NCBI GenBank assembly: GCA_013306675.1
Contig: JABLUY010000047.1
Location: forward strand, 62,001-126,000
From: Thraustochytrium sp. TN22
Lineage: Eukaryota > Sar > Bigyra > Thraustochytrida > Thraustochytriidae
Length of the DNA stretch: 64,000 nucleotides
Direction: 5' to 3'
Shown here piece after piece: positions 1 through 64,000 of this stretch. The translations under genes and the position numbers were made by a program. How positions within the stretch are numbered: position 1 is the stretch's first letter; each line of letters starts with the position of its first letter. Under the pieces are notes generated by a model, which did not search any database, was not told where the DNA came from, and saw only the letters and a list, made by a program, of their open reading frames with translations.

Positions 1-1629
1 CGTCACGAGGTTAGACACCTCCTCGTTCTTGAGCACGCTGCGCGAGGGCGCGTCGCGAACGTTGAGCGGCTTGCCCCGCAGCGGAAAGACGCCATAGCGG
101 TCGCGTCCCACAACCGGAAGGCCAGCAACGGCTAACGCCTTGGCTGAGTCGCCCTCGGTCAGGATGAGCGTCGCGTCCTGGGACCGAGCCGTGCCGGCCC
201 AGTTTGCGTCTTCCAGCTTCGGGATGTTGAGCAGCGCCTTGCGCGACGTCTTACGTGGCGCGCGCAGGAGCACCGAGTCCTCGCGTTGGGTGATCTCATT
301 CACCAGGCTCTGCACAATCCCGGTGCGCTTCACGAGTGCCTCGATGAAGGCATCCGGCATCCGGCAGCCGGTCTCGGCCGTCAGCTTCGACGTCAGCTTG
401 TCCTTGACCTGCGTGTCGAACGAGGGGTTCGGAATGCGGCAGTCCACAAAGAGCGCAAGCCGCTGCTGCACCATCTTTCGCGTAACCTTGGCCTCCGACG
501 ATTTGGGCAGCTTCTTTGCCACCGCCTCCTGCAGAGCCGGCTCCACTTGCGCCAAAATATGCGACACGTGCTCGCCGCCGCGCGGCGTGGCCATGCGGTT
601 CACAAAGCTCTCGCACAGCGGCTCGCCGTCCAGAGGCGACGCCATCGCCAGGACGCGCCATTGGTCCGACGAGAAGCTCGCCATGCGCCGCTTCAGGGCC
701 ACCTTGGTGCCGCGGAAGAAGAGGCACGCATAGTCCTCCAGCGAACCGACCGCTACGTCCTTGCCGTCCCACGTCACGCTCACGCGGGGCGCCAGCAGAC
801 CGGCCACGTCCCGTACGCGCCGGTCAATTACCTTGAGTGTGCCGCGATCCATGGAGGTCATCCCAAAAACGCTCAGGTCCGGCACGAAGCTCACGGAGGT
901 GTACCCGCCGCCGCGCGCCGCTACCTCTGCGGCGCTCAGCTCCGTGATGGTCGGCGCGCCCCGAGCCTTCATGTGGTCGCTCCACTCCATCTCGAAGAGC
1001 AGCCCGCGGTTCGCGTCCAGCGTCTCCACGCGAAAGTACGAGGACAAGATGTTGGTCAGCTTCGCGCCGTACCCGTGGCGCCCGCCCGTGAATCGCTCCA
1101 CCGTGTCGTCGAAGTTCGACCCCGTCAGCAGGTGTCCCAGCACCAGCTCCGGCACGTAGAGCTTCTCCTTCTCGTGCATCACCACCGGAATGCCCTCGCC
1201 ATCGTTGCGCACCGTGAACATCTTCGACTTGGCGTCGTAGCTTACGTCGATACGCGTCATGCTCGCCGACCTCTCCACGTTGTCCGCCGCATTCACCAGG
1301 ATCTCGTCAAAGAGCTTCACCAGTCCGGGAGAGTACGCCACTGACTCGCGCACCATGCGCCGCGCCTTGCGGTCAAACACGAAAAGGTCCTCCTGCACCT
1401 TCTCCACGCTGCCCACATACATGCCTGGCCGCAGCAGCACATGTTCCTCCGGCGTCTTGCGCTCGTACCGGCTCGACACCTCCCGCGCCGACGCCAGCGC
1501 CCGCCACCCGCGCCCGCCGCCCGCCGCCGCCGCGGCCCGCACCACTGGCGCGCGCGACACGCCGGGCCAGGCGCGCCGGCCCAGCCCGCGCGCGCCGCCG
1601 CGCCACGCCGCCGCCGCCGCGGCCCGCAT
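1..1629 (-). CDS. TOP2: DNA topoisomerase II (type IIA), N-terminal part, probably mitochondrial; runs off the window
   Basis: ATP-dependent double-strand-passage topoisomerase. The 543 codons seen are one open frame that continues past position 1. Visible blocks, in order: the entry motif KTPEEHVLLRPGMYVGS (about residues 65-81), the GHKL ATPase motif EILVNAADN, the ATP-binding loop GGRHGYGAK, and the TOPRIM start LILTEGDSAKALAV followed by GRDRYGVFPLRGK. These are eukaryotic topoisomerase II signatures rather than gyrase B. The ATG at 1629 is the only in-frame ATG after the upstream stop at 1852-1854. The first ~55 residues are Ala/Arg/Gly-rich, with about a dozen Arg and no Asp or Glu before the catalytic region, which looks like a mitochondrial presequence. 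Targeting is inferred. A nuclear paralogue elsewhere would be expected. The gene is divergent from Zwilch across 814 bp. Confidence 0.93.
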   Translation of the reverse strand, partial: MRAAAAAAWRGGARGLGRRAWPGVSRAPVVRAAAAAGGGRGWRALASAREVSSRYERKTPEEHVLLRPGMYVGSVEKVQEDLFVFDRKARRMVRESVAYSPGLVKLFDEILVNAADNVERSASMTRIDVSYDAKSKMFTVRNDGEGIPVVMHEKEKLYVPELVLGHLLTGSNFDDTVERFTGGRHGYGAKLTNILSSYFRVETLDANRGLLFEMEWSDHMKARGAPTITELSAAEVAARGGGYTSVSFVPDLSVFGMTSMDRGTLKVIDRRVRDVAGLLAPRVSVTWDGKDVAVGSLEDYACLFFRGTKVALKRRMASFSSDQWRVLAMASPLDGEPLCESFVNRMATPRGGEHVSHILAQVEPALQEAVAKKLPKSSEAKVTRKMVQQRLALFVDCRIPNPSFDTQVKDKLTSKLTAETGCRMPDAFIEALVKRTGIVQSLVNEITQREDSVLLRAPRKTSRKALLNIPKLEDANWAGTARSQDATLILTEGDSAKALAVAGLPVVGRDRYGVFPLRGKPLNVRDAPSRSVLKNEEVSNLVT

Positions 1630-2443
1630 CGCGCCGCGCCAGCGCCGTGCCAGAGGCCCGTCGCGCGTCTGGGCTCTGGTCTGCCTGCGGCCCGATGTGG
1701 TGTGGTTGGACTCCGAGACGCCGCAACGCAACTCCCGCCCGAGTCCTCGTCCTCGGCTCGTGAGTGACAACAACCCACGAGCCGCTCGGTCCAGGACGCC
1801 CGCCCCATGAGGCCGGCCAGGTCCACGCTCTGCTGCAGTATGCTCGGAACATCAAGCTTTGTTGCACCATCATGCTCAAATTGAAGCTTGAGTCTGATCG
1901 TTGTCTGCTCCTTCTGGGCCATGGATGCACTCGGTCGGCGGCTCCCTTGAAGAAGGCAGGCTATAGCTCCAAGAGGAGTGGGCTCCGAGGCCAAGGCCGA
2001 GTCATGCTCAGGCTCCACCACTGCATCAAGCTCGCCAATTCCTTGGTGGAAGTAACACAAGGGCTTGCATGTGCAAGGAGAGAATCAAGCTCGAGAGCTC
2101 TTTTGTCACGGTACTATGATGAGCTTGCCCGTCACGGTCAACAGATACAAGAGCACGTTCACTGCCAGTGCACTGCACGACGCGGAGAGCCCAACTTGCC
2201 AGACGATTGTGTTGACCGTATTTGGTTGATGAGCCAGGTCTTTTGGCCCGCCGGCCACTGCCAGCGGGTCCCACTGCACGAAGGCGCACAGGCATAACCG
2301 CCGGTGCCGGCGACGTTCGAGCTCGGCCCACTGCAGCCCGAAAGCGCGAGGCGCCACGCCAGAGAAGTTGACCAGCAGACACACGACGACGGCTCGGAGC
2401 AGACGCAAACCCGGAGGCTGCAACGGAGAGGCAGGCCGGCAGT
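1630..2443. other. Divergent intergenic region, topoisomerase II / Zwilch
   Basis: This 814 bp gap separates two divergent starts and presumably holds both promoters. It is less GC-rich than its flanks around 1850-2250. Open frames here on either strand show no recognisable domain. I see no RNA gene or clear promoter motif. Confidence 0.5.
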
Positions 2444-4687
2444 ATGGGTCGTGGCGAAGGCGCGGCCGGCCCCGGCGCAGAGGACGATGCGAATGACGCG
2501 CTGCGCGACGCGCTGGTCGCGCTGCGCGATGGCGGCGTGCACGTGGACACGGAGAGGCACGTGGGCTTCTTACGCGTGGGCGCAGGCACGTGGCACGCGG
2601 CAGCGCCCGCACTGGAGGCAGCGCGCGCGGCAGCAGCCAAGCGAGGCAGTCAGAGGCACGGAGAGCTGCAGCAGGAGGACCAGACGCAGGAGCCGCACCA
2701 GGCCGAGGCGAGCGGCGCCGCGCTAAGCGACTTCTGGCTCTGCTTCGGGCTGGATGACAGCCTTGCGCAGGCCTGCGGCGACGACCTCGACAAGCTCGCC
2801 CGCCTCTGCGAGCTCGCGCTTGTGGAGCCCATGGGCGGGCCACCGGGCGACATGGACGAGTACGACCTTGGCACCAGCGCGCCGGCACGCGAGGACAGCG
2901 ACTCGGACGCGGAGGGCGCGGCCGCCATTGTTATCGTTGGCGCGGACGGTAACAACCACGAGTGCCTGTCGGGTGCAGCGGCTCTGCGCCGCGCAGACTT
3001 GGCACTCGCGCGCGAGGTCCTGGCACCGCGCCAAGTGGTCACGCGCAACGTGCGGCCAGTGGGCGGCATCAAGGCCGCGCGACAGCTTGTGGCGTCGCTC
3101 AGCGATGCGCTGCCCATGCTGGGCGACCCAGTACTGGTCGCAGGCGAGGGCGGCGCGCTGCACGCCGTCTGGACAGACGACTGCGCCGAGGAGGACGCCT
3201 GCACCCTGCTCTCCTCGGAGCTGCCCGGCGCGCTGCGCGCCGGCGGCCAGCTCACCACGCAAGCACTGGCGACCAGCTTCGCCGAGGATGGCAAGGACGT
3301 GGCGCTTTGGGAGGCCACCGCGACCTACGAGCTCTTGGGCAGCGCGGCGGACGCCAGCGGCTGCGTCGCGCTGCTCGCGCAATGGGCCGGTACGCGCGCC
3401 ACGCCATGCCGCCTCCTTTGCCCGCCAGCCCTGCTGCCGGAGCGCGCGCTGCTGCTCGTGCGCGGCACGCCTCTGGACGCCGCCGCGCTGCCTTCGGAGC
3501 TCTCCAGCGCCGCCTTTCTCCCAGACGCCAGCCTCATCGTGCTCAATCGCCTTCAGGCGCTCGTGCCGCAGGACGCGGTCAACCTGGACCTCTTCGAGCC
3601 GGAGGTCGCCTGGGCCCGTCGCGTCCAAGACTTTTTGCGTGCCGCAGTCTCCGGCTCGCTCTTCTCCCGCACCCGCACGCGCCGAGCAGATCGGGATGGC
3701 AACGAAGAGGGCGCTGGCGCCGACGATGTCGGTCTCGATGACGACGACAACGACATGGTTGGGAGCGGCGGTCTGGTCCCCGGCGAGACGCCCATGCACG
3801 GCCTCCTGGAGCCCGGTCACCGTGTGCTGCGGCCGCGCACTAACCTCGATTTCACGGAGCACCTGTGGACAGCCATCGTCGTCCGCGCGCAAAACCTGTC
3901 GGAGATCCTCTACGCGCTTCGCGAGCTGGTGCGCCTGCTGCAGGAGGGCAAACTCCTGCCGTACATCCACAAGTCCAACACCAGCATGCTCGGCGTCATC
4001 TGTCGACACGTTGTGCAGCAGCGCGCGCAGGAGGAGGACCTGGGCCCTGGCGCGCAAACCTTCGCGAACTTTGCCAAGATCTTCGAGCAGCCGCAGATCG
4101 CGCCCCCGGTCCAGGCCGTCATGGTCAAGCACCTGATTCGGCTCGGGGCCTTCAAGCTGCAGCGCGACATGGAGGGCTGGTGCGCCGACATCGGCCTGGA
4201 GATGCCGGCCCTGGACGCGGAGGCACCCCTAGCGGACCTCGTCCGCCTGCGCAATGCGCTGCAGACGGTCGCCACCGCGCTCGCCGTGCACTGCCCGCTG
4301 CTCGAGGCGAAGCGCCTCGCGCAGGCCTCACTGGCGCGCCCGGCCGCGCGCACGCTCCTCGTCCCGCTACAGTCGCAGCTGCCCTGGGTCCGCGGCGAGG
4401 GCGGCCTGCCCACGGCGCGCGCCTGGCGTCTGCAGCAGCGCGACAAGCGCGCGGACTTGATTCAGACCGCGCGCCTCACCCCGCTCGTGCCCCTGGAGGC
4501 CGCCCCGCTCGACGCGCAGCTCCCGCTCGACGTCGCCAACAAGGCGTTGGCTTTGCTCGACTCGGAGCCGGATGGCATTCTCCGCAGCATGCTCTCCTAC
4601 CCGGCGCACACCAGCGACAGCACCAGCACCACGGAGGCCGCCCGGACCTGCCTCTGCGTGCAGACACGCCGCCTCGCGCTCGCCTGA
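2444..4687 (+). CDS. ZWILCH: Zwilch-like kinetochore protein (RZZ complex)
   Basis: Predicted 747-residue protein similar to Zwilch, a subunit of the Rod-Zwilch-ZW10 complex that loads Mad1/Mad2 and dynein at unattached kinetochores. The clearest match is at about residues 466-520, where TNLDFTEHLW, a leucine-rich helix, LVRLLQEGKLLPYIHKSN and a following SML/IC segment align in order with the human pattern (DFTE-LW, LQ-G, P, S-L). A later helix (about 585-615, LRNALQTVATALAVHCPLL) matches the human region before the C-terminus. Residues 55-330 are weakly conserved, and an acidic low-complexity insert (DDDDNDM) lies near residue 430. Length is somewhat above human Zwilch (about 590). The start is the first ATG after the 5' gap. 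The assignment rests on recalled family patterns, not a search. Confidence 0.72.
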   Translation: MGRGEGAAGPGAEDDANDALRDALVALRDGGVHVDTERHVGFLRVGAGTWHAAAPALEAARAAAAKRGSQRHGELQQEDQTQEPHQAEASGAALSDFWLCFGLDDSLAQACGDDLDKLARLCELALVEPMGGPPGDMDEYDLGTSAPAREDSDSDAEGAAAIVIVGADGNNHECLSGAAALRRADLALAREVLAPRQVVTRNVRPVGGIKAARQLVASLSDALPMLGDPVLVAGEGGALHAVWTDDCAEEDACTLLSSELPGALRAGGQLTTQALATSFAEDGKDVALWEATATYELLGSAADASGCVALLAQWAGTRATPCRLLCPPALLPERALLLVRGTPLDAAALPSELSSAAFLPDASLIVLNRLQALVPQDAVNLDLFEPEVAWARRVQDFLRAAVSGSLFSRTRTRRADRDGNEEGAGADDVGLDDDDNDMVGSGGLVPGETPMHGLLEPGHRVLRPRTNLDFTEHLWTAIVVRAQNLSEILYALRELVRLLQEGKLLPYIHKSNTSMLGVICRHVVQQRAQEEDLGPGAQTFANFAKIFEQPQIAPPVQAVMVKHLIRLGAFKLQRDMEGWCADIGLEMPALDAEAPLADLVRLRNALQTVATALAVHCPLLEAKRLAQASLARPAARTLLVPLQSQLPWVRGEGGLPTARAWRLQQRDKRADLIQTARLTPLVPLEAAPLDAQLPLDVANKALALLDSEPDGILRSMLSYPAHTSDSTSTTEAARTCLCVQTRRLALA

Positions 4688-4970
4688 CCTTGACCGATCG
4701 ATGACAAGAGTGGGGCACCCTCGGCAAATCCATGGAATGAATTGTGTATTTGATTCGATCCACGAGCGATGCATCGTGGCGGAAGCTGGGCGCACAGCGC
4801 AACGCAGGAGTGCGCGCGAGACGCACAGCCAAGATCGTGATGACTTGCTCGCTTGCTTGCTTCCGGGTGAGGCCTCCGATCAAGGGGAAAAGCGAACCTA
4901 ACCACCATAACGGTTGATGGGCCGTTACAGACGCGGCGCGTAACGACCAAGGCGTGTCGAGCCTGGAAAA

Positions 4971-7900
4971 ATGAATCGAGGCGGCCGCCGCCGTAAGCCC
5001 GACTATGCGATGGCGGGCGGCGCCGGCGCGGGCGCGGGCACGGCAGAGGGCGGCGCGGGATCCAGCGATGCCCGCGTAGACCCCGGCGCCGCGTGCGTTG
5101 ACCGCAGTGGAGAAGACGAGCAGGGCCGTGAGCAGGAACAGCAGCAGCAGCAGCAGCAGCAACAGCAACAGCATCAGGCGGCGGCGGCGGCGGCGGCGAC
5201 GGCCGCGGGGGCGGGGGCGGGGGCTGGGGCTGCGGCGCAGGGTGCGGACGGCGAAGAAGGGGACATCTCGTCCGTCTCGATCGGGAGCTCGTGGTCGGAC
5301 CGGCGCGGCGTGGCGCCTCCGCGCGTGGGCTCGCTGCTGGCGCGTGTGGGCGAGGCCTTCGAGCTCGAGCTGCTCGAGGAGCACCGCGCGCTCCTTGGCC
5401 GCACGGACGTGCTTCGCGAGGAGGAGCGCCTCCTCGTCGCGCGCCTGGGCGGCCTGCAGGCAGATACCAAGCGCCTCGAGGCCACCTCGCAGCGGCATCA
5501 GTTGGAGGCTGCACAGGCCGCCAACGCGCTCGCCAAGTTGCGGGAGGAGGCGCAGCGCGTGAGCGACGCACAGCGCGCGCTCAGCGAGCGCCTGGACGCC
5601 GTGCGCGAGCAAGAGGCAGTCGCCCAGCGCCGCGTGCGCGAGGCTGAGGCGGTGCGCGCGCAGCTGGAGGCTGAGCTGCACAAAGCGCAGGATGCCACCG
5701 CGCGTGCCGATGCGCGTCAGCGCGAGGCGGATGCCGCGCTTGCGGATGCCGTCACTCAGCGCGACCGGCAGCGCCACGAGGCTGCCGTGGCCAAGGCGGA
5801 CCTAGCCAAGATGCGGTCCGACTGGGAGGCTGCCGTGCGTCATGAGCGCCTGGAGCTGGAGCGCAAGCACAGTGAGGCGGCCCAGGCCGAGCTGGCTGCG
5901 CAAGCGCGCCTTCGCGAGGTCGAGGGGCTGGAGGCGAACCTGGAGCAGCGCGAGCGGGCTCTGCGCGACCTGCGCTCGCTTCAGATCAAGGTGCGCGAGG
6001 AGCAGTTCAAGCTGGACGCCAGCCGCACACAGATGCAGGCCGACCGCGAGACGCTCGCGCAGGAGCAGGCGTGCTGGCGGCGCGACAAGGGCTCCCTCCA
6101 GGAGCTTTCCCAGGAGCTCGCGCAAGCGCGCGCGCGGCTCTCGCGGCTGGCCGCCGACGCCGAGCAGCGCGAGGCGCTCCAGCAGGCGCAGGCGCAGCTC
6201 GCTGCGGACCGAGCGCACCTCGAAACGCAGGCGGCCTCGCTGCAGCGCCAGGCTGAGACGTTGCGCAAGCGTGCCGCGGCAGCCGCGCGCGTTGACGCGG
6301 AGCGCGCGCGTCTGAGCGACCTCGTGCGCAGCGCCAAGCAGGAGCTCACCGATGCCGTGGAGGCCCGACGCAAGGCATCGCAGGCGGAAAGTGTAGCCCG
6401 CGAGACCGAACGCCTGCTCGCCAAGGAGCGCGAGGCACTCCGTGCGGAGCGTCTGGCTGTTGCAAACCTCGATGAGCGCGCCGCGCACGCCGACGCGCGC
6501 GCCCGGGACCTGAACGCCCTCGAAGCCGACCTTGAGGCAGCTCGCCACGACCTGGAGCGCGACAGGGCGGCGCTCGCCGCGTCGGCGGAGGAGCTTCGGG
6601 CCGAAGATGCGCGTCAGGTCGCCAGGGCGCGGGAGCTGGAGGAGCTGCGTGTCGCGTCCAACAAGCACGCCGATGACCTTGATCAAGACTGGGCGCGCTT
6701 GCAGTCCGAGTCGCAGGCGCAAGAGGCGCGCTGGCAGGAGCTCCAGGCCGCGCAGGCCCGCGTGCAGGCTGAAGTGGCGGAGAGGGAGGCGGAGCGAGCT
6801 GCGCTCGCGGACGAGCGCGCAAGGGTCGAGACGCACGCCTCGCAGGTGGCTGTTCGCGAGGCCCAGATCGCCGACCGTGCGCAGGCCCTTGAGCGAGACC
6901 AGGCAGCGCTTGCGGAAGAGCAGGCGCGCTTCGGGGCGCACTGCGACGCGTGGCGCGCTGAGCAGGCCGCGCTCAAGGAGGAGGCGGAGCAAACTCTGGC
7001 GGAGCTTCTGGAGGAGCGGCGCCAGGCCGAGGTGCAACGCGAGGAGCTCCAGGAGCTGCGCGAACGCCAGGCCGTGCTCGTGGCGGGCCTGGAGGAGCGC
7101 GCGAGCCGTGTCGACCGGGACCGCGAGGCGGCCGATGCACGCAAAGAGGAGGCGGGCCAAGCCGAGCAGCGGCTCGCGCTGGAGCAGGTCGAGATGAAGC
7201 ACTTGCGCCAGGGTCTGGAGGCGCAGAAGCGCGAGTTGTCGGACCGACAACGCGAGCTCGATGCGCTCAAGGAGGCGCTGGCTGGCGAGCGCGCCGAGCT
7301 GGAGCAGAGCAGGCGGGCACTTCAGGACGAGACCGCGCTCTGGCGCGACGCGGACGGCGCCCTCCGCGACGAGCGTGATCAGCTGGATCGGGAGCGCCTC
7401 GCGCTCGAGCAGCGCGAAGCCGCCGTGGAGCGGCGTGAGCACGAGGCGAGCGAGCGTGTTGCAGACTGTGAGGCGAGCGAGCTAGCGCTCGCGCAGCGCG
7501 AGCAACGGCTGCAAGCGCAGCGCGAGGACCTCGCGCATGACCGGCGCGCGCTGGAGGCGCGCCTGGATGCCCTAAAGCGTGCCGTGGCGGGCGAGAAGCG
7601 TCGCGCGACGCAGCGCGTCACCCGCGCGCGGCGCCTGGATGTACGTGTCAAGGAGGAGCTGCGCGTTGCCTCGGACGCGCTCAAGCAGCGTCTGCTCGAG
7701 GTTCAAGCCCGGGAGAGCGACCTGCAGGCGCGCGAGGACTCGCTCAAGGGGCGCGCCGCGGCGATGGACGCCGACAAGCAGCGTGCCGCCCAGCGGCAGC
7801 GCGACCTGCAGCGCGGTTTGGAGACCAAGGCCCAGGCGCTGCGCAAGCTGGCGTCGGATTTGCGGCGTCGAGAGAGCTCGCTCGCGGAGCGCACAGCCGC

Positions 7901-10787
7901 GATCGAGTTCCAGGCCGAGAAGCTCGGCGAGCGCGAACAAAGGCATGCGCAGGAGCGCGCCCAGGAGCACACCGCGAGCTCTGCACTCGCCAAGCGGCTC
8001 GAGGCGTACGGCGAGCAGCTGCAGAAGCGACTGCTCAGCGTGTCGGCGCGCGAGAAACGCCAAAAGACGCGCGAGCAGCAGCACAAGCAGCACAAGCAGC
8101 ACAAGCAGCACAAGCAGCAGGCAATCCTTGCGCAGTCCGGCGCACAAGCGCGCGAGACGGAGCGCACGGTGCGCGAGCTGATGCGCGAAGTGCGCGAGGT
8201 GCGTACGCAGCAGGAGCAGGGGTGGCGGCGAGAATTGGAAGACGTGGGCCGCGCACAAAAAGCCATGGAGGACCGCCTCTTGGATCAAACACGCGCCCTC
8301 GCGGAGCGGCAGCGCGAGGAGCTGGAGCGGCTGCACGCGACCATCCTCCGCGCGCAGAAGCAGGACCAGGATCTGGTCCTGCAAAAGATGGAGTCGCTCA
8401 TGGCAGACGGTCAGGGCACCGCGACGACTGCTTCGGCAAGCAACTTGGACGCCGAGCGCCAACGCATGCTGCAGGACCTGGCTGCGGAACGCGAGTCTCT
8501 GCACGCGCGGCAGCGGTGGGAGCGCGAGACGCTCGACCTGGAGCGACGCGAGCTAGACAAGCGCATCCGCAAGGAATGGGAGACGATTCGGGAAGAGCGG
8601 GTGTCCACGCTGCAGCGTAGCGAGCAGCTGGTTTCGCGGATCCACGAAGATCCGGGCGACGCCACGCAAACAGACGCCTCCCGCAAGGTTGATGCGCTCG
8701 TCAAGGATGCGGTGCGCGAGTTAGTGGACGAGAAGGCTCGCTTAGAGAGCGAGCTCGAAGAGCGCGCTCTGCAGCAGGCGCGCGACCACGAGCGTCTGGA
8801 CGCCGAGCGGCGCCGCATGGAGGAACAGCTCGCTAGCCACCGCGCCGCGATCGAGGCCGAACACGCGCGCCTCGAGGAGCGCTGGGCAGACCTTAATCGG
8901 GCCGCAGAGGAGGCCCGCGAGGAGTCGCGCAGAAATCAGCAGCAGGCCGAGTCGGAGCGAGCTGCGGTGGCGAGAGCGGCTGAGGTGCGCGCAGAAGGCG
9001 AAGCCCGTGAGGAGCAGCTCTGCGGTGCCGCTGAAGTGAGCCAGCATGCTGAGGTGAGCCAAGAGAGTACAATCTCTGCCCCGACGCATGCGGGCTTGCC
9101 CGTGACGCCGGTCGCCAAGAACAAGCCGACGGCGACGGCGACGGCAGCGACAGCAATGACGACAACCTCGGCGCGAAGTCCCACCGCGCCTCTGCAAGAG
9201 CTGCAATCCATGACACCCCTGCTCGTGGCGCGGGCGCGCTCGGCGCGGGAAGAGCTAGCCAAGGCAATTATGGAGAAGGAAGCTCTCGCTCAGAGCGCCT
9301 TTCGTGCGAGAGACCTTGTGGTGAATCTCGACCTCGTGCCCGAGGGTGGGCAGGAAGTCGCCAGCGACAACGAAAACAGGAAAGAAGGCGGCGGTGGCGA
9401 CGACGGCAACGACGACGACGACGACTTTGATGAGAATTATGAAGAGGGAGAGGGCGATGCACGCGGGATGGACGAGTCACCTCGGTCTGGGCCAGGCTCG
9501 GAGGCTGCGGCGAGCGCCGTTGGGACGAGCAGGCTGCAGCAGGGTGAGCCAAGCAGCGAAGTAGTCAGCGGAGAGGTGTCCCATGTGCGACAGGCGCAAC
9601 TGAGCCAGCTGGACACGCTGGACTCGCAAGTCAAGACGCTGCTGCACGCCGCGGAGGCAAGCATGCAACGTCTGAAGCGGCTGCATGCCCTGCTGGCCCC
9701 GATCGAGTCGGAGCACCTGACGGAGCCGCTCGGCCAGGATATGGTGGACGTGGCGACGGTGGCCGTAGAAGTTCAGGCGAGGGTCTTTGGGGAACGCGAG
9801 GAGCTCCTTGCGGATGAGGACCTCGTGCTCCCACTTGAGGTGCTCGAGGAGCTGCGTCAGGACGCTCTCACGGTACAGCGGCGTCAGGCCATTGTGGAGG
9901 AGCGTTTCCAGGAGCTCATCCAGCAGGCAAATCGACTCGTGCACCTGCAGCACCAGCGCGATATGCTCTACCACGACCACCGCCCTGCAGGCGTCGTGGG
10001 ACGACGCGATGCGGTGCACGGGAGCGCGTCGTCGTCCGTGTCTTCAGCCTCGAGCGCCTCCGGTGCGCTTCTGGGGGACGAAGCCCCATCCACGTACCAC
10101 GATCAGCTCGCCGATTGCCTTCAGATGCTGGAAAAGTCGCTCAAGACGAGGGAGGCTCTCCTGCACGAGGACGAGGTGGTTGATGCCAGTGGCTTTCGTC
10201 TGGCCAACGCCAGCTCCATGCGCCTGGACCACGAGGATGACGACGAAGAGGATGCGGACTACGACGAGGAGGAGGATTACGAGGATGGCGAGGATTACGA
10301 GGATGATGAGGGCTACGGAAGAGACGGCGAGGATGACGGTGACCACGTCATGTACAAGGTCCGCGCTGGCCAGAGTCGGGGTGACCCAGGCCGCTACGCG
10401 GACGACGACGACGTCGACGGCGACGACGGCGACGACGACGACGAGGAGGAGGAGGGCGAGAGCGAGGCGTCTGTGCGCACACCGCCGCAGCGTGACGGGA
10501 CCTGGCAAGGGCTCAGCTTGCACGATCTCGGGTCCGTACGGAATCGCTCGCCAGAAGCAGGGCCAGGGCCATACGCGGCCATGGGCGCCACAAGCGAGAG
10601 CCCTCCTGTGCTCGCCGTCGCGCATGATCGTGATCTGGACGAGGCGCTGCGTGCCTCGCAGCGCAGGCTCAATCTCAAGCTGCAGCAGCTGAGTCTAGAA
10701 ATTGCCATGCGCAGCGAGGATGACCCATCGTTGGCTCACCTCAACGCGGAGTTCGCCCGCGTCAAAGACGAACTGGAAGCGATGTGA
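4971..10787 (+). CDS. Very large coiled-coil protein with poly-Gln head and acidic tail
   Basis: A 1,938-residue protein that I do not recognise at family level. Residues ~1-90 are Gly/Ala-rich with a poly-Gln run. Residues ~125-1,430 are almost continuous heptad coiled coil rich in Glu, Ala, Arg and Gln. A KQH repeat lies near residue 1,040. A second helical block spans ~1,540-1,690. Two strongly acidic stretches lie near 1,470-1,500 and 1,750-1,840, and a short helix ends the protein. The architecture resembles scaffold proteins of centrioles, transition fibres or rootlets, but composition alone cannot identify it. The ATG at 4971 has an A-rich context (GGAAAAATGAAT); a second Met at residue 14 is an alternative start. 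It lies 283 bp downstream of Zwilch on the same strand. Confidence 0.85.
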   Translation: MNRGGRRRKPDYAMAGGAGAGAGTAEGGAGSSDARVDPGAACVDRSGEDEQGREQEQQQQQQQQQQQHQAAAAAAATAAGAGAGAGAAAQGADGEEGDISSVSIGSSWSDRRGVAPPRVGSLLARVGEAFELELLEEHRALLGRTDVLREEERLLVARLGGLQADTKRLEATSQRHQLEAAQAANALAKLREEAQRVSDAQRALSERLDAVREQEAVAQRRVREAEAVRAQLEAELHKAQDATARADARQREADAALADAVTQRDRQRHEAAVAKADLAKMRSDWEAAVRHERLELERKHSEAAQAELAAQARLREVEGLEANLEQRERALRDLRSLQIKVREEQFKLDASRTQMQADRETLAQEQACWRRDKGSLQELSQELAQARARLSRLAADAEQREALQQAQAQLAADRAHLETQAASLQRQAETLRKRAAAAARVDAERARLSDLVRSAKQELTDAVEARRKASQAESVARETERLLAKEREALRAERLAVANLDERAAHADARARDLNALEADLEAARHDLERDRAALAASAEELRAEDARQVARARELEELRVASNKHADDLDQDWARLQSESQAQEARWQELQAAQARVQAEVAEREAERAALADERARVETHASQVAVREAQIADRAQALERDQAALAEEQARFGAHCDAWRAEQAALKEEAEQTLAELLEERRQAEVQREELQELRERQAVLVAGLEERASRVDRDREAADARKEEAGQAEQRLALEQVEMKHLRQGLEAQKRELSDRQRELDALKEALAGERAELEQSRRALQDETALWRDADGALRDERDQLDRERLALEQREAAVERREHEASERVADCEASELALAQREQRLQAQREDLAHDRRALEARLDALKRAVAGEKRRATQRVTRARRLDVRVKEELRVASDALKQRLLEVQARESDLQAREDSLKGRAAAMDADKQRAAQRQRDLQRGLETKAQALRKLASDLRRRESSLAERTAAIEFQAEKLGEREQRHAQERAQEHTASSALAKRLEAYGEQLQKRLLSVSAREKRQKTREQQHKQHKQHKQHKQQAILAQSGAQARETERTVRELMREVREVRTQQEQGWRRELEDVGRAQKAMEDRLLDQTRALAERQREELERLHATILRAQKQDQDLVLQKMESLMADGQGTATTASASNLDAERQRMLQDLAAERESLHARQRWERETLDLERRELDKRIRKEWETIREERVSTLQRSEQLVSRIHEDPGDATQTDASRKVDALVKDAVRELVDEKARLESELEERALQQARDHERLDAERRRMEEQLASHRAAIEAEHARLEERWADLNRAAEEAREESRRNQQQAESERAAVARAAEVRAEGEAREEQLCGAAEVSQHAEVSQESTISAPTHAGLPVTPVAKNKPTATATAATAMTTTSARSPTAPLQELQSMTPLLVARARSAREELAKAIMEKEALAQSAFRARDLVVNLDLVPEGGQEVASDNENRKEGGGGDDGNDDDDDFDENYEEGEGDARGMDESPRSGPGSEAAASAVGTSRLQQGEPSSEVVSGEVSHVRQAQLSQLDTLDSQVKTLLHAAEASMQRLKRLHALLAPIESEHLTEPLGQDMVDVATVAVEVQARVFGEREELLADEDLVLPLEVLEELRQDALTVQRRQAIVEERFQELIQQANRLVHLQHQRDMLYHDHRPAGVVGRRDAVHGSASSSVSSASSASGALLGDEAPSTYHDQLADCLQMLEKSLKTREALLHEDEVVDASGFRLANASSMRLDHEDDDEEDADYDEEEDYEDGEDYEDDEGYGRDGEDDGDHVMYKVRAGQSRGDPGRYADDDDVDGDDGDDDDEEEEGESEASVRTPPQRDGTWQGLSLHDLGSVRNRSPEAGPGPYAAMGATSESPPVLAVAHDRDLDEALRASQRRLNLKLQQLSLEIAMRSEDDPSLAHLNAEFARVKDELEAM
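5131..5177 (+). repeat. CAG/CAA repeat encoding poly-Gln
   Basis: A run of CAG with a few CAA codons inside the coiled-coil gene encodes about 14 Gln and ends in His-Gln. It is followed by a GCG-rich poly-Ala stretch. Such a run is likely length-polymorphic. Confidence 0.9.
8081..8120 (+). repeat. 9-bp coding repeat (CACAAGCAG)n
   Basis: About four tandem copies of CACAAGCAG within the coiled-coil gene encode His-Lys-Gln repeats. They interrupt the heptad pattern, so this may be a flexible hinge. Confidence 0.85.
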
Positions 10788-11277
10788 CCGAAGAAGCGAA
10801 ATCAGGGGACTTTTGGCTGGTTTTGACTGATAGATAACGTTGAGTGACCAAGGACCGAGCTTTGGTTCCGGCGAGAGATTTGGGAGGCGCGACGAGGTCC
10901 TCAGCCACCTGCAACCTTTTGTGCGCGAGATCGAGCCAGGGGCGGTGCGTGACTGATGAGGTGGCCTGGCACCCGGTCTGCTCGACGCCATCCACGGCCG
11001 CGACGCCGCGAATCGCGAGGAGATTTGATGCCTTCCGTTGCTGGCTCGGCTGCTCAGCGTTGCCCATGGCGCTGGTCCAGGCGTCAAGCAGTTGCCCAAG
11101 CGCTGGTCCCAAGCACCTAGCAGGCCTCACAATTAGCCGGGGAGGGTTTGGTGCGCCCTGTACTCCATGCTGGCTGCGATAGCGCCCATACTCGCCCGTC
11201 TATGACCAACCACCATGCATCCACACATTCTTCAAAACGTATGATCCGCCGTCCGATTTCAACGTCGTCTTGGCCCA
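10788..11277. other. Convergent intergenic region
   Basis: 490 bp between the 3' ends of the coiled-coil gene and the minus-strand paralogue gene. It presumably carries both 3' UTRs. No gene, repeat or RNA structure recognised. Confidence 0.5.
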
Positions 11278-12414
11278 TCATAGGGTTCCACGCGGGTCCC
11301 AAAACCTGATGCTCTCGGAGGGAGGCACGCCGAAGCAGTCGAGGTAGGCCACGTAGGTCTCGAAGCGGCGCACGTGCTCGAGCGTCTCATTGCTGGTGTT
11401 GGCGTGCGGGTCGTGGTCCACGACGGTCTCGGCAATGGCTTCGCAGATGCGCGTGTACGCACGAGGCTGGAGGATGAGGTCGCGCCAGGCCGTGGCCAGC
11501 GCCGGCGCCGGTGAGAGGAGTAGGCGCTCGATGCCAGGGCGCTTCGCCTCGTCGCCCTTGATGTGTTTGATCACGAGGAAGCGGACAACCTCGACCTCGG
11601 CGCTAGTAAGCGAGCGAGCAAGTACCGCCTTGGCGGTGCTTGTGCCGGCGCGCAAGAGCCGCGCGGCCTTCTCCAGGGTTGTCTCCTCAGCCGGCCGCGC
11701 AAAGCCCCCGTCGGTGCGCTGCATCTTGCTCTTGGGCGGCTCGAGCTCCGATGCCGGGCCAGGTTTGCGCTTGGATTGCTGCGCGGCATCCAGCTCCTTC
11801 GTCTCGGCGACAAGCTCGTTCATGTCCCTTTTTGATGGCTTCTGGAAGCTGTCGTCTCCGCCGAGGCGGGGCGTCGCCTTGCCTTCCATTTCGGATGCCG
11901 GATGCGGCTGCGTCGAAACGGTGCTCTGGCCTGTAGTGAGGGAGCGAGCCGCGGCCCGAAACCAAAAGTTGGCTGGGTCCCATTGCATGCCACGGGCAAG
12001 CTCGCCCGCGCTCCTCCAACCGGTCTGCGACCAGCGCGGGCGCTTCAGCTGGCGTCTTGCGATGCTCTCTGCCACATGGAGCGACTTGGCGTCGACGATA
12101 CCGACCGCAATGGCTGCCCGAGCCGCCCTGCGAACGTCGAGGCAGGAGGGGTCCATGGGGCGATCGCAAGCCTCAAATAGACTATTGACCCGATGGCACA
12201 GGGACTTGGCGTCAGGGCCCGCGCCGTTTTCGCACTGGAAGGTAGCGCTCACGGCATCTGGCGAGCTGCATAGATCAAACTTCGCTCGGCACTCCTCCGG
12301 CGCCGGCGCCTGCCTGGCCAGGAGATCGGCAAGGGAGGATGCGGCTGCGGACGCCGCCGACTGCAGCGCCGAGGGCGACGCGGTGCCTGGCGTTGTTGTA
12401 CTTGGTGATGCTTG

Positions 12415-12463
<49 letters not shown>

Positions 12464-12786
12464 GCTGCTGCTGCTGCTGAAGAAGAAGAAGAAGAAGAAG
12501 AAGAACAGGAAGATGATGCGGGTGGAGATGCGGCAGAGCTCGTGCCAGACGCACAATGCTCCGCGGCTTGTCCTGTCAGCTCTTCTGGCGCTCGTGCCGG
12601 CCTCGGTAGACTCGTTGGGTTGGTCAAGGGGCTCGGTGCGGTCGGCGTGGTCGGGCCGGGCTCTCCGTCCCTCTCTGGTGCCTCGTCTCGCTGTGGAAGC
12701 TCAGCCATGACCCTCTCGAACATGCCCACGCGCTGTCTCACGAAGGCCCTGAAGCCCGCGGTGTTGTAGATCTCATGGTCAACCAT
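11278..12786 (-). CDS. Uncharacterised protist domain protein, long paralogue (WRDLILxP...DHDP family)
   Basis: A 502-residue protein. The C-terminal domain (~360-498) contains EVVRFLVIKHIKGDE, LSPAPALATAWRDLILQPRAY, ICEAIAETVVDHDPHA and a terminal YLDCFGVPPSESIRFWD. It is plainly paralogous to the next gene upstream. I recall similar WH-x(n)-Y-x(n)-C-x(n)-DHDP modules in uncharacterised algal and stramenopile proteins; no function is known to me. The N-terminal half is low complexity, with a poly-Ser then poly-Ala run (~100-135), then a Cys-containing segment of unknown type. The frame is open upstream of 12786 without an ATG. I chose the ATG at 12786 (MVDHEIYNTAG), which has a GCGCGCCATGG context. 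Confidence 0.75.
12413..12505. repeat. CTG / AAG trinucleotide repeats
   Basis: A plus-strand CTG/GCT run followed directly by an AAG/GAA run. On the minus strand, in the frame of the surrounding gene, these encode poly-Ser then poly-Ala. Likely unstable in length. Confidence 0.9.
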
Positions 12787-13155
12787 GGCGCGCACGATTC
12801 GTCGCCTGCGCCTCCTCTTACGCTGGCAGGCACCGGCAGAAGCTCTACGCAGGGGTTCGCGCGGCACGCCTGCCTGCTCCGCGCCGCCGGGCGGTTCGCT
12901 CGCGCTCTTGCCCTTGCCCTTGCTCTCGCCCACGCCAATCTCGCGCAGGCTCGCGCAGCGCTGCGGCAGAGTTCGCGCCTTGCTCGTTGTTCGGACTACC
13001 TAACTACCTGCTTGTGCGGTGCCCTGCGAACCACTGTCAAGGAAGAGAAGTAAACCAAGCTCGTTGACTGACAGTGATGCGCATGTTATGTAGTTCCGGA
13101 ACTTGCACGGCCGTAGGAATGTAATCGAAGCAGTCCAAATTCTTCTTGATTCTGA
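12787..13155. other. Intergenic gap between the two paralogues
   Basis: 369 bp between tandem minus-strand paralogues. It should contain the 3' end of the short copy and the promoter of the long copy. No element recognised. Confidence 0.5.
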
Positions 13156-13884
13156 TCAGCAACCCTGCGATTGCACCATGACAAAAATGGTGTCGCCATC
13201 TCCAACGCCACCGTCTGTAAGCAGCTGATTCCAAGCGCATATTTCCCCGTCAAATACGAGCCTTAGATCTGAGGGATTGACATCTCTTTGACGCGCGAAC
13301 CTCTCTGCAAGAAGACCGACTTTCCTATGCGGCTCAACTTGGAAGCTCACAACGTCATTGGTGTACCCGTCTTGAAAATGGACGGTAATGGGGTGGCGGT
13401 CGATCACGATGGGGTGGTCTTCGATCTTGACCGCTTTTGGTTTCTCATCCTGCTGTACCGGGCACCAAAGCCCTTCGAGCTCGACAGGAAGATCGCCGAA
13501 GAGCTCCGCGTACGCCTGAAAGGCCTCAGCGCGCCGCAGCTGCTTGGTCGTCTCGTGGTCAGCAGAAGCATCAGGGTCATGATCAATGGTTTGCCCAGCG
13601 ACGGCCTCACAAATCGCTTGGTACGCGCGGGGCCGCAGCATGAGGTCGTGCCAGGCAGCATCGAGCGCCGGCGTCGGCGAGAGTTTGAGGCGGTCCGCGC
13701 CGGGCGCCTTGACCTCGTCCCCCTTCATGCGCTTGATCACGAGAAAGCGGACCACCTCAGCCTCGGCCTCGATCAGGTTCCTCCCGAGTACCACACGCGC
13801 CGCCTTGAGTCCATCCAGGAGCAACCGCGCTGCCTCGCCGCGGTCGTCCCTGCGCTGCTTCTTGCGCACTTGCGTGCTCGACAT
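13156..13884 (-). CDS. Uncharacterised protist domain fused to a C-terminal SUMO-like (Rad60-SLD) domain
   Basis: A 242-residue protein with two parts. Residues ~14-150 repeat the domain of the neighbouring paralogue, with shared VVRFLVIK, KGDE, LSPTPALDAAWHDLMLRPRAY, ICEAV, DHDPDA and a Phe/Tyr-rich end. Residues ~165-242 look like a SUMO/Rad60 ubiquitin-like fold: an ITVHFQDG strand, a Val-rich strand, helix LLAERFARQRDV, LRLVFDGE, and GVGDGDTIFVMVQ. The protein ends in Gly-Cys rather than Gly-Gly, so it is a built-in ubiquitin-like domain and not a conjugated modifier. The ATG at 13884 is in a textbook Kozak context (GCCACCATG); no in-frame ATG lies upstream. The role is unknown, though the SUMO-like domain suggests SUMO-pathway binding. 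It is divergent from the first kinase. Confidence 0.8.
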   Translation of the reverse strand: MSSTQVRKKQRRDDRGEAARLLLDGLKAARVVLGRNLIEAEAEVVRFLVIKRMKGDEVKAPGADRLKLSPTPALDAAWHDLMLRPRAYQAICEAVAGQTIDHDPDASADHETTKQLRRAEAFQAYAELFGDLPVELEGLWCPVQQDEKPKAVKIEDHPIVIDRHPITVHFQDGYTNDVVSFQVEPHRKVGLLAERFARQRDVNPSDLRLVFDGEICAWNQLLTDGGVGDGDTIFVMVQSQGC

Positions 13885-14434
13885 GGTGGCGCTGCTTGGC
13901 GCGCGGGATGTTGCGGTTGTGCCTGCCTTCGCTCGCAAGCGCGTGGACGTGCGGTGCTCACGCTCGTGCCACGCGGTGCGGCGCTCTCGCCGCGCTCTCG
14001 CCGCGCTTGAAGCGCGAGCCGTGTCTGCCTGCCAGTGCAGGCTGATGCGGCGGTCACGACAGGCTTTAACGGCAACGATTACATCATCGTCATCATCAAT
14101 TTTGAGTTGTACGTGCACGATAACCAATGTCGTCGTCGTCGTCGCATAATCGCGTTCGTTGTCGTCGTGACGATCAAGAGACTCCCACTGCAGTGGCACA
14201 GGTCAATCGACGAGCTGCCGGTCAGGCCGGGGGAGCGCCCAAAGGCAGCCGGCCCGCGCTCGCGCCTGGCACCAGCGGCGGCGGCGGCGCCACGCCGCAA
14301 GCCCGGCGCCGTGGCCTCTGCTCGGTCTCCGGCGTGAGGCCCGGCGCAGCAACCGCGGCGCCCACGCCGGGAGGGGATCGCGTGGACGAGGGCGGCGTGC
14401 AGGCTGGCCAGCAGCGTGCAAGGGTGCGGCAGGC
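13885..14434. other. Divergent intergenic region with GTC/CAT-type repeats
   Basis: 550 bp between divergent starts. It contains short imperfect trinucleotide runs around 14083-14165 (ATC/TCG and GTC). A frame upstream of the SUMO-like gene is open here but has no ATG. Probable shared promoter; no motif recognised. Confidence 0.5.
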
Positions 14435-15673
14435 ATGGCGCAGGCGCTGGAGGAGGCGCTGAAGCAGACGCTGGCCGACGCGCTGCAGCGAGGGCCCGTG
14501 CAGGTGAGCCGAGATGCAGTGCTGCAGGCGCTAAATGTGGGCAACCAGCAGCGCCAGGCGGCGGTGCTCCTTCCCGAGGAGCAGACGCAGGTGGCACGGG
14601 CGCTCCGCGCGCTCGCCGCCTTCTCCGACCTTTGCAACCTGCACGCGGCAGCGGCTGCGGACGGCAGAGTCGAGGTGCTCACGGCGTACCTGGCGCGCCT
14701 GGTCGCGACGACCCGGGCCTGCGCGCTTTCAGGCCACCCAGAGCGCTTCGTACTGACCGATCTGGTCGCGCACGAGGCCTTTGAGGTGGATCGCCTGCTG
14801 CACCGTAATGACCGCGACGGGCGCGCGATCTTTGGCGCGTACGATGTGGCCCGGCAGCGACCGGTCATCATAAAGCAGGTGAGCAAGCGCCCCCTGCAGG
14901 GACGGTCCGCGGGCGAGCAGAACCAGATGCTCAAGCTCCTGCGGTCCGAGTTTGCCATGCAGGTGCTTCTGCGGCAGTTTGAGCACCGACATGTGCACTG
15001 CATGGAGCGCTACTTTGAGAACCAAGCGGACATCTTCATGCTGACGCCGTACGCTCAAATGAGCCTCTTGGATCTAGTCGCGGCCGATGGTATTCCTTCC
15101 GTGGCAGCGTTGCGCGACGTCTTCCTCCAGATGACTGACGCCGTGGCGTTTCTCTCGGGGCTCGGGCTCGTGCACCTGGACCTGAAGCTGGAGAACTTCG
15201 TCGTGGACCAGCTCGCGCCCAATCAGTTCGAAGTTAAGCTCATTGACTTTGGCTGGAGCAGGGCGACGCGACTCGTTGACCCGGCCGCCAGCCGCGCGTC
15301 CTGGCACGCGCAAGTCCTCTACAACGGGACCAAGATGTACATGTCGCCCGAGGCCTATGCGCGGCAGAACGTGCCCTTCGACTTGCACAAGGCGGACGTC
15401 TGGAGCCTCGGCGTCTGCTTCTTCATTACTGGCTGCAGGACCAAGCCGTTCGACTTTCCGCTGCTGCTCGATAAGGACTACCTGCGCATCTACCAAAAGG
15501 GCGCGGCGAGCGCCATCCGACGGTGTCGCGGTCGCCTTCTCGCCTCGGCCGATGCCTCTGCGCTCTGCTCGCTCGTCACCAACATGCTCGTCGTCGCGCC
15601 GCAGTCGCGCGCCTCCATCGGCCAGGTCTTCTCCACGTTGCAGGCCCTCGCCGCGGCCGACCGTCCGCACTAG
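14435..15673 (+). CDS. Protein kinase, first of two tandem paralogues (non-RD)
   Basis: A 412-residue Ser/Thr-type kinase. The N-terminal ~110 residues form a helical module shared with the next gene (LQRGPVQVS, then QAAVLLPEEQTQVARALRAL). The kinase fold follows: ATP lysine in VIIK (about residue 147), catalytic loop HLDLKLEN (~247-254), metal-binding DFG in KLIDFGWS (~271), SPE in place of APE, and DVWSLGVCFF. The glycine loop is degenerate. The HRD arginine is replaced (HLD), so this is a non-RD kinase that probably does not depend on classical activation-loop phosphorylation. The catalytic Asp, Lys and Asn are present, so activity is likely. I cannot assign a subfamily. The ATG at 14435 matches the paralogue's start by alignment. 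Confidence 0.88.
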   Translation: MAQALEEALKQTLADALQRGPVQVSRDAVLQALNVGNQQRQAAVLLPEEQTQVARALRALAAFSDLCNLHAAAAADGRVEVLTAYLARLVATTRACALSGHPERFVLTDLVAHEAFEVDRLLHRNDRDGRAIFGAYDVARQRPVIIKQVSKRPLQGRSAGEQNQMLKLLRSEFAMQVLLRQFEHRHVHCMERYFENQADIFMLTPYAQMSLLDLVAADGIPSVAALRDVFLQMTDAVAFLSGLGLVHLDLKLENFVVDQLAPNQFEVKLIDFGWSRATRLVDPAASRASWHAQVLYNGTKMYMSPEAYARQNVPFDLHKADVWSLGVCFFITGCRTKPFDFPLLLDKDYLRIYQKGAASAIRRCRGRLLASADASALCSLVTNMLVVAPQSRASIGQVFSTLQALAAADRPH

Positions 15674-15840
15674 CACCAGCACTGACGTGACATGAGCTCG
15701 CTGCCAGTGAGTGCCTGCCCGGCCCGGCCACCGTTTTTCGCTCACCATCATGATGTGACGATGGTCCCGGCCTTGGGGCCTCCTCGCGAACCTGCACGGC
15801 CTGCCATGGCCGGCTCCGCCCTCCTCGCGTCGCAGGGGTG

Positions 15841-15856
15841 CTAGCTAGCTAGCTAG
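15841..15856. repeat. (CTAG)4 palindromic tract
   Basis: Four perfect CTAG units, 168 bp after the stop of the first kinase. The tract is its own reverse complement and contains TAG in every frame on both strands. Confidence 0.95.
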
Positions 15857-16144
15857 TGCGTGCGTGGCCATGATGGCGAGCGCAATGCACGACGAGAGCC
15901 CGGCTGGCTCCTGCCTGACCTGCGCAACCAGCCGGACTCGGGCTCGGACCCAGCCTCAGGCTGCAGTGACGTGGTCATGATGGCACCGGCACAGCCCCGT
16001 GGCGCGCACGCGCGGCGGTCCCGGATTGGGGGACCGCGGTTGGAGAGCGGCCACGAGCGTCGCGCAGGGCCGGCAGCAGAGCGGCAACTGCACGGCGCGG
16101 TACGGCGCGGCGGCGGCGCTGCTGCCAGCTGCCGCGCGGCACGG

Positions 16145-16375
16145 CGAGCAGCGGGCGGGCGCGCCGGCCGGCCGGCGGGCGGGCGGGCGCGCGGGGGGGC
16201 GGGCGGGCGGGCGAGCTGGCTGGCTGTGCGTGTTCGAAATCGATTCTCCGGGCAGGCAGCCTGCCAGTCTCCAAGCGCGCGGCGCGCGCGGCGGCGCGCG
16301 GGCGGGCCAGCCGGCAGGCAGGCAGGCGGGCGGGCGGGCGGGCGGGCGGGCGGGCGGACGCGCGCCGCGCAGGAG
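16145..16375. repeat. (GGGC)n / (GGCA)n tetranucleotide arrays
   Basis: Two blocks of GGGC/GGCG tetranucleotide repeat (about 16145-16215 and 16310-16370) flank a less repetitive ~100 bp segment. Strongly G-rich on the plus strand, so G-quadruplex formation is plausible. Confidence 0.85.
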
Positions 16376-17104
16376 GCGCCGATCGCGGGCGCAGCGCCGA
16401 GACGAGACGAGCGCGCTCACGCAAGGCGAGGCGAGGCAAGCTTATCTTTGGAGTGCGGACATTGGAGAACAAGAAGGCGACTTCGTCTTGGCTGGGAGGG
16501 AGCGCGCGCTCGCTCCAGGGCGGCCGGTCGAAGCCTCTGGCCGCGCGAGCGCTCGGCGTGCGGTCTGCGAGGCGACTGGGGCCGTGACGGCGCTGCGGCC
16601 ACACAGCAGAGGTCGGGTCCGGGGAGCGAGCGAGTGGCTGGTGCCGCCACGGAACCAAGAACCTGGGAGGAACGTGGTCCGGCCGCGGCATCGCGGGCGA
16701 GGGCGCGAGGGAGGAAGCCCAGCGCAACAGGCAGGCGCGCAGACGAAGGGCGCTGAGGGCCTTCGGGAGTCGCCGCGCATCGATTTCGCTTCCAGAAGCG
16801 GTGGGCTGCGCTCACCTGGCCGCCACACGAGTTGGCGTCGGGTCTGGTTCTTGCCTCTGGTGCTCGTCATCACTCGGCATTGCTTTGGCCGCTGTTCTCC
16901 CCAGCCTGCCTTTCGGCTCGGTGGCTAGCCCAAGCTAGCTTGCTGGTAGGTCTACCTCGTCGCTGGCCCTCTAGAGAGCTAGCCGCAGCCCTAGAGCGAG
17001 CCGCAGCGCGGCGCGCGCGCGCCCGGCCATCTCGGGTGCCTGGTCAGAGAGCAAAGAGCAAAAGTAGTCGCGGCGGAAGCGTGGGCCGGCGTGCGACGGC
17101 GGCA

Positions 17105-18451
17105 ATGGCCTCCCCCCTGATGCAGATGCTGCACAACGTCAAGGCGAGCGCCCTGCGGCGCGGACCGGTGAACGCGAGCCTAGCGGACCTGGACCAAGCG
17201 ATAGACCTTGGCGAGTCGCAGCTGCAGGCAGCAGTGCTGCTCCCGGATGAGCATGAACAGCTGATCGCCGCGCTGCGTGCGCTGCGTGCCCTCCGGGAGC
17301 TCTTCATGGTGCACCTGGACGTGTACGAGGGCACGATGGCGCGTGCGCTGTCCTTCTTCGTTCCGCGGCTGCTGGCAACGAATCGTGCCTTTGGGCTAGC
17401 TGCAGGCGGCCAGTACTTCGTTCTCAAAGACCTTAGCACACCATCACACGAGAACTACGAGGTGACACGCGAGCTGCACCGCAACGACCACGATGGCCGC
17501 GCCATTTTTGAGGCGTACGACGCGACCAGGCACCGCATCGTGATCTTGAAGCGGCTGCCCAAGGGCCACCTGCGCGGCTTGGCCTCGGCGGAGCAGCAGC
17601 GGGAGATTTTTCGGCTGCGGCGCGAGTTCGCCGTACAAGTGCTCTTGCGGGAATTCGACCATCCGAATGTCCTGTGCCTTGAGCAGTACTACGAGAACCA
17701 GAGCGACATTTTCGTGCTCATGCCGCATGCGGACATGAGCCTCTTTGACTTGGCCGTGCACGGCCAGGTCAATACGGTGCCCATCCTGCGCAGCGTGTAC
17801 CATCAAATGGCGGCGTCTGTGGCCTTCATGACCGGCTTGGGCCTGGTTCACCAGGATCTCAAGCTGGAAAACTTTGTCGTGAACCACCTCGGGGACCAGC
17901 AATACGAGGTCAAGCTGATTGACTTTGGCTGGAGCACCGCGACGCGGCTCGTGGACGCGTCGGACGACCAGGCCTCCTGGCTGCCCGAGTCGCGCCGCGC
18001 GGGCACCAAGGCGTTTATGGCGCCCGAAGTCTTCTCGCTCATCCAGCCGTACAACGCGCACACCGCGGAGATTTGGAGTCTCGGCGTCTGTTTCTTTGCG
18101 CTAGGCTGCGGCGCGCAACCCTTCCACGAGCCCTCCGTGCTCGACCGTGGCTACTTGCGCATTCATCAGCTCGGCGCGAGGGCCTCCATCATGCGTCTGC
18201 AGCACTACAAGGCGGGCGTCATTTACGATGACCCGGCGCTCATCGACCTCGTCAACCGGATGATGGTCTGCAATCCGGCTGCGCGCATCGCGATCGCGGA
18301 CGTTGTCGCCGCGCTCACTGCCCCCGCCTCGACCGCGGCTGCGTCCGTGGCCGTGCCCATGGCTCCACCTGGCGCCCCGCCGGGCGTGGGCGTTGGCGCG
18401 GCCCACGTACACGTCGCGCCCGTGCACCCAAGTTCGGCGCCGCCCTTTTGA
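17105..18451 (+). CDS. Protein kinase, second tandem paralogue (non-RD)
   Basis: A 448-residue kinase paralogous to the one at 14435. It shares the N-terminal module (LRRGPVNAS, QAAVLLPDEHEQLIAALRAL) and the whole catalytic core: VILK lysine (~151), HQDLKLEN catalytic loop (~249-256), DFG (~274), APE in AFMAPEVF, EIWSLGVCFF. It is again non-RD (HQD). The C-terminus has a Pro/Ala/Val-rich tail absent from the first copy. The frame is open upstream to 16832, but alignment with the first paralogue puts the start at 17105 (MASPLMQ). Divergence between the copies is considerable, so the duplication is not recent. Substrate and pathway are unknown. Confidence 0.88.
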   Translation: MASPLMQMLHNVKASALRRGPVNASLADLDQAIDLGESQLQAAVLLPDEHEQLIAALRALRALRELFMVHLDVYEGTMARALSFFVPRLLATNRAFGLAAGGQYFVLKDLSTPSHENYEVTRELHRNDHDGRAIFEAYDATRHRIVILKRLPKGHLRGLASAEQQREIFRLRREFAVQVLLREFDHPNVLCLEQYYENQSDIFVLMPHADMSLFDLAVHGQVNTVPILRSVYHQMAASVAFMTGLGLVHQDLKLENFVVNHLGDQQYEVKLIDFGWSTATRLVDASDDQASWLPESRRAGTKAFMAPEVFSLIQPYNAHTAEIWSLGVCFFALGCGAQPFHEPSVLDRGYLRIHQLGARASIMRLQHYKAGVIYDDPALIDLVNRMMVCNPAARIAIADVVAALTAPASTAAASVAVPMAPPGAPPGVGVGAAHVHVAPVHPSSAPPF

Positions 18452-18558
18452 CTCGTCAGCCGAGAGCGAGAAGGAGAAAGATCCGAGTCGTCGCGCCCGT
18501 GCACCCAAGTTCGGCGCCGCCCTTTGACTCGTCAGCCGAGAGCGAGAAGGAGAAAGAT
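18412..18558. repeat. 71-bp tandem duplication spanning the kinase stop codon
   Basis: A 71 bp segment (18412-18482) holding the last dozen codons, the TGA stop and the start of the 3' UTR is repeated at 18489-18558 after a 6 bp gap. The copies differ by one T in a T-run (four versus three). Near-identity indicates a recent event. Confidence 0.95.
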
Positions 18559-18687
18559 GCTCGGTGGTGACTCTGCCATGTTGGCGACGAGTGCTTTGGC
18601 AAGGCGGTGGAGTCGCTTACATTACCAGGTGGGTTACTTCCTACTCGGGAGCTTTTAAGGAACCTGGAGCCGTCCATGTAGGCGCTA

Positions 18688-18719
<32 letters not shown>

Positions 18720-19312
18720 CGTACCACGCACGCACGCAAGCATGCGACTCGGAGGGCAAGATAAAAAGAATGATGGCAGACACACAGCCAAGTCAAGGGA
18801 TTCTGTGAGAAGCGCAGCGCAGCTGAGGCGCCTGCAGCCAGCTATTGATCGTTAGACATGCACTGCAACCAAAAAAAGAAAAAAAAAAGAAATCGTTGAC
18901 GTGACCCATTTTTCCCCAACTTTGCAATGTTGAACAGACTCGTTTTTTTTGGTTTAGCGCCACCGCCTTCCATGCGCTTCCATGCCAGTGCTTTCCTGCA
19001 GTTGTTGAAAAGAGCCAGGCCTGGGCCCGGACCGGCCGCAAAGCGCACTTTTCTCGCACGAGGATGAGAACGTGGAACTTTGCGAACCTGCGCAACGCAA
19101 AGGGTTGGCGCAGTCAACGGTCACGTGTCTTGGATGTCCATGAGGACTTGCGCTCGGACAGGTCAAAGCACAGCGTGAACGGCGTGCCTTGCTCCGCCGT
19201 GCCGCGCCACGACACGGTCTGCCCCGCCATCTAGGGAACGTTGACGCGCGAGCGCGCGGGACGGAGGTTTCCACCTTGGACGAGCAAGGCAGGCTCGCAC
19301 GGGCTGGGCAGG
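18452..19312. other. Intergenic region, second kinase to IFT81
   Basis: 861 bp. It contains the second copy of the 71 bp duplication, an (ACGC)n array, A-rich runs near 18870-18890 and a T8 run near 18942. No gene or RNA recognised. The IFT81 promoter should lie in its right-hand part. Confidence 0.5.
18687..18742. repeat. (ACGC)n tetranucleotide repeat
   Basis: About eight perfect ACGC units, a short interruption (GTACC), then about four more units. Purine-pyrimidine alternation gives it Z-DNA potential. Confidence 0.9.
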
Positions 19313-21400
19313 ATGAGCGAGATCAGGTTCATCGTGGAGCGGCTGAACCAGAAGCCGTTCAACAGGGACTTGACGCTGGTGAGCTTTGACGAGCTAGGGC
19401 CGTTCGAGCTGCTGCAGCTGCTCAACGATGTGCTGGAGTACCTCGACCCGACGCTGCACAAGGTGGACTTGCGCGAGGAGAGCCAGCGTGGCGATGGCGC
19501 GACGGCGACGCGCATGACGGACTTCTTGCGCATCCTCAAGTACAAGGTGCCGGAGGCGAACGCGGAGCGGTTCAAGGTGGCGCTGGGTAACGGCGACCGT
19601 GCGGCGGTCTACCCTGTGCTGCACTATTTGCTGTCGCGTCTGGAGCCGATGAAGACGCGCGCATACCTGGCGCGCTTCCTGGTGAACGTGGAGATTCCGT
19701 CTGCCTTCTTGCACGGCGAGGCGATCCAGGACGTCTTCCAGCACTACAAGCAGCTGCAGCGCGAGTTCAAGGAGACGCACAAGGCCTTGGAGTCGCTGCG
19801 GCACAACACGATGCAGCCGGGCGAGCTGAAGCGCGAGATTGCGCAGCTGGAGGAGGAGAAGGGCCAGCTGATCGAGAAGATCGGGCAGCTGAAGCGCAAG
19901 ACCGAGGACATGCCGGGGTTCCATGCGCTGCACGAGGTAACCAGCGCGCTGCGGCGCGAGCAGGAGGACGAGACGAAGTTGCAGGAGCAGGGCCGCGAGC
20001 AGCAGGCGGCGCTGGAGCTGAGCCAGCGGCGCCTCGCGGATCTGCGGCGGCGCTACGAGGAGCTGAGCGCGGCGCAGCGCGAAGGCGACGCGGACGAGCT
20101 GCTGAGCCGGCTGGACCGCGAGGTGCGCGACCAGCGCGGCGCGCTGGAGGAAGAGCTGCCGCGCGAGCTGCAGGAGGCGTACGACCGGCTGGGCGAGGTG
20201 GAGCGCGGGCTGAGCGAGCCCATCAAGTCGCAGAGCGACGTGGATGATATGGAGGGCCGCGTGGTGAAGGCGCGGCGCGAGATCGAGTCGCTGCAGGATC
20301 AGGTGGACCGTGCGCGGCGCATGGCGGGCGGCGACGACAAGCTCAAGATGTTCCGGCAGCAGGGCGCCATGGTCCTCAAGAAGCTAGAGCAAAAGGCGCG
20401 CGAGCTCGACGAGGTGCGCGACGACGCGCAGCGCCTCGACAAGGAGCTCGCTGACAAGGAGCGCGCGCTGGCCGAGGCGGCTGGCATGGGCATGGGCGGT
20501 CGCGGCGGCCGTCGCGGCAGCGGCGACTTCCGCCAGTACGCGCACGAGCTACGTCACAAGACGCAGGAGTACAAGCGCAAGAAGCAGGAGCTGGAGGCTC
20601 TGCGCGCCGAAACGGTGGTGCTGGCGCGCACCGAGACAATTCTGCGCGCGCGCGGGGAGAACGTGGAGGAGTTCCTCAAGGCCGTGGAGCGCGGCCAGGG
20701 CGTGGAGGGCGCCGCGCAGATGGAGCAGGAGCTCGAGGACGTGTCGCGGCGCGCCGCGGACCTGAACAAGAACAAGAAGATGACCCTCGAGGAAATCTCG
20801 GAGATCGTGCGCCAGCTCAAGGACACCTTGGCTCGGCGCAAGGCCAAGCTGAACCCGCAGATCACCAAACTGCGCGCCGTGCGCGAGAAGTTCAAGGACC
20901 TCGAGCTCGAGTACTTGGACAAGAAGGCGGTCTACGAAAATACGGCCGTCGGCCTGGAGAGCGAGCGCATCAAGCTCGACAACGACTGCAACTCGTTGCA
21001 GACCGAGTGCATCCGCGAGGAGTCGCGCTTCCACTACCTGCACTGTCTCACGGACATTGCCAACGTGCAGCTCAACCGCGTGCAGGACGAGCTCGCCTTT
21101 CAGCGCGGCGAGGGCCGGCTGCTTCGCGATTTCAAGTCCTACAAGGATCTGTACCAGCAGAAGATCCAGCAGCAGGAGCAGCTTTCCAAGGAGTTGCGCA
21201 AGAAGCAGCGCGGCCTGAAGGAGAACGCGCCCGTCAACACGGAGCAGCGTCAGATGTTCGTCGACCTCAAGCGTCTGCTTCAGGTCAAGGCCCGCGTCGC
21301 GCACCAGAGCCAGCGCCCGGGTACGGCAGAAGGCATGTCCAACGTGCTGGACCTCAACAACAACTCCGGCGGCGCCAACATTATGACCATCGACCAGTGA
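19313..21400 (+). CDS. IFT81: Intraflagellar transport protein 81
   Basis: IFT-B core subunit; with IFT74 it binds tubulin and carries it into growing cilia. The 695-residue product is close to the human length (676). The N-terminal calponin-homology-like tubulin-binding domain (1-~125) begins MSEIRFIVERLNQKPF and includes LVSFDELGPFELLQLLNDVL, YPVLHYLLSRL and RAYLARFLVNVEIPSAFL, matching the family closely. The rest is coiled coil with family landmarks such as YAHELRHKTQEYKRKKQEL and CIREESRFHYLHC. The frame is open 72 bp further upstream, but homology fixes the start at 19313. It shows the organism builds cilia or flagella. Convergent with the EI24-like gene, 204 bp apart. Confidence 0.97.
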   Translation: MSEIRFIVERLNQKPFNRDLTLVSFDELGPFELLQLLNDVLEYLDPTLHKVDLREESQRGDGATATRMTDFLRILKYKVPEANAERFKVALGNGDRAAVYPVLHYLLSRLEPMKTRAYLARFLVNVEIPSAFLHGEAIQDVFQHYKQLQREFKETHKALESLRHNTMQPGELKREIAQLEEEKGQLIEKIGQLKRKTEDMPGFHALHEVTSALRREQEDETKLQEQGREQQAALELSQRRLADLRRRYEELSAAQREGDADELLSRLDREVRDQRGALEEELPRELQEAYDRLGEVERGLSEPIKSQSDVDDMEGRVVKARREIESLQDQVDRARRMAGGDDKLKMFRQQGAMVLKKLEQKARELDEVRDDAQRLDKELADKERALAEAAGMGMGGRGGRRGSGDFRQYAHELRHKTQEYKRKKQELEALRAETVVLARTETILRARGENVEEFLKAVERGQGVEGAAQMEQELEDVSRRAADLNKNKKMTLEEISEIVRQLKDTLARRKAKLNPQITKLRAVREKFKDLELEYLDKKAVYENTAVGLESERIKLDNDCNSLQTECIREESRFHYLHCLTDIANVQLNRVQDELAFQRGEGRLLRDFKSYKDLYQQKIQQQEQLSKELRKKQRGLKENAPVNTEQRQMFVDLKRLLQVKARVAHQSQRPGTAEGMSNVLDLNNNSGGANIMTIDQ

Positions 21401-21604
21401 TAGGAGGCAGTCGACGGTGATCACTTTGTCCTCTCTTCGTTTTCTTCTTCTTCTTCTTCTTCTTCTTCTTCTTTTTCTTTCTTTTTTCTTTTGTGGTTCC
21501 TTTCTCTCGCCCCATGGATTCTGTGTACACTTTGGTTGTTTCCTCTTCGCTTCGCGCCGCTTTGGTTGTTTCCGCTTCGCTTTGCTTCGCTCCGCTTCGA
21601 TTCG
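21401..21604. other. Convergent 3' gap with poly-pyrimidine tract and 30-bp direct repeat
   Basis: 204 bp gap containing a (TTC)n tract at about 21441-21490 and two adjacent ~30 bp near-copies beginning TTGGTTGTTTCC at about 21531 and 21562. It serves as both 3' UTRs. Confidence 0.7.
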
Positions 21605-22627
21605 TTAGAGAGGAACTTGCTTTCGCGCGCGACCAAGACGGCGATCAAAGCCCACGAGGCACAGCACGCCCAGCGTGAGCCACTCCGCAAAGACGAAGAC
21701 CTGCAGCGAACGCGGAAAGAGCGGCGTCGGAGCGTGCTGCACGGGCGCAGTGACGATGGAGAGCACGAGGCACACCGGGAAGGTCACGCAATAGATGCCG
21801 TAGCCGAGGTAAGCGGGAATGAAGGTGATGAGCAGCGCGCAGGGGAGCCCAAAGCCCGCCATAAAGGGCCAGCACGACTGAAAGAGCCGCAGGCGCTTGC
21901 GAAAGTCCCAGCCCTGGTGCTTCCACTTGAGGTCGTAGCAGTAAAAGGAAGCCGTCCACGCAGTGTACACGAGCGAGATGGGCAGGCCAACCACCGGAAC
22001 AAAGTACACGAGCAGGCTGAAGAGCGTCACCCAGGCCATGAGCAGGTAGTTGTAGATGGAGTCACGAATGTTGTCCGCCATGCTCTCCCCGCCCTTGATC
22101 TCATTGAATTCCAGCAAGAACACCTGCTTGCCAATGTCCAAGTTCCACGCCGCGTTGAGCAGGAGCGAGACCGCGTACATGGGCACAAGCCAGAGCGCCT
22201 GGAAGGCGCGCTCCGACGTGTGCGTCACGATCTCGTGCGCCGCGTCCCACACGGCCGGGTCCGCGCGGTTTCCCTCCAGCACATTCCGCAGTGTGCTGCC
22301 CAGATTCTCCAGCAGCGGTGTCAGCACGAAGTTGTACGCCAGCAGGCTCCCCAGAAAGATGGTCCCGTTCATCACGAAGCACTGCTGCGTGGAGATGCTC
22401 GTTGTCTGGATGGTAGCAATGTAGTGCAGCGACCGCGGCCAGTTCACCGCCGCCTTGAACCCGAGCACCATGGCGCCCCACGCCGATGGCCTCTCCCGGC
22501 TGCGAGGGCGCCCACGTGCGGGCGACGCGGCAGCCGCCGCGCTCGCCGCCGCAGCAGGCGCGTCCTCGCTCTTGCCGGCGTGCGGCGTCGCCATGGCCGC
22601 GCCGCCCAACGTGCTACTGTCCACCAT
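21605..22627 (-). CDS. EI24: EI24/EPG-4-like ER multipass membrane protein
   Basis: Similar to EI24 (etoposide-induced 2.4, PIG8; EPG-4 in nematodes), an ER membrane protein acting in autophagy. From the chosen start the product is 340 residues, the human length. Several hydrophobic segments are visible: FLGSLLAYNFVLTPLL, ALWLVPMYAVSLLLNAAW, LMAWVTLFSLLVYFVPVVG and others. The family hallmark KWKHQGWDFRKRLRLFQSCW is followed by PFMAGFGLPCALLITF, corresponding to the EI24 W-x-G-W-R-x-FE-x-W-P-x-FGFGLP region. The start is uncertain. The frame is open to 22924 through a hexanucleotide repeat, and ATGs at 22627, 22594 and further upstream are possible. I chose 22627, just downstream of the repeat. 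Confidence 0.85.
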   Translation of the reverse strand: MVDSSTLGGAAMATPHAGKSEDAPAAAASAAAAASPARGRPRSRERPSAWGAMVLGFKAAVNWPRSLHYIATIQTTSISTQQCFVMNGTIFLGSLLAYNFVLTPLLENLGSTLRNVLEGNRADPAVWDAAHEIVTHTSERAFQALWLVPMYAVSLLLNAAWNLDIGKQVFLLEFNEIKGGESMADNIRDSIYNYLLMAWVTLFSLLVYFVPVVGLPISLVYTAWTASFYCYDLKWKHQGWDFRKRLRLFQSCWPFMAGFGLPCALLITFIPAYLGYGIYCVTFPVCLVLSIVTAPVQHAPTPLFPRSLQVFVFAEWLTLGVLCLVGFDRRLGRARKQVPL

Positions 22628-23273
22628 CCTGACGACCTGACGCCAGGCGCAGGCGCAGGCAACAGGTCCAGGCGCAGGCGCAGGCGCAGGTCCAGGCGCA
22701 GGCGCAGGCGCAGGCGCAGGCCCAGGCGCAGGTCCTGCCTTGCGCCGCCACGCCGCGACGCCGCCGTCCCGAAGAAACTTCTTTGCCATCATGATGGACA
22801 CGCCGCCGAGGCCCAGCCTGACCTGGCAGTGGCCAATGGCAAATGCCAGTGATGTCAAGCTGCGTCGCGCGGGCTGCCAGCCACCATGGCCAGTGGCAGC
22901 CAGGTGTGAGGCTGCAGTGGTCATGGGCTGCTCTCTATCTATAACAGCAAGCTAAGTAACTTTTAGCCAGCCAACGAAGGACGTACCCGAGCCTAATAAG
23001 TCCTTGCCGCTTTGATTGCTCAGCTGTCGTACTCTTCGCACGCCTGGCTGGTGGTGCTTCGAAAGAGAAGTTCATGCACAAAGCCAGAGCTCCGCGCTGG
23101 ATTGCAGTGACGTTGATTGGCAGGAGCAGGTTGGTCTTGACCGTGCAGCGGCGGGCTCTTCCTGCTTGTCTTCGCTTTGATAGATACATTGCTCTGTCCG
23201 TGTGTGACATTGTGGATGAAAGAAGAACTGGGCAAACGGCTGCTTGAAAAAGGATTGTTTTCGAAATCGACAT
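22628..23273. other. Intergenic region upstream of EI24-like gene
   Basis: 646 bp on the 5' side of the EI24-like gene and the 3' side of the thioesterase. Apart from the hexanucleotide array, no feature recognised. Confidence 0.5.
22640..22735. repeat. (GGCGCA)n hexanucleotide array
   Basis: About sixteen imperfect units alternating GGCGCA and GGTCCA, directly upstream of the chosen EI24 start. If translated it would encode Pro-Ala/Pro-Gly repeats. I treat it as 5' UTR or promoter sequence. Confidence 0.85.
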
Positions 23274-23792
23274 TTAGAGCTTGGAAGGACGCTTCTTGTC
23301 CGCCTTGGAGGGAAGCTTGACGAGGGAGATGGTGGTGGAGCTGGTGACGAGCAACTCGCCGTCCTCGCCGCCGAGACGGAGCTCGGCCTCGAGAAAAGCG
23401 ATGGAGCGACCGAACTTGACGACCTTGGCGATGCCGCTGAGGTCCTTGTTGGGCGGCACGGGGCGCAAGAAGGTGGTCTTCTGCTCAAGGCTTGCGACGG
23501 TTTGCGTGAGGCTGGAATAAATGACCACCATCTGCGCGGTGACAGCGTCCAGCATGGCGGAGGCGAAGCCGCCCTGCACCTGGGCGTTCTTGCCGGGCTT
23601 GCCGTTGCACATGGCATCGGAGCCACGGAAGCGCATGACGAGCGTGGCGCTGTCGCGGTCGAAGCGCACGATCTTGTCGTCGCCATCGCCACCGCTGAGC
23701 GTCGACACGGACGGGTTGCGGCCCTTGCCAAAGGACGCGTTCAGGAGCTCCACGACGCGCTCATCCGAGGGCAGGTCGTCCTGGCCGCTCAT
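23274..23792 (-). CDS. PaaI-type hotdog-fold thioesterase
   Basis: A 172-residue protein with a hotdog (4HBT/PaaI-like) thioesterase pattern. The helix-start signature VQGGFASAMLDAVTAQMVV corresponds to the family G-G-x-x-A-x-LD segment. It is followed by strands LEQKTTFLRPVP, KVVKFGRSIAFLEAEL and GELLVTSSTTISLVKL. Likely hydrolyses an acyl-CoA; the substrate cannot be read from sequence. There is no targeting peptide. The ATG at 23792 has a GCACCATGAGC context. The frame is open further upstream without domain content. Confidence 0.85.
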   Translation of the reverse strand: MSGQDDLPSDERVVELLNASFGKGRNPSVSTLSGGDGDDKIVRFDRDSATLVMRFRGSDAMCNGKPGKNAQVQGGFASAMLDAVTAQMVVIYSSLTQTVASLEQKTTFLRPVPPNKDLSGIAKVVKFGRSIAFLEAELRLGGEDGELLVTSSTTISLVKLPSKADKKRPSKL

Positions 23793-24127
23793 GGTGCCGT
23801 GCCGCGCGCTGCCTACGTGCCGGGCGGGGCGGGGCGGGGCGCGCTCGCGCTCGCGCTCGCGCTCGCTCCGCGGGACCAGCGAGAGCGCGGCGCGATGCGG
23901 GTCGGCCGACGTGGGCCCCGGCGCGGCCGCTGCTGGCGCCGCTGCGGCCCGGTGCCGCCTCCTCCGCCCGCGTCGCGCCTGTTCGCGCTCTGCGCGCCCC
24001 GCGCGCGCGGCGGCGGACTCGGCCTCGATTCGGCCCGGCATCCTGGCGCGCTCAGACCGACCAGACCAGCCCGGCCCTGGCCATCCAGGCCAGTGCCAGG
24101 CCGACCGCGGGCCCGCGCGCGCCGCGC
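23793..24127. other. Short intergenic gap
   Basis: 335 bp of very GC-rich sequence between two minus-strand genes, with a short CGCTCG repeat near 23845. No element recognised. Confidence 0.5.
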
Positions 24128-24335
24128 CTAGGCTGCCTTGCGCGCGGCGGCGCGCGCGCGGCGGCGCAGGAGCGCGGCCGCCAGCGCCGCCAGCGCCAGC
24201 GCCGCCAGCGCCGCCGGCGCGGGCGCGGGCGCGGGCGCGGCGGCGCTCTGCGGCGGCATGGCGGGGCGCTGGACCTGGGCCCACTTGGCGAGCAGCAGGG
24301 CGCCGAAGGTCTGCGCGGCGGCGGGCGCGGCGGGC

Positions 24336-24369
<34 letters not shown>

Positions 24370-25534
24370 GCGCGCTGCCGTCGGCGGTCTGGTCGTGGAG
24401 CACGGAGAGGCCGCCGCGCTGCGACGCGGCGGCGCCGCCTCGAGGCACGGGCATGTCGAAGGACGGGAAGGCGAAGAAGACGAAGGACAGGCGGTCCGAG
24501 GCGCCCAGCGACACGCGGTGCCGCGGCGAGCGGACGCCGGTGCCCGCGGTGAGCGCGAGGAAGTCGCCCGCGTTGACCAAGAAGAGCAGCGTGTTGTCGT
24601 CGGCCTGCGCGTGGTTTTGCTGCTCTTGGGCTGCTGCCGACGACAAGGACGGGGACGAGGGCGGGGCTCCGGCGCCAGGCGGCGAGAGGGACGGCGCAGA
24701 CGGCACGGCCCGCGCCCAGCCGTCGCGCTCCGTCCAAAAGTGCAGCGCGCCCAGACCGTCGTCGTCCTCGACGAGGATGAGCGTGAGAAGGCCCCAGTCG
24801 GTGTGCGGGGAGCTGCCGATGCAGTTGGCCCCGGGCTCCGCGCAGCCGAGATCCCGCGCGGCCGTCGACGCGTTGCCAAAGTAGTGGAAGACCCGCAGCA
24901 GCGAGATGGTGTCGCCGCCCTCGCAGGCGGCCTCCAGGCCCGCAAGGCCCGGTAGCTTGGACAGCGCCTGCGCCACGAGCGCTCGCGAGGCGGCCACGAA
25001 GACCTCATAGAGGGCCTCCAGGTCGGCGCGCGCCTGGCGGCCCGGGCCCCAGCCGGCAGGCCACACGTTGAGCCCTTGCAGCCCGTTGGCCGGTTGGAAG
25101 GGCGGCGCGTCGGCCCGCTCGGCCTCGCGCCACGCGTAGCCCATGGAGAAGGCCTCCTTGACCTCCGTGGATGAACTGCCTGACTCGCCGCCCAGCGGCA
25201 CGAAGCCGCGCGTGAAGCCTTGCCTTGACACCTGCATCTCGCGCTTCTCGGCCTCGGACACCCCGCCGAAGACCTCGCGCGCCGCCTTGAAGCTGCGCGC
25301 CGCCGTCCGCGCCGGCGCGCCGTGCACTCGTAAAAAGACGGCGCCCACCTCGCCGAGCGCCGAGCGCAGCTCCCGCACGCTGTCTTGGTCAGCGCCACGC
25401 GCCGCGTGCAGGTGAACGTCCACAACCGGGAGCTCGACCTGCGCGAGCTGCTGCGCCGCGCCAGTCAGCACAGAGGCGGCCGCGACGGCCGCCAGCAGGG
25501 TTACGAGCAGGTTCTTGGCGACCTTTGTCTGCAT
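24128..25534 (-). CDS. Membrane-anchored 2-oxoglutarate/Fe(II) oxygenase (isopenicillin-N-synthase-like)
   Basis: A 468-residue member of the plant-type 2OG-Fe(II) oxygenase family. The N-terminal conserved domain begins VELPVVDVHLHAA (~33) and includes GFTRGFVPLGGES. The double-stranded beta-helix carries the iron ligands: His and Asp in SSPHTDWGLLTLI (~244-246) and the distal His in SPRHRVSLG (~338). The 2OG-binding Arg/Ser lie in DRLSFVFF. The first 28 residues look like a signal peptide or anchor (LLVTLLAAVAAASVL). The C-terminus is Ala/Pro-rich with a hydrophobic segment (ALAALALAALAAALL) and a basic tail, suggesting a lumenal enzyme with a C-terminal anchor, which is unusual for this family. 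The ATG at 25534 gives the signal peptide; the frame stays open upstream. Substrate unknown. Confidence 0.85.
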
Positions 25535-26024
25535 GCTTGCTCGCGGCCGTCGGCGGCGCAAGCCAGAGTCGGGTCTGTGCAGCGGCATGGGTCCCAAGAC
25601 GTGCGATGCGTAGCTGCGAGGGCGCTCGCTCGCGTCCTCGACGCCGCGCTCGCGTCCTCGACGCGCTCCGAGTCTGGCTGGTGCTTGAAGCCTGCTTCGC
25701 CGTCGGGGGCCGTCCGGGTCCGCGCGCGAGCGAGCGCTGAGTGCGCACTGGCGGACACCAGGACACGGACCAGCGCCGGTCACGGCCGCGGGTGTGTCGG
25801 CATGGTCGTCGGCGTGTCCGGGATGGACCGCCCGCGGCGCCCGGACCGCCCGCTGCAAGTGCGGACCGGGAATCGGATCCAAGCGCACGTTCGCCCGAGC
25901 TTAGCGAAGCTGGTGAGCTTACCGAGGCAAATCTGCATCGTGTACCTGCGTCGGCTGCGGCGAGGGCGAGGCTGGCCACGGCACGCCGAGTGTCTGTGAT
26001 CTGGTCCTGCAGGACGGTCCGAGG
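25535..26024. other. Divergent intergenic region, oxygenase / selenoprotein
   Basis: 490 bp between divergent starts. In the selenoprotein frame a stop lies at 25914-25916, and no ATG occurs between it and 26025. A 5' exon for the redoxin would have to lie here if its N-terminus is incomplete; I see no convincing splice pair. Confidence 0.5.
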
Positions 26025-26603
26025 ATGTCGGCGCAAGTGTCGGCGCGCAAGTTGGCGGAGAGGGGCGTGAGCGTGGACGGTCTGGAACATCTGGTCATGG
26101 TGATCTTCCGCGGGACCTGGTGACCCCCGTGCAGGGCTCAGCTGCGTGAGTTGAGCCAGGAGTTGCCTGCGATGAAGAGCGCGGGCGTGGGTTTGGTGGC
26201 GGTGACGCGCGAGCCGGGCGGCGACGAGCGCGTGCTGCAGCGCCTTGGGGAGCGTGACACGGTGCCCGCGTTCCCGGTGCTTTCGGACCCGGACTGCGAG
26301 CTGTTCCCGGAGCCGCATGGAGACATGGTCATCATGACGCCCCAGAACGCGACCAGGTTTGGCGGGGACTACACGGACTATGAGATGGCGCAGCCGGCGC
26401 TCTTTGTGCTGGATGCCTCGTGCCAGGTGGTCTCGTGGTGGAGCTGGAAGGCGCCGGCCATGCAGGCACTCGGCCTGGAAGGGTTTCCGCTCATCAAGTG
26501 CCGTCCGATTTCAAGCGACATTCTGCCAGCAGTTCTGGAGGGCCGCGATGTCAAGGTCCATGATACCATGCAGGCCGAGGAAGATACCGCGAACAAACTA
26601 TGA
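26025..26603 (+). CDS. Redoxin-family selenoprotein (Sec in UPPC motif), TGA recoded
   Basis: Peroxiredoxin-like (AhpC/TSA superfamily, Prx-like2 type) protein of 192 residues if the in-frame TGA at 26121-26123 is read as selenocysteine (residue 33). Around it the sequence reads VMVIFRGTW-U-PPCRAQLREL, which matches the family active site F-Y-R-G-x-W-C-P-x-C-R-x-x-L-x-x-L with Sec at the first Cys. Frame and homology continue after the TGA: GVGLVAVTREPGGDE, FPVLSDPDCELF and the late strand QPALFVLDASCQVVSWW. A SECIS-like element lies 107 nt after the TGA stop at 26601. TGA is an ordinary stop elsewhere here, so recoding is site-specific. The N-terminus is short for the fold; 26025 is the only in-frame ATG. 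Confidence 0.8.
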
Positions 26604-26932
26604 GTGCGTTCGTCCAACCACGGAGAGCGCACCAACGAGTTGCACGTGTCTGCTGAGAAGCAGCAGCTCCGTGCGCCCGTGGACCCAAGTCGTCGACTTA
26701 CTGTCTTAGATGACGCGCGGTCTGTCGAAAGAAAGCCATGTGCTGACAGGCGCGCCGACGTGATGCGACTTGACCTCCGCTCAGGCACACGAGAGTCTCT
26801 GCAACCTTCGGCAGCAGTTATACCTCACAAAAGCAAGCAAGCATTACATTGTCAATGTCACTCTTTCGCCCTCTCTCGCTCTCTCGCTCTCGCTCTCGCT
26901 CTCGCTCTCCAAGACGAAGCGAGGCGGCAGGG
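26604..26932. other. Convergent 3' region of selenoprotein and GT61 gene
   Basis: 329 bp. It contains the SECIS candidate and a (CTCTCG)n pyrimidine repeat at about 26870-26912 close to the GT61 stop. No other feature seen. Confidence 0.6.
26686..26772 (+). promoter_or_regulatory. Candidate SECIS element (form II) in selenoprotein 3' UTR
   Basis: The core ATGA is at 26710-26713 and its partner GA at 26757-26758, allowing the tandem G-A/A-G quartet. Helix II pairs 26715-26726 with 26745-26755, including five perfect pairs CTGTC/GACAG at the top and one bulged G. The 5' bulge GAAAGAA (26727-26733) supplies the required unpaired AA. A short helix III (AGC/GCT) caps it with loop CATGT. A basal 7 bp helix CAAGTCG/CGACTTG (26686-26692 with 26766-26772) closes the element. 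Folded by eye only. Confidence 0.72.
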
Positions 26933-28486
26933 TCAGATACCGGTGTCCTCCGGCACGGCGTCAGCAATGGCGGCCTTGAGCTTGGCAATGGGCGCCTTAT
27001 AGTGACCGGAGGAGTCGGTCTTGGGTGGAAGCGGAAGCGCGCGGTAGGCGGCGCCGACGAACTGGCTGAGGCGGTTGTTGTAGGACAGGCCCTCGAACTC
27101 CGGATCCTGCAGCTCGATGAGCGTGGCGCCCGCCTTTGAGAAGGCAACAAAGGCGAGTGCGGCGTCGTGGAAGCCGGCGATGACGAGCGCCCGATTGGCG
27201 AGCGCGGCGCGGTCGACAAAGGACAGGCCGTCGAAGGGGTCGAAGCGGATGTCGGCGCGGCCGCGGAGGTCCAGCAGCGCCTGCTTGAGGTCGTCCTCAT
27301 CGGCCAGGAACTGGTGGCCACTTTCCGGGTTGCGCAGAAAGATGAGCACGAGCGGGCGGCCCGTGGTCCCGTCCGCGGCGGCCAGAACCGGCGCAGGGCG
27401 GTCCCCGAGCAGACGCGTGAGGAAGGCATTGATGAAGTTGCGCACCTGAGGCACGCGCTTGCACGTGGCGGCCTCGTGGAAGTTCGTCACGGAGAGCGCG
27501 CTGCGCGAGCCGACCGGGACGAAGATGGCGCGGCGAAGGCAGGCGGGCTCCGGAAGCTGCTTCAAGTAGCGCACGGGCGCGCCAAAGACCTTGGCCCAGG
27601 CGGCGTCCAGCGGGCCGCTGGGGTGGCCATCCAAAAAGACCACCTGCACGTCGCCGCCGTCGGCCAGCTGCTGTTGCGCCTGGTAGACGTTGTACCAGTC
27701 GGCCAGCGCTGAGTACACGTCCGAATATTCGTAGCGCGTGACGAAGAGCGTGGGTGTCTCATCCCAGGCCGTGCAGGCGGCCGCCGCCGCCGCATCGGAC
27801 CGGACGGACTGGGCCACCTGCTCGAGGTGGGCTGCGAGCATCTTGGCGTCCCAGGGCGTGGGTGGGAGTGCGCAGTCGAGGCGGAGCGCGCCCTTGGTGT
27901 AAATCGGTGTCTCGTCTGCCTCGGCGCGGCCGGCCACGGCCGACGGCTCCTCGCCGCCCGGCGCCACCTTGACGAGGCGCGGGTCAAGCACGAGGTTGGC
28001 GGCCTCGCAGACGGCGCCGCGGCTGGTCGGGCTGTACCAGCAGTCCATGCTGGCGCGCTCGCCCACGCAAACCTGCACGTCGTTCGTGTACCCGTTTCCG
28101 AACATGCGCTTGCAGACCTCGTCCACGTTTAGGCGCTTGGGCTCCACCCAGAGGTCGTGCCGCTTGGCCAGCTCCAGCTCGCGCATCTCACGCTCGTCGT
28201 CTTCCTCCTCCTCTTGCGCGCGGTCCAGCGCGGCCTCGTGTCTGTCCAGCTCCGCGGCGTGGCCCACGGACGCGCGCACGTCGTCATACGTCTCGGCGGC
28301 CGCCGTGCCACTGCCGCCGCCGCCGCCGTTGCCGCGCAGCATCGCGGCGAGGCCGGCCATGCCGCCGGCGACCTCGTCGTCCCGCTCCACCTGCTCCTGC
28401 GCCAGCGCGCGCGCCTCCCAGCGCGACGCCACCACGAGCGCGAGGCACACGGCCAGCGCCAGCGCGCCGGCAGTCCGCAGCCGCAT
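26933..28486 (-). CDS. GT61-family glycosyltransferase (EOGT/POMGNT2-like)
   Basis: A 517-residue type II membrane protein: cytoplasmic MRLRT, a signal-anchor (AGALALAVCLALVVA, ~6-22), an acidic stem (~95-105), then a catalytic domain. The early Cys-rich part (DCWYSPTSRGAVCEAANLVLD) resembles the N-terminal segment of EOGT. It is followed by DETPTLFVTRYEYSDVYSALADWYNVYQ, VQVVFLDGHPSGPLDAAWAKVF, LVLIFLRNPES and GFHDAALAFVAFSKAGATLIEL. The last corresponds to the GT61 H-G-A-x-L...E-L block, although here it reads GFHDAAL. Predicted Golgi/ER enzyme adding GlcNAc or a pentose to proteins; the exact donor is not determinable. The ATG at 28486 is at the edge of a CGTGC repeat. Confidence 0.82.
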   Translation of the reverse strand: MRLRTAGALALAVCLALVVASRWEARALAQEQVERDDEVAGGMAGLAAMLRGNGGGGGSGTAAAETYDDVRASVGHAAELDRHEAALDRAQEEEEDDEREMRELELAKRHDLWVEPKRLNVDEVCKRMFGNGYTNDVQVCVGERASMDCWYSPTSRGAVCEAANLVLDPRLVKVAPGGEEPSAVAGRAEADETPIYTKGALRLDCALPPTPWDAKMLAAHLEQVAQSVRSDAAAAAACTAWDETPTLFVTRYEYSDVYSALADWYNVYQAQQQLADGGDVQVVFLDGHPSGPLDAAWAKVFGAPVRYLKQLPEPACLRRAIFVPVGSRSALSVTNFHEAATCKRVPQVRNFINAFLTRLLGDRPAPVLAAADGTTGRPLVLIFLRNPESGHQFLADEDDLKQALLDLRGRADIRFDPFDGLSFVDRAALANRALVIAGFHDAALAFVAFSKAGATLIELQDPEFEGLSYNNRLSQFVGAAYRALPLPPKTDSSGHYKAPIAKLKAAIADAVPEDTGI

Positions 28487-29721
28487 CGTGCCGTGCCGTG
28501 CCGTGCCGTGCCGTGCCGCGCGACGCCCGGCGCGCGCGAGCGCCTGCCCGCCAACCTAATCTAGTCTGCGCCCGCGCGCCGTGAGATCAGAGAGACTGAC
28601 TGTGTCCGAAGGTCAACCATGGAGACGATCTCGCTCTCGGTGCCGTCAACGGCTGGGACGGCCTCGGGCGCGCCCGCCGGCGGGCGGCGGCGGGCTCCGA
28701 CTCGCGCGGGGCCGCGGCGTCCTCGTCGAGCGCCGCGGAGGCGGCGTCCAGCGATGCACGCAAGCCTCGCTCTGCCTGCGCCAAGGCCCAAGGGCGCCTC
28801 AGGCAGGCTGGGCTGGCGGCCACGGTGACGCCTGACTGACTCACTGTGATGAGCCTGAGCAAAGCGCCGAAAGCGGCGCACAAGCGTCGCTCGACGGCGA
28901 GCGACGCTTCGGTCACTGACAGGCGAAGCGTCGCTCGACGGCGAGCGAGCGACGCTTCAGACGGCGGCTCGCGAGCGCGGGCGGAGCCTGCCTGGCTTGC
29001 TTGCTCCGAGCGCAGCGTACGAGCAGCGGCGCACGTCAACGCACGCACGGGCGCACGCGGCGCGCGCGCGCACGCAGCCGTCAAGCGCGAGCGGCCTGCG
29101 GAGGGCGGCCCCGGACGCGCGGCGCCGCCACGCGCCGCGCTGCGCCCGCTGCACGCGCCTTTCTGGCTGGTCCTCGCTCACTGCACGCTGGTTCGAACTT
29201 GCCGGGATCCCAGCCATCGCCTAGGCTCAACCGTGGCGCGCAGGCACGCGAGCGCGCGGGCGGGCGAGCGCGCTGCCTCGCCCCGCTGCGCCTCGCCTCG
29301 CCTCGCCTCGCCTCGCCTCGGCCGCGCGCGCGCCGCGCCCGCGGGCGGCGGGGCTGCCAGCGCCTCCCAGCTCCTCCGGCATTCTAGCAAACCCTGTTCG
29401 CTCGCTCGCGCCGACCTGCCTGCCGCCTCCCTCCCTCCCTCGCGGCCGCGGCGAGCGCGAGCCGAGCCGAGCCGAGCGCGGCGCGGCGCGCGGCGCGGCG
29501 CGCGGGCGCGCGCGCGCCCCCCCCGCCCCCCCCGCGCCCCGCCCCGCGCGCGCGCGCGAGCGGCCCGGGCGGCGCGGCGTTCGGCCGCACAGCTCGGCTC
29601 TCGCGGCGACGGCGGCTGCTGGCGACTCGCAGGAGGCGGAGAAGCAGCGCGAGCCCAGGCGCGGGTGCAGGAGCGCGAGCAGAAGCAGAAGCGGGAGCAG
29701 AAGCGGGCAGCGCGCGGCGCC
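28487..29721. other. Divergent intergenic region with pentanucleotide repeats and hairpins
   Basis: 1,235 bp between divergent starts. It holds (CCGTG)n at 28487-28519, two near-identical perfect hairpins, a (CCTCG)n run near 29283-29318 and homopolymeric C near 29516-29535. A plus-strand frame joined to the LRR gene is open back to 28846, but its translation is Arg/Ala-rich without domains, so I treat it as 5' sequence. Confidence 0.6.
28882..28957. repeat. Two adjacent near-identical hairpins (12-bp arms)
   Basis: Hairpin 1 spans 28882-28909: arm AAGCGTCGCTCG, loop ACGG, perfect complementary arm. Hairpin 2 spans 28926-28957 and has the same arms plus one extra CGAG unit in the right arm. 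The pair is separated by 16 bp. Confidence 0.95.
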
Positions 29722-30494
29722 ATGTCGTGGGCGGTGAGCGGGTGCCTGCCCGGGCGCAGCAGGCGCGGGTCGTCGAGCAGCGGCGCGTCGCGGCGCGGGT
29801 CGCTGGCGGAGCTGAGGAGCGGCGAGACGCGCGGCGAGGCGCGCGGCGAGGAGGAGGAGGAGGAGGCGCGCGGCGCACGCGCGCGCGGCGAGACGCGAGG
29901 GACGTACGGGCCCAGCGGACGAGCCGTGGCGCACCTGGAGGCGGTGGACGAGGAGCGCGAGGAGCGGGTGGAGGCCGCCAGCTCGGCCTCGCGCTCAGCA
30001 GGGCGAACGCCAGCGACCGCCTCGACGGCGGCGGCGGCGGCCGTGGCTGCGGTGCAGAGGCGCGGCCGCGAGGCGCTGCGCAGCAGCAGCAGCCGCGGCG
30101 GCGCGCCGCCGGGGCTCCAGCTGCCGAGCGGCAGCAGGTTGCGCGGCGCCAGGGAGGCGGCGTCCGACGACGGAGACGAGGAGGAGGAGAGCAAGCTGGC
30201 GCCTGCGGCTGCGGCGCCGCCGGCGGGCCGCCGCACGTCTCGGCGCGCCTCGCTCTTTGGTGGCCGGAGGAAGCTAGACGAGCTCGCGCTCGTTGATGCT
30301 GCCGCGCAATACGATGACTACTTCCAGCCGGATCATGAGGACGAAGAGCCCGAGCTAGTGCGTGAGCGCGAGCTAGAGCGTGGACGCGACCTGGAGCGAG
30401 AGCACGAGCTCCAGCGCGCGCCCATGCCGCGTGGCAAGGTGTTTCTGGGTGCGGACCCGGCGACAAGCCCGAGCAGCTCGCGCGGGTCATCGCA

Positions 30495-30527
<33 letters not shown>

Positions 30528-31680
30528 AGCGTCGGCCTCGAGCGGGTCGCGTCGGTCAAGCGCCTCTATGCGCCGCTTGCAGCGCAAGGGCCTTCTCCCC
30601 GGGCACTATTTGCCCCCCCTGGTGACGCGCGATGGCGCGGGCGAGCAAGGGGAGGATGACGATTTGTTTGAGGACGGGGACGCTTCTCTTTTTCCCACGC
30701 GAGGCGGCTCGCCACGGCGCAGCGCGACCCGGGCAGCCAAGGCGCCGCCAGCCCCGGCCAACGCGTCGCTGCGCGATATGCAGCGCAAGGGCCTTCTCCC
30801 CGGTAATTACGTGCAGCCCTCGGACCGGGACGCGGACGGCGAGGAGGACTTGGAGGAGGAGGACTTCGACCAGCGGCAGGAGCAACAGGGCCGAGGGAGG
30901 TGGCGTGCTGGGCCGCCCGCGCAGCAGCGATGGAGCGCGCGGTCGCTGCAGCAGATGCAGGACATGCAGCGCAAGGGCCTCGTGCCGGGCAGGTTCGTGC
31001 CACTGGACGCGACAGCCGGCGCGGCGCGCAGCGCGTCCATCGCGCCGCGGCGGCGCGAGCTGGAGCGCGATCGCGAGCGGCGGCGCTCGCCTCTGTCGAC
31101 CGAGGTGGAGGCCGCGCTTGACAAGATGGACCGCGGCTTCGATACGGTGCGCGTGAAGGAGGCCTCGCGTCTGAGTGGGAACGAGCTGGGCCAGATTCTA
31201 GCGGCCGCTGCCGCCGCCCCGCACGTCCGCATCGTGGACCTGTCTGGGGCCAACATTGGGAACGACCGCGCAAAGTTTCGCGCGGTGGTGGACTTTTTGG
31301 CGGCGCAAACGCATGTGGAGTCGCTGGACCTCTCTGGCAACAATCTCACAGACTACGACCTCTCGGAGCTATCCCGCGCTCTTGCCGAGGAGTCCGCGCT
31401 TTCCGTGCTCCTTCTGCGCGGCAACGACTTTGGCACCGACGGCCTGCGCGTGCTGTTCTCGGCGCTCAAGTCCAAGTCCAAGTGCGCCGCGCTCGACGTG
31501 CTGGACCTCTCGGAGCTACCCGGCATCAATGACGGCGGGCTCTACTTCCTCGCGCGTTTCCTCTCCGACTTCGACGTGCACGAGGTCCTCATTGAAGGTT
31601 CCGGCCGCTCCGAACAACTCCGTGACCTGGTCCTCTCGCGGACCGGCGCCGCTCGCGAGGCCGCCGCCACCGGCCGCTGA
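29722..31680 (+). CDS. Leucine-rich-repeat protein with three QRKGL(L/V)PG motifs
   Basis: A 652-residue protein. Residues 1-~280 are disordered, rich in Ser, Arg and acidic residues. A short motif then occurs three times: QRKGLLPGHY (287), QRKGLLPGNY (354) and QRKGLVPGRF (416), each preceded by a short Leu/Met-containing helix start and followed by a hydrophobic-x-Pro or similar. The C-terminal ~500-640 region is an LRR domain (VRIVDLSGANIGND, VESLDLSGNNLTDYDLSELSRAL, LSVLLLRGNDFGTDGLRVLF) resembling RI/tropomodulin-type repeats. No signal peptide or TM segment. Likely an adaptor; the repeated motif may be a multivalent docking site. I chose the ATG at 29722 (GCGCCATGTCG). Confidence 0.8.
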
Positions 31681-32277
31681 CTTACTCACTCACATGTCAG
31701 TGACACTCACTCACAGTCAGTCCGTGTTTGTGAGGCCAGTGGCAGGCGCACTGCGTGCTATGCTGTGCTGTGCGCCGCGCAGCTTCTCTGTTTCTCTGTG
31801 TTCTTTGGCTGATCTTTGCATTGAAGTTGTTCCTTACTGAAGAAGTCTCGGATCCGAGACCGAGACTGTGCATTTTCTCGACGAATCCGCTGGCAGACTG
31901 CTGCTGCCGCGAGCTGAGGCGACGGCGGCCCGCGCCAGCTCGCCAGCCTGAGCGCCGGGACGCGCGCTAGCTCGCTCGCTCGCTCGCTAGCTATACTACG
32001 AGCCTCCGGGCCGGTCTGCTCCCACTCCTCCCAGATCCTCCCCGTGGCCCGAGGCGGAGTCCGAGGTCGGGTTCGGGCCGGGCGCCGGCCAGATCTTCCT
32101 GACCGCGAGCGTCCCGACCGAGACGGCGATCGCGAGACTCCGTGCGGCAGCGGCGGCGCAGGCGGCGCGGCGCGCGGGCGGCGGCGGCAGACCCGAAAGG
32201 CGCGGCAGACAGAGCGCGGCGCGGCGCGGCGCGGCGCGGGACGGGACGGGCAGCGATGATGCTGGCGGCGGCGCGGC
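31681..32277. other. Intergenic region upstream of ClpB
   Basis: 597 bp between two plus-strand genes. A short (GCTC)n/CTAG-type patch lies at about 31967-31992. ATGs at 32256 and 32259 are out of frame with ClpB and would open a long overlapping frame. Confidence 0.5.
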
Positions 32278-34731
32278 ATGGCGCGCGCGGCGGCGGCGCG
32301 CTGGCGGCGGCGGCGGCGGCGGCGCGCGCGCTCGGGCGGCGGCGCCCGCGCGGCGGCGGCGCTGCGCGCGGGTGCGCTGCGCAGCGGCGGCGGCGGCGCG
32401 GCCGTGACGGCGTGGAGCCTGGCGAGCGAGGTGCAGAGCGGCGCGGCGGCGCAGCAGCGGCGGTGGGCGCACGGCGGGCCGCCGGGGCAGCCGTGGGTGG
32501 CGCCCGGCGCGGCGCCCAAGGGCGAGAGCCTGCTCAAGTACGGCGTGGACCTGACGGAGCGCGCCAAGGAGGGCAAGCTGGACCCGGTGATCGGGCGCGA
32601 GGCGGAGCTGCGGCGCGTGATCCAGGTGATCTCGCGGCGCACAAAGAACAACCCGGTGCTCATCGGCAACCCGGGCACGGGCAAGACCGCGGTGGCGGAG
32701 CTGGTGGCGCAGCGCATCTGGTCCGGCGAGGTGCCAGAGTCGCTCAAGGACAAGCGTGTGGTGTCGCTGGACCTGGCCGCACTGGTGGCCGGCGCCAAGT
32801 TCCGCGGTGAGTTCGAGGAGCGGCTCAAGGCGGTGCTCAAGGATGTGGAGGAGAGCGACGGCAAGGTGATTCTCTTCATCGACGAGCTGCACATGCTCAT
32901 GGGCGCGGGTGGCGGCGACGGGTCGGTGAGCGCCGCCAACATCCTCAAGCCGGCGCTGGCGCGCGGCGAGCTGCGGTGCATCGGCGCGACGACGCTGGAC
33001 GAGTACCGGCAGTACGTGGAGAAGGACGCGGCGCTGGCGCGGCGGTTTCAGCCCGTGCTGGTGGACGAGCCCAACGTGGAGGATACCATCTCGATCCTGC
33101 GCGGGCTCAAGGAAAAGTACGAGATTCACCACGGCGTGACCATCAAGGATGACGCGCTGGTGGCGGCCGCCACCCTGGCCGACCGCTACCTGACGGACCG
33201 CAAGATGCCGGACAAGGCAATCGACCTGGTGGACGAGGCGGCGAGCCGGCTGCGCATGCAGCAGGAGTCCAAGCCGGAGCCCATTTGGCAGCTGGAGCGC
33301 GACATCGTGACGCGGCGCATCGAGGTGGAGGCGCTCAAGAAGGAGACGGATGCCAGCTCCAAGGATCGGCGCGCCAAGATTCAGGCGGACGTGGACCGTA
33401 TGGAGGCGGAGCTCAAGCGGCTCTCCGAGGAGTGGCAGGAGGAGAAGAACCGGCTGGAGGAGGTCAAGGGCGCCAAGTCGCGTCTCGAGGAGGCTAAACT
33501 CGAGCTGGAGCGTGCGCAGAAGCAGGGCAACTTTGAGCGCGCCGGTGAGCTCCGGTTCGGCATCATCCCGGACCTGGAGGCCAAGGCCGCGCGCGAGGAC
33601 AGCAGCGCCACCTCCGCGGCGGCGTCCGGGGCCTCCGGGGCCGGCGGCAAGGGCTCGCAGATGCTCGAGGACGCCGTGACGCGCGACCTGGTCACCCAGG
33701 TCGTGGCGCACGCCACCGGTATCCCGGTCGCCTCGCTGATGCATGGCGAGCGCGAGAAGCTTCTGCACCTCGACGAGACGCTGCGCGCGCGCGTCGTGGG
33801 CCAGGACGAGGCCATCGCGGCCGTGGCGGACTGCATCCGCCAGAGCCGCGCTGGCCTGCACGGCCACGACCGGCCGCAGGGCGTCTTTCTGTTTCTGGGT
33901 CCAACCGGCGTGGGCAAGACCGAGTCCGTCAAGGCGCTGGCCAAGGCGCTTTTCGACGACGAGTCGGCCATCTGCCGGATCGACATGTCCGAGTACATGG
34001 AGAAGCACTCGGTGTCGCGCCTCATTGGCGCCCCGCCGGGCTATGTCGGTTACGAGGAGGGTGGTACGCTCACGGAGGCGGTGCGCCGCAAGCCGTATCA
34101 GATCATCCTGCTGGATGAGTTCGAGAAGGCGCACCGCGACGTGTCCAACATTCTGCTGCAGCTCTTCGACGAGGGTCGCCTCACAGACTCGCACGGGCGT
34201 ACAGTTGATTTTCGCAACACCATCGTCATCATGACCTCGAACCTTGGCAGCGACGTGCTGGCGGCGCACGCCGGCTCTGCGCAGGACGACGACGTTCGCG
34301 ACCTCGTCATGGATCGTGTGCGCGCCTTCTTTTCGCCCGAGCTGCTCAACCGTATCGACGAGATCTCAGTGTTTAATCGTCTGCGGCGCCAGGACATGGA
34401 CCGTATCGTGGAGATCCAGCTCGCGCACATCAAGCAGCGGCTGCACGACGACCGGAACATCGAGCTGGACGCCTCGCCGGCCGCTGTCGATTGGCTTGCC
34501 GAGGCCGCTTACGACCCAGCCTATGGCGCGCGTCCCCTCCGTCGTGTGCTCCAACGTAAGCTGCTCTCGCCGCTCGCCACCAAGCTGCTGCAGGGCCAGG
34601 TCCTGGACGGCGCGCGCGTCTCTCTGGATGCCGAGCCCGGCGCCGACGGCCTCGACATAACGATCCACAACCCCGAGTCCGCGCACGACAACCATGACGA
34701 GGCCCTTGCAGCCTCCTCTTCAGCCGCCTAA
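32278..34731 (+). CDS. CLPB: Mitochondrial ClpB/Hsp78-type disaggregase
   Basis: AAA+ protein disaggregase working with mtHsp70. The 817-residue product starts with a very Arg/Ala-rich presequence (1-~70, ending near QRRWAHGG) and lacks the bacterial N-terminal Clp repeats, as in yeast Hsp78. NBD1 has Walker A GNPGTGKT (~131-138) and Walker [11 protein letters not shown]. The coiled-coil middle domain follows (~335-445). NBD2 has GPTGVGKT (~541-548), GYVGYEEGG and [11 protein letters not shown], and sensor/arginine region SPELLNRID. The C-terminal D2-small domain ends [14 protein letters not shown] Gly/Ala-rich linker ([15 protein letters not shown]) near 445 is an insertion. The start at 32278 is the only in-frame ATG near the presequence. 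Confidence 0.97.
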
Positions 34732-35239
34732 AAGAATTGAGAATTTTGCTGTAAGCTATTCTGGAACTGCAACGCGTGCGGGTTGTTCAAGTTAGTGCGT
34801 TCAATCTGCGTACCTAAAGCACGGCAATGGGTTCGAGACCAACTGTATCTCCACTTGACAATCCAGAACTTGCTTCGCTGCTTTGAAACCCAGTGCATTT
34901 CCACATGACAATCCAATACGAAAGAACTGCTTCACTGCTGCGACCTTGGAGCACAGAGACCAGTATCCGAAGGGACATCATGATCCAACCCATAGAAAAG
35001 GGACTGCTTGCTCAACCGCTGGCTCAACTGGCCCGAACCACAAGCGCAACGAACTTGGAAAATCGATGGTGTGGGGTGTGAGAAGTGGGAATAATTCAAG
35101 ACGAAAGGACAATCCCTCTCGCGCGCTCACACTCCAAGGAGACACAGGATGAGAGACACAGAATTGAGTTGATACTTAAGATGGAAGACGGCGCTGGAAA
35201 GCCTGCGCGAAAACGCGCAAAGGTCCAACAGCGGGAAAC
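34732..35239. other. Convergent intergenic region, lower GC
   Basis: 508 bp of markedly lower GC than most of the window, between the ClpB stop and the 3' end of the membrane-protein gene. No gene or RNA recognised; a GGTTCGAGACC string near 34831 is not part of a foldable tRNA. Confidence 0.5.
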
Positions 35240-37540
35240 TTAGTACGAGTCGACCTTGGAGGTCACGGCGGTCTCACCGGCGCCAGGCTTGTTAAGGCAA
35301 GCGCTGACGAGGGTGACAATACCACCAACAATGGAGAGGGCCATGGCCGCGATGGCGATGATCTGACCCTCAGCCGCCGCGTAGTAAGTGTCCGCATCCT
35401 CCTCGTCCTCAATGTCTGGGTAGTCGCCACCGACCGAGGCGTACACAGGGGCACTGCGCACGACGAGAAGAGCGCCGAGCAGAAGGGCACCACCGAGGAT
35501 GGCAAAAAGGCCACCAACAATGGACACCGGCGTCTTGTTGAGAACACCAGCCACAATGGAGAGGATGGTGCCGAGGAACATAAAGGTAATGGCAGCCGGG
35601 AGCATCTGCTGCGCCAGAGTAAACTTCTCCTTGTCCGTCTCGTCGTCCTCGCACGCGGCGACGCGAGCCTCCACGGTGGCAGTGTCGTCGACGAAGTTCT
35701 CCGACACGGCAGTGATAAGGGCAGAGAAGGCGGCGTCGTACGGGGTTTCAGAAGTAGACGTCAGGTAGGTGTTAGCGATGACACCAACGCAGGTAGTCGG
35801 ATCATCAACAGCCGCGCACACGCCGTTGATCATACCATTCGCAATCGCGAGGCTCAAGGTATCCTCCGAAGTGGCGTTGACCGCGTACGACGTCGAATAG
35901 GCGGCGGCAACAAAGGCGCGGAAGCTCATGTCAGTGCCCGAGCAGGACACGCCGCCAAGAAGCTGCAGGCCAATGCACAGAGCGTAGCCGGTGGCAGAGA
36001 AAGACGAAGGCACGACGCCCTGAGTGATCGCCCCACCAGACGGATCCAGCATATAGGCACTGAGCTCACTGAGAGTCCAGCCATAAGACTCGGCAGCGTC
36101 GAGCAGCAACTTCAGACTCGGAAGGGCAGCGCCGACCAGCTCCGCGAGAGCCGCAGCCTCCTCCGGGGTCGAATCCCCGGTGAGACCAGCGAGAAGAACG
36201 CTAATGGCCGACTCATCCGTCGCACTGTCGAGGAAAAGAGCGAAGGTGCAATCGGTGATGTTAGCATCGTCGAGCGCGCCCACGGCCGTGTCCGCGAAAT
36301 CCTCCGACTGGGCCGCGAGCACGCAAAGCGGGTGCATGTCGGTGCTGTTGAGAGCCGGGAAAACCAGCGCGAACGGCTCGCAGGAATCCAGCGTGTCGTC
36401 ATCCGAGCACTCCTCCAGGAGATCGAAGAGAGACTTGAAAACGGCGCTGCTCTCCTTTGGGTTCGCCGTCGCCACCCCCATCTCATAGAGGTTCGTAACG
36501 GCAGTGCTAACAGTGCTCAGGTCAGTGGTCGTATCGGTGACCTCAAGGTCGATGATGCCGCCGAAAACATGAGCAGAGAGCTCGGCAGGACTGGCAGGCA
36601 GACCCGAGGGGACGAAGTCAGCCGAGGCAAAGCCAATGCCCAGGATAGAGGGAAGATTCTCAGTCATGGTCGCGGCATACCCAGCTTGATAAGGAGCCGA
36701 AAGCAAGGCGTACGTAGCGGTCCAGTTAGCGATAGTCTCCGCCTGCATAGCCTCATTTTGCGTCGCAAGCAAAAACCCGCCGAGCAACGCATCACTGAAG
36801 GTACCGGTTCCTTGCAGAACCGCCCCGAGCGTGTTGGCGACCGAGTACTCAGCGGGGACGACCGTGACGAGATCATCGTAGGTGCTGGAGCAGCCGCTGG
36901 CTGTGGACTGGAGGGAGGTGGGGGGAGTAGTGCATTCCAACGACTGATACTGGAACAACTTTCCGGCGAGAAGATAAAAGGCATTGGCGCCGTCCTTCGC
37001 CGAAGTCAGGGCCTCGATCATGCCGGCCTCAAAGTTATCGTCGAGGTACTCGTTGAGGCCCGTCTGGACGCCGCCGAAGATCATGTTGACAGTGTCGGTC
37101 ATGTCCTCGTACTGCTCGGTGAAGGACTCGCTAAGACCGCTCATCAAGGCGCTACCACCAGCGACGATAGCGCCCTGCTCAAAGACGCCCTTGGCGGTGT
37201 AGAAGTCCTCGCAGTTGGTAAAACTGTCCTTCGTGATGCCGGCGGCCTCGAGCGCGCCTCCGAAGCCCTCCTGGGCCGGGAAGAGCGGCCAGAACTCCGT
37301 GACGGGGCTCGTGACCTTCTCGAAGACCGAGTACGTGCTCTCGACCGCGGAGCCCACCGTGCAGGCCGGGTCGAAGGTAGCCGTGTACAGGCCGAGCGTG
37401 CCCAGGTAGTCCGTGGAGCACTTCTCCACGGGCGGCAGCTCCACCACGACGAAGTTCTCCGACACCGCCACCACAATCACCATGATGGCGGCCACCAGCG
37501 ACAGCACGCCGCCGCCCACGGCCATCACCTTCTGCACCAT
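35240..37540 (-). CDS. Four-TM protein with giant extracellular loop, unrecognised family
   Basis: A 766-residue protein that I do not recognise. Predicted layout: TM1 at ~6-27 (VLSLVAAIMVIVVAV), a ~610-residue ectodomain, then TM2 (~640-662, ITFMFLGTILSIVAGVL), TM3 (~671-695, VGGLFAILGGALLLGALLVV) and TM4 (~724-747), with a short tail. The ectodomain is rich in Ser, Thr, Ala and acidic residues, has many Cys in spaced pairs, and contains NxT/NxS sites. The topology recalls claudin/SUR7-type tetraspan proteins with a hugely expanded first loop, but no family motif is visible. Base composition is clearly less GC-rich than neighbours, with more A/T at third positions. Start chosen at 37540 (AAGATGG context). 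The frame is open 480 bp upstream through low-complexity sequence. Confidence 0.82.
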   Translation of the reverse strand: MVQKVMAVGGGVLSLVAAIMVIVVAVSENFVVVELPPVEKCSTDYLGTLGLYTATFDPACTVGSAVESTYSVFEKVTSPVTEFWPLFPAQEGFGGALEAAGITKDSFTNCEDFYTAKGVFEQGAIVAGGSALMSGLSESFTEQYEDMTDTVNMIFGGVQTGLNEYLDDNFEAGMIEALTSAKDGANAFYLLAGKLFQYQSLECTTPPTSLQSTASGCSSTYDDLVTVVPAEYSVANTLGAVLQGTGTFSDALLGGFLLATQNEAMQAETIANWTATYALLSAPYQAGYAATMTENLPSILGIGFASADFVPSGLPASPAELSAHVFGGIIDLEVTDTTTDLSTVSTAVTNLYEMGVATANPKESSAVFKSLFDLLEECSDDDTLDSCEPFALVFPALNSTDMHPLCVLAAQSEDFADTAVGALDDANITDCTFALFLDSATDESAISVLLAGLTGDSTPEEAAALAELVGAALPSLKLLLDAAESYGWTLSELSAYMLDPSGGAITQGVVPSSFSATGYALCIGLQLLGGVSCSGTDMSFRAFVAAAYSTSYAVNATSEDTLSLAIANGMINGVCAAVDDPTTCVGVIANTYLTSTSETPYDAAFSALITAVSENFVDDTATVEARVAACEDDETDKEKFTLAQQMLPAAITFMFLGTILSIVAGVLNKTPVSIVGGLFAILGGALLLGALLVVRSAPVYASVGGDYPDIEDEEDADTYYAAAEGQIIAIAAMALSIVGGIVTLVSACLNKPGAGETAVTSKVDSY

Positions 37541-40327
37541 CTTGCCAGCCACTTCAATCGCAGCTAAGACCCGCTGCTCCTCCGCTCTGCGCTCGTTCGA
37601 GGTCTGCCGCCGCGCCGCGCTCGCCCGCGCTCGCCCGCCCTCGCCCGCCTCGCCTCCGACGCCGCGCGACACCCGCGCCCGGTCTCCTCTGCGCGCCGCA
37701 GTGCACGCGCGGGGAGGATACGGCACCCGCCCTGGCCGGCCGCGCGCGCCGCGGGAAGTACCCGCAGCCGCGGCGGCCCTGGCGGGGCGGCCGCCCCGCA
37801 GCGGCCGCCCCGCGCCCCCGCGCGCCCGCGGCCCCGCGCCCGCGCGGCGCCCAGGGGGGCCGAGGGGGGCGGCGGGGCGCGCGCTCCCGCAGCGCCGCGC
37901 GCGACGCGCCGCCCCTCGCGCCCGCAGCCCCGCAGCGCCCAGTGGGGCCCGCCGCGGGCGCGCCTGCGAGCGAGCTGGCCCACGACACGCGGCGCCGCCG
38001 CGCCCGGACTCCGAAGTCAAGACCGAGCGCCGCGAGCGCTAAACGCGACTCGGACTCGGCGCGGGCTGAGCGCGCGCGCGCGCGCGCTGCGCGCGCGCGC
38101 GCTGCTCGCCGGCAGGCAAGGCGTAGCGCAGCGCAGCCGCCTGCGCTGCGCTGCGTGCCTGCCTGCCTGCGCAGCGCGGCCCGGCCTCGGGGGATGGATG
38201 GATAGGTAGCCAGATAGATGGATCGCTGGTCGGTGGATCGGCCAGTGGAAAGTATGGGAAAGTGCGCTGCCGGGGCCAACACACAGCAGCACTGCACAGT
38301 GCAACCTGCAGGCGCAGGACTCGGAAGGCCAGCCTGCGCCTGAGGCTGACCCATCCGCCAGCTTGAAGGGCCGGGGCGGGCGAGCGGCGGCGGCGGCGGC
38401 GGCTCCGAGCGCCGCGGCGGCCAAGGACGCGCCCGTCAAGGGCTGCGCAGCGCTCCTCCGTGGCGTGTGGGCCGTGCCTGTGCCTTGCTCCGAGAGTCCG
38501 AGTTGCCATGGTTGCTCGTCCTTGCCTTCTTGCCTTGCCTTGCCCAGTGTGCCTCCCTCGGACTGACTCTGACCGCACTGCTAGCCAGCGGCACGCGCGT
38601 GCTCAGGCTCCGTCCGTCACAGAGAGGCCAAGCCAAGACAATCCAACCAACACAACAGCGCCACGCGGCGTCCCTCGCCTCTGGCTGGCTGCGGCTGGCT
38701 GGCGGGGGATCGCCCTCGGACTCGAGTCTCACTCGCTCTCTGGCTGGGCAGCCTGGGCGCTAGCTAGCCGTGATCTTGGAGGAGGTAACCTGGCAACGTT
38801 AACGCACGCCAGCACCACGGCTCCGACTGAACCAACCTGCACAGCCTGCCCAGCCTGCTCAGCTGCTCCTCTGCGCCGTCTGCGCGCAGCGCAGTGCATG
38901 CGCTGCAAGGCGGTCGCCTGGTCGACGGAGCGCTGCGCGCTCATGCTTCCTGCGCAGCGCAAGTCTTGAAGAGCGCTGGATCCGCCGGGTGCACGCCATT
39001 GTAGGAAGCTGGGCGGCGATCCATCGGTCGCAGTCTGTCAGCTCAACCTTGGCCGTACTTCTTCTTGCACGGTGGCATGTAGAAGCCTCCTTGGCATGCC
39101 AGCCAGGTCAGCCAAGCGCCTACTGTCTGCCACTGACGATGGTGACTGTGAATTGATTTGATCTTTTGGTCCGCACAACTCGGAACAGCGAGGGCTCAGG
39201 TTTGGTGGAGTGCCGGGTTGTCAGCCGTACTGCCGCCGTGCAGGCTCCGCCCGCCGGGCCACCGGCGGGCCGGCCGGCGCCACAGTACTTACTACTTAGA
39301 ACGATGATTCGGCGCAGGCCGCTCCAGGCCGCAGCCTGGCCGCTGCCCGGCCTGGCTGCGCGCGTGCACTGGCAGCCTCCTCAGAGCAGCCTCCAGGCTC
39401 ATCAGAGCAGCCAGGGCAGCTTCAAGTTGCACCGGCCGGCCGCGGCCGGTTGCGCGCAGCGCTCGCTCATCTGACCGCGCACTTCTAGCTAGCTAGCTAG
39501 CTAGAGGCCCACCGTGGTCTTTTGCGGCCCGCCTACCGACGAAGTCTTGAATCTCGGCAAACGACTCATCCCTGACGCGCCCTAAAATAGTGTTCGTTCT
39601 GACTGGCTGCTGGGAGCCAAGATTTGATCAGGAATGAATCGTTCGTGGTCAGCCTGGCACGCCAGCCAGGCTGAGCTGAGCTCACGCTCAGGATGCGCCG
39701 CGGGGCCTGAGCCTCTGATCAGTGAAGGATGCGGCAGCGCGAGCGCGCGTACCTGCCTGCCACCTCTGACCTGGCAGGAAGGCTGCTTGAAGGCTGCCGC
39801 GCCACGCGATCGCCACGTGCTACGCGCTGGCTCATGGCTCGAAGATGATGCCAACCAAGTTCTTTCGTCCTCGACTCCGCGCTCGCCACGACGCTCTCAC
39901 AGTCAAGCCAGGCCAGAAGGCGCGGCGTGTGGGGCCACGGCTAGCTAGCGAGCTTGCTCAGGCTGTGAACTTGAACCCTGCCAGTGGCCTCGAACTTGAA
40001 GGAAAAAACACTGCGGCTTTTGGCGGTCACTGGCAATGCCCACTGGGCTCAGGCCCCGAGTCGCGAGGCTGCAAGGCCGCGCACACCGGAGGGCGCGGGA
40101 CCGGCGCGGACCATGGGACACGCCGCGTGTCCGAGTCGCTCATTCATTGCACGCCAACGCTGTGGCTTCGAGTCCTGCGAGTCCCGCCGCAACGACGTGC
40201 AGTGCGGTACATGCAGAGCGCGCGCGAAGCGCCGGCAGGCTCGCAGGCGCGTGACGCGCGCAACGCGGCTCTGCACGGCGTGACGCGACGCAGCTGAGCG
40301 CAACGCGGTCCCGGCCGAGGCAGGGAG
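37541..40327. other. 2.8-kb region without a recognisable gene
   Basis: The longest gene-free stretch in the window. The left 600 bp is extremely GC-rich; 38180-38240 has GGAT/GATA-like repeats; (CTAG) tracts lie at about 38758-38770, 39485-39504 and 39942-39954. Several open frames of 90-170 codons exist on both strands but show no domain and are Arg/Ala/Ser-rich. Could hold a lncRNA or regulatory sequence; nothing specific is supported. Confidence 0.5.
39485..39504. repeat. (CTAG)5 palindromic tract
   Basis: Five perfect CTAG units in the 2.8 kb gene-free region. Confidence 0.95.
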
Positions 40328-41443
40328 ATGCTCGTAGACTGCGGACGACGCGAGGTGCTGCGGCTCGCCGCGCGCGAGAGCGACGCGCTGCTGGATGCCA
40401 GCGCACGCGATGGGCGCCTCGCCACGGCCTCGCAGCAGGAGCAGCGACAGGCGCCGCGCGCTGCGCGGCACAGCCCGCGACACGTCTCGACCGCCTCGCC
40501 AAACCTCGGAGCGCTAGACGCAGCGCCACCCAGCGCGACGCTCACGACCAGCAAGAGCCAGAAGCTCGTGGAGGTCTTCACCCAAGCCGAGGCGCAGAGC
40601 AGCTGGGTTCCCATCCACGCTCCGCACAAGACACCCAGCCGCTACATGGAGTTCTTCCTGCCGTCTGGCGGCGCCCAGGACCCGCAGGCGGCGCCCGCGC
40701 CCGCCACCAGCTCGCGTGCGAGCGCGCGTGCGCGTGCGCGTGCGCGCGACGTCGCCGGGAAACCGCACGCCGCCGCCACGCCCCGGGCCGAGGCACGCCG
40801 CGAATGCGCACTTTGCACCAAGGTCTTCCCGGAGTCTTCGCTCACCACCACGGTCTCCAGACAATCCGTCTATCGCATGCGCCAGGCCTGGGCCGCGCGC
40901 TTCGGCAGCTGCGGCTGCGATCAAGTCCCGCAAAAGTTCCGTCTGCGCCTCTACGACGAGCTGCGCGTCTGCCTCTTTTGCTCGCAGCTCTTCCACACAT
41001 TTGGGGACGACGGCGACAGCCGCGCCGGCGCGCTCGCCGATCCAGCGCCGTCCGCCACGCGGAAGCCGTCCGCGTCGGCACGCCGACGTACCGACAATGC
41101 TGACCCTGTCATTCTCACCATCGTCGGCAAGGAGCGCCTCGAGGAGATCTTCTTTGAGCGCTTGGCCTCGGGCCGCCGCGCTGGCACCGCGCACAGCACC
41201 GCACCGGTTCCAGTCTTCTGCGGCAACATCCATACCGCCATCTCGCGCTCACGCGAGCCTTCGCTCGCTGCCACGGCCGACACGGGCTCCCGGCCCTCCT
41301 CCTCCTTTAGCGCCTTTGTCGCCTCCCAGCCTTCGCCGCCCGCTCTACCCAAGCCCATTCGCACCCCGACGCCGCCTTCGCGCCGCCGATCTGGCCAACA
41401 ACAACACCCCCCTCTGCCAATGGGTAGCGCCCCAGAGAACTAA
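40328..41443 (+). CDS. Cys-pair (probable zinc-binding) protein, unrecognised
   Basis: A 371-residue protein whose centre is an ordered Cys module: C160-A-L-C163, then SSLTTTVSRQSVYRMRQAW, C195-G-C197, then RLRLYDELRVCLFCSQLF with C215 and C218. Two CxxC pairs plus a CxC suggest one or two zinc sites. Flanks are disordered and rich in Ala, Arg, Ser and Pro, with an RARARARARD run near 130. A LVEVFTQAEAQSSWVPIHAP segment (~78-98) and an ILTIVGKERLEEIFFERLA segment (~262-280) look ordered too. I cannot name a family. The start is the ATG at 40328. The stop is TAA, directly followed by CTAGCT. Confidence 0.7.
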   Translation: MLVDCGRREVLRLAARESDALLDASARDGRLATASQQEQRQAPRAARHSPRHVSTASPNLGALDAAPPSATLTTSKSQKLVEVFTQAEAQSSWVPIHAPHKTPSRYMEFFLPSGGAQDPQAAPAPATSSRASARARARARDVAGKPHAAATPRAEARRECALCTKVFPESSLTTTVSRQSVYRMRQAWAARFGSCGCDQVPQKFRLRLYDELRVCLFCSQLFHTFGDDGDSRAGALADPAPSATRKPSASARRRTDNADPVILTIVGKERLEEIFFERLASGRRAGTAHSTAPVPVFCGNIHTAISRSREPSLAATADTGSRPSSSFSAFVASQPSPPALPKPIRTPTPPSRRRSGQQQHPPLPMGSAPEN

Positions 41444-42126
41444 CTAGCTATGAAGATACCCTTGGCGCTGCATTGCTACCACAATCCTGTGCCGTGGCCT
41501 GGTTGCCATTCTCTCTCTCTGTCTTACTACACTCAATGGCCCAAGTCGGCCACAACCCCAAAAAAGACGGCACTCGTTGGTCCCTGGCACCCCGGCCGAG
41601 TCGACACGCCACGTTCTCCAGGACGCCGCACCACGACACCGCACGAGTGTCCCTTTTTCTCCGCGTCCAGGTCCCACAGGAAGCGCAGCCGGACCAAGCG
41701 CCGCGAGATGGCCCGCGCCAAGGTGCACGCGCAGCTGCCCGCGCATGTCCCCCATTCGCGCACGAATCATGCCCACGGCCCACAGACCAACTGTCCCCAC
41801 TCCCACAGGGGCCGCACCGTGGGGGCGCGAACGCGCGCGAACATCGAAGCCAGGTTCTCCGGGCTCCTCCGGCCATCCGAGTTGGGCCGGATCGGCCATC
41901 GTCGACCGAGCCGCGAACCAGCCAGCGTGGAGAACCTTTCGTGTCGCACGCCAAGCCGCGCTGCGCGTCTGGTCGTCACCTGGGTTCTGCCCTGGGGCCG
42001 AGCTGACGCAAAGGGTCTACTTTACAATTGGCTTGTCTCGATCACGTCACGTCACGTCATGTCATGTTATTTCATGTCGCGGTTTTGATTTTAGAACATC
42101 AAGTTTCAAAGATCCTTTGCCAATTG
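41444..42126. other. Convergent intergenic region
   Basis: 683 bp between the Cys-pair gene and the 3' end of CENP-I. Moderately GC-rich, with a GTCAC/GTCAT repeat near 42042-42072. Open frames are present on both strands but have no domain. Confidence 0.5.
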
Positions 42127-45100
42127 TCACTCCTCACCGTCCTCGCTGTTGAGCGCTGCGATGAAGGTTTTCATGAATACATGCAGGCCACGGCAGTGAT
42201 GCTTGTGCAGGTACTGCAGGAGATCAAGTGCGTCGAGCTTGCGTAGGTGCTCGAGCCCCGTGCGCTCCGCAAGGTCCGCGGCGAGACCGGCAAAGGGAAC
42301 GCCCGCCACCAGACCGAGCGCTGATCCGGCCTCCCCAAGCGAGACGCCGGCGCGCCGCAGGCCGGCGCGCAGACCGCGTCGCTCGGCGTCACGGAAGAGC
42401 AGAGTTGACACGGGCTCGCGACCGGCGCGGCCGCCCGAGGGCGAGCCCGCCGCTGCTCCAGCCGGAGCCTCTGGGATGGCCCGCGAGAACCAGAGCACCT
42501 GGCAGTAGTCCCAAATGTACGCGTTGAAGATGTCGATCTTCTCCAGCCCGTTGCGGAAGCCACGCCGCGCCGCCAACGCCGCGGACTCCGTCTCCGTCAG
42601 CTTCGCGGCGCGCATCTCCTCACGCAAGCGCGAGAAGCCCTCCAGGTACCGGACCAGCACCTGCGCCATGGCCGACACGCCCACGCTCGACGGCCCCAGC
42701 AACATCCGATACACGACACCGGGCGACGGTGGCACGATGAACGGTAGCCCGTGGTCCACGTGCAGGCGGGCCACGCTTGCGAAAAAGTCTGCCGCCGCAA
42801 CCTGCAGCGCCGGGTGATCCTGCTCCAGCACCAGGCTCACCACGATGAGCTGGTCCACAAAGGCCACCAGCTCGAACACCACGCGATAGTAGTCCACACC
42901 GCCCGGCAGCGGCACGAAGCGGTGCTGCAGGGCCGAGCGCCCACCGCGCCCGCCCTGCCCATCCTCGCGCGCGCGGTCCATGTGCGCGTCCCAGTCCAGC
43001 TCCGCCCAGTTGCGCACGAGCCGGTGCAGGCACTCCAGCACGCCTACCTTGGTGCCCACGCTGGCGGTCTCTGCGACGCGCGCCAGCGGCGCTAGCACGT
43101 CGCGCCGCAGGTCCTCGAAGCTGCGCGGTTGTAGCCGCGCCACCAGCCGCAGCAGTGCGTCGCGGTGGTGCACGCCATTCCACGTCTCGAGGTACCGCAC
43201 CACAAAGTTCTCGAGCTCTGGCAGCGTCTGCTGCATGAAGTCTGCAAAGTCCGCCATGGCCAGCATGAGCGCCGCCTGCGACGCCAGCTGGGCCTCGCGC
43301 TGCCGCGCGTCGCGCACGCGTGCCGCGGCTTCCAACGCGCGGCTCGCCACCGCTACGGCGCCACGCCGCAGCGCAAAGAACTCCTCCTCAATCAGGTACG
43401 GCAGCGTCTGCCGCAGCCGCATCACCTGGTCGTCGCGCGGCTCCACGCACAGCAGGTACTGGAACATGCTGTCGCGCAAGATGGCCGAGCACCGGTCTGG
43501 GAACACCAGCTTGCCGCGCGCCAGCGCACGCGCCAGCTCGCGCGTCGACCGCACCTCACCCACGTTCACCTCGTCGCCGCGCGTGCGCGCAGCCAGCGCC
43601 TGCGGCAGCGTGTCCGCCTCCGTGTCCGCCGTCGCGTCCTGCGCCTTGCGTTCCACGCCTCGGGACCGCGACCGGTCCGGGTGCCGCTCTTTGACCGTCG
43701 TGAGCGGCTGCTGCTGCTGCTGCTGCCGCCGCCGCTGCTGCTGCTGGGCCTGCAGCTCGGGCCCTCCCGCTGCTGCGTCTGCTGCTGCCGCTTCCTCGCG
43801 CTGCCGCTTGCGCTCGCGCCGCCCCACCGCGTCCATAGCGGCGCCCCAGCCCTCGTCCGGCGACCGAAAGAACCCGACGCGCGGCCGCGCGAACTTGGCC
43901 GGCACCTTGCCCAGCAGGTTCGGCGCGTACTGCGCGTACAAGTCGCTCAACAGCAGCAGTGGGCCTGCGTCCTGACCTGTCTCAATCAGATCGCTCACCA
44001 GCGCGCCCAGCCGGTCTGCGCGGAACACCGTCACGTCCACGCGCCTCGTCAGCATATACAGCAGCCGGCACAGAACGCCGCGCGTGCTCTCGTAGTCGAT
44101 GTAGTGGAAGAGCACGCCGTAGCACTTGTGCAGTGCTTCCGTGCCGCCGCGTGACAGCTTGCGGTTCACCAGCACCAGCCACTTGAGCGAGAGCACCTTG
44201 CACTTGAGCGAGAGCCCGGGGAAGAGCCCCAGCAGCTCCGTCACCACCTGTGGCCCAACAGCCTCGCGCGGCAGCAGGCACCGCAGCAGCGCAGCCACCT
44301 CCGACTTTTTGCACTTGCGATGGCCGGCCAGCCGCACCACACGGCTCAGCCCGCCGTTGGTCAGCCCGCTCTCCTGCGCTGCGCCCAGCAGCCCATCCAG
44401 AAGCTTCTCCATGTCCACCTCCTCGAACGCGTGGCCCGTGCCTTGCCGCCCATTCAGCGCCGCTTCCAGCGCCGCAAGCGCTTCGCCGGCCTCCCCGTCC
44501 TGCGCGCGCGCCTCGTCCTCCTCCTGCTCTGCGACGGCGGCGACGTCGCCGCCGATGCGGGGACGCTTGGGCCCAGCGTCCTCGCCGACGTCCTCCTTCT
44601 CCGCCGCCGCCACCTCACCGTGCCGCTCGCTGCCGGCGATGGTGCGCGTCCGCCCGGTCCTTTCATCCTGCAGGTCTAGCGACCACCGTCCGCGCCCGCG
44701 CCGGAGAGAGCGCGCCGGCGACGGAGTCGGCCCTGCGGCCTTGCTCCTGCTGCCCAGGCTGCGTTGCGCCGCTGCCCTCTGGCGCGCCGCGCGCTCCTCC
44801 TCCTCGCCGTCGCTGTCAAAGTCGTCCTGCTCGTCGTCCTGCTCATCCTGCTCGTCCTGCTCCACCGGGGGCAGGGAGCCGCCCGAGGACTCGACCTCGT
44901 CATCCTCCTCGCCGCCCGCGACTGCGTTCTCGTCCTCCTCCTGCTCGTCCACCTCGCTGCTCTCGTCCTCTTCCGCCTCGTCCCCGGCTCGGAGCGTGCG
45001 TCTGCGGCGCCGCTTGGCGCCGCGGGCGCCGCGGGCCGCAGTCCGCGTGCGCTTGGGCGCCGTGCTCTTGCGCGCCGCCTCGCCGTCGTCCGCCAGCGCG

Positions 45101-45156
45101 TCCAGCTGCGCTGCGAAGCTCGCGCCGCCGCGCTGCGCTGCCGGCGTCTCGTCCAT
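42127..45156 (-). CDS. CENPI: Centromere protein I (Mis6 family)
   Basis: Inner-kinetochore CCAN subunit of the CENP-H/I/K group. The 1,009-residue product has an acidic, disordered N-terminal ~215 residues (absent from the 756-residue human protein), then the family core. Landmarks in order: CKVLSLKWLVLVNRKL (~321) and GVLCRLLYMLTRRVDVTVFRADRL, matching human CPYVCHLLYLLTK...FR; LLLLSDLYAQYAPNLL; HGLPFIVPPSPGVVYRMLL; FNAYIWDYCQVLWFSRAIP; and the C-terminal LDLLQYLHKHHCRGLHVFMK, matching LDYLFSQGLQGLKLFIR. A poly-Gln/Arg insert (~470-495) interrupts the middle. The ATG at 45156 is the first in frame. With Zwilch it shows this lineage keeps both inner-kinetochore and checkpoint-corona parts. 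Confidence 0.92.
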   Translation of the reverse strand: MDETPAAQRGGASFAAQLDALADDGEAARKSTAPKRTRTAARGARGAKRRRRRTLRAGDEAEEDESSEVDEQEEDENAVAGGEEDDEVESSGGSLPPVEQDEQDEQDDEQDDFDSDGEEEERAARQRAAAQRSLGSRSKAAGPTPSPARSLRRGRGRWSLDLQDERTGRTRTIAGSERHGEVAAAEKEDVGEDAGPKRPRIGGDVAAVAEQEEDEARAQDGEAGEALAALEAALNGRQGTGHAFEEVDMEKLLDGLLGAAQESGLTNGGLSRVVRLAGHRKCKKSEVAALLRCLLPREAVGPQVVTELLGLFPGLSLKCKVLSLKWLVLVNRKLSRGGTEALHKCYGVLFHYIDYESTRGVLCRLLYMLTRRVDVTVFRADRLGALVSDLIETGQDAGPLLLLSDLYAQYAPNLLGKVPAKFARPRVGFFRSPDEGWGAAMDAVGRRERKRQREEAAAADAAAGGPELQAQQQQRRRQQQQQQPLTTVKERHPDRSRSRGVERKAQDATADTEADTLPQALAARTRGDEVNVGEVRSTRELARALARGKLVFPDRCSAILRDSMFQYLLCVEPRDDQVMRLRQTLPYLIEEEFFALRRGAVAVASRALEAAARVRDARQREAQLASQAALMLAMADFADFMQQTLPELENFVVRYLETWNGVHHRDALLRLVARLQPRSFEDLRRDVLAPLARVAETASVGTKVGVLECLHRLVRNWAELDWDAHMDRAREDGQGGRGGRSALQHRFVPLPGGVDYYRVVFELVAFVDQLIVVSLVLEQDHPALQVAAADFFASVARLHVDHGLPFIVPPSPGVVYRMLLGPSSVGVSAMAQVLVRYLEGFSRLREEMRAAKLTETESAALAARRGFRNGLEKIDIFNAYIWDYCQVLWFSRAIPEAPAGAAAGSPSGGRAGREPVSTLLFRDAERRGLRAGLRRAGVSLGEAGSALGLVAGVPFAGLAADLAERTGLEHLRKLDALDLLQYLHKHHCRGLHVFMKTFIAALNSEDGEE

Positions 45157-46391
45157 GACGGTTAGTGGCCTGCAGCAGCCTCCGCGCTACGACTCGGAGC
45201 TGGAGCGAGCTGGCCTGCTCGCTGCACAGCACTGCCTGCCGCCTCTTCGTGCCGGCCGGCCGGCGTACGCTCTGCCGCGGCCGCCGCGTCCTGTCGCCTC
45301 GAAGCGGCAGCCTCGCAGCCTCGGCGGTGGTTGGGTTCAAGTTCTGCCAGTGCGAACCCGCCGCGCCGCAGGACCAGGCCGCGCACTGCAAGTCCAAAGC
45401 AGCTGCCATCACCTGGGGCTCCCTCCTCTAGCTAACTAGCTAGCTAGCTAGCTAGTCCTTGACACGAGGGCCCATTGGGTTTTGAAGAAGAATTCTGCTT
45501 GATGCACGTGCGTGAAGATCCATGTGCATCGTTGGCTCTGCAGTGGGTACCATACCGACGAAAGAGTTCGTTTTCCGTACGCGCGCGGAGGTTCATTGGC
45601 GCTGACTTCAAGGCGTGAATGAATGAGATGTGCTGCTTCGCTTTCTTCTTTGGCGAGAGCAAGTATGAATGCCGTCTTTGCCGGGCCATTGAACTCGTCG
45701 TCTTTGTAGATGTCAACAAGCTGTTCGGCATGTGCTTTCCGCGATGCTGAAGAATGTGCTCCATGGTGGTTGGCCTATCCTTCCTGCCAGGATCTCAACT
45801 TCGTGCGTCCAGGCACCATGTCGAATGGCATCGACCCTTGACCGCTCCTTACACGGCGACCAACGAAAATTGCCAGCACTTGCGAATTGTTTGCGTCAAG
45901 ACTATCTCGCCGTCCTTGGACGAGCCCGAGGTCTTCGTGCGCATTGGCGCTCGCGACTCCAGGCCCTGCAGCACTGCGATTCGATTCGTCCTGCGGAGCT
46001 GGCCCTCGCAGTCAGTCATCATCAGTCTGCCCCGCGCCACCGGGGGGGGTCTCTCCCCACCTCTTCGACTTCTTCTCTGCCCCCTCGGCACATCCTCCCA
46101 GCTGGTCGCCTCCGCTGGCCGACAGCCTACCCGACACCTCCTGCCGCGAGCTTGTTCCCCCGTTTGCCCGGCGGGGCGGCGGCGCCAGCTTGCGGGCGGC
46201 GGCGCGCGGCGCGAGCGGGGCGGCGGCGCGCGACGCGCGGGGGCAGCGCGCGACCGGCGGCGCGGGCGGCGGCGGCCGCGCGCGGCGCGCGGGCGGCTTG
46301 CAGCGAGCGACCACGAGCGGCTGAGCGGGAGGCGGCGCGGCGGGCGCGGGGCGGCGCGGCTGGGCGGCAGAGCGCGCGGCGGGGCGGCAGG
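45157..46391. other. Divergent intergenic region, CENP-I / mS45-like
   Basis: 1,235 bp between divergent starts. The centre (45470-45900) is lower in GC and the (CTAG)5 tract lies at 45436. The frame leading into the mS45-like gene is open from 45732, but the sequence before 46392 is low complexity and Arg/Ala-rich. Confidence 0.5.
45436..45455. repeat. (CTAG)5 palindromic tract
   Basis: Five perfect CTAG units preceded by CTAGCTAA, 280 bp upstream of the CENP-I start. Confidence 0.95.
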
Positions 46392-47252
46392 ATGCTGGGG
46401 CTGGCGCGGCGCGGCGCGGCGCGCGCAGGCGGCGCGGCGCGCGCAGGCGGCGGCTGCGCGTGGCGGCGGCAGCTGTCGGGCGCGGCGGATGGCGCGGGCG
46501 CGGCCAAGGTGGACGCGGGCGAGGTGCCGCGCAACGTGGCGCGGCGCGCGCGCGGCGGCGCGGGCGCGGGGCGCGGGCGCGGCGGGCGCGGCGGGCAGCA
46601 GGGCGACCGGCCGCGGCCGCTGGTGCACCCGATCCTCGGACTGCGGCCGGATAACAAGCTGGAGGTGCAGGTCGGGGAGCGGCCGAATTCGGGCCTCGTG
46701 CCGCTGGACATGCGCGAGGAGATGTGGAGCCTGCACAAGAACGACCCCACGGGCAAGGGCGACCTTGTGCGCATGTCCAACATCACCGGCCTGCCCGTGT
46801 GCCGGGTGCAGGCCGTCATCAAGCTGCGCCAGCTGGAGAAGGACTACGAACGCGACGAGCTTGGCGGCGAGCCGCTCGACCAGACGATCGATCAGGAGGC
46901 GCGCAACCTGTTTGGTGAGAAGCGCTCCTGGAAGAACGACCTCTCCACCGACAACGTCAAGTCGCGCCTCACGTTGGCGCCCGTCTCCTACGAGTTCTAC
47001 CGCGAGGGCGAGGTCCCGCCGGGCGAGGGCGACAACACCGCCACGGCCTCGGGTAACGCCGTCATGGACGCTGCGCGCCAGGCCAAGCTTGAGCCGTGGC
47101 GCGTCGTCGACTATGAGGCCCTCTACGGCAAGATCGTCAAGACCACGCCCAAGTTCCGCTGCCGCAAGGTCGAGCTCAAGCCCAAGCACCTCCGCGGCAA
47201 GGGCCGTGAACGGCCCAAGCGTCGCATTCGCATGCCGATTGTGGCCCAGTAA
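46392..47252 (+). CDS. Mitochondrial small-ribosomal-subunit protein mS45-like (Bot1/Mrps35 family)
   Basis: A 286-residue protein with a clear mitochondrial presequence (MLGLARRGAARAGG...RRQLSGAA, cleavage likely near residue 30). The conserved block (~105-160) reads LVPLDMREEMWSLHKNDP, then VRMSNITGLPVCRVQAVIKLRQLEKDYE. This is a helix-turn-helix-like arrangement resembling the 'eukaryotic mitochondrial regulator' (Bot1) domain of fungal mS45. The C-terminus is basic (RGKGRERPKRRIRMP), as expected for rRNA contact. The family call is from recalled pattern and is moderate. The ATG at 46392 gives the presequence. An AATAAA lies 13 bp after the stop. Confidence 0.62.
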   Translation: MLGLARRGAARAGGAARAGGGCAWRRQLSGAADGAGAAKVDAGEVPRNVARRARGGAGAGRGRGGRGGQQGDRPRPLVHPILGLRPDNKLEVQVGERPNSGLVPLDMREEMWSLHKNDPTGKGDLVRMSNITGLPVCRVQAVIKLRQLEKDYERDELGGEPLDQTIDQEARNLFGEKRSWKNDLSTDNVKSRLTLAPVSYEFYREGEVPPGEGDNTATASGNAVMDAARQAKLEPWRVVDYEALYGKIVKTTPKFRCRKVELKPKHLRGKGRERPKRRIRMPIVAQ

Positions 47253-47264
47253 CTAAACGCCAAA

Positions 47265-47270
47265 AATAAA
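47265..47270 (+). terminator. AATAAA polyadenylation signal candidate
   Basis: AATAAA 13 bp after the mS45-like stop codon, within a CAAAAATAAAAAAG stretch. It is conspicuous in this GC-rich sequence and sits in the 179 bp gap to the next convergent gene. Confidence 0.5.
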
Positions 47271-47431
47271 AAAGCAACGACGACATGACTTCGAGGCTGA
47301 GCTCCTTGATCATTTTTAAATTGGACGCTCGCCACCCTTCAAGTTCTTGCCGCACCTTCTCTGTCAAGAATCGTTTTACGTGACAGCGGAGCGGCGGCGT
47401 CTGCCAGCTCTGCCACCTCACGCCTCCTGCT

Positions 47432-49111
47432 TCACGGCACCAGCATCTTGGACCGCACAAAGGGCTCCGTCACGGCCTGCACGTGGGGCCGCATTGACGC
47501 CCAGAGCGCCGCCAGCTCCTTGCGCCGCGCTCGCAGCTCCGCGACCGCGCGCTCGCCCTGCGCCGTCTCCGCGGCCACGTGCGACGCGACCCGCAGCGCC
47601 GCAAAGTCCGAGCCGCTCAGCCGCCGCCGCCCGTTCACAGAGGCGCTCAGGTACCACATGGCGCTGCGAAAGTCGGACTCCGACGCGCCTGGCACGTGGC
47701 GCCCAAGGTCCGCGAACAGACGCGGGTTCACGTGGAAGTCGATCCCGGCCGTCGGCACGGCCGGGGCGGCCAGCGGCTTCGCGTCGGCCGGACCCGGAAA
47801 TCCCAGCGGCGCCGCGCCCAGCGCACGGGCCCACGCACCACTGGTGCCGCCAGGCGTGCTCGCGAATCGCTGGTGCCAGAGCGCCGCGGCGCGCCGCAGC
47901 ATCATCACGTCGCCGCGCATCCCGCCGAAGGAGGCCCGGCACGCCAGGGACCGCACCAGCGCGGCCTCCTCCGGGAGCACGAGGTCGTCCGCACGGGCCA
48001 GCAGCAGGTCCGTGCCGGGCGGACCGGCGTCGCCAGCCTCCTCGCCCTCGCCCCACGCGATCGTGTCTTGCACCGACGCGCCGCACACCGCGCGCACCAC
48101 GCGCAGGCACAGCAGGCAGTCCTCCACGTCCAGCTCCCGGCCCGCGCCCACTGCCAGCATGAGCCACACCAGAGGCGCCAGGCCCGGGTGCAGGATGCTG
48201 TCCTCGATGATGACGACCGGCATGCGGCGCAGAAACGCGTCCGCGTCCTCCATGAGCAGCTCCGTCGCGCAGAACACCGCCGCGCTCGCCAGCCGCCGCC
48301 GCACCGCCTTCTGCATGAGCGACTTGAGCACGCCCACGCTGAAGAGCGAGCACCGCTCGCCCTTGCCCCAGCGCGCGCGCAGCTTGGCCGCATCCGGCCC
48401 GTACAGGCGGGCGCCGGCCGCCCCGGCCGCCGCGGCGCCACGCGCGCCATCCGGCGACGACTTGCGCTCTGCGCACAGGCTCACGCGCGATCCACGGAAG
48501 GCGCCGCCGCCCACGCTCGCCTTCTTGAAGAGCACCGTCTGCCCGCGCCATCCGACCGCCTCGCGCGGCCCGTTCACGGTCCACTCGCACGTTCCGTCGG
48601 CGCGCATCAAGAAGCACTCGCTTCGAGGCCGCAGCGCCGCTGACTTCATCATCACGTCCATGGCATTCTTCGCATCCTTGGGCACGACCTTCTTAAACGC
48701 TCTGGTCACGTGCATGCCGTCCTTCACAGGCGTCGGCGTAGTCGCCGACGTCTGCGACAGGTGCTGCGGCGAAGGCGCTGTTTGTGAGGATGATGATGAA
48801 GACGGCGACTCGCAGGCTTGCGTCATGTCCACGTGCACGTCGACAGGGGGCGACTGCGACTCCAGGGCCGCCGGCAGCCTCGTCGCAGACTGCGAGACCA
48901 GGCCTGTCGACGGACTCGCCGCCTCCGCGCCCTCGGCCACAGCCACGCACTTGTCCACGTGTGCCTGCGCCACGGACGAGAGCATCTCCCTCCCGCACAA
49001 GGGGCATTCGACGACCTCGCTCGGCTTTTTCTTGCTCGGCGACGCCTTGGCCACCTCCGCCCGCGCGCGCTTGCGCCCGGCGGCCGGTGCGCGCAGCAAG
49101 AAGCGCTCCAT
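47432..49111 (-). CDS. UBZ4-type zinc-finger protein, predicted DNA-damage factor
   Basis: A 559-residue protein. An N-terminal Rad18-like UBZ finger has C36-x2-C39-x11-H51-x3-C55 (ECPLCGREMLSSVAQAHVDKC), which in other proteins binds ubiquitin at stalled forks. Basic clusters upstream could be nuclear localisation signals. After a Ser/Pro linker, a large ordered region (~145-555) includes LMQKAVRRRLASAAVFCATELL, FLRRMPVVIIEDSILHPGLAPLVWLML and a C-terminal FHVNPRLFADLGRH...FRSAMWYLSASVNGRRR. The 'FLRR-PVI-ED--LHP--P-VWLM' pattern reminds me of an uncharacterised conserved protist domain, but I cannot name it. The start at 49111 (MERFLLR) is the first ATG. Convergent with the mS45-like gene, 179 bp apart. 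Confidence 0.75.
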   Translation of the reverse strand: MERFLLRAPAAGRKRARAEVAKASPSKKKPSEVVECPLCGREMLSSVAQAHVDKCVAVAEGAEAASPSTGLVSQSATRLPAALESQSPPVDVHVDMTQACESPSSSSSSQTAPSPQHLSQTSATTPTPVKDGMHVTRAFKKVVPKDAKNAMDVMMKSAALRPRSECFLMRADGTCEWTVNGPREAVGWRGQTVLFKKASVGGGAFRGSRVSLCAERKSSPDGARGAAAAGAAGARLYGPDAAKLRARWGKGERCSLFSVGVLKSLMQKAVRRRLASAAVFCATELLMEDADAFLRRMPVVIIEDSILHPGLAPLVWLMLAVGAGRELDVEDCLLCLRVVRAVCGASVQDTIAWGEGEEAGDAGPPGTDLLLARADDLVLPEEAALVRSLACRASFGGMRGDVMMLRRAAALWHQRFASTPGGTSGAWARALGAAPLGFPGPADAKPLAAPAVPTAGIDFHVNPRLFADLGRHVPGASESDFRSAMWYLSASVNGRRRLSGSDFAALRVASHVAAETAQGERAVAELRARRKELAALWASMRPHVQAVTEPFVRSKMLVP

Positions 49112-49596
49112 CCCGCCTTCGTCGTCCTCGTCGTTAGGTAGTTAGTAGTCGGGTGCGTGCTGCAAGACGAGGAGGAGGATCACCGGCCACGCCCACCGAG
49201 CTGTGACGTCTCGCCGCGGCTTGGTTGTCTGCCTGCCTTCTCCGCCGCGGCCACCGACCGCGCGGCACCGCTCTCGGCCGATCGGTCTATGCCGCGTCGC
49301 CAACCCTCTCGCCGCGCCGCCGGGCCGCGCGCCGGCGCTTGTGGCGGAACGGGCTGGAGCGAGTTTTGCCGGCCTCGGCTCGTACGGTGATACGGTAAGA
49401 AGTTCGGACTCTCTCCTCTCTCGCCCGGCGCTGCACCTAACGCAGGCAAGCATCAGAGCCGAGGACTCTCTGCCTGTTCTCGTGTCGAATCTGAAGGACA
49501 GAAGCTTTTTTATGAAGGCCCGACGGGTTTTCAGAGGGACCGAACTTGAAGCCCGACTTGACCCCACTCGCAAATGGCTTGTAGCTACTACCATGC

Positions 49597-49641
49597 TCTA
49601 GCCTCTAGTAGCTAGCTAGAGCTAGTAGCTAGAGCTAGAGG
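49597..49641. repeat. CTAG/TAGCTAGAG-rich tract
   Basis: 45 bp made almost entirely of overlapping CTAG, AGCT and TAGAGCTAG units, about 270 bp upstream of the kinesin start. Confidence 0.9.
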
Positions 49642-49834
49642 GCCGGCTGCTCGCACAGCTGCCATCTTGCTCGTGCTTCGCGTCGCTATCATTCATCGCC
49701 CAGATGCAGCGTCACGCTGGTGCTGCTGATGCTGCTCGGCGGTGCTCATGTCATGATGTGGCGCGGGATAGGGCCCCTTTGGCAAGTGTCCCCAACGGTC
49801 CTGACCTGGCCAGAGTCACCATGTTGGGCTTGGG

Positions 49835-49860
49835 ACTCGCTCGCTCGCTCGCTCGCTCGC
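49835..49860. repeat. (CTCG)n tetranucleotide repeat
   Basis: About six CTCG units followed by CACG units, ending about 50 bp before the kinesin ATG; likely in the 5' UTR or core promoter. Confidence 0.9.
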
Positions 49861-49910
49861 ACGCACGGAGCAAACCAAGAAGAGTGGGCTCTGCGCTTCT
49901 GACGTAGAGG

Positions 49911-52766
49911 ATGAAGACCGCAGCGGCAGAGGACGTGGCTGGGGCGCGCGAGACGGCGGCGGCGCGCAACCCGGTTCGCGTGGCAGTCCGGTGCAGGCCG
50001 CTCAACGAGCGCGAGCGGCGCGAGGGCCTAGCGAGCGTGGTGCGCGTGGAGGGCCGCACGGTGAGCGTGCGGTCCAGCGAGGGCGCGAGCGAGGAGCAGC
50101 TCGTCTTCGACTATGGCTACGGCCCACGCAGCGCGCAGGATGAGGTGAATCGCGACATCGGCGACGAGGTGGTGCGAAACGCAGGGGCGGGGTACAATAG
50201 CGTCGTCTTCGCGTACGGGAAGACAGGCTCGGGCAAGACCTTCACCATGACGCACCTCATCCAGCACGTGCTGCGCTCGCTGCTGGCCAAGACGCAGACA
50301 CCGGCACCGGCCGGGGCTCCCCGGTGCCAGCTGGACGCCTACTACTTTGAAATCTACAACGAGGACGTATACGACCTGTGGTCCGAGACTGGGCGGCGCA
50401 AGGTGTCGCGGCCCATGTTTGTGAACCGCAAGTCCGGCTACGTGGATCTACAAAATATGGGCCTCGCCAAGAAGACGGTGACGTCGTTGGAAGAGATGGA
50501 CCGCCTCCTCGCGGCGGGCCGCGAGGCGCGCGCCACCTCGGCCACCAAGCTGAATGCCAACTCGAGCCGCAGCCATGCCATCTTGCGCCTGGAATGGACG
50601 CAGACCGAGTACGAGTGCGAGTCCGGCGAGGATGGGGGCTGCCGCGCAGTGGACACCTTTTCGTGCCACGACCTGGTGGACCTGGCCGGCTCGGAGAACA
50701 CGCGTGCCAGCGGCGCCTCTGGCCTGCACCACGCCGAGGCGGGCAAGATCAACCAGTCGCTCGTGGCGCTGCAGCGCGTGATAGAGGCGCTCTTCCGCAT
50801 GTCCAAGCTGGACGCGCGCCGCGACACGCCCAGCGCGCAGCACCCAGCGCAGGTCTTCGTGCCATACCGCGACTCCAAGCTGACCAACCTGCTCCGGCCG
50901 TCGCTGGGCGGCAACGCCAAGGCCTTCATGATCGCCACAGTCAGCCCGGCGGACGCGCAGGCCACTTCCTCCACGCTCGACTACGCGCGCAAGTGCGCGC
51001 AGGTGGTCAACCACCCACGGGTGAATCGCGACGAGAACCGCAAGGCGCTCGACGAGTGGAAGGCCGAGGTCGAGGAGCTCTCGCGCAAGCTTCGGCTCAC
51101 GCAGGCGCAGCTCCAGGAGCAGGGCCGCCAGGGCGCGCAGCCGCCGGGGCGCAACCAAGACGCCGAGGAGGCGCTCGCCGCCAAGGACCGCCGCATCGCC
51201 GAGCTCGAACAGGCCTTGCGCCTTGCACGGGCCGAGGACGCACTCAAGACCAAGGAGATCCAGGCCATGCAGGAGCGCACGCAGGCCGTGCTGCGCTCCA
51301 GCGAGGACCTGCGTGCCGCGCTGGAGCTCGAGGCGGAGCGCACGCAGCGGGCGCAGCGCAAAGCTCAGGACAACGAGGAGAGCGTGCGGCACTACCGCAC
51401 CATCAACGAGGCGCTCTGCACAGCGATAGACAAGCTGCGCGCCGTCGCGCCCGAGGGGCCGCTCGCGCCGCTGCCCTGCGAGACCAGGGCGTCCGGCGCC
51501 ACGGCGCGGCCCATCCTTGGCGAGGTCGGTGAGAACCTCAACCCGAACTTGCCCGGGTCGGCCGGCCGCAGCGGCGCGCGCCGGAAAAAGCCCCTCGCGC
51601 GCAGCTCCTCTGCGCGCACGCAACCCACCGCGCAGGTTTTCAAGGAGTTCTCCGAGTCCCTGGAGGCCGTCAGCCGCGAGCGCGACTTTGTGCGCCAGGT
51701 CGCCGCCGCACACATTAGCAGCCTCGAGACGCAGGTCGCCGCGGCGCTCAGCGTTCAGGAGGATCTACACGGCGCTGCGGCCGAGCACCTCACGGCCGCC
51801 ACAGACCACGTGCAGCGCCTGGAGCAGTCCGTGACGACGGCCAAGGATCGTCTCGGCGAGGCCTTTGACAGCCACGACCGCGGCGACCTCTGCGCCGAGG
51901 ACCTGCAGGAGGTGCTCGCCACCAGCCTTACCGTCATGTTCGTGGTTTCGGAGCGCCTTTGTGGCTCACTCAGCGAGGACCTCGAGGCGCTGCGCTTGCG
52001 CATCGTCAGCCATGCGTACCCGTCGCCGCCGGGCTCTTTGCAGTCGTCGCCGCGCAAGCGTGTGGTGCCACGGTCCACGGTACATCAGGCACGCTCTGCG
52101 GCAACCGGTCGCCTCGCGCGGAGTGCGATGAAGGTGCGTCCGCTGCGGGAGCCGTCGCCGTCGCCGGACCCGGCGTACGAGTCGCCAGCCGCTACGCCGG
52201 ACCTCAACACGACGGCCGACTTTTTCGACCCCATCGGCACCAGCGACAGCGAGCACAGCGACAATGAGGAAGATCAGTACCAGGATCAGTGCCAGGATCA
52301 GTACCAGGATCACGATCAGGATCACGATCAGGATCACGATTCTGATCACGATGATCAGAATCATGATCAATATCAATCTCAGGATCAGGATCAAGCCCAT
52401 CTCAAGGATGAGGATGATACCGTCCATCACGACGCCGCCCTGGACGCCTCGCTCTTCAGTGAGGTCCCAGAGGACGACGATGGCACCGCAGCGGCCAAGA
52501 GCACCAGGATTGCGCTCACGCCCCACCGCGCCGGCCCGTCCGAGGTACCTAGCCGCGCAGGCGCCTCGCCGCGGCCCTCCTCGGGCATATCCAGCTTTTT
52601 GCAGAGCATGGAGGCAATGGCCGACGCCGACCTCGCCGAGCTCGGGCTCGGCAGCTCGGGCAAAGAAAAGCAGACCACGCAAGGCGAGCCTGCACCGACG
52701 GGAGACTCGGATGACGAGGACGATGCCAGCTTCTGCACGCCTGTGTGTTCACCGCGCGGCGTCTAG
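49911..52766 (+). CDS. Kinesin with N-terminal motor, subfamily unclear
   Basis: A 951-residue microtubule motor. Motor domain ~20-375: VRVAVRCRPLNERE, P-loop GKTGSGKT (103-110; most kinesins have GQTGTGKT), switch I NANSSRSH (~218-225), switch II DLVDLAGSE (~255), GKINQSLVALQRVIEAL, VPYRDSKLTNLLRPSLGGNAKA and the closing SSTLDYARKC. Neck and coiled coil ~385-500. The tail has a Pro/Ser-rich part, a Gln-Asp/His-Asp repeat (~785-830) and an acidic end. No BimC box, PH or FHA domain is visible, so I leave the family open. The stop TAG is itself the start of a CTAG-rich tract. The ATG at 49911 is 20 residues before the first motor strand. Confidence 0.95.
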   Translation: MKTAAAEDVAGARETAAARNPVRVAVRCRPLNERERREGLASVVRVEGRTVSVRSSEGASEEQLVFDYGYGPRSAQDEVNRDIGDEVVRNAGAGYNSVVFAYGKTGSGKTFTMTHLIQHVLRSLLAKTQTPAPAGAPRCQLDAYYFEIYNEDVYDLWSETGRRKVSRPMFVNRKSGYVDLQNMGLAKKTVTSLEEMDRLLAAGREARATSATKLNANSSRSHAILRLEWTQTEYECESGEDGGCRAVDTFSCHDLVDLAGSENTRASGASGLHHAEAGKINQSLVALQRVIEALFRMSKLDARRDTPSAQHPAQVFVPYRDSKLTNLLRPSLGGNAKAFMIATVSPADAQATSSTLDYARKCAQVVNHPRVNRDENRKALDEWKAEVEELSRKLRLTQAQLQEQGRQGAQPPGRNQDAEEALAAKDRRIAELEQALRLARAEDALKTKEIQAMQERTQAVLRSSEDLRAALELEAERTQRAQRKAQDNEESVRHYRTINEALCTAIDKLRAVAPEGPLAPLPCETRASGATARPILGEVGENLNPNLPGSAGRSGARRKKPLARSSSARTQPTAQVFKEFSESLEAVSRERDFVRQVAAAHISSLETQVAAALSVQEDLHGAAAEHLTAATDHVQRLEQSVTTAKDRLGEAFDSHDRGDLCAEDLQEVLATSLTVMFVVSERLCGSLSEDLEALRLRIVSHAYPSPPGSLQSSPRKRVVPRSTVHQARSAATGRLARSAMKVRPLREPSPSPDPAYESPAATPDLNTTADFFDPIGTSDSEHSDNEEDQYQDQCQDQYQDHDQDHDQDHDSDHDDQNHDQYQSQDQDQAHLKDEDDTVHHDAALDASLFSEVPEDDDGTAAAKSTRIALTPHRAGPSEVPSRAGASPRPSSGISSFLQSMEAMADADLAELGLGSSGKEKQTTQGEPAPTGDSDDEDDASFCTPVCSPRGV
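52260..52400 (+). repeat. GATCAG/GATCAC coding repeat (Asp-Gln/Asp-His)
   Basis: Imperfect hexanucleotide and dodecanucleotide repeats in the kinesin tail encode alternating Asp with Gln or His. Local GC is much lower than in the rest of the gene. Confidence 0.9.
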
Positions 52767-52822
52767 CTCTAGCTAGCTAGAGTAGCTCTAGAGCTAGAGT
52801 AGCTCAAGAGAGAGCTAGCCCG
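52764..52822. repeat. CTAG/AGAGCTAGAG tract at the kinesin stop
   Basis: CTAG-rich sequence begins within the last codon and stop (GTC TAG CTC TAG) and runs about 55 bp into the 3' UTR. It provides further in-frame stops directly after the first. Confidence 0.9.
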
Positions 52823-52988
52823 TCTCCCTTGATCTCTCCCTCGATTGGTCGGACCACCATTCGCACACAGATTCTCTCTCTCTCTCTCTCGCTTCGCTCT
52901 CGCTCTCGCTCTTATCCTTTTACACGCATTACACTGACATCTGACACGTTCTCCGCATCCCACCGTAGCTGCTGCTGCCAACATATTG
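52767..52988. other. Convergent 3' gap with pyrimidine repeat
   Basis: 222 bp between kinesin and SDR stops, with (CT)n/(CTCG)n at about 52874-52912, similar to the pyrimidine repeat in the selenoprotein/GT61 gap. Confidence 0.6.
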
Positions 52989-53849
52989 CTAGCTTGCGCT
53001 CGCCAACTGTTTGCCGCGCGAGTTCATGACGGAGCGGAGAAGGCCCGGAAAGTGCTTCTTGAGCCAGAGGGCAAAGATCGCCTTGGGCTGAGCAACGATG
53101 ATGTACTCCTTGCCGGCCTTGATGCCCTGCAGAGCACGCTCCGCCACGTACGCCGGCTCATAGCCATGGGCCGTGGTGGCGTCCGTCTGTGCGTACTCCT
53201 TGCCAGCCTCGGTGGTCAGCGCGCGGTTGGAAAGATCCGTCTTGACATAGCCTGGGCAGAGAATGTTGACGTCGATGCCCAAATAAGCCACCTCTGCACG
53301 CAGCGACTCAAAGTACCCGTGCAGCGCATGCTTGGACGCAGCATACGGCGCGCGCTGCGGAAGGCCCATGAAGCCTTGCACGCTGCTCACCACAACGAAG
53401 CGGCCGGTGCGCCGCTCGGTGTAGTGCGGCAGGAGCGCCTTGGCCACAGCGATGGCGCCGAAGAAGTTCACCTGGAAGAGGCGCTGCTCCACGCTGATGT
53501 CCGTATCGGCCACCGAACCGCGGTTGCTCAGGCCGGCGCTCAGCACGACAACGTCGATCTTGCCAAAGGCCGCCACCGCCTCCGCTGCGTACTCCTTGGC
53601 GCGATCCAGGTCACCCACATCCATGGGCAGCGCCACGGCCTCGGCGCCCGGCGCGGCCGGCGAGTCCTTGAGTCGCGCCACGAGCGCCTCAAGCACCTCC
53701 GCGCGGCGCGCCGAGACCACCACCTTGGCGCCACGACGGTAGTACGCTTCGGCGATGGCCTCGCCGATGCCCGAGCTCGCGCCCACCACCCACACGCACA
53801 AGCCCTCGAACTCGCACGAGTCCAGGCTGCTGCTCATGAGCCCGCCCAT
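52989..53849 (-). CDS. Short-chain dehydrogenase/reductase (DHRS7-like)
   Basis: A 286-residue classical SDR. NAD(P) motif VVGASSGIG (~21-29), DVGD (~77-80, binds adenine ring), LSAG (~103-106, in place of NNAG), catalytic Ser in VVVSSVQGF (~155), Tyr169 and Lys173 in YAASK, then CPGYVKTDL. The ARR at 47-49 after the second strand favours NADP(H). The C-terminal region (FALWLKKHFPGLLRSVM) resembles DHRS7/DHRS7B-type membrane-associated SDRs. The first in-frame ATG is 53849. The frame stays open for ~215 bp upstream through a repeat that would encode poly-Val, but without an ATG. Substrate unknown. Confidence 0.9.
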   Translation of the reverse strand: MGGLMSSSLDSCEFEGLCVWVVGASSGIGEAIAEAYYRRGAKVVVSARRAEVLEALVARLKDSPAAPGAEAVALPMDVGDLDRAKEYAAEAVAAFGKIDVVVLSAGLSNRGSVADTDISVEQRLFQVNFFGAIAVAKALLPHYTERRTGRFVVVSSVQGFMGLPQRAPYAASKHALHGYFESLRAEVAYLGIDVNILCPGYVKTDLSNRALTTEAGKEYAQTDATTAHGYEPAYVAERALQGIKAGKEYIIVAQPKAIFALWLKKHFPGLLRSVMNSRGKQLASAS

Positions 53850-53877
53850 GGCGGCGACCGCGGCGGCGACGACGACA

Positions 53878-53920
<43 letters not shown>

Positions 53921-54476
53921 AAGCGACAACGACGACGAACGCGACGACGACGGCGCAAGGTGCCGCCGCGCCAGCAAGTTGCGTGCGCGGGCGCCGGGCG
54001 CGGAGGCGGTACGGGTTTGCAACCGAGCAAGGTTGCCTGGACTCACTCAGCGCGAGGCTTGCAACTTAGTATGTCGGCCAGCCGCTGTCACGCAGTGGAC
54101 CCAAAGGGTCTTGGAGGTTCGGCAGCCGACAGAGACAGGTCAGTGTAGCGATCATCAGTCACGATGCAGGTGGCGAAGCTCATGCACAAAAGTGCTGGCC
54201 CCGCCTGAGGCGACGATGCCGGGACACTGTGTGTGTGCATTGACCCTGCTTCAAAATCAAGTAGCCTAAAGCGCTCATCTCGTTCGTGACCCTCGACCAG
54301 GACAAACATTTCTTGCTTCAAAACAGAACACATATTGTCATTCAGGTGGCGAAGCACACGCCCACAATTGTGGTGGTGGCCGCCAACCTACCATACTAAC
54401 TGGAGGGGTTTATGAAACAGGAATTCATGCATGCTCACGCAGCTCAGTGAACGGTTTTCCACAGGTGGTAAGCAGC
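53850..54476. other. Intergenic region upstream of SDR
   Basis: 627 bp between the SDR start and the 3' end of the giant glycosyltransferase. Apart from the GAC repeat there is a lower-GC stretch (54060-54480) with no recognised feature. Confidence 0.5.
53862..53957. repeat. (GAC)n / (GTC)n repeat at the SDR 5' end
   Basis: Imperfect GAC repeat on the plus strand (GTC on the coding strand), starting 13 bp before the SDR ATG and in frame with it; about 30 triplets. Confidence 0.9.
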
Positions 54477-55082
54477 TCAGTGAACGGTGGAACCTTCAAA
54501 GGCCTCGTCATTGTCGTCGAAGTCTTCGTCGTCGCGGTTGGCCACAACGGAGCGACGGCCAAAGGCCTCAATGTCGTCATCGTCATCATCGAGCGCGTAG
54601 GGCGAGAGCTGGACGGCCTTCTTGCCGCTGTAGATGCCGCGCTCGAGGTCGTCTGAGGCGTCGTCGTCGTCCTCGGAGTTTTTGCGCGGTCGGAGGGTCA
54701 TGTGCCTGGAGGAGCCGCCGTTGTGGCTGGAGAGCGTGTCTGGCTCGGGCTGGCGCACGGAGGGCCGAAACAGAGAGAGGATGCCGGAGCTCATGCGCGA
54801 GGAGACGCGGCGGGCCGAGCCGCTCTCGAGCGCGAGCAGCTTGGCGGCGCGCTCCACGGGGGTTGCGGCCTCGAGGTCGGCGGTCTCGGCCTCGTCATCG
54901 TCACTGTCGTCGTCGATCTCCTCCAGGTCGTGAGGGTGCTTCTTCTTGGGCGCCGCGCTGCTCCCGCGCGTGGCGCCCACCACGGCGAGCATGGAGGAGA
55001 CCGGGCGGCGCAGCGAGATGCGCGCGGACTGGCCTCGGCGCAGGGCGGCCCAGGAGCCGGCAGCGCTGGCACGCCGCACTCT

Positions 55083-55115
<33 letters not shown>

Positions 55116-58100
55116 GCCCTCGGTGTGCATGTCTGGGTGGTGCGAGCCCAGGCGCACGTTGCGCAGGTACGACATGTTAAGCGCCATGGAGCTGCGCTGC
55201 ATGACGGCCGGCACGAGGTCGTCGAGAGGGTTACCTTCGTCGACGTTGGTGTCCGTCTCGCCATCGGAATCGTCGTCGTAGTCGGTGTAGTCGTCGTCGT
55301 AGTTGCCACCATTGAGCGTTGTGCGGGCGGTGCGGGCAGTGAGGCGCGAGGAGGACTGGCCCGCAACACTCTTGGGGGCTGCGGTCTTGCGCGCCTTGCG
55401 GCCGGCCTTGGTTTGGCGCCGAGGGCGCCGCGTTACCGTGGCAGCCTCGGCTGGGCCTGCCCGGGCGACCTGCACATTGATGGGGCTGAAGATCTTCACG
55501 CTGTAGGGCGGCGGGTTGAGCTTGAGGCCGGCCGGGTCATCGGGTGCCGTGGCGTACTGCAGCATGACCTCGTGATGGCGGTCATAGGTGGCGGACTCCT
55601 GGTGGCCGCGCATGGCGAGCGCGAAGTTGTCCTCGCCGATGAGCTTGCGCTTCTGCTGCGCCTTCTGGCTGAGGACGAGGTCGTTGAGCTTGCGGTCGTC
55701 GTCCTCGACGATGTAGCCGCAGAGCGTAAGGATTTGTGCGTCGCCAAGGCTGACCGGGTCGCGAGGCGGCGCGCGCGAGCGCGCGTCGGGGACGACCTGG
55801 CGCGAGCCGCCGACGTCGGTGCAGACGACTGGCATGTGTGCCATCTCGGCCTCGAGAATGGCCATGGGCAGGCCCTCGCTAAAGGAGGAGTTGATGAAGA
55901 GGTCGCCCTTGGCCAGCACGCGGAACTTGGCACCGAGGCCGTGCAGCATAACGTAGGGCTCGAGGCGCAGCTCGTGGATGGCCTGCTTGCATTCGGCAGT
56001 GTACTTGGGATCCTTGTCCAGACCGCCGAAGATGTGGAGCCGGTAGACCGTGACGCCGCGCACATGCACGATGTGGTGCGCGGCACGGATGGCGTTGAGG
56101 ATGTCCTTGATGCGCAACACGTGGGAGAGCGCGACAACGTGCACATGGTCCGGGTCGTGGACCGGGCCGGACATCGCTTGCAGCTTGGGGTCCTCATAAA
56201 AGTCCGGGATGGGCTCGTGCACGAGCTGGTCGGCGAGCGGCTCCGTGCCGTTGGAGATGGGCTTGATGCGCTTGGCGAAGGGCCCGTGCGAGGGCCGGCC
56301 GGCGATGAGGCAGATCCACGAGCGGTACATGTCGGTGTCGGTGCAGGGGCAGATGAGGTCGGCCGTGTTGTAGACGAGGCGTGCCGTGAGGCGCGTGAGA
56401 CCGATAATGGCGTTGCGCGTGAAAGGGTGCAGCAGGCAGTCCTCTGCGCAGAGCTGGTCGAGGCGCTCGCGCAGCAAGATGCCGTGGTCCCAGACGATGA
56501 CGCGCGACTTGAAGCGCTGCTTGTGCACAATGGCCTTCAGCGCGCCGATGCCGTGGTGCGACGAGTGGTAGACGTCGCCGCGCGGGAGTTCACACATGAA
56601 GGAGCGCAGCGTCTGCGAGAAGAAGATGAGCGACTCCTGCAGGCCCGGCAGGGTGGGCGCCCAGAGGCGCTGCACGGACTTGGGCTTCTCCTCAAGGATC
56701 ATGAGCCACGTCTGCACCCAGACGCGCCACGTGAGACCGTCGGTCCAGGCGGTGTTCCAGTCGTAGTGCTCGAAGAACTCATAGAGCGCCACGACGAGCT
56801 CGGAGAAGTACTCATTGACCTGCGAGGAGCGGTCGTCCACGCCCTGCAGCTCACAGCAGCCGCGGATGAGCTCGCGCAGCAGCGGGTGGAAGCGCGCGCG
56901 CAGCACCCAGGACGTGGTGCGCTGCTTGCGCAGCGCCAGCTCGTAGTACGGCCGGTTGGAGTGGATGGAGGACTCGGGCGAGCTGGTGACGTCGTGCAGC
57001 GGGATGGGGTGGATAGCGCTCACGCAGCGTGTGGGCGCCGCGATGCGCGGCGTCGAGTTGGAGGCCACCTCGGCCAGGACGTGCAGGTTGAAATCTTCGT
57101 TGACGCCCTCGTGGTTGATGAGCTGCATGAGGCAGGTGGTGACGCCGCCCGAGACGTAAAAGAGCGTGGCCGAGGCGTCGACGACAACGTCCACCTTGTC
57201 GGCCCGCGCCGGGTGGATGGTCAGGTGCGAGGCGCCGGCGCCGCCCATGATGAGAAGGTCCTGCGCGTAGTGCGCCAGCGTGGTCTTCTCGAGCGTCTTG
57301 GTGGGCGGCTGCAGCTCGGACTCCACGAGGCGCTGCGTGGCGCGCGAGAACTTGAGGAAGCCGATCTTGCCGCGGCACATGCGGTAGCGCTCGGTCCAGT
57401 ACGGCTTGAGTGCTGCGACGCGCATAAGGATCATCTCGTCCAGCACGGAGGCCAGCATGCCGGGAACCATGGTCTGGCCCTGGTCGTTGAGCTCATGCAC
57501 CTCGAAGAGCGTCGCGCGCGCCTCCTTCCGGAGCGCGAGCAGCGCCTCGCGGCCCTCCTCCAGCTTCAGCTTGGGATGCGCCGCCTTGAGACGGCCACCC
57601 GCGGTGCGGCCCCTGCACTGCAGGTAGAGCGGCGAGCAGGACCAGGCCAAGGTGCGGATGTTGCGCTCGAAGAGCGGGCGCGCCACGTAGCCGTGTACGA
57701 GGAGCAGCAGGTTGTACGAGCTGAAGATGGACGGGTTGATGTCGACGTGCTTAATGTACGCGCAGACCTCGCGGTGCACCTGCATGTCGCCGCGCAAGCC
57801 AATGTACCAGAGGCGCATCGAGGCGGACGTGAGCACGTGCATCCAGCGAAAGAGCGAGAAGCATTGGCCGCGCACCATGGAGCGCACAATGGCGAAGAGA
57901 CCGCGCTTGCGGCGCAGGACCGACTCGCAGTAATCGCCGATCTCGAGCGCGAGTTCCTTCTGCACGGCGCACGCCTCGACCCAGGATCCCTTGTCGAAGC
58001 GCCAGCCCACGGGCAGGCGCTTCGCGTTGGCGTTGCGGCGCTCCACCTCGGCGTCGGTCTGCTCCAGAAGGTGATGCAGGCGGTCCGTGCGTGCGCCAGA

Positions 58101-61100
58101 GGCCATACGCTCGAGCTGCCAGCGCGTCGTCCGCGGCAGAAAGCCATCCTGGCGCGCCTCGAGCATGGCGAGCTCCGCGACGCACGCCAGCGCGTGGCTG
58201 CGCGTTGTGTCTTCGACGTACTCGTGCAGGATGCACTCGGCGATGCGGCCGATGGCATCGTCGACGTGGGCGTCGTCCTCCGGAATGGGGCGGTCGTAGC
58301 GGCGGCGCAGCACGGCCGGGTCCACGCCCACGTAGATGCTGAGGCGGTTGTGCTGGTCCACGCCGGCTCCCATGGCGGCGTTGGCGGCGCGCATGCCCTT
58401 GGCTTGCACGCCGGGCATCTCGCTCGTGGTGCCAGAGGCAGCCATGCCGGTGGCGAGACGGCTGCGCATGCCGAGCGCCACGAAGCCTTCGCGGTAAAGC
58501 ACGTTGGCATCGCACAGGTAGACCTGCGTGTTCCCGTTGCGGCACTCTTGCATGAGCGTGTCAAGAAGAGTGAAGATGATGCCCTGCAGCACGCTGTGCT
58601 CGCCGGGCGCGCCGTCTTGGAAGCGGTTTGCGGAGGAGCGGGGCAGCTCGCCGACGACGGAAGCGGCCGTGGCGGGGTTCTGGTCCGGGACAATGGAGCA
58701 GAGCGCGCTGCGCGCATAGAGGTGGCGCTTCCTGTCGATAAAGTCGAGCACTTGGTCGCCCAGGCCGTTCGTTTGGAACGGCAGCGGCACGGCGTTGATG
58801 GTGCCCTTGCGCAGCTTGTCGGCGAGCTGCTGCTCGCGCACCTCAGGCTTGACCTGTGTGAGGCCGCCGCCGTCGAGGATCTTCTTGCCGCTGGTCATGG
58901 GAATGTCATTCGGATCGATGGTGTTGTGCCAGGTGTTGCGCGGCTCCAGCACGAGATGGCGCACGGTGTGCGCGTAGACCAGGGTGGCCGTGACAAAGCC
59001 GAGGAGCGCGCCAAGCGCCAGCGGCGACAGGTAGAGGTAGACGAGACCGGAGAGAAAGGCGACGAAGCAGGTGACGCGGAACTCCACGAGCTCCTCCCAC
59101 TCGACCATGGACTCCATGCGCACGAGGCGCATGAGCGGGTAGAAGCCGTAGACCACCAGGTTGGCGAGCAGCGTGGCGGCGATGGCCGAAATGAGGACGC
59201 CAGCGGAGGACCCGGGCGTGGCGCGCGCAAAAAAGGACTGATTAATGCGCAGAATGGCGGCCTCGCCGGCCCAGAAGCTGAGAACGGCCGTCGACACGGT
59301 GAGCACGAGCTGCACAAAGGTGGCGCGCGATATGTCGAGGACGAGGTTGGTGATGAGGCGGGGCGCCGTGAGGTCAAAGGTGGCGTACGAGAGCGCCAGG
59401 TAGCGCAGCATGCGAATGCCGACGCAGGTGATGACGACGATGGGCGCAACGGCGAGGATGGAGTACATGCTGACGACGGCGAAGAGCGCAAAGACGAGCG
59501 CGCCCACGGCAATGCCCACGACGACCGCCACGTGCGCGCGGTCCGCGTAGCCGCTGAGGAACATGCGCGAGATCATGGCGTGCAGCACGAGGTTGTAGCC
59601 TGTAGAAAAGGGCAGGACCACGAAGAGCGCCGCCGGCTCGATCAAGTAGACGCAGACCGTGGCGAGCAGGTACCAGCGCAGCGCGGTGAGCTGAAAGCTG
59701 CAGATGATCCCGCCGTAGGCCTCGAGGCGCGCGGCGTGCACCTTGTCTTCGACGTTGCGCACGATGCGGCGCGAGGCAGGGATGAGCAACTCGTGGTTCT
59801 CGCGCTGCTTCGCGTCGGCGATCTGGCCCACGAAGAGCTCGATGGTGCCGGCGGAGAGCAGAAAGGCCACCATGGCGTACATCACGCCGCGCGCCACGAC
59901 ACTCGAGGTGCCCTTGGCGAAGAACATGGGCACGGCCGAGAAGGCCAGAATGACAAAGTACATGACGCCGTGCACGATCTCGTTGATGTTGGCGTCAAAG
60001 AGCTCGCCGGAGCGGCGCTCCGGCGTGCCGATGGTCGACTTGCGCAGCTCCTCCATGGCCATGCCAAAGTACTCCCAGAAGCCGCTCGTGGCCGTCTCTG
60101 CGTACGGCTTCCACTGGTCCAGATCCGGGTTCTTGCGGTTCACGATCCAGAGTGCCTCCTCGCGGTCCGCGCGGCTGCGCATGCGCAGCTTCGCCTCGGT
60201 GTCGCCGCCCTTCATCTCGTCCGCGAGCCGCAGCAGGCCGGGCAGCCAGAGCTGCCAGCGCTTGGACAGCATGCGCACGCGGACGATGACCACCAGGACG
60301 GCGGTGCTCAGGGTCGCGGCGTGCAGGCCGACCCAGAAATCCTCCGAAGCCCACAGGCCGGCCGCGTTGTCTTGCACCCAGGCCTCAAAGGCCTCCGCGC
60401 GCATCGCCTGTTGCAGCATGAACGGGACGAGCATGACGCAGAGCACGAGGAGCAGCCAGGAGAGCCCGCGGCCACCGGGCAGCTGCACGTGCGGGTCCGG
60501 CACGCGGAAGAGGTAGAGCATGGTGGTGACGAGCATGAAGAGCCCGAAAAAGAGCGCCACGAGGGCCACGAGAAAGGCGCGCAGCACATTCCAGTGCGAG
60601 AGGACAAGCGCGATGATGAAGGCCACGAGGCCGCCGGCAAGCGCGCAAACCACGCCGCCCGTGAAGTCACGGCTCAACACCGTAGGGACGCTGGCCAGAA
60701 CAAGCTGGTACAGATATGGCGAGGCGTTGCGGCTCATGGACATCATGAACGGCAAGACCGAGACGAGGCCAGCCGCGAGCGCGATGGTGACCAGATTCTT
60801 GGTCCCCTGACCCATGGTGCTGCTTGTGAAGACGCCCGAGCCCGTGAAGCCCTCGAGCAGGAGCTCTGCCATGACGACCACCACAAAGAAGTAGCCGTCG
60901 CGCACGAGCGAAGTCCTGCTCCACGCGGGCTGGTCCCAGCTCATGCCCTTGGCGCCGCCGGGCCTCAACTTCTGCAGAAGGAAGCGGTGCGTTTGGCGCG
61001 CAATCTCGTAGAGCGAGATGCCGTAGCACTCCTCGAAGTCCTCAAGGTGGCACACCGTGGTTTCCAGCCAGACTGCCACGGCCATCGGGTCCTCGGGCAG

Positions 61101-61862
61101 AAAGGTCTTGAACTTGACCATGGCGGCCTCACGGATCTCTCGCCGCGCCTTGCGCTGCATGTCTGGCGTACGATTGGTCGTGCGCTGGCGCAAAAGGTTG
61201 GTGTACTTCATACTGACCTGGCCCTCGTCGCCGGCGTCAGCAGCGCCAGCCTCGAGGTCGGCTGGGCCGTCGGACTCGGCCTCCTCATCGCCGGCGTCGG
61301 CGCTCTTGTGCTCGCGCCGCCGCTGCTGCTTCTCCTGCTCTGCTGACTCCTGCTCTTCCTCGTCGGCCAAGATTTGGCGCTGCGCCCGGGCTTGCCTCCG
61401 TGTCTCGCGGTAGCGCCGCAGCTGGTCCAAGCCGAGGTACGTCAGCACCCAAAAAGCGGCAAAGAGGAGCAGGCCCATGAGCGAGAAGAGCACCTCGCGG
61501 AGCTCGCTCTCCGGCAGCGGCGCATAGTCGAGCGTGGTGACCAGGCGGCCGTCCACGGTCACGTCCACCGTGGCCAGCGGCGCCGCCGGCGTGGCGTCCA
61601 CGCGGAAGCCAAGGTCCGCCTCGGACCAGGTCGCGTTCCAGGTGCCGGTGGACCCGTCCTCCAGCACGGCCGTGGCGACCACGGCAGCGTCGCGGCACGC
61701 CACGGCATTCAGCCCGTCCAGCCGCAGCACGGGCACCACGATGCTCAGCACGTCGCGTTTGAACGCGGGCGCATACTTGCCGTTCAGGCTCCACTCGAAG
61801 CTGGTGGGCGCGAGCTGGCTCGCCTCCACCCACGCGAACGCCGCGTCGCTGCACGCCGCCAT
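54477..61862 (-). CDS. Giant polytopic membrane protein with PelF-like GT4 glycosyltransferase
   Basis: A 2,461-residue protein. Residues 1-~120 look like a lumenal beta domain, followed by TM1 (~123-147) and a charged loop. From ~305 to ~1,050 there are many further hydrophobic helices (roughly fifteen). The cytosolic part follows: an alpha/beta segment (~1,085-1,350), then a PelF-type glycosyltransferase. VYHSSHHGIGALKAIV and VIVWDHGILLRERLDQL (~1,764-1,800) match the PelF N-terminal lobe. The GT4 nucleotide-sugar motif NSSFSEGLPMAILEAEMAHMPVVC (~1,994, a contiguous family block) and DVGGSRQVV follow. The C-terminal ~270 residues are acidic and disordered. In bacteria PelF makes the Pel exopolysaccharide with membrane partners, so this fusion may synthesise and export a polysaccharide; that role is inferred. 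The N-terminus lacks an obvious signal peptide. Confidence 0.85.
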
Positions 61863-61956
61863 CGCGCCCGGGCTCGCGCTCCCGCTCGCTCTCCCCTCGC
61901 GCGCGCGCGTGATGTGCTCTGTCTCTGTTTTGCAGTCCAGCCCAGCCGCCCGCGCG

Positions 61957-61980
61957 TGCCTGCCTGCCTGCCTGCCTGCC
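61957..61980. repeat. (CCTG)n tetranucleotide repeat
   Basis: Six CCTG units about 100 bp upstream of the glycosyltransferase ATG, probably in its 5' UTR. Confidence 0.9.
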
Positions 61981-62570
61981 TTCTTCGTAGAGCGAGCGCG
62001 CGGCGCGCCACCTAACCCAGCGGCTCGGTGCCAGTCCCGGCCCGGCCAGCCGCCGCGCCTCCGCTCTGCTGCGCTCGCCTCGCGCCGCGCCGATGGGGGT
62101 CTGCCGCGCCCTGCCGCCCGCCGCCCGCGCGCGCTCCTCCCTCCCTCCCTGCCCCCTCCCGCGCGCGTCGCGGCCGCCGTCCGTCTGCCAGCGCCCGCGC
62201 GTGCGCGGTGTCTCGCCGTGTCTCGTCTCGGCTCGTCCCGTCTCTGCTCGCGACTGTGTCATGGCGTGTCGTCTCGCCTCTTTTCCCTCTCTGCCACTGG
62301 CGGCGCCCAACTTGAAGATAAGTTGATTCGTAGACTTGCTGACTCTTGCTCAGTTGGCTGCCTGCTGCCTGCCTGCTGCCTGCTGCCTGTGTGTCTGTCT
62401 GTGGGGGGGCTGGACCAGCCAGCCAGCCAGCACGACGCGCGCGCTCGCGGGACATGCATGGCATGGGATGGCATGCCGCGCCGCGCCGCGCCGTGCCGCG
62501 CCGCGGCGACCTCGCTCAAGCTCGGGACGGCTGCCGGCCACGGGCGCGCGCGCGCCCCTGCGAGCAGCCG

Positions 62571-62600
62571 CAGGCAGGCAGGCAGGCAGGCAGGCAGGCA
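62571..62600. repeat. (GGCA)n tetranucleotide repeat
   Basis: Seven GGCA units; roughly the reverse-complement class of the CCTG/TGCC repeat at 61957. Confidence 0.9.
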
Positions 62601-63328
62601 CTGGCAGGGCAAGGCAGGCAGACCACCACGGAAGTTGACTTGACTTCGGCAGCAACGAAGGCCATCACCACTGGCAGCGGGTGCCCGCGCCGACCTCGGG
62701 CGTGCAGTGGCGCGCGTCGTGGCGCTCGTGACGGAAGCTGCGGCGCCGCACAAGGCAAGGGCCGGGATGGATGGGGCGGGACGGCCCCGGCGCCCGGGCG
62801 GGGCGGGCCGTGCGTCGCACGCGCGTCGTGGCCGGCGCCGGCCGCCACTGGCTGCAGCGCGCGCTGCGGGCGGGGACCGCCTGGAGCGACGACGCGCGTG
62901 CGGCGTGTGCGCTGCACTTGTTAAAAGCCTGCAAGGCGAGAGGCGGCGACTCGGAGAAGCCTACCGGTCTGTGTGTCGTCGCTGCGCCGCGGAACTTGAA
63001 GCTTGCGGCACGTCGCCGGCTGTGCGCGTCGTGCGGTACGCGCGGAGAGCCTCGTGCCTGCCGGATCGTGGGCCTGCCGTCGCGACTCGCGAGCGTGCGA
63101 CCCGGTGCGCGAGGAGCGCTGGTGCGTCGTGTTACCTCAATCCTGGCGACAAGATCCATTCGTTTCGTAAGCTCGCGTGTTATTTGAACGTCGTCCTCGT
63201 TTCTGTAATCAGCATGGAGTTTGGTGGTAAACGTCTTTCTTGTTATCGATCGATTTGCTCGTCGGTCCACGTGCCAGCAGCCTCGGCCGAGCTCACAGGT
63301 ACGTCGTGTGCACCTGACAGTGAGCCGC

Positions 63329-64000
63329 TTACGAATGCTCATCGGTGAGCGAAACGGTGACGCTGCCGCGGTCCACGTGCCAACGCTGCCGAGGTCGCAA
63401 GTGCGTCGTGAGCGCATCATCGTGCGTGACACACAGGACCGCGCCGGGGAAATCCGCGAGCGAAGACATGAGCGACGCTGCGGTCTCTGCATCGAGGTTC
63501 TCCACCTCGTCGAGAATGAGCAGCGACGGTCGGAAGCCTGAGGGAAACACCTTGGCCAGGTAGAGCCGCGTCCGCTGACCAGCGGAGAGCGTCGAAATGG
63601 GGCGTAGCGCCAGGTCACCCTTGAGGCCAAAGGCGCCCAGATGCTGCCTTGCATTGACCTCTAAAAGATCGCCATGCGCGGCAGCGGCCTGCTGCTGCAG
63701 GAGCTGCAAGGGCGAGATCGCGCCGTAGTCCGCGACGAGGCGCTCCAGGGCGTCTTGCGGAAAGTATGCCGTGCGCTGGCCGGCGGCCCGCGAGACGGAC
63801 CCGCTCGAGGGCTCCAAGTCCCCGACAAGCAGCTTGACGAGCGTGGACTTGCCCGCGCCGTTGGCACCTGTGAGCACGACGCGATCGCCGCCATAAAGGC
63901 CGAGCGAAACATTCTGCAGGAGGTTGGCAGGCGCATCTGGACGATAGGCGAAGCTGATCTCCTGCAACGAGGCCAGACGCTGTGTTGCAGGCCAGGCGCT
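63329..64000 (-). CDS. ABCF-type ATPase, C-terminal part; runs off the window
   Basis: The last 223 residues of a soluble ABC protein; the frame continues past position 64000. This is a single nucleotide-binding domain: Walker A GANGAGKST, a Q-loop region TAYFPQDALE, signature LSAGQRTRLYLAKV, Walker B LLILDEVENLD with the catalytic Glu, and H-loop VTHDD. No membrane helices, and the protein ends shortly after the domain. That is typical of the second ATPase domain of ABCF translation factors (EF3/GCN20/Uup type). The usual D-E-P-T-N-x-L-D reads DEVENLD here, a departure from the family. Without the first domain I cannot pick the subfamily. Confidence 0.85.
   Translation of the reverse strand, partial: SAWPATQRLASLQEISFAYRPDAPANLLQNVSLGLYGGDRVVLTGANGAGKSTLVKLLVGDLEPSSGSVSRAAGQRTAYFPQDALERLVADYGAISPLQLLQQQAAAAHGDLLEVNARQHLGAFGLKGDLALRPISTLSAGQRTRLYLAKVFPSGFRPSLLILDEVENLDAETAASLMSSLADFPGAVLCVTHDDALTTHLRPRQRWHVDRGSVTVSLTDEHS

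Follow-up and report, generated by a model that had tools for sequence, protein, structure and literature searches.

Selenoproteins annotated as peroxiredoxin-like (Prx-like) thiol:disulfide oxidoreductases, with the Pfam domain PF00578 and a UxxC or UxxU motif, have been described in bacteria (PMC13188914, PMC2398784), and 225 sequences termed "Prx-like 1" were reported in GOS (PMC2398784). A 2026 review lists the motif of Prx as TxxU and that of the Prx-like thiol:disulfide oxidoreductase as UxxC (PMC13188914). On the eukaryotic side, AhpC_b of Thalassiosira oceanica has an AhpC_TSA domain and a UxxC motif; a SECIS was reported for it, its closest published homologues are prokaryotic Cys forms, and T. 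oceanica is the sole carrier named in the report that describes it (PMC7539508). A Prx-like selenoprotein was also reported in Ostreococcus lucimarinus (PMC2375036). SelL, a Prx-like protein of aquatic organisms (PMC2398784, PMC2397514), is described as having a diselenide bond (PMC2397514).

Here, we examined a redoxin gene at positions 26025-26603 (+) of the window, by which we mean the whole 64,000-nucleotide stretch of DNA that was analysed, together with the genome to which it belongs (37.9 Mb in 453 contigs). We are highly confident that the gene belongs to a eukaryotic microbe and encodes a selenoprotein, that its UGA at codon 33 (UGA33) is read as selenocysteine (Sec) by means of tRNA-Sec, eEFSec and a SECIS, and that its AhpC/TSA product with a U-P-P-C active site is most likely a thiol-disulfide oxidoreductase or a Prx-like reductase.

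Comparison with described Prx-like selenoproteins

As far as the prokaryotic Prx-like selenoproteins are described in the cited reports, they share with the redoxin gene the same Pfam domain and the UxxC motif. They are bacterial, whereas the redoxin gene comes with a eukaryotic-type SECIS-like element 3' of its stop codon and with eukaryotic Sec machinery. A comparison by description only with AhpC_b shows that the two are alike in the eukaryotic host, in the SECIS reported for AhpC_b and the SECIS-like element found here, in having a UxxC motif within an AhpC_TSA domain and in having prokaryotic Cys homologues, and the latter two features, which we take together as typical of AhpC_b, were both found here. 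The O. lucimarinus Prx-like selenoprotein likewise comes from a eukaryotic microbe, a likeness drawn from its description.

The best NCBIfam match of the product is NF040769, SelL-related redox protein, at residues 21-94, and its 28.4 bits against a cut-off of 120 bits place the product outside this family by score. The motif of SelL is UxxU. By its description, SelL has two Sec residues in a diselenide, whereas the product of the redoxin gene has a single Sec in U-P-P-C. The genome also encodes a Cys paralogue (on contig C60, see below) that shares the R-G-x-W-C-P-x-C pattern and the AhpC-TSA match with the redoxin gene, but differs from it in having Cys in place of Sec, a longer N-terminus and no SECIS core.

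The original prediction had called the gene an otherwise undescribed UPPC redoxin of the selenoprotein type. A UPPC redoxin selenoprotein it very likely is, but it is not new in kind, since UxxC Prx-like selenoproteins have already been described in bacteria and, as AhpC_b of T. oceanica, in a diatom. Tentatively, the gene might represent a eukaryotic UxxC Prx-like selenoprotein family of its own, distinct from both SelL and AhpC_b, which diverged from the Cys paralogue still present in the genome, although we regard this as rather doubtful. If true, Sec and Cys forms would occur side by side in one organism, as a natural pair with which to study what has kept selenium in this fold. The gene is in any case a well-supported addition to eukaryotic selenoprotein catalogues. 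It adds to the diatom AhpC_b another eukaryotic case of UxxC in an AhpC/TSA domain, one for which the genome itself provides a Cys paralogue for comparison. Annotation software that always takes UGA for a stop would shorten or lose it.

A redoxin reading frame with one internal TGA

The coding sequence (26025-26603, +) begins with an ATG at 26025 and has a sole in-frame stop within its 192 codons, the TGA at 26121-26123 (codon 33); the next in-frame stop, the TGA at 26601-26603, ends a product of 192 residues. With the internal TGA read as Sec, the translation contains ...VMVIFRGTW-U-PPCRAQLRELS..., and both the coordinates of the frame and its interruption at FRGTW-TGA-PPC agree exactly with the original prediction.

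For profile scoring, we replaced the U of the 192-residue product with C. The product then matched Pfam AhpC-TSA at residues 22-135 with 39.7 bits (cut-off 26) and Pfam Redoxin with 30.1 bits (cut-off 26.6). The first of these scores lies above the curated Pfam cut-off and places the product in the AhpC/TSA family (PF00578), and the two matches together indicate that family-like sequence is present on both sides of the TGA, as had been claimed. The N-terminal positions 1-24 of the AhpC-TSA profile are unmatched by the product.

Base composition also follows the frame across the TGA. Before the TGA (26025-26120), the first, second and third codon positions have a GC content of 0.62/0.44/0.88. 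In the part that follows the TGA (26124-26600), the values are 0.68/0.45/0.81, and a reference coding gene in the same window, an AAA+ ORF, has 0.73/0.45/0.90. The values are 0.67/0.64/0.69 upstream of the ATG (25917-26024) and 0.70/0.50/0.55 in the same frame after the stop codon (26604-26930). This pattern indicates that a single frame looks coding through the internal TGA, and not past either end. The frame after the TGA stop (26604-27002) is open for 132 codons and overlaps the SECIS-like element; since the third-position GC drops to 0.55 at 26604-26930, translation probably does not continue past the second TGA. At the other end, the exact start codon is uncertain, as the frame is open from 25917 and the coding signature begins at about 26001-26025. 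We also considered an upstream exon spliced at the CAG before 26013, but the in-frame sequence upstream is without the coding signature, and the start was kept as uncertain.

Predicted product and function

The predicted product is a thioredoxin-fold protein of 192 residues. It falls into the AhpC/TSA (Prx-like) group and has the active site U-P-P-C, in which Sec33 (26121-26123) is the N-terminal residue and Cys36 (26130-26132) its UxxC partner. Judging from motif and family, it is probably a thiol-disulfide oxidoreductase that links Sec33 to Cys36 through a Se-S bond. For the insertion of Sec, the catalytic cycle, the substrate and the reductant, we infer the following course. The UGA at codon 33 would be decoded as Sec by tRNA-Sec and eEFSec, and the decoding would be guided by a SECIS about 107 nt past the UGA stop codon. 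The selenolate of Sec33 would most likely attack a disulfide, a sulfenic acid or a peroxide, after which Sec33 would form the Se-S bond with Cys36 and cycle like the CxxC of thioredoxin-fold oxidoreductases. This bond could then be re-reduced by the thioredoxin or the glutathione system.

A different function, which would be fully compatible with the recoding, is that of a true peroxiredoxin-type peroxidase. AhpC-TSA is the best Pfam match of the product and lies above its cut-off, as would be expected of such an enzyme, but the motif is UxxC (G-T-W-U-P-P-C) and not the TxxU listed for Prx. The peroxidatic motif of peroxiredoxins proper, TxxU or, in its Cys form, TxxC, is absent from residues 30-33, which read G-T-W-U. 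Moreover, among proteins of solved structure, those closest in sequence are 3kcm, which belongs to the thioredoxin family, and several ResA entries (E 0.0002-0.0008), and they speak against a peroxidase. We therefore consider the peroxidase unlikely, and prefer the oxidoreductase with its Sec33-Cys36 pair.

The residue aligned with the TGA

The TGA falls on the column of the first Cys of the CxxC motif. A search of the organism's own genome with the whole protein (E up to 1) returned the redoxin locus itself and one other locus, C60:84960-85391 (-), and no second copy of the redoxin locus was found by this protein search. The C60 paralogue is 33% identical over residues 24-167, has no internal stop and matches AhpC-TSA with 36 bits. 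Its motif, R-G-H-W-C-P-Y-C, places a Cys directly under the TGA (WCPYC). It is also the closest to the redoxin gene among the seven AhpC-TSA matches in the genome, the redoxin gene included. Since the paralogue was found by a search with the whole protein, it tests independently whether Cys is the residue under the TGA.

Bacterial relatives show the same residue. The best 80 of 239 sequences from a prokaryote genome scan have Cys at positions 33 and 36 without exception (80/80); 72 of these 80 carry RG[TH]WCP[PY]C, the Cys-requiring pattern with which they were fetched, and are therefore not an independent test of the Cys at either position. Cys homologues at the TGA, which the original prediction had proposed to look for, are thus present in both the paralogue and the bacteria, with the weight on the former.

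When the query was aligned with 60 of the 80 relatives, the invariant columns were R29, G30, W32, C/U33, P34 and C36, while G54, D88, P124 and R160 were nearly invariant and are retained in the query. In a tree of these 60 relatives and the paralogue, the branch of the query is very long (2.53) and stands beside three Armatimonadota rows with a support of 88/89, a placement to which we attach no weight. A protein search of phage and viral-contig collections found no relatives. The DNA pattern F-R-G-x-W-TGA-P-x-C occurs at three loci in the viral contigs, and the stop-free stretches of at least 60 residues at these loci gave no match to the query at E 0.001.

The top AhpC-TSA match in the genome belongs to another gene, a peroxiredoxin-like one with PVCTTELG at C299:155970-156281 (+). 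A TGA and a TAG lie inside this gene, and they may represent an intron that was read through.

Selenocysteine machinery and other Sec genes of the genome

The genome contains the machinery that a eukaryotic selenoprotein gene needs, namely tRNA-Sec, SepSecS, SelD/SPS and eEFSec, in line with what the original prediction depended on. A tRNA-Sec with the anticodon TCA (UCA) scored 73.9 bits, above the gathering score of 47, and ARAGORN concurs with the assignment; a second, weaker match, at 44.7 bits, is a tRNA-Ser according to ARAGORN. SepSecS was found with 548.4 bits, and the selenophosphate synthetase SelD/SPS with 273.3 bits in a match without an internal stop. Domain III of eEFSec scored 101.7 bits, and this family was detected in none of 14 control genomes. 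That the organism is a eukaryote follows from this eukaryotic domain together with the size of the genome. For PSTK, there was a partial match only, which at 50.5 bits is below the cut-off.

Three further genes carry a TGA at a Sec position, in places which we take to be the classical Sec positions of these families: a SelT gene at C419:25995-26417 (+), with FCTS-U-NYR, and two glutathione peroxidase (GPx) genes, at C43:78231-78425 (+), with NVASK-U-GLT, and at C97:38687-38854 (-), with NVATT-U-GTT. The first of these GPx genes forms a tandem Cys/Sec pair with a GPx at C43:76813-77019, which reads NVAGQ-C-GLT; both are on the plus strand, and the Cys and the Sec occupy the same column. The one Sep15/SelM gene and the two MsrA genes that were found have no TGA within the match.

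From these genes, TGA seems to have two roles in this genome, as a Sec codon and as a stop codon. We also considered TGA as a general sense codon of this genome. This reading was rejected, as a TGA ends the redoxin gene, where the coding signature stops, as well as the GPx gene at C43:78231-78425 and the C60 paralogue, and the TGAs of SelT and the two GPx genes are at Sec positions.

A SECIS-like element downstream of the redoxin gene

We scanned the 797 nt 3' of the redoxin stop for a core and stems in the order NTGA, stem, AA, stem, GA, with the energy of the redoxin hit itself as the energy threshold. The scan found a single site, AUGAC-stem-AAA-stem-CGAC, that is, an NTGA-AA-GA core with a helix, located 3' of the stop codon. 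The SECIS-like element spans 26685-26783 (+), and its core lies 107 nt from the stop. The 5' half of the core, AUGAC (26710-26714), is followed by the 5' arm of helix II, GCGCGGUCUGUC (26715-26726), which pairs with the 3' arm, GACAGGCGCGC (26745-26755), and the 3' half of the core, CGAC (26756-26759), comes directly after it. The unpaired AAA of the apical loop (26728-26730) begins 14 nt after the UGA, a spacing that the SelT element and one of the two GPx elements share. A UGA-to-AA spacing of 10-13 nt is stated in a published description of SECIS elements (PMC2375036), so that the redoxin element is longer by one; its AA-to-GA spacing of 27 nt is inside the range of 15-39.

With short loops, a match arose in 3 of 1000 dinucleotide-shuffled versions of the 797 nt (in 1 of 1000 for the first 330 nt), and the whole window has one site per strand. 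These settings miss the SelT element, and longer loops are needed to recover it. With long loops, 23 of 1000 shuffles of the 797 nt match, and the whole window has two sites on the plus strand and one on the minus strand. At this setting, exactly one core was found in the 797 nt after the stop in four of the four genes with a Sec TGA, the redoxin gene included, and in one of seven genes without a Sec TGA. That one is the MsrA at C188:128694-129146 (-), with a GUGAC/CGAC core of -29.6 kcal/mol about 330 nt past the gene and no TGA in the match; we read this core as a false positive or a leftover. In the 797 nt after their stops, neither the C60 Cys paralogue (long-loop scan) nor the Cys GPx at C43:76813-77019 has a SECIS core.

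The four elements of the Sec-TGA genes resemble each other in geometry. Their cores lie 90-129 nt from the stop, with a strong SECIS 123 nt after the TAA stop of SelT, and strong ones 90 nt (C43:78231-78425) and 129 nt (C97:38687-38854) after the stops of the two GPx genes. The UGA-to-AA spacings are 14, 14, 14 and 13 nt, and the AUGAC/CGAC core is identical in the redoxin element and in SelT. In stability, the redoxin element is the weakest of the four, with a stem of -16.1 kcal/mol compared with -27.5 to -37.7 kcal/mol in the other three, and a fold z-score of -0.71 for its 99 nt (66 of 300 shuffles fold as low) compared with -1.71, -3.21 and -2.62. By this measure, its fold does not surpass that of shuffled sequence. 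An Rfam search of 26685-26783 and its surroundings (25900-27500) gave no SECIS. Genome-wide, the Rfam model SECIS_1, with 133 of 175 first-look candidates scored, gave none either, and it missed even the three stronger elements; therefore, this model is uninformative for this organism.

The presence of this element bears on whether the TGA is real. An ordinary Cys redoxin, with a TGC or TGT misread as TGA in sequencing, would require only a single base change, at a base that rests on a single assembly locus, and Cys is indeed the residue in the paralogue and the bacterial relatives. However, such an error would not create a SECIS-like element with the core and spacing of this genome 107 nt past the stop, and we therefore consider it very unlikely; the organism also has Sec machinery and three more genes with a TGA at the Sec position. 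That the gene is decaying, or that the TGA is a real stop that leaves a short peptide and a dead frame, would fit the unmatched profile positions 1-24 and the very long branch, but is hardly credible for a frame whose sole stop in 192 codons coincides precisely with the first Cys of the CxxC motif, whose third-position GC is still 0.81 after the TGA, whose nearly invariant G54, D88, P124 and R160 are kept and which is followed by a SECIS-like element. A Sec in place of the first Cys in the CxxC motif of a redoxin, as first proposed from the reading frame, is instead consistent with the Sec machinery, the Cys homologues, the coding continuity and the SECIS-like element alike.

Other open reading frames of the window

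Convergent with the redoxin gene is an ORF of 517 aa at 26933-28486 (-), which has a weak match to Glycosyltransferase 61 (21.2 bits, cut-off 27). Further downstream, 32278-34731 (+) encodes a ClpB/Hsp100-type AAA+ protein of 817 aa (Pfam AAA_2, 226.7 bits). Two very long open frames, of 2461 aa at 54477-61862 (-) and of 2214 aa at 54702-61346 (+), lie on opposite strands, and they are perhaps an effect of the high GC content.
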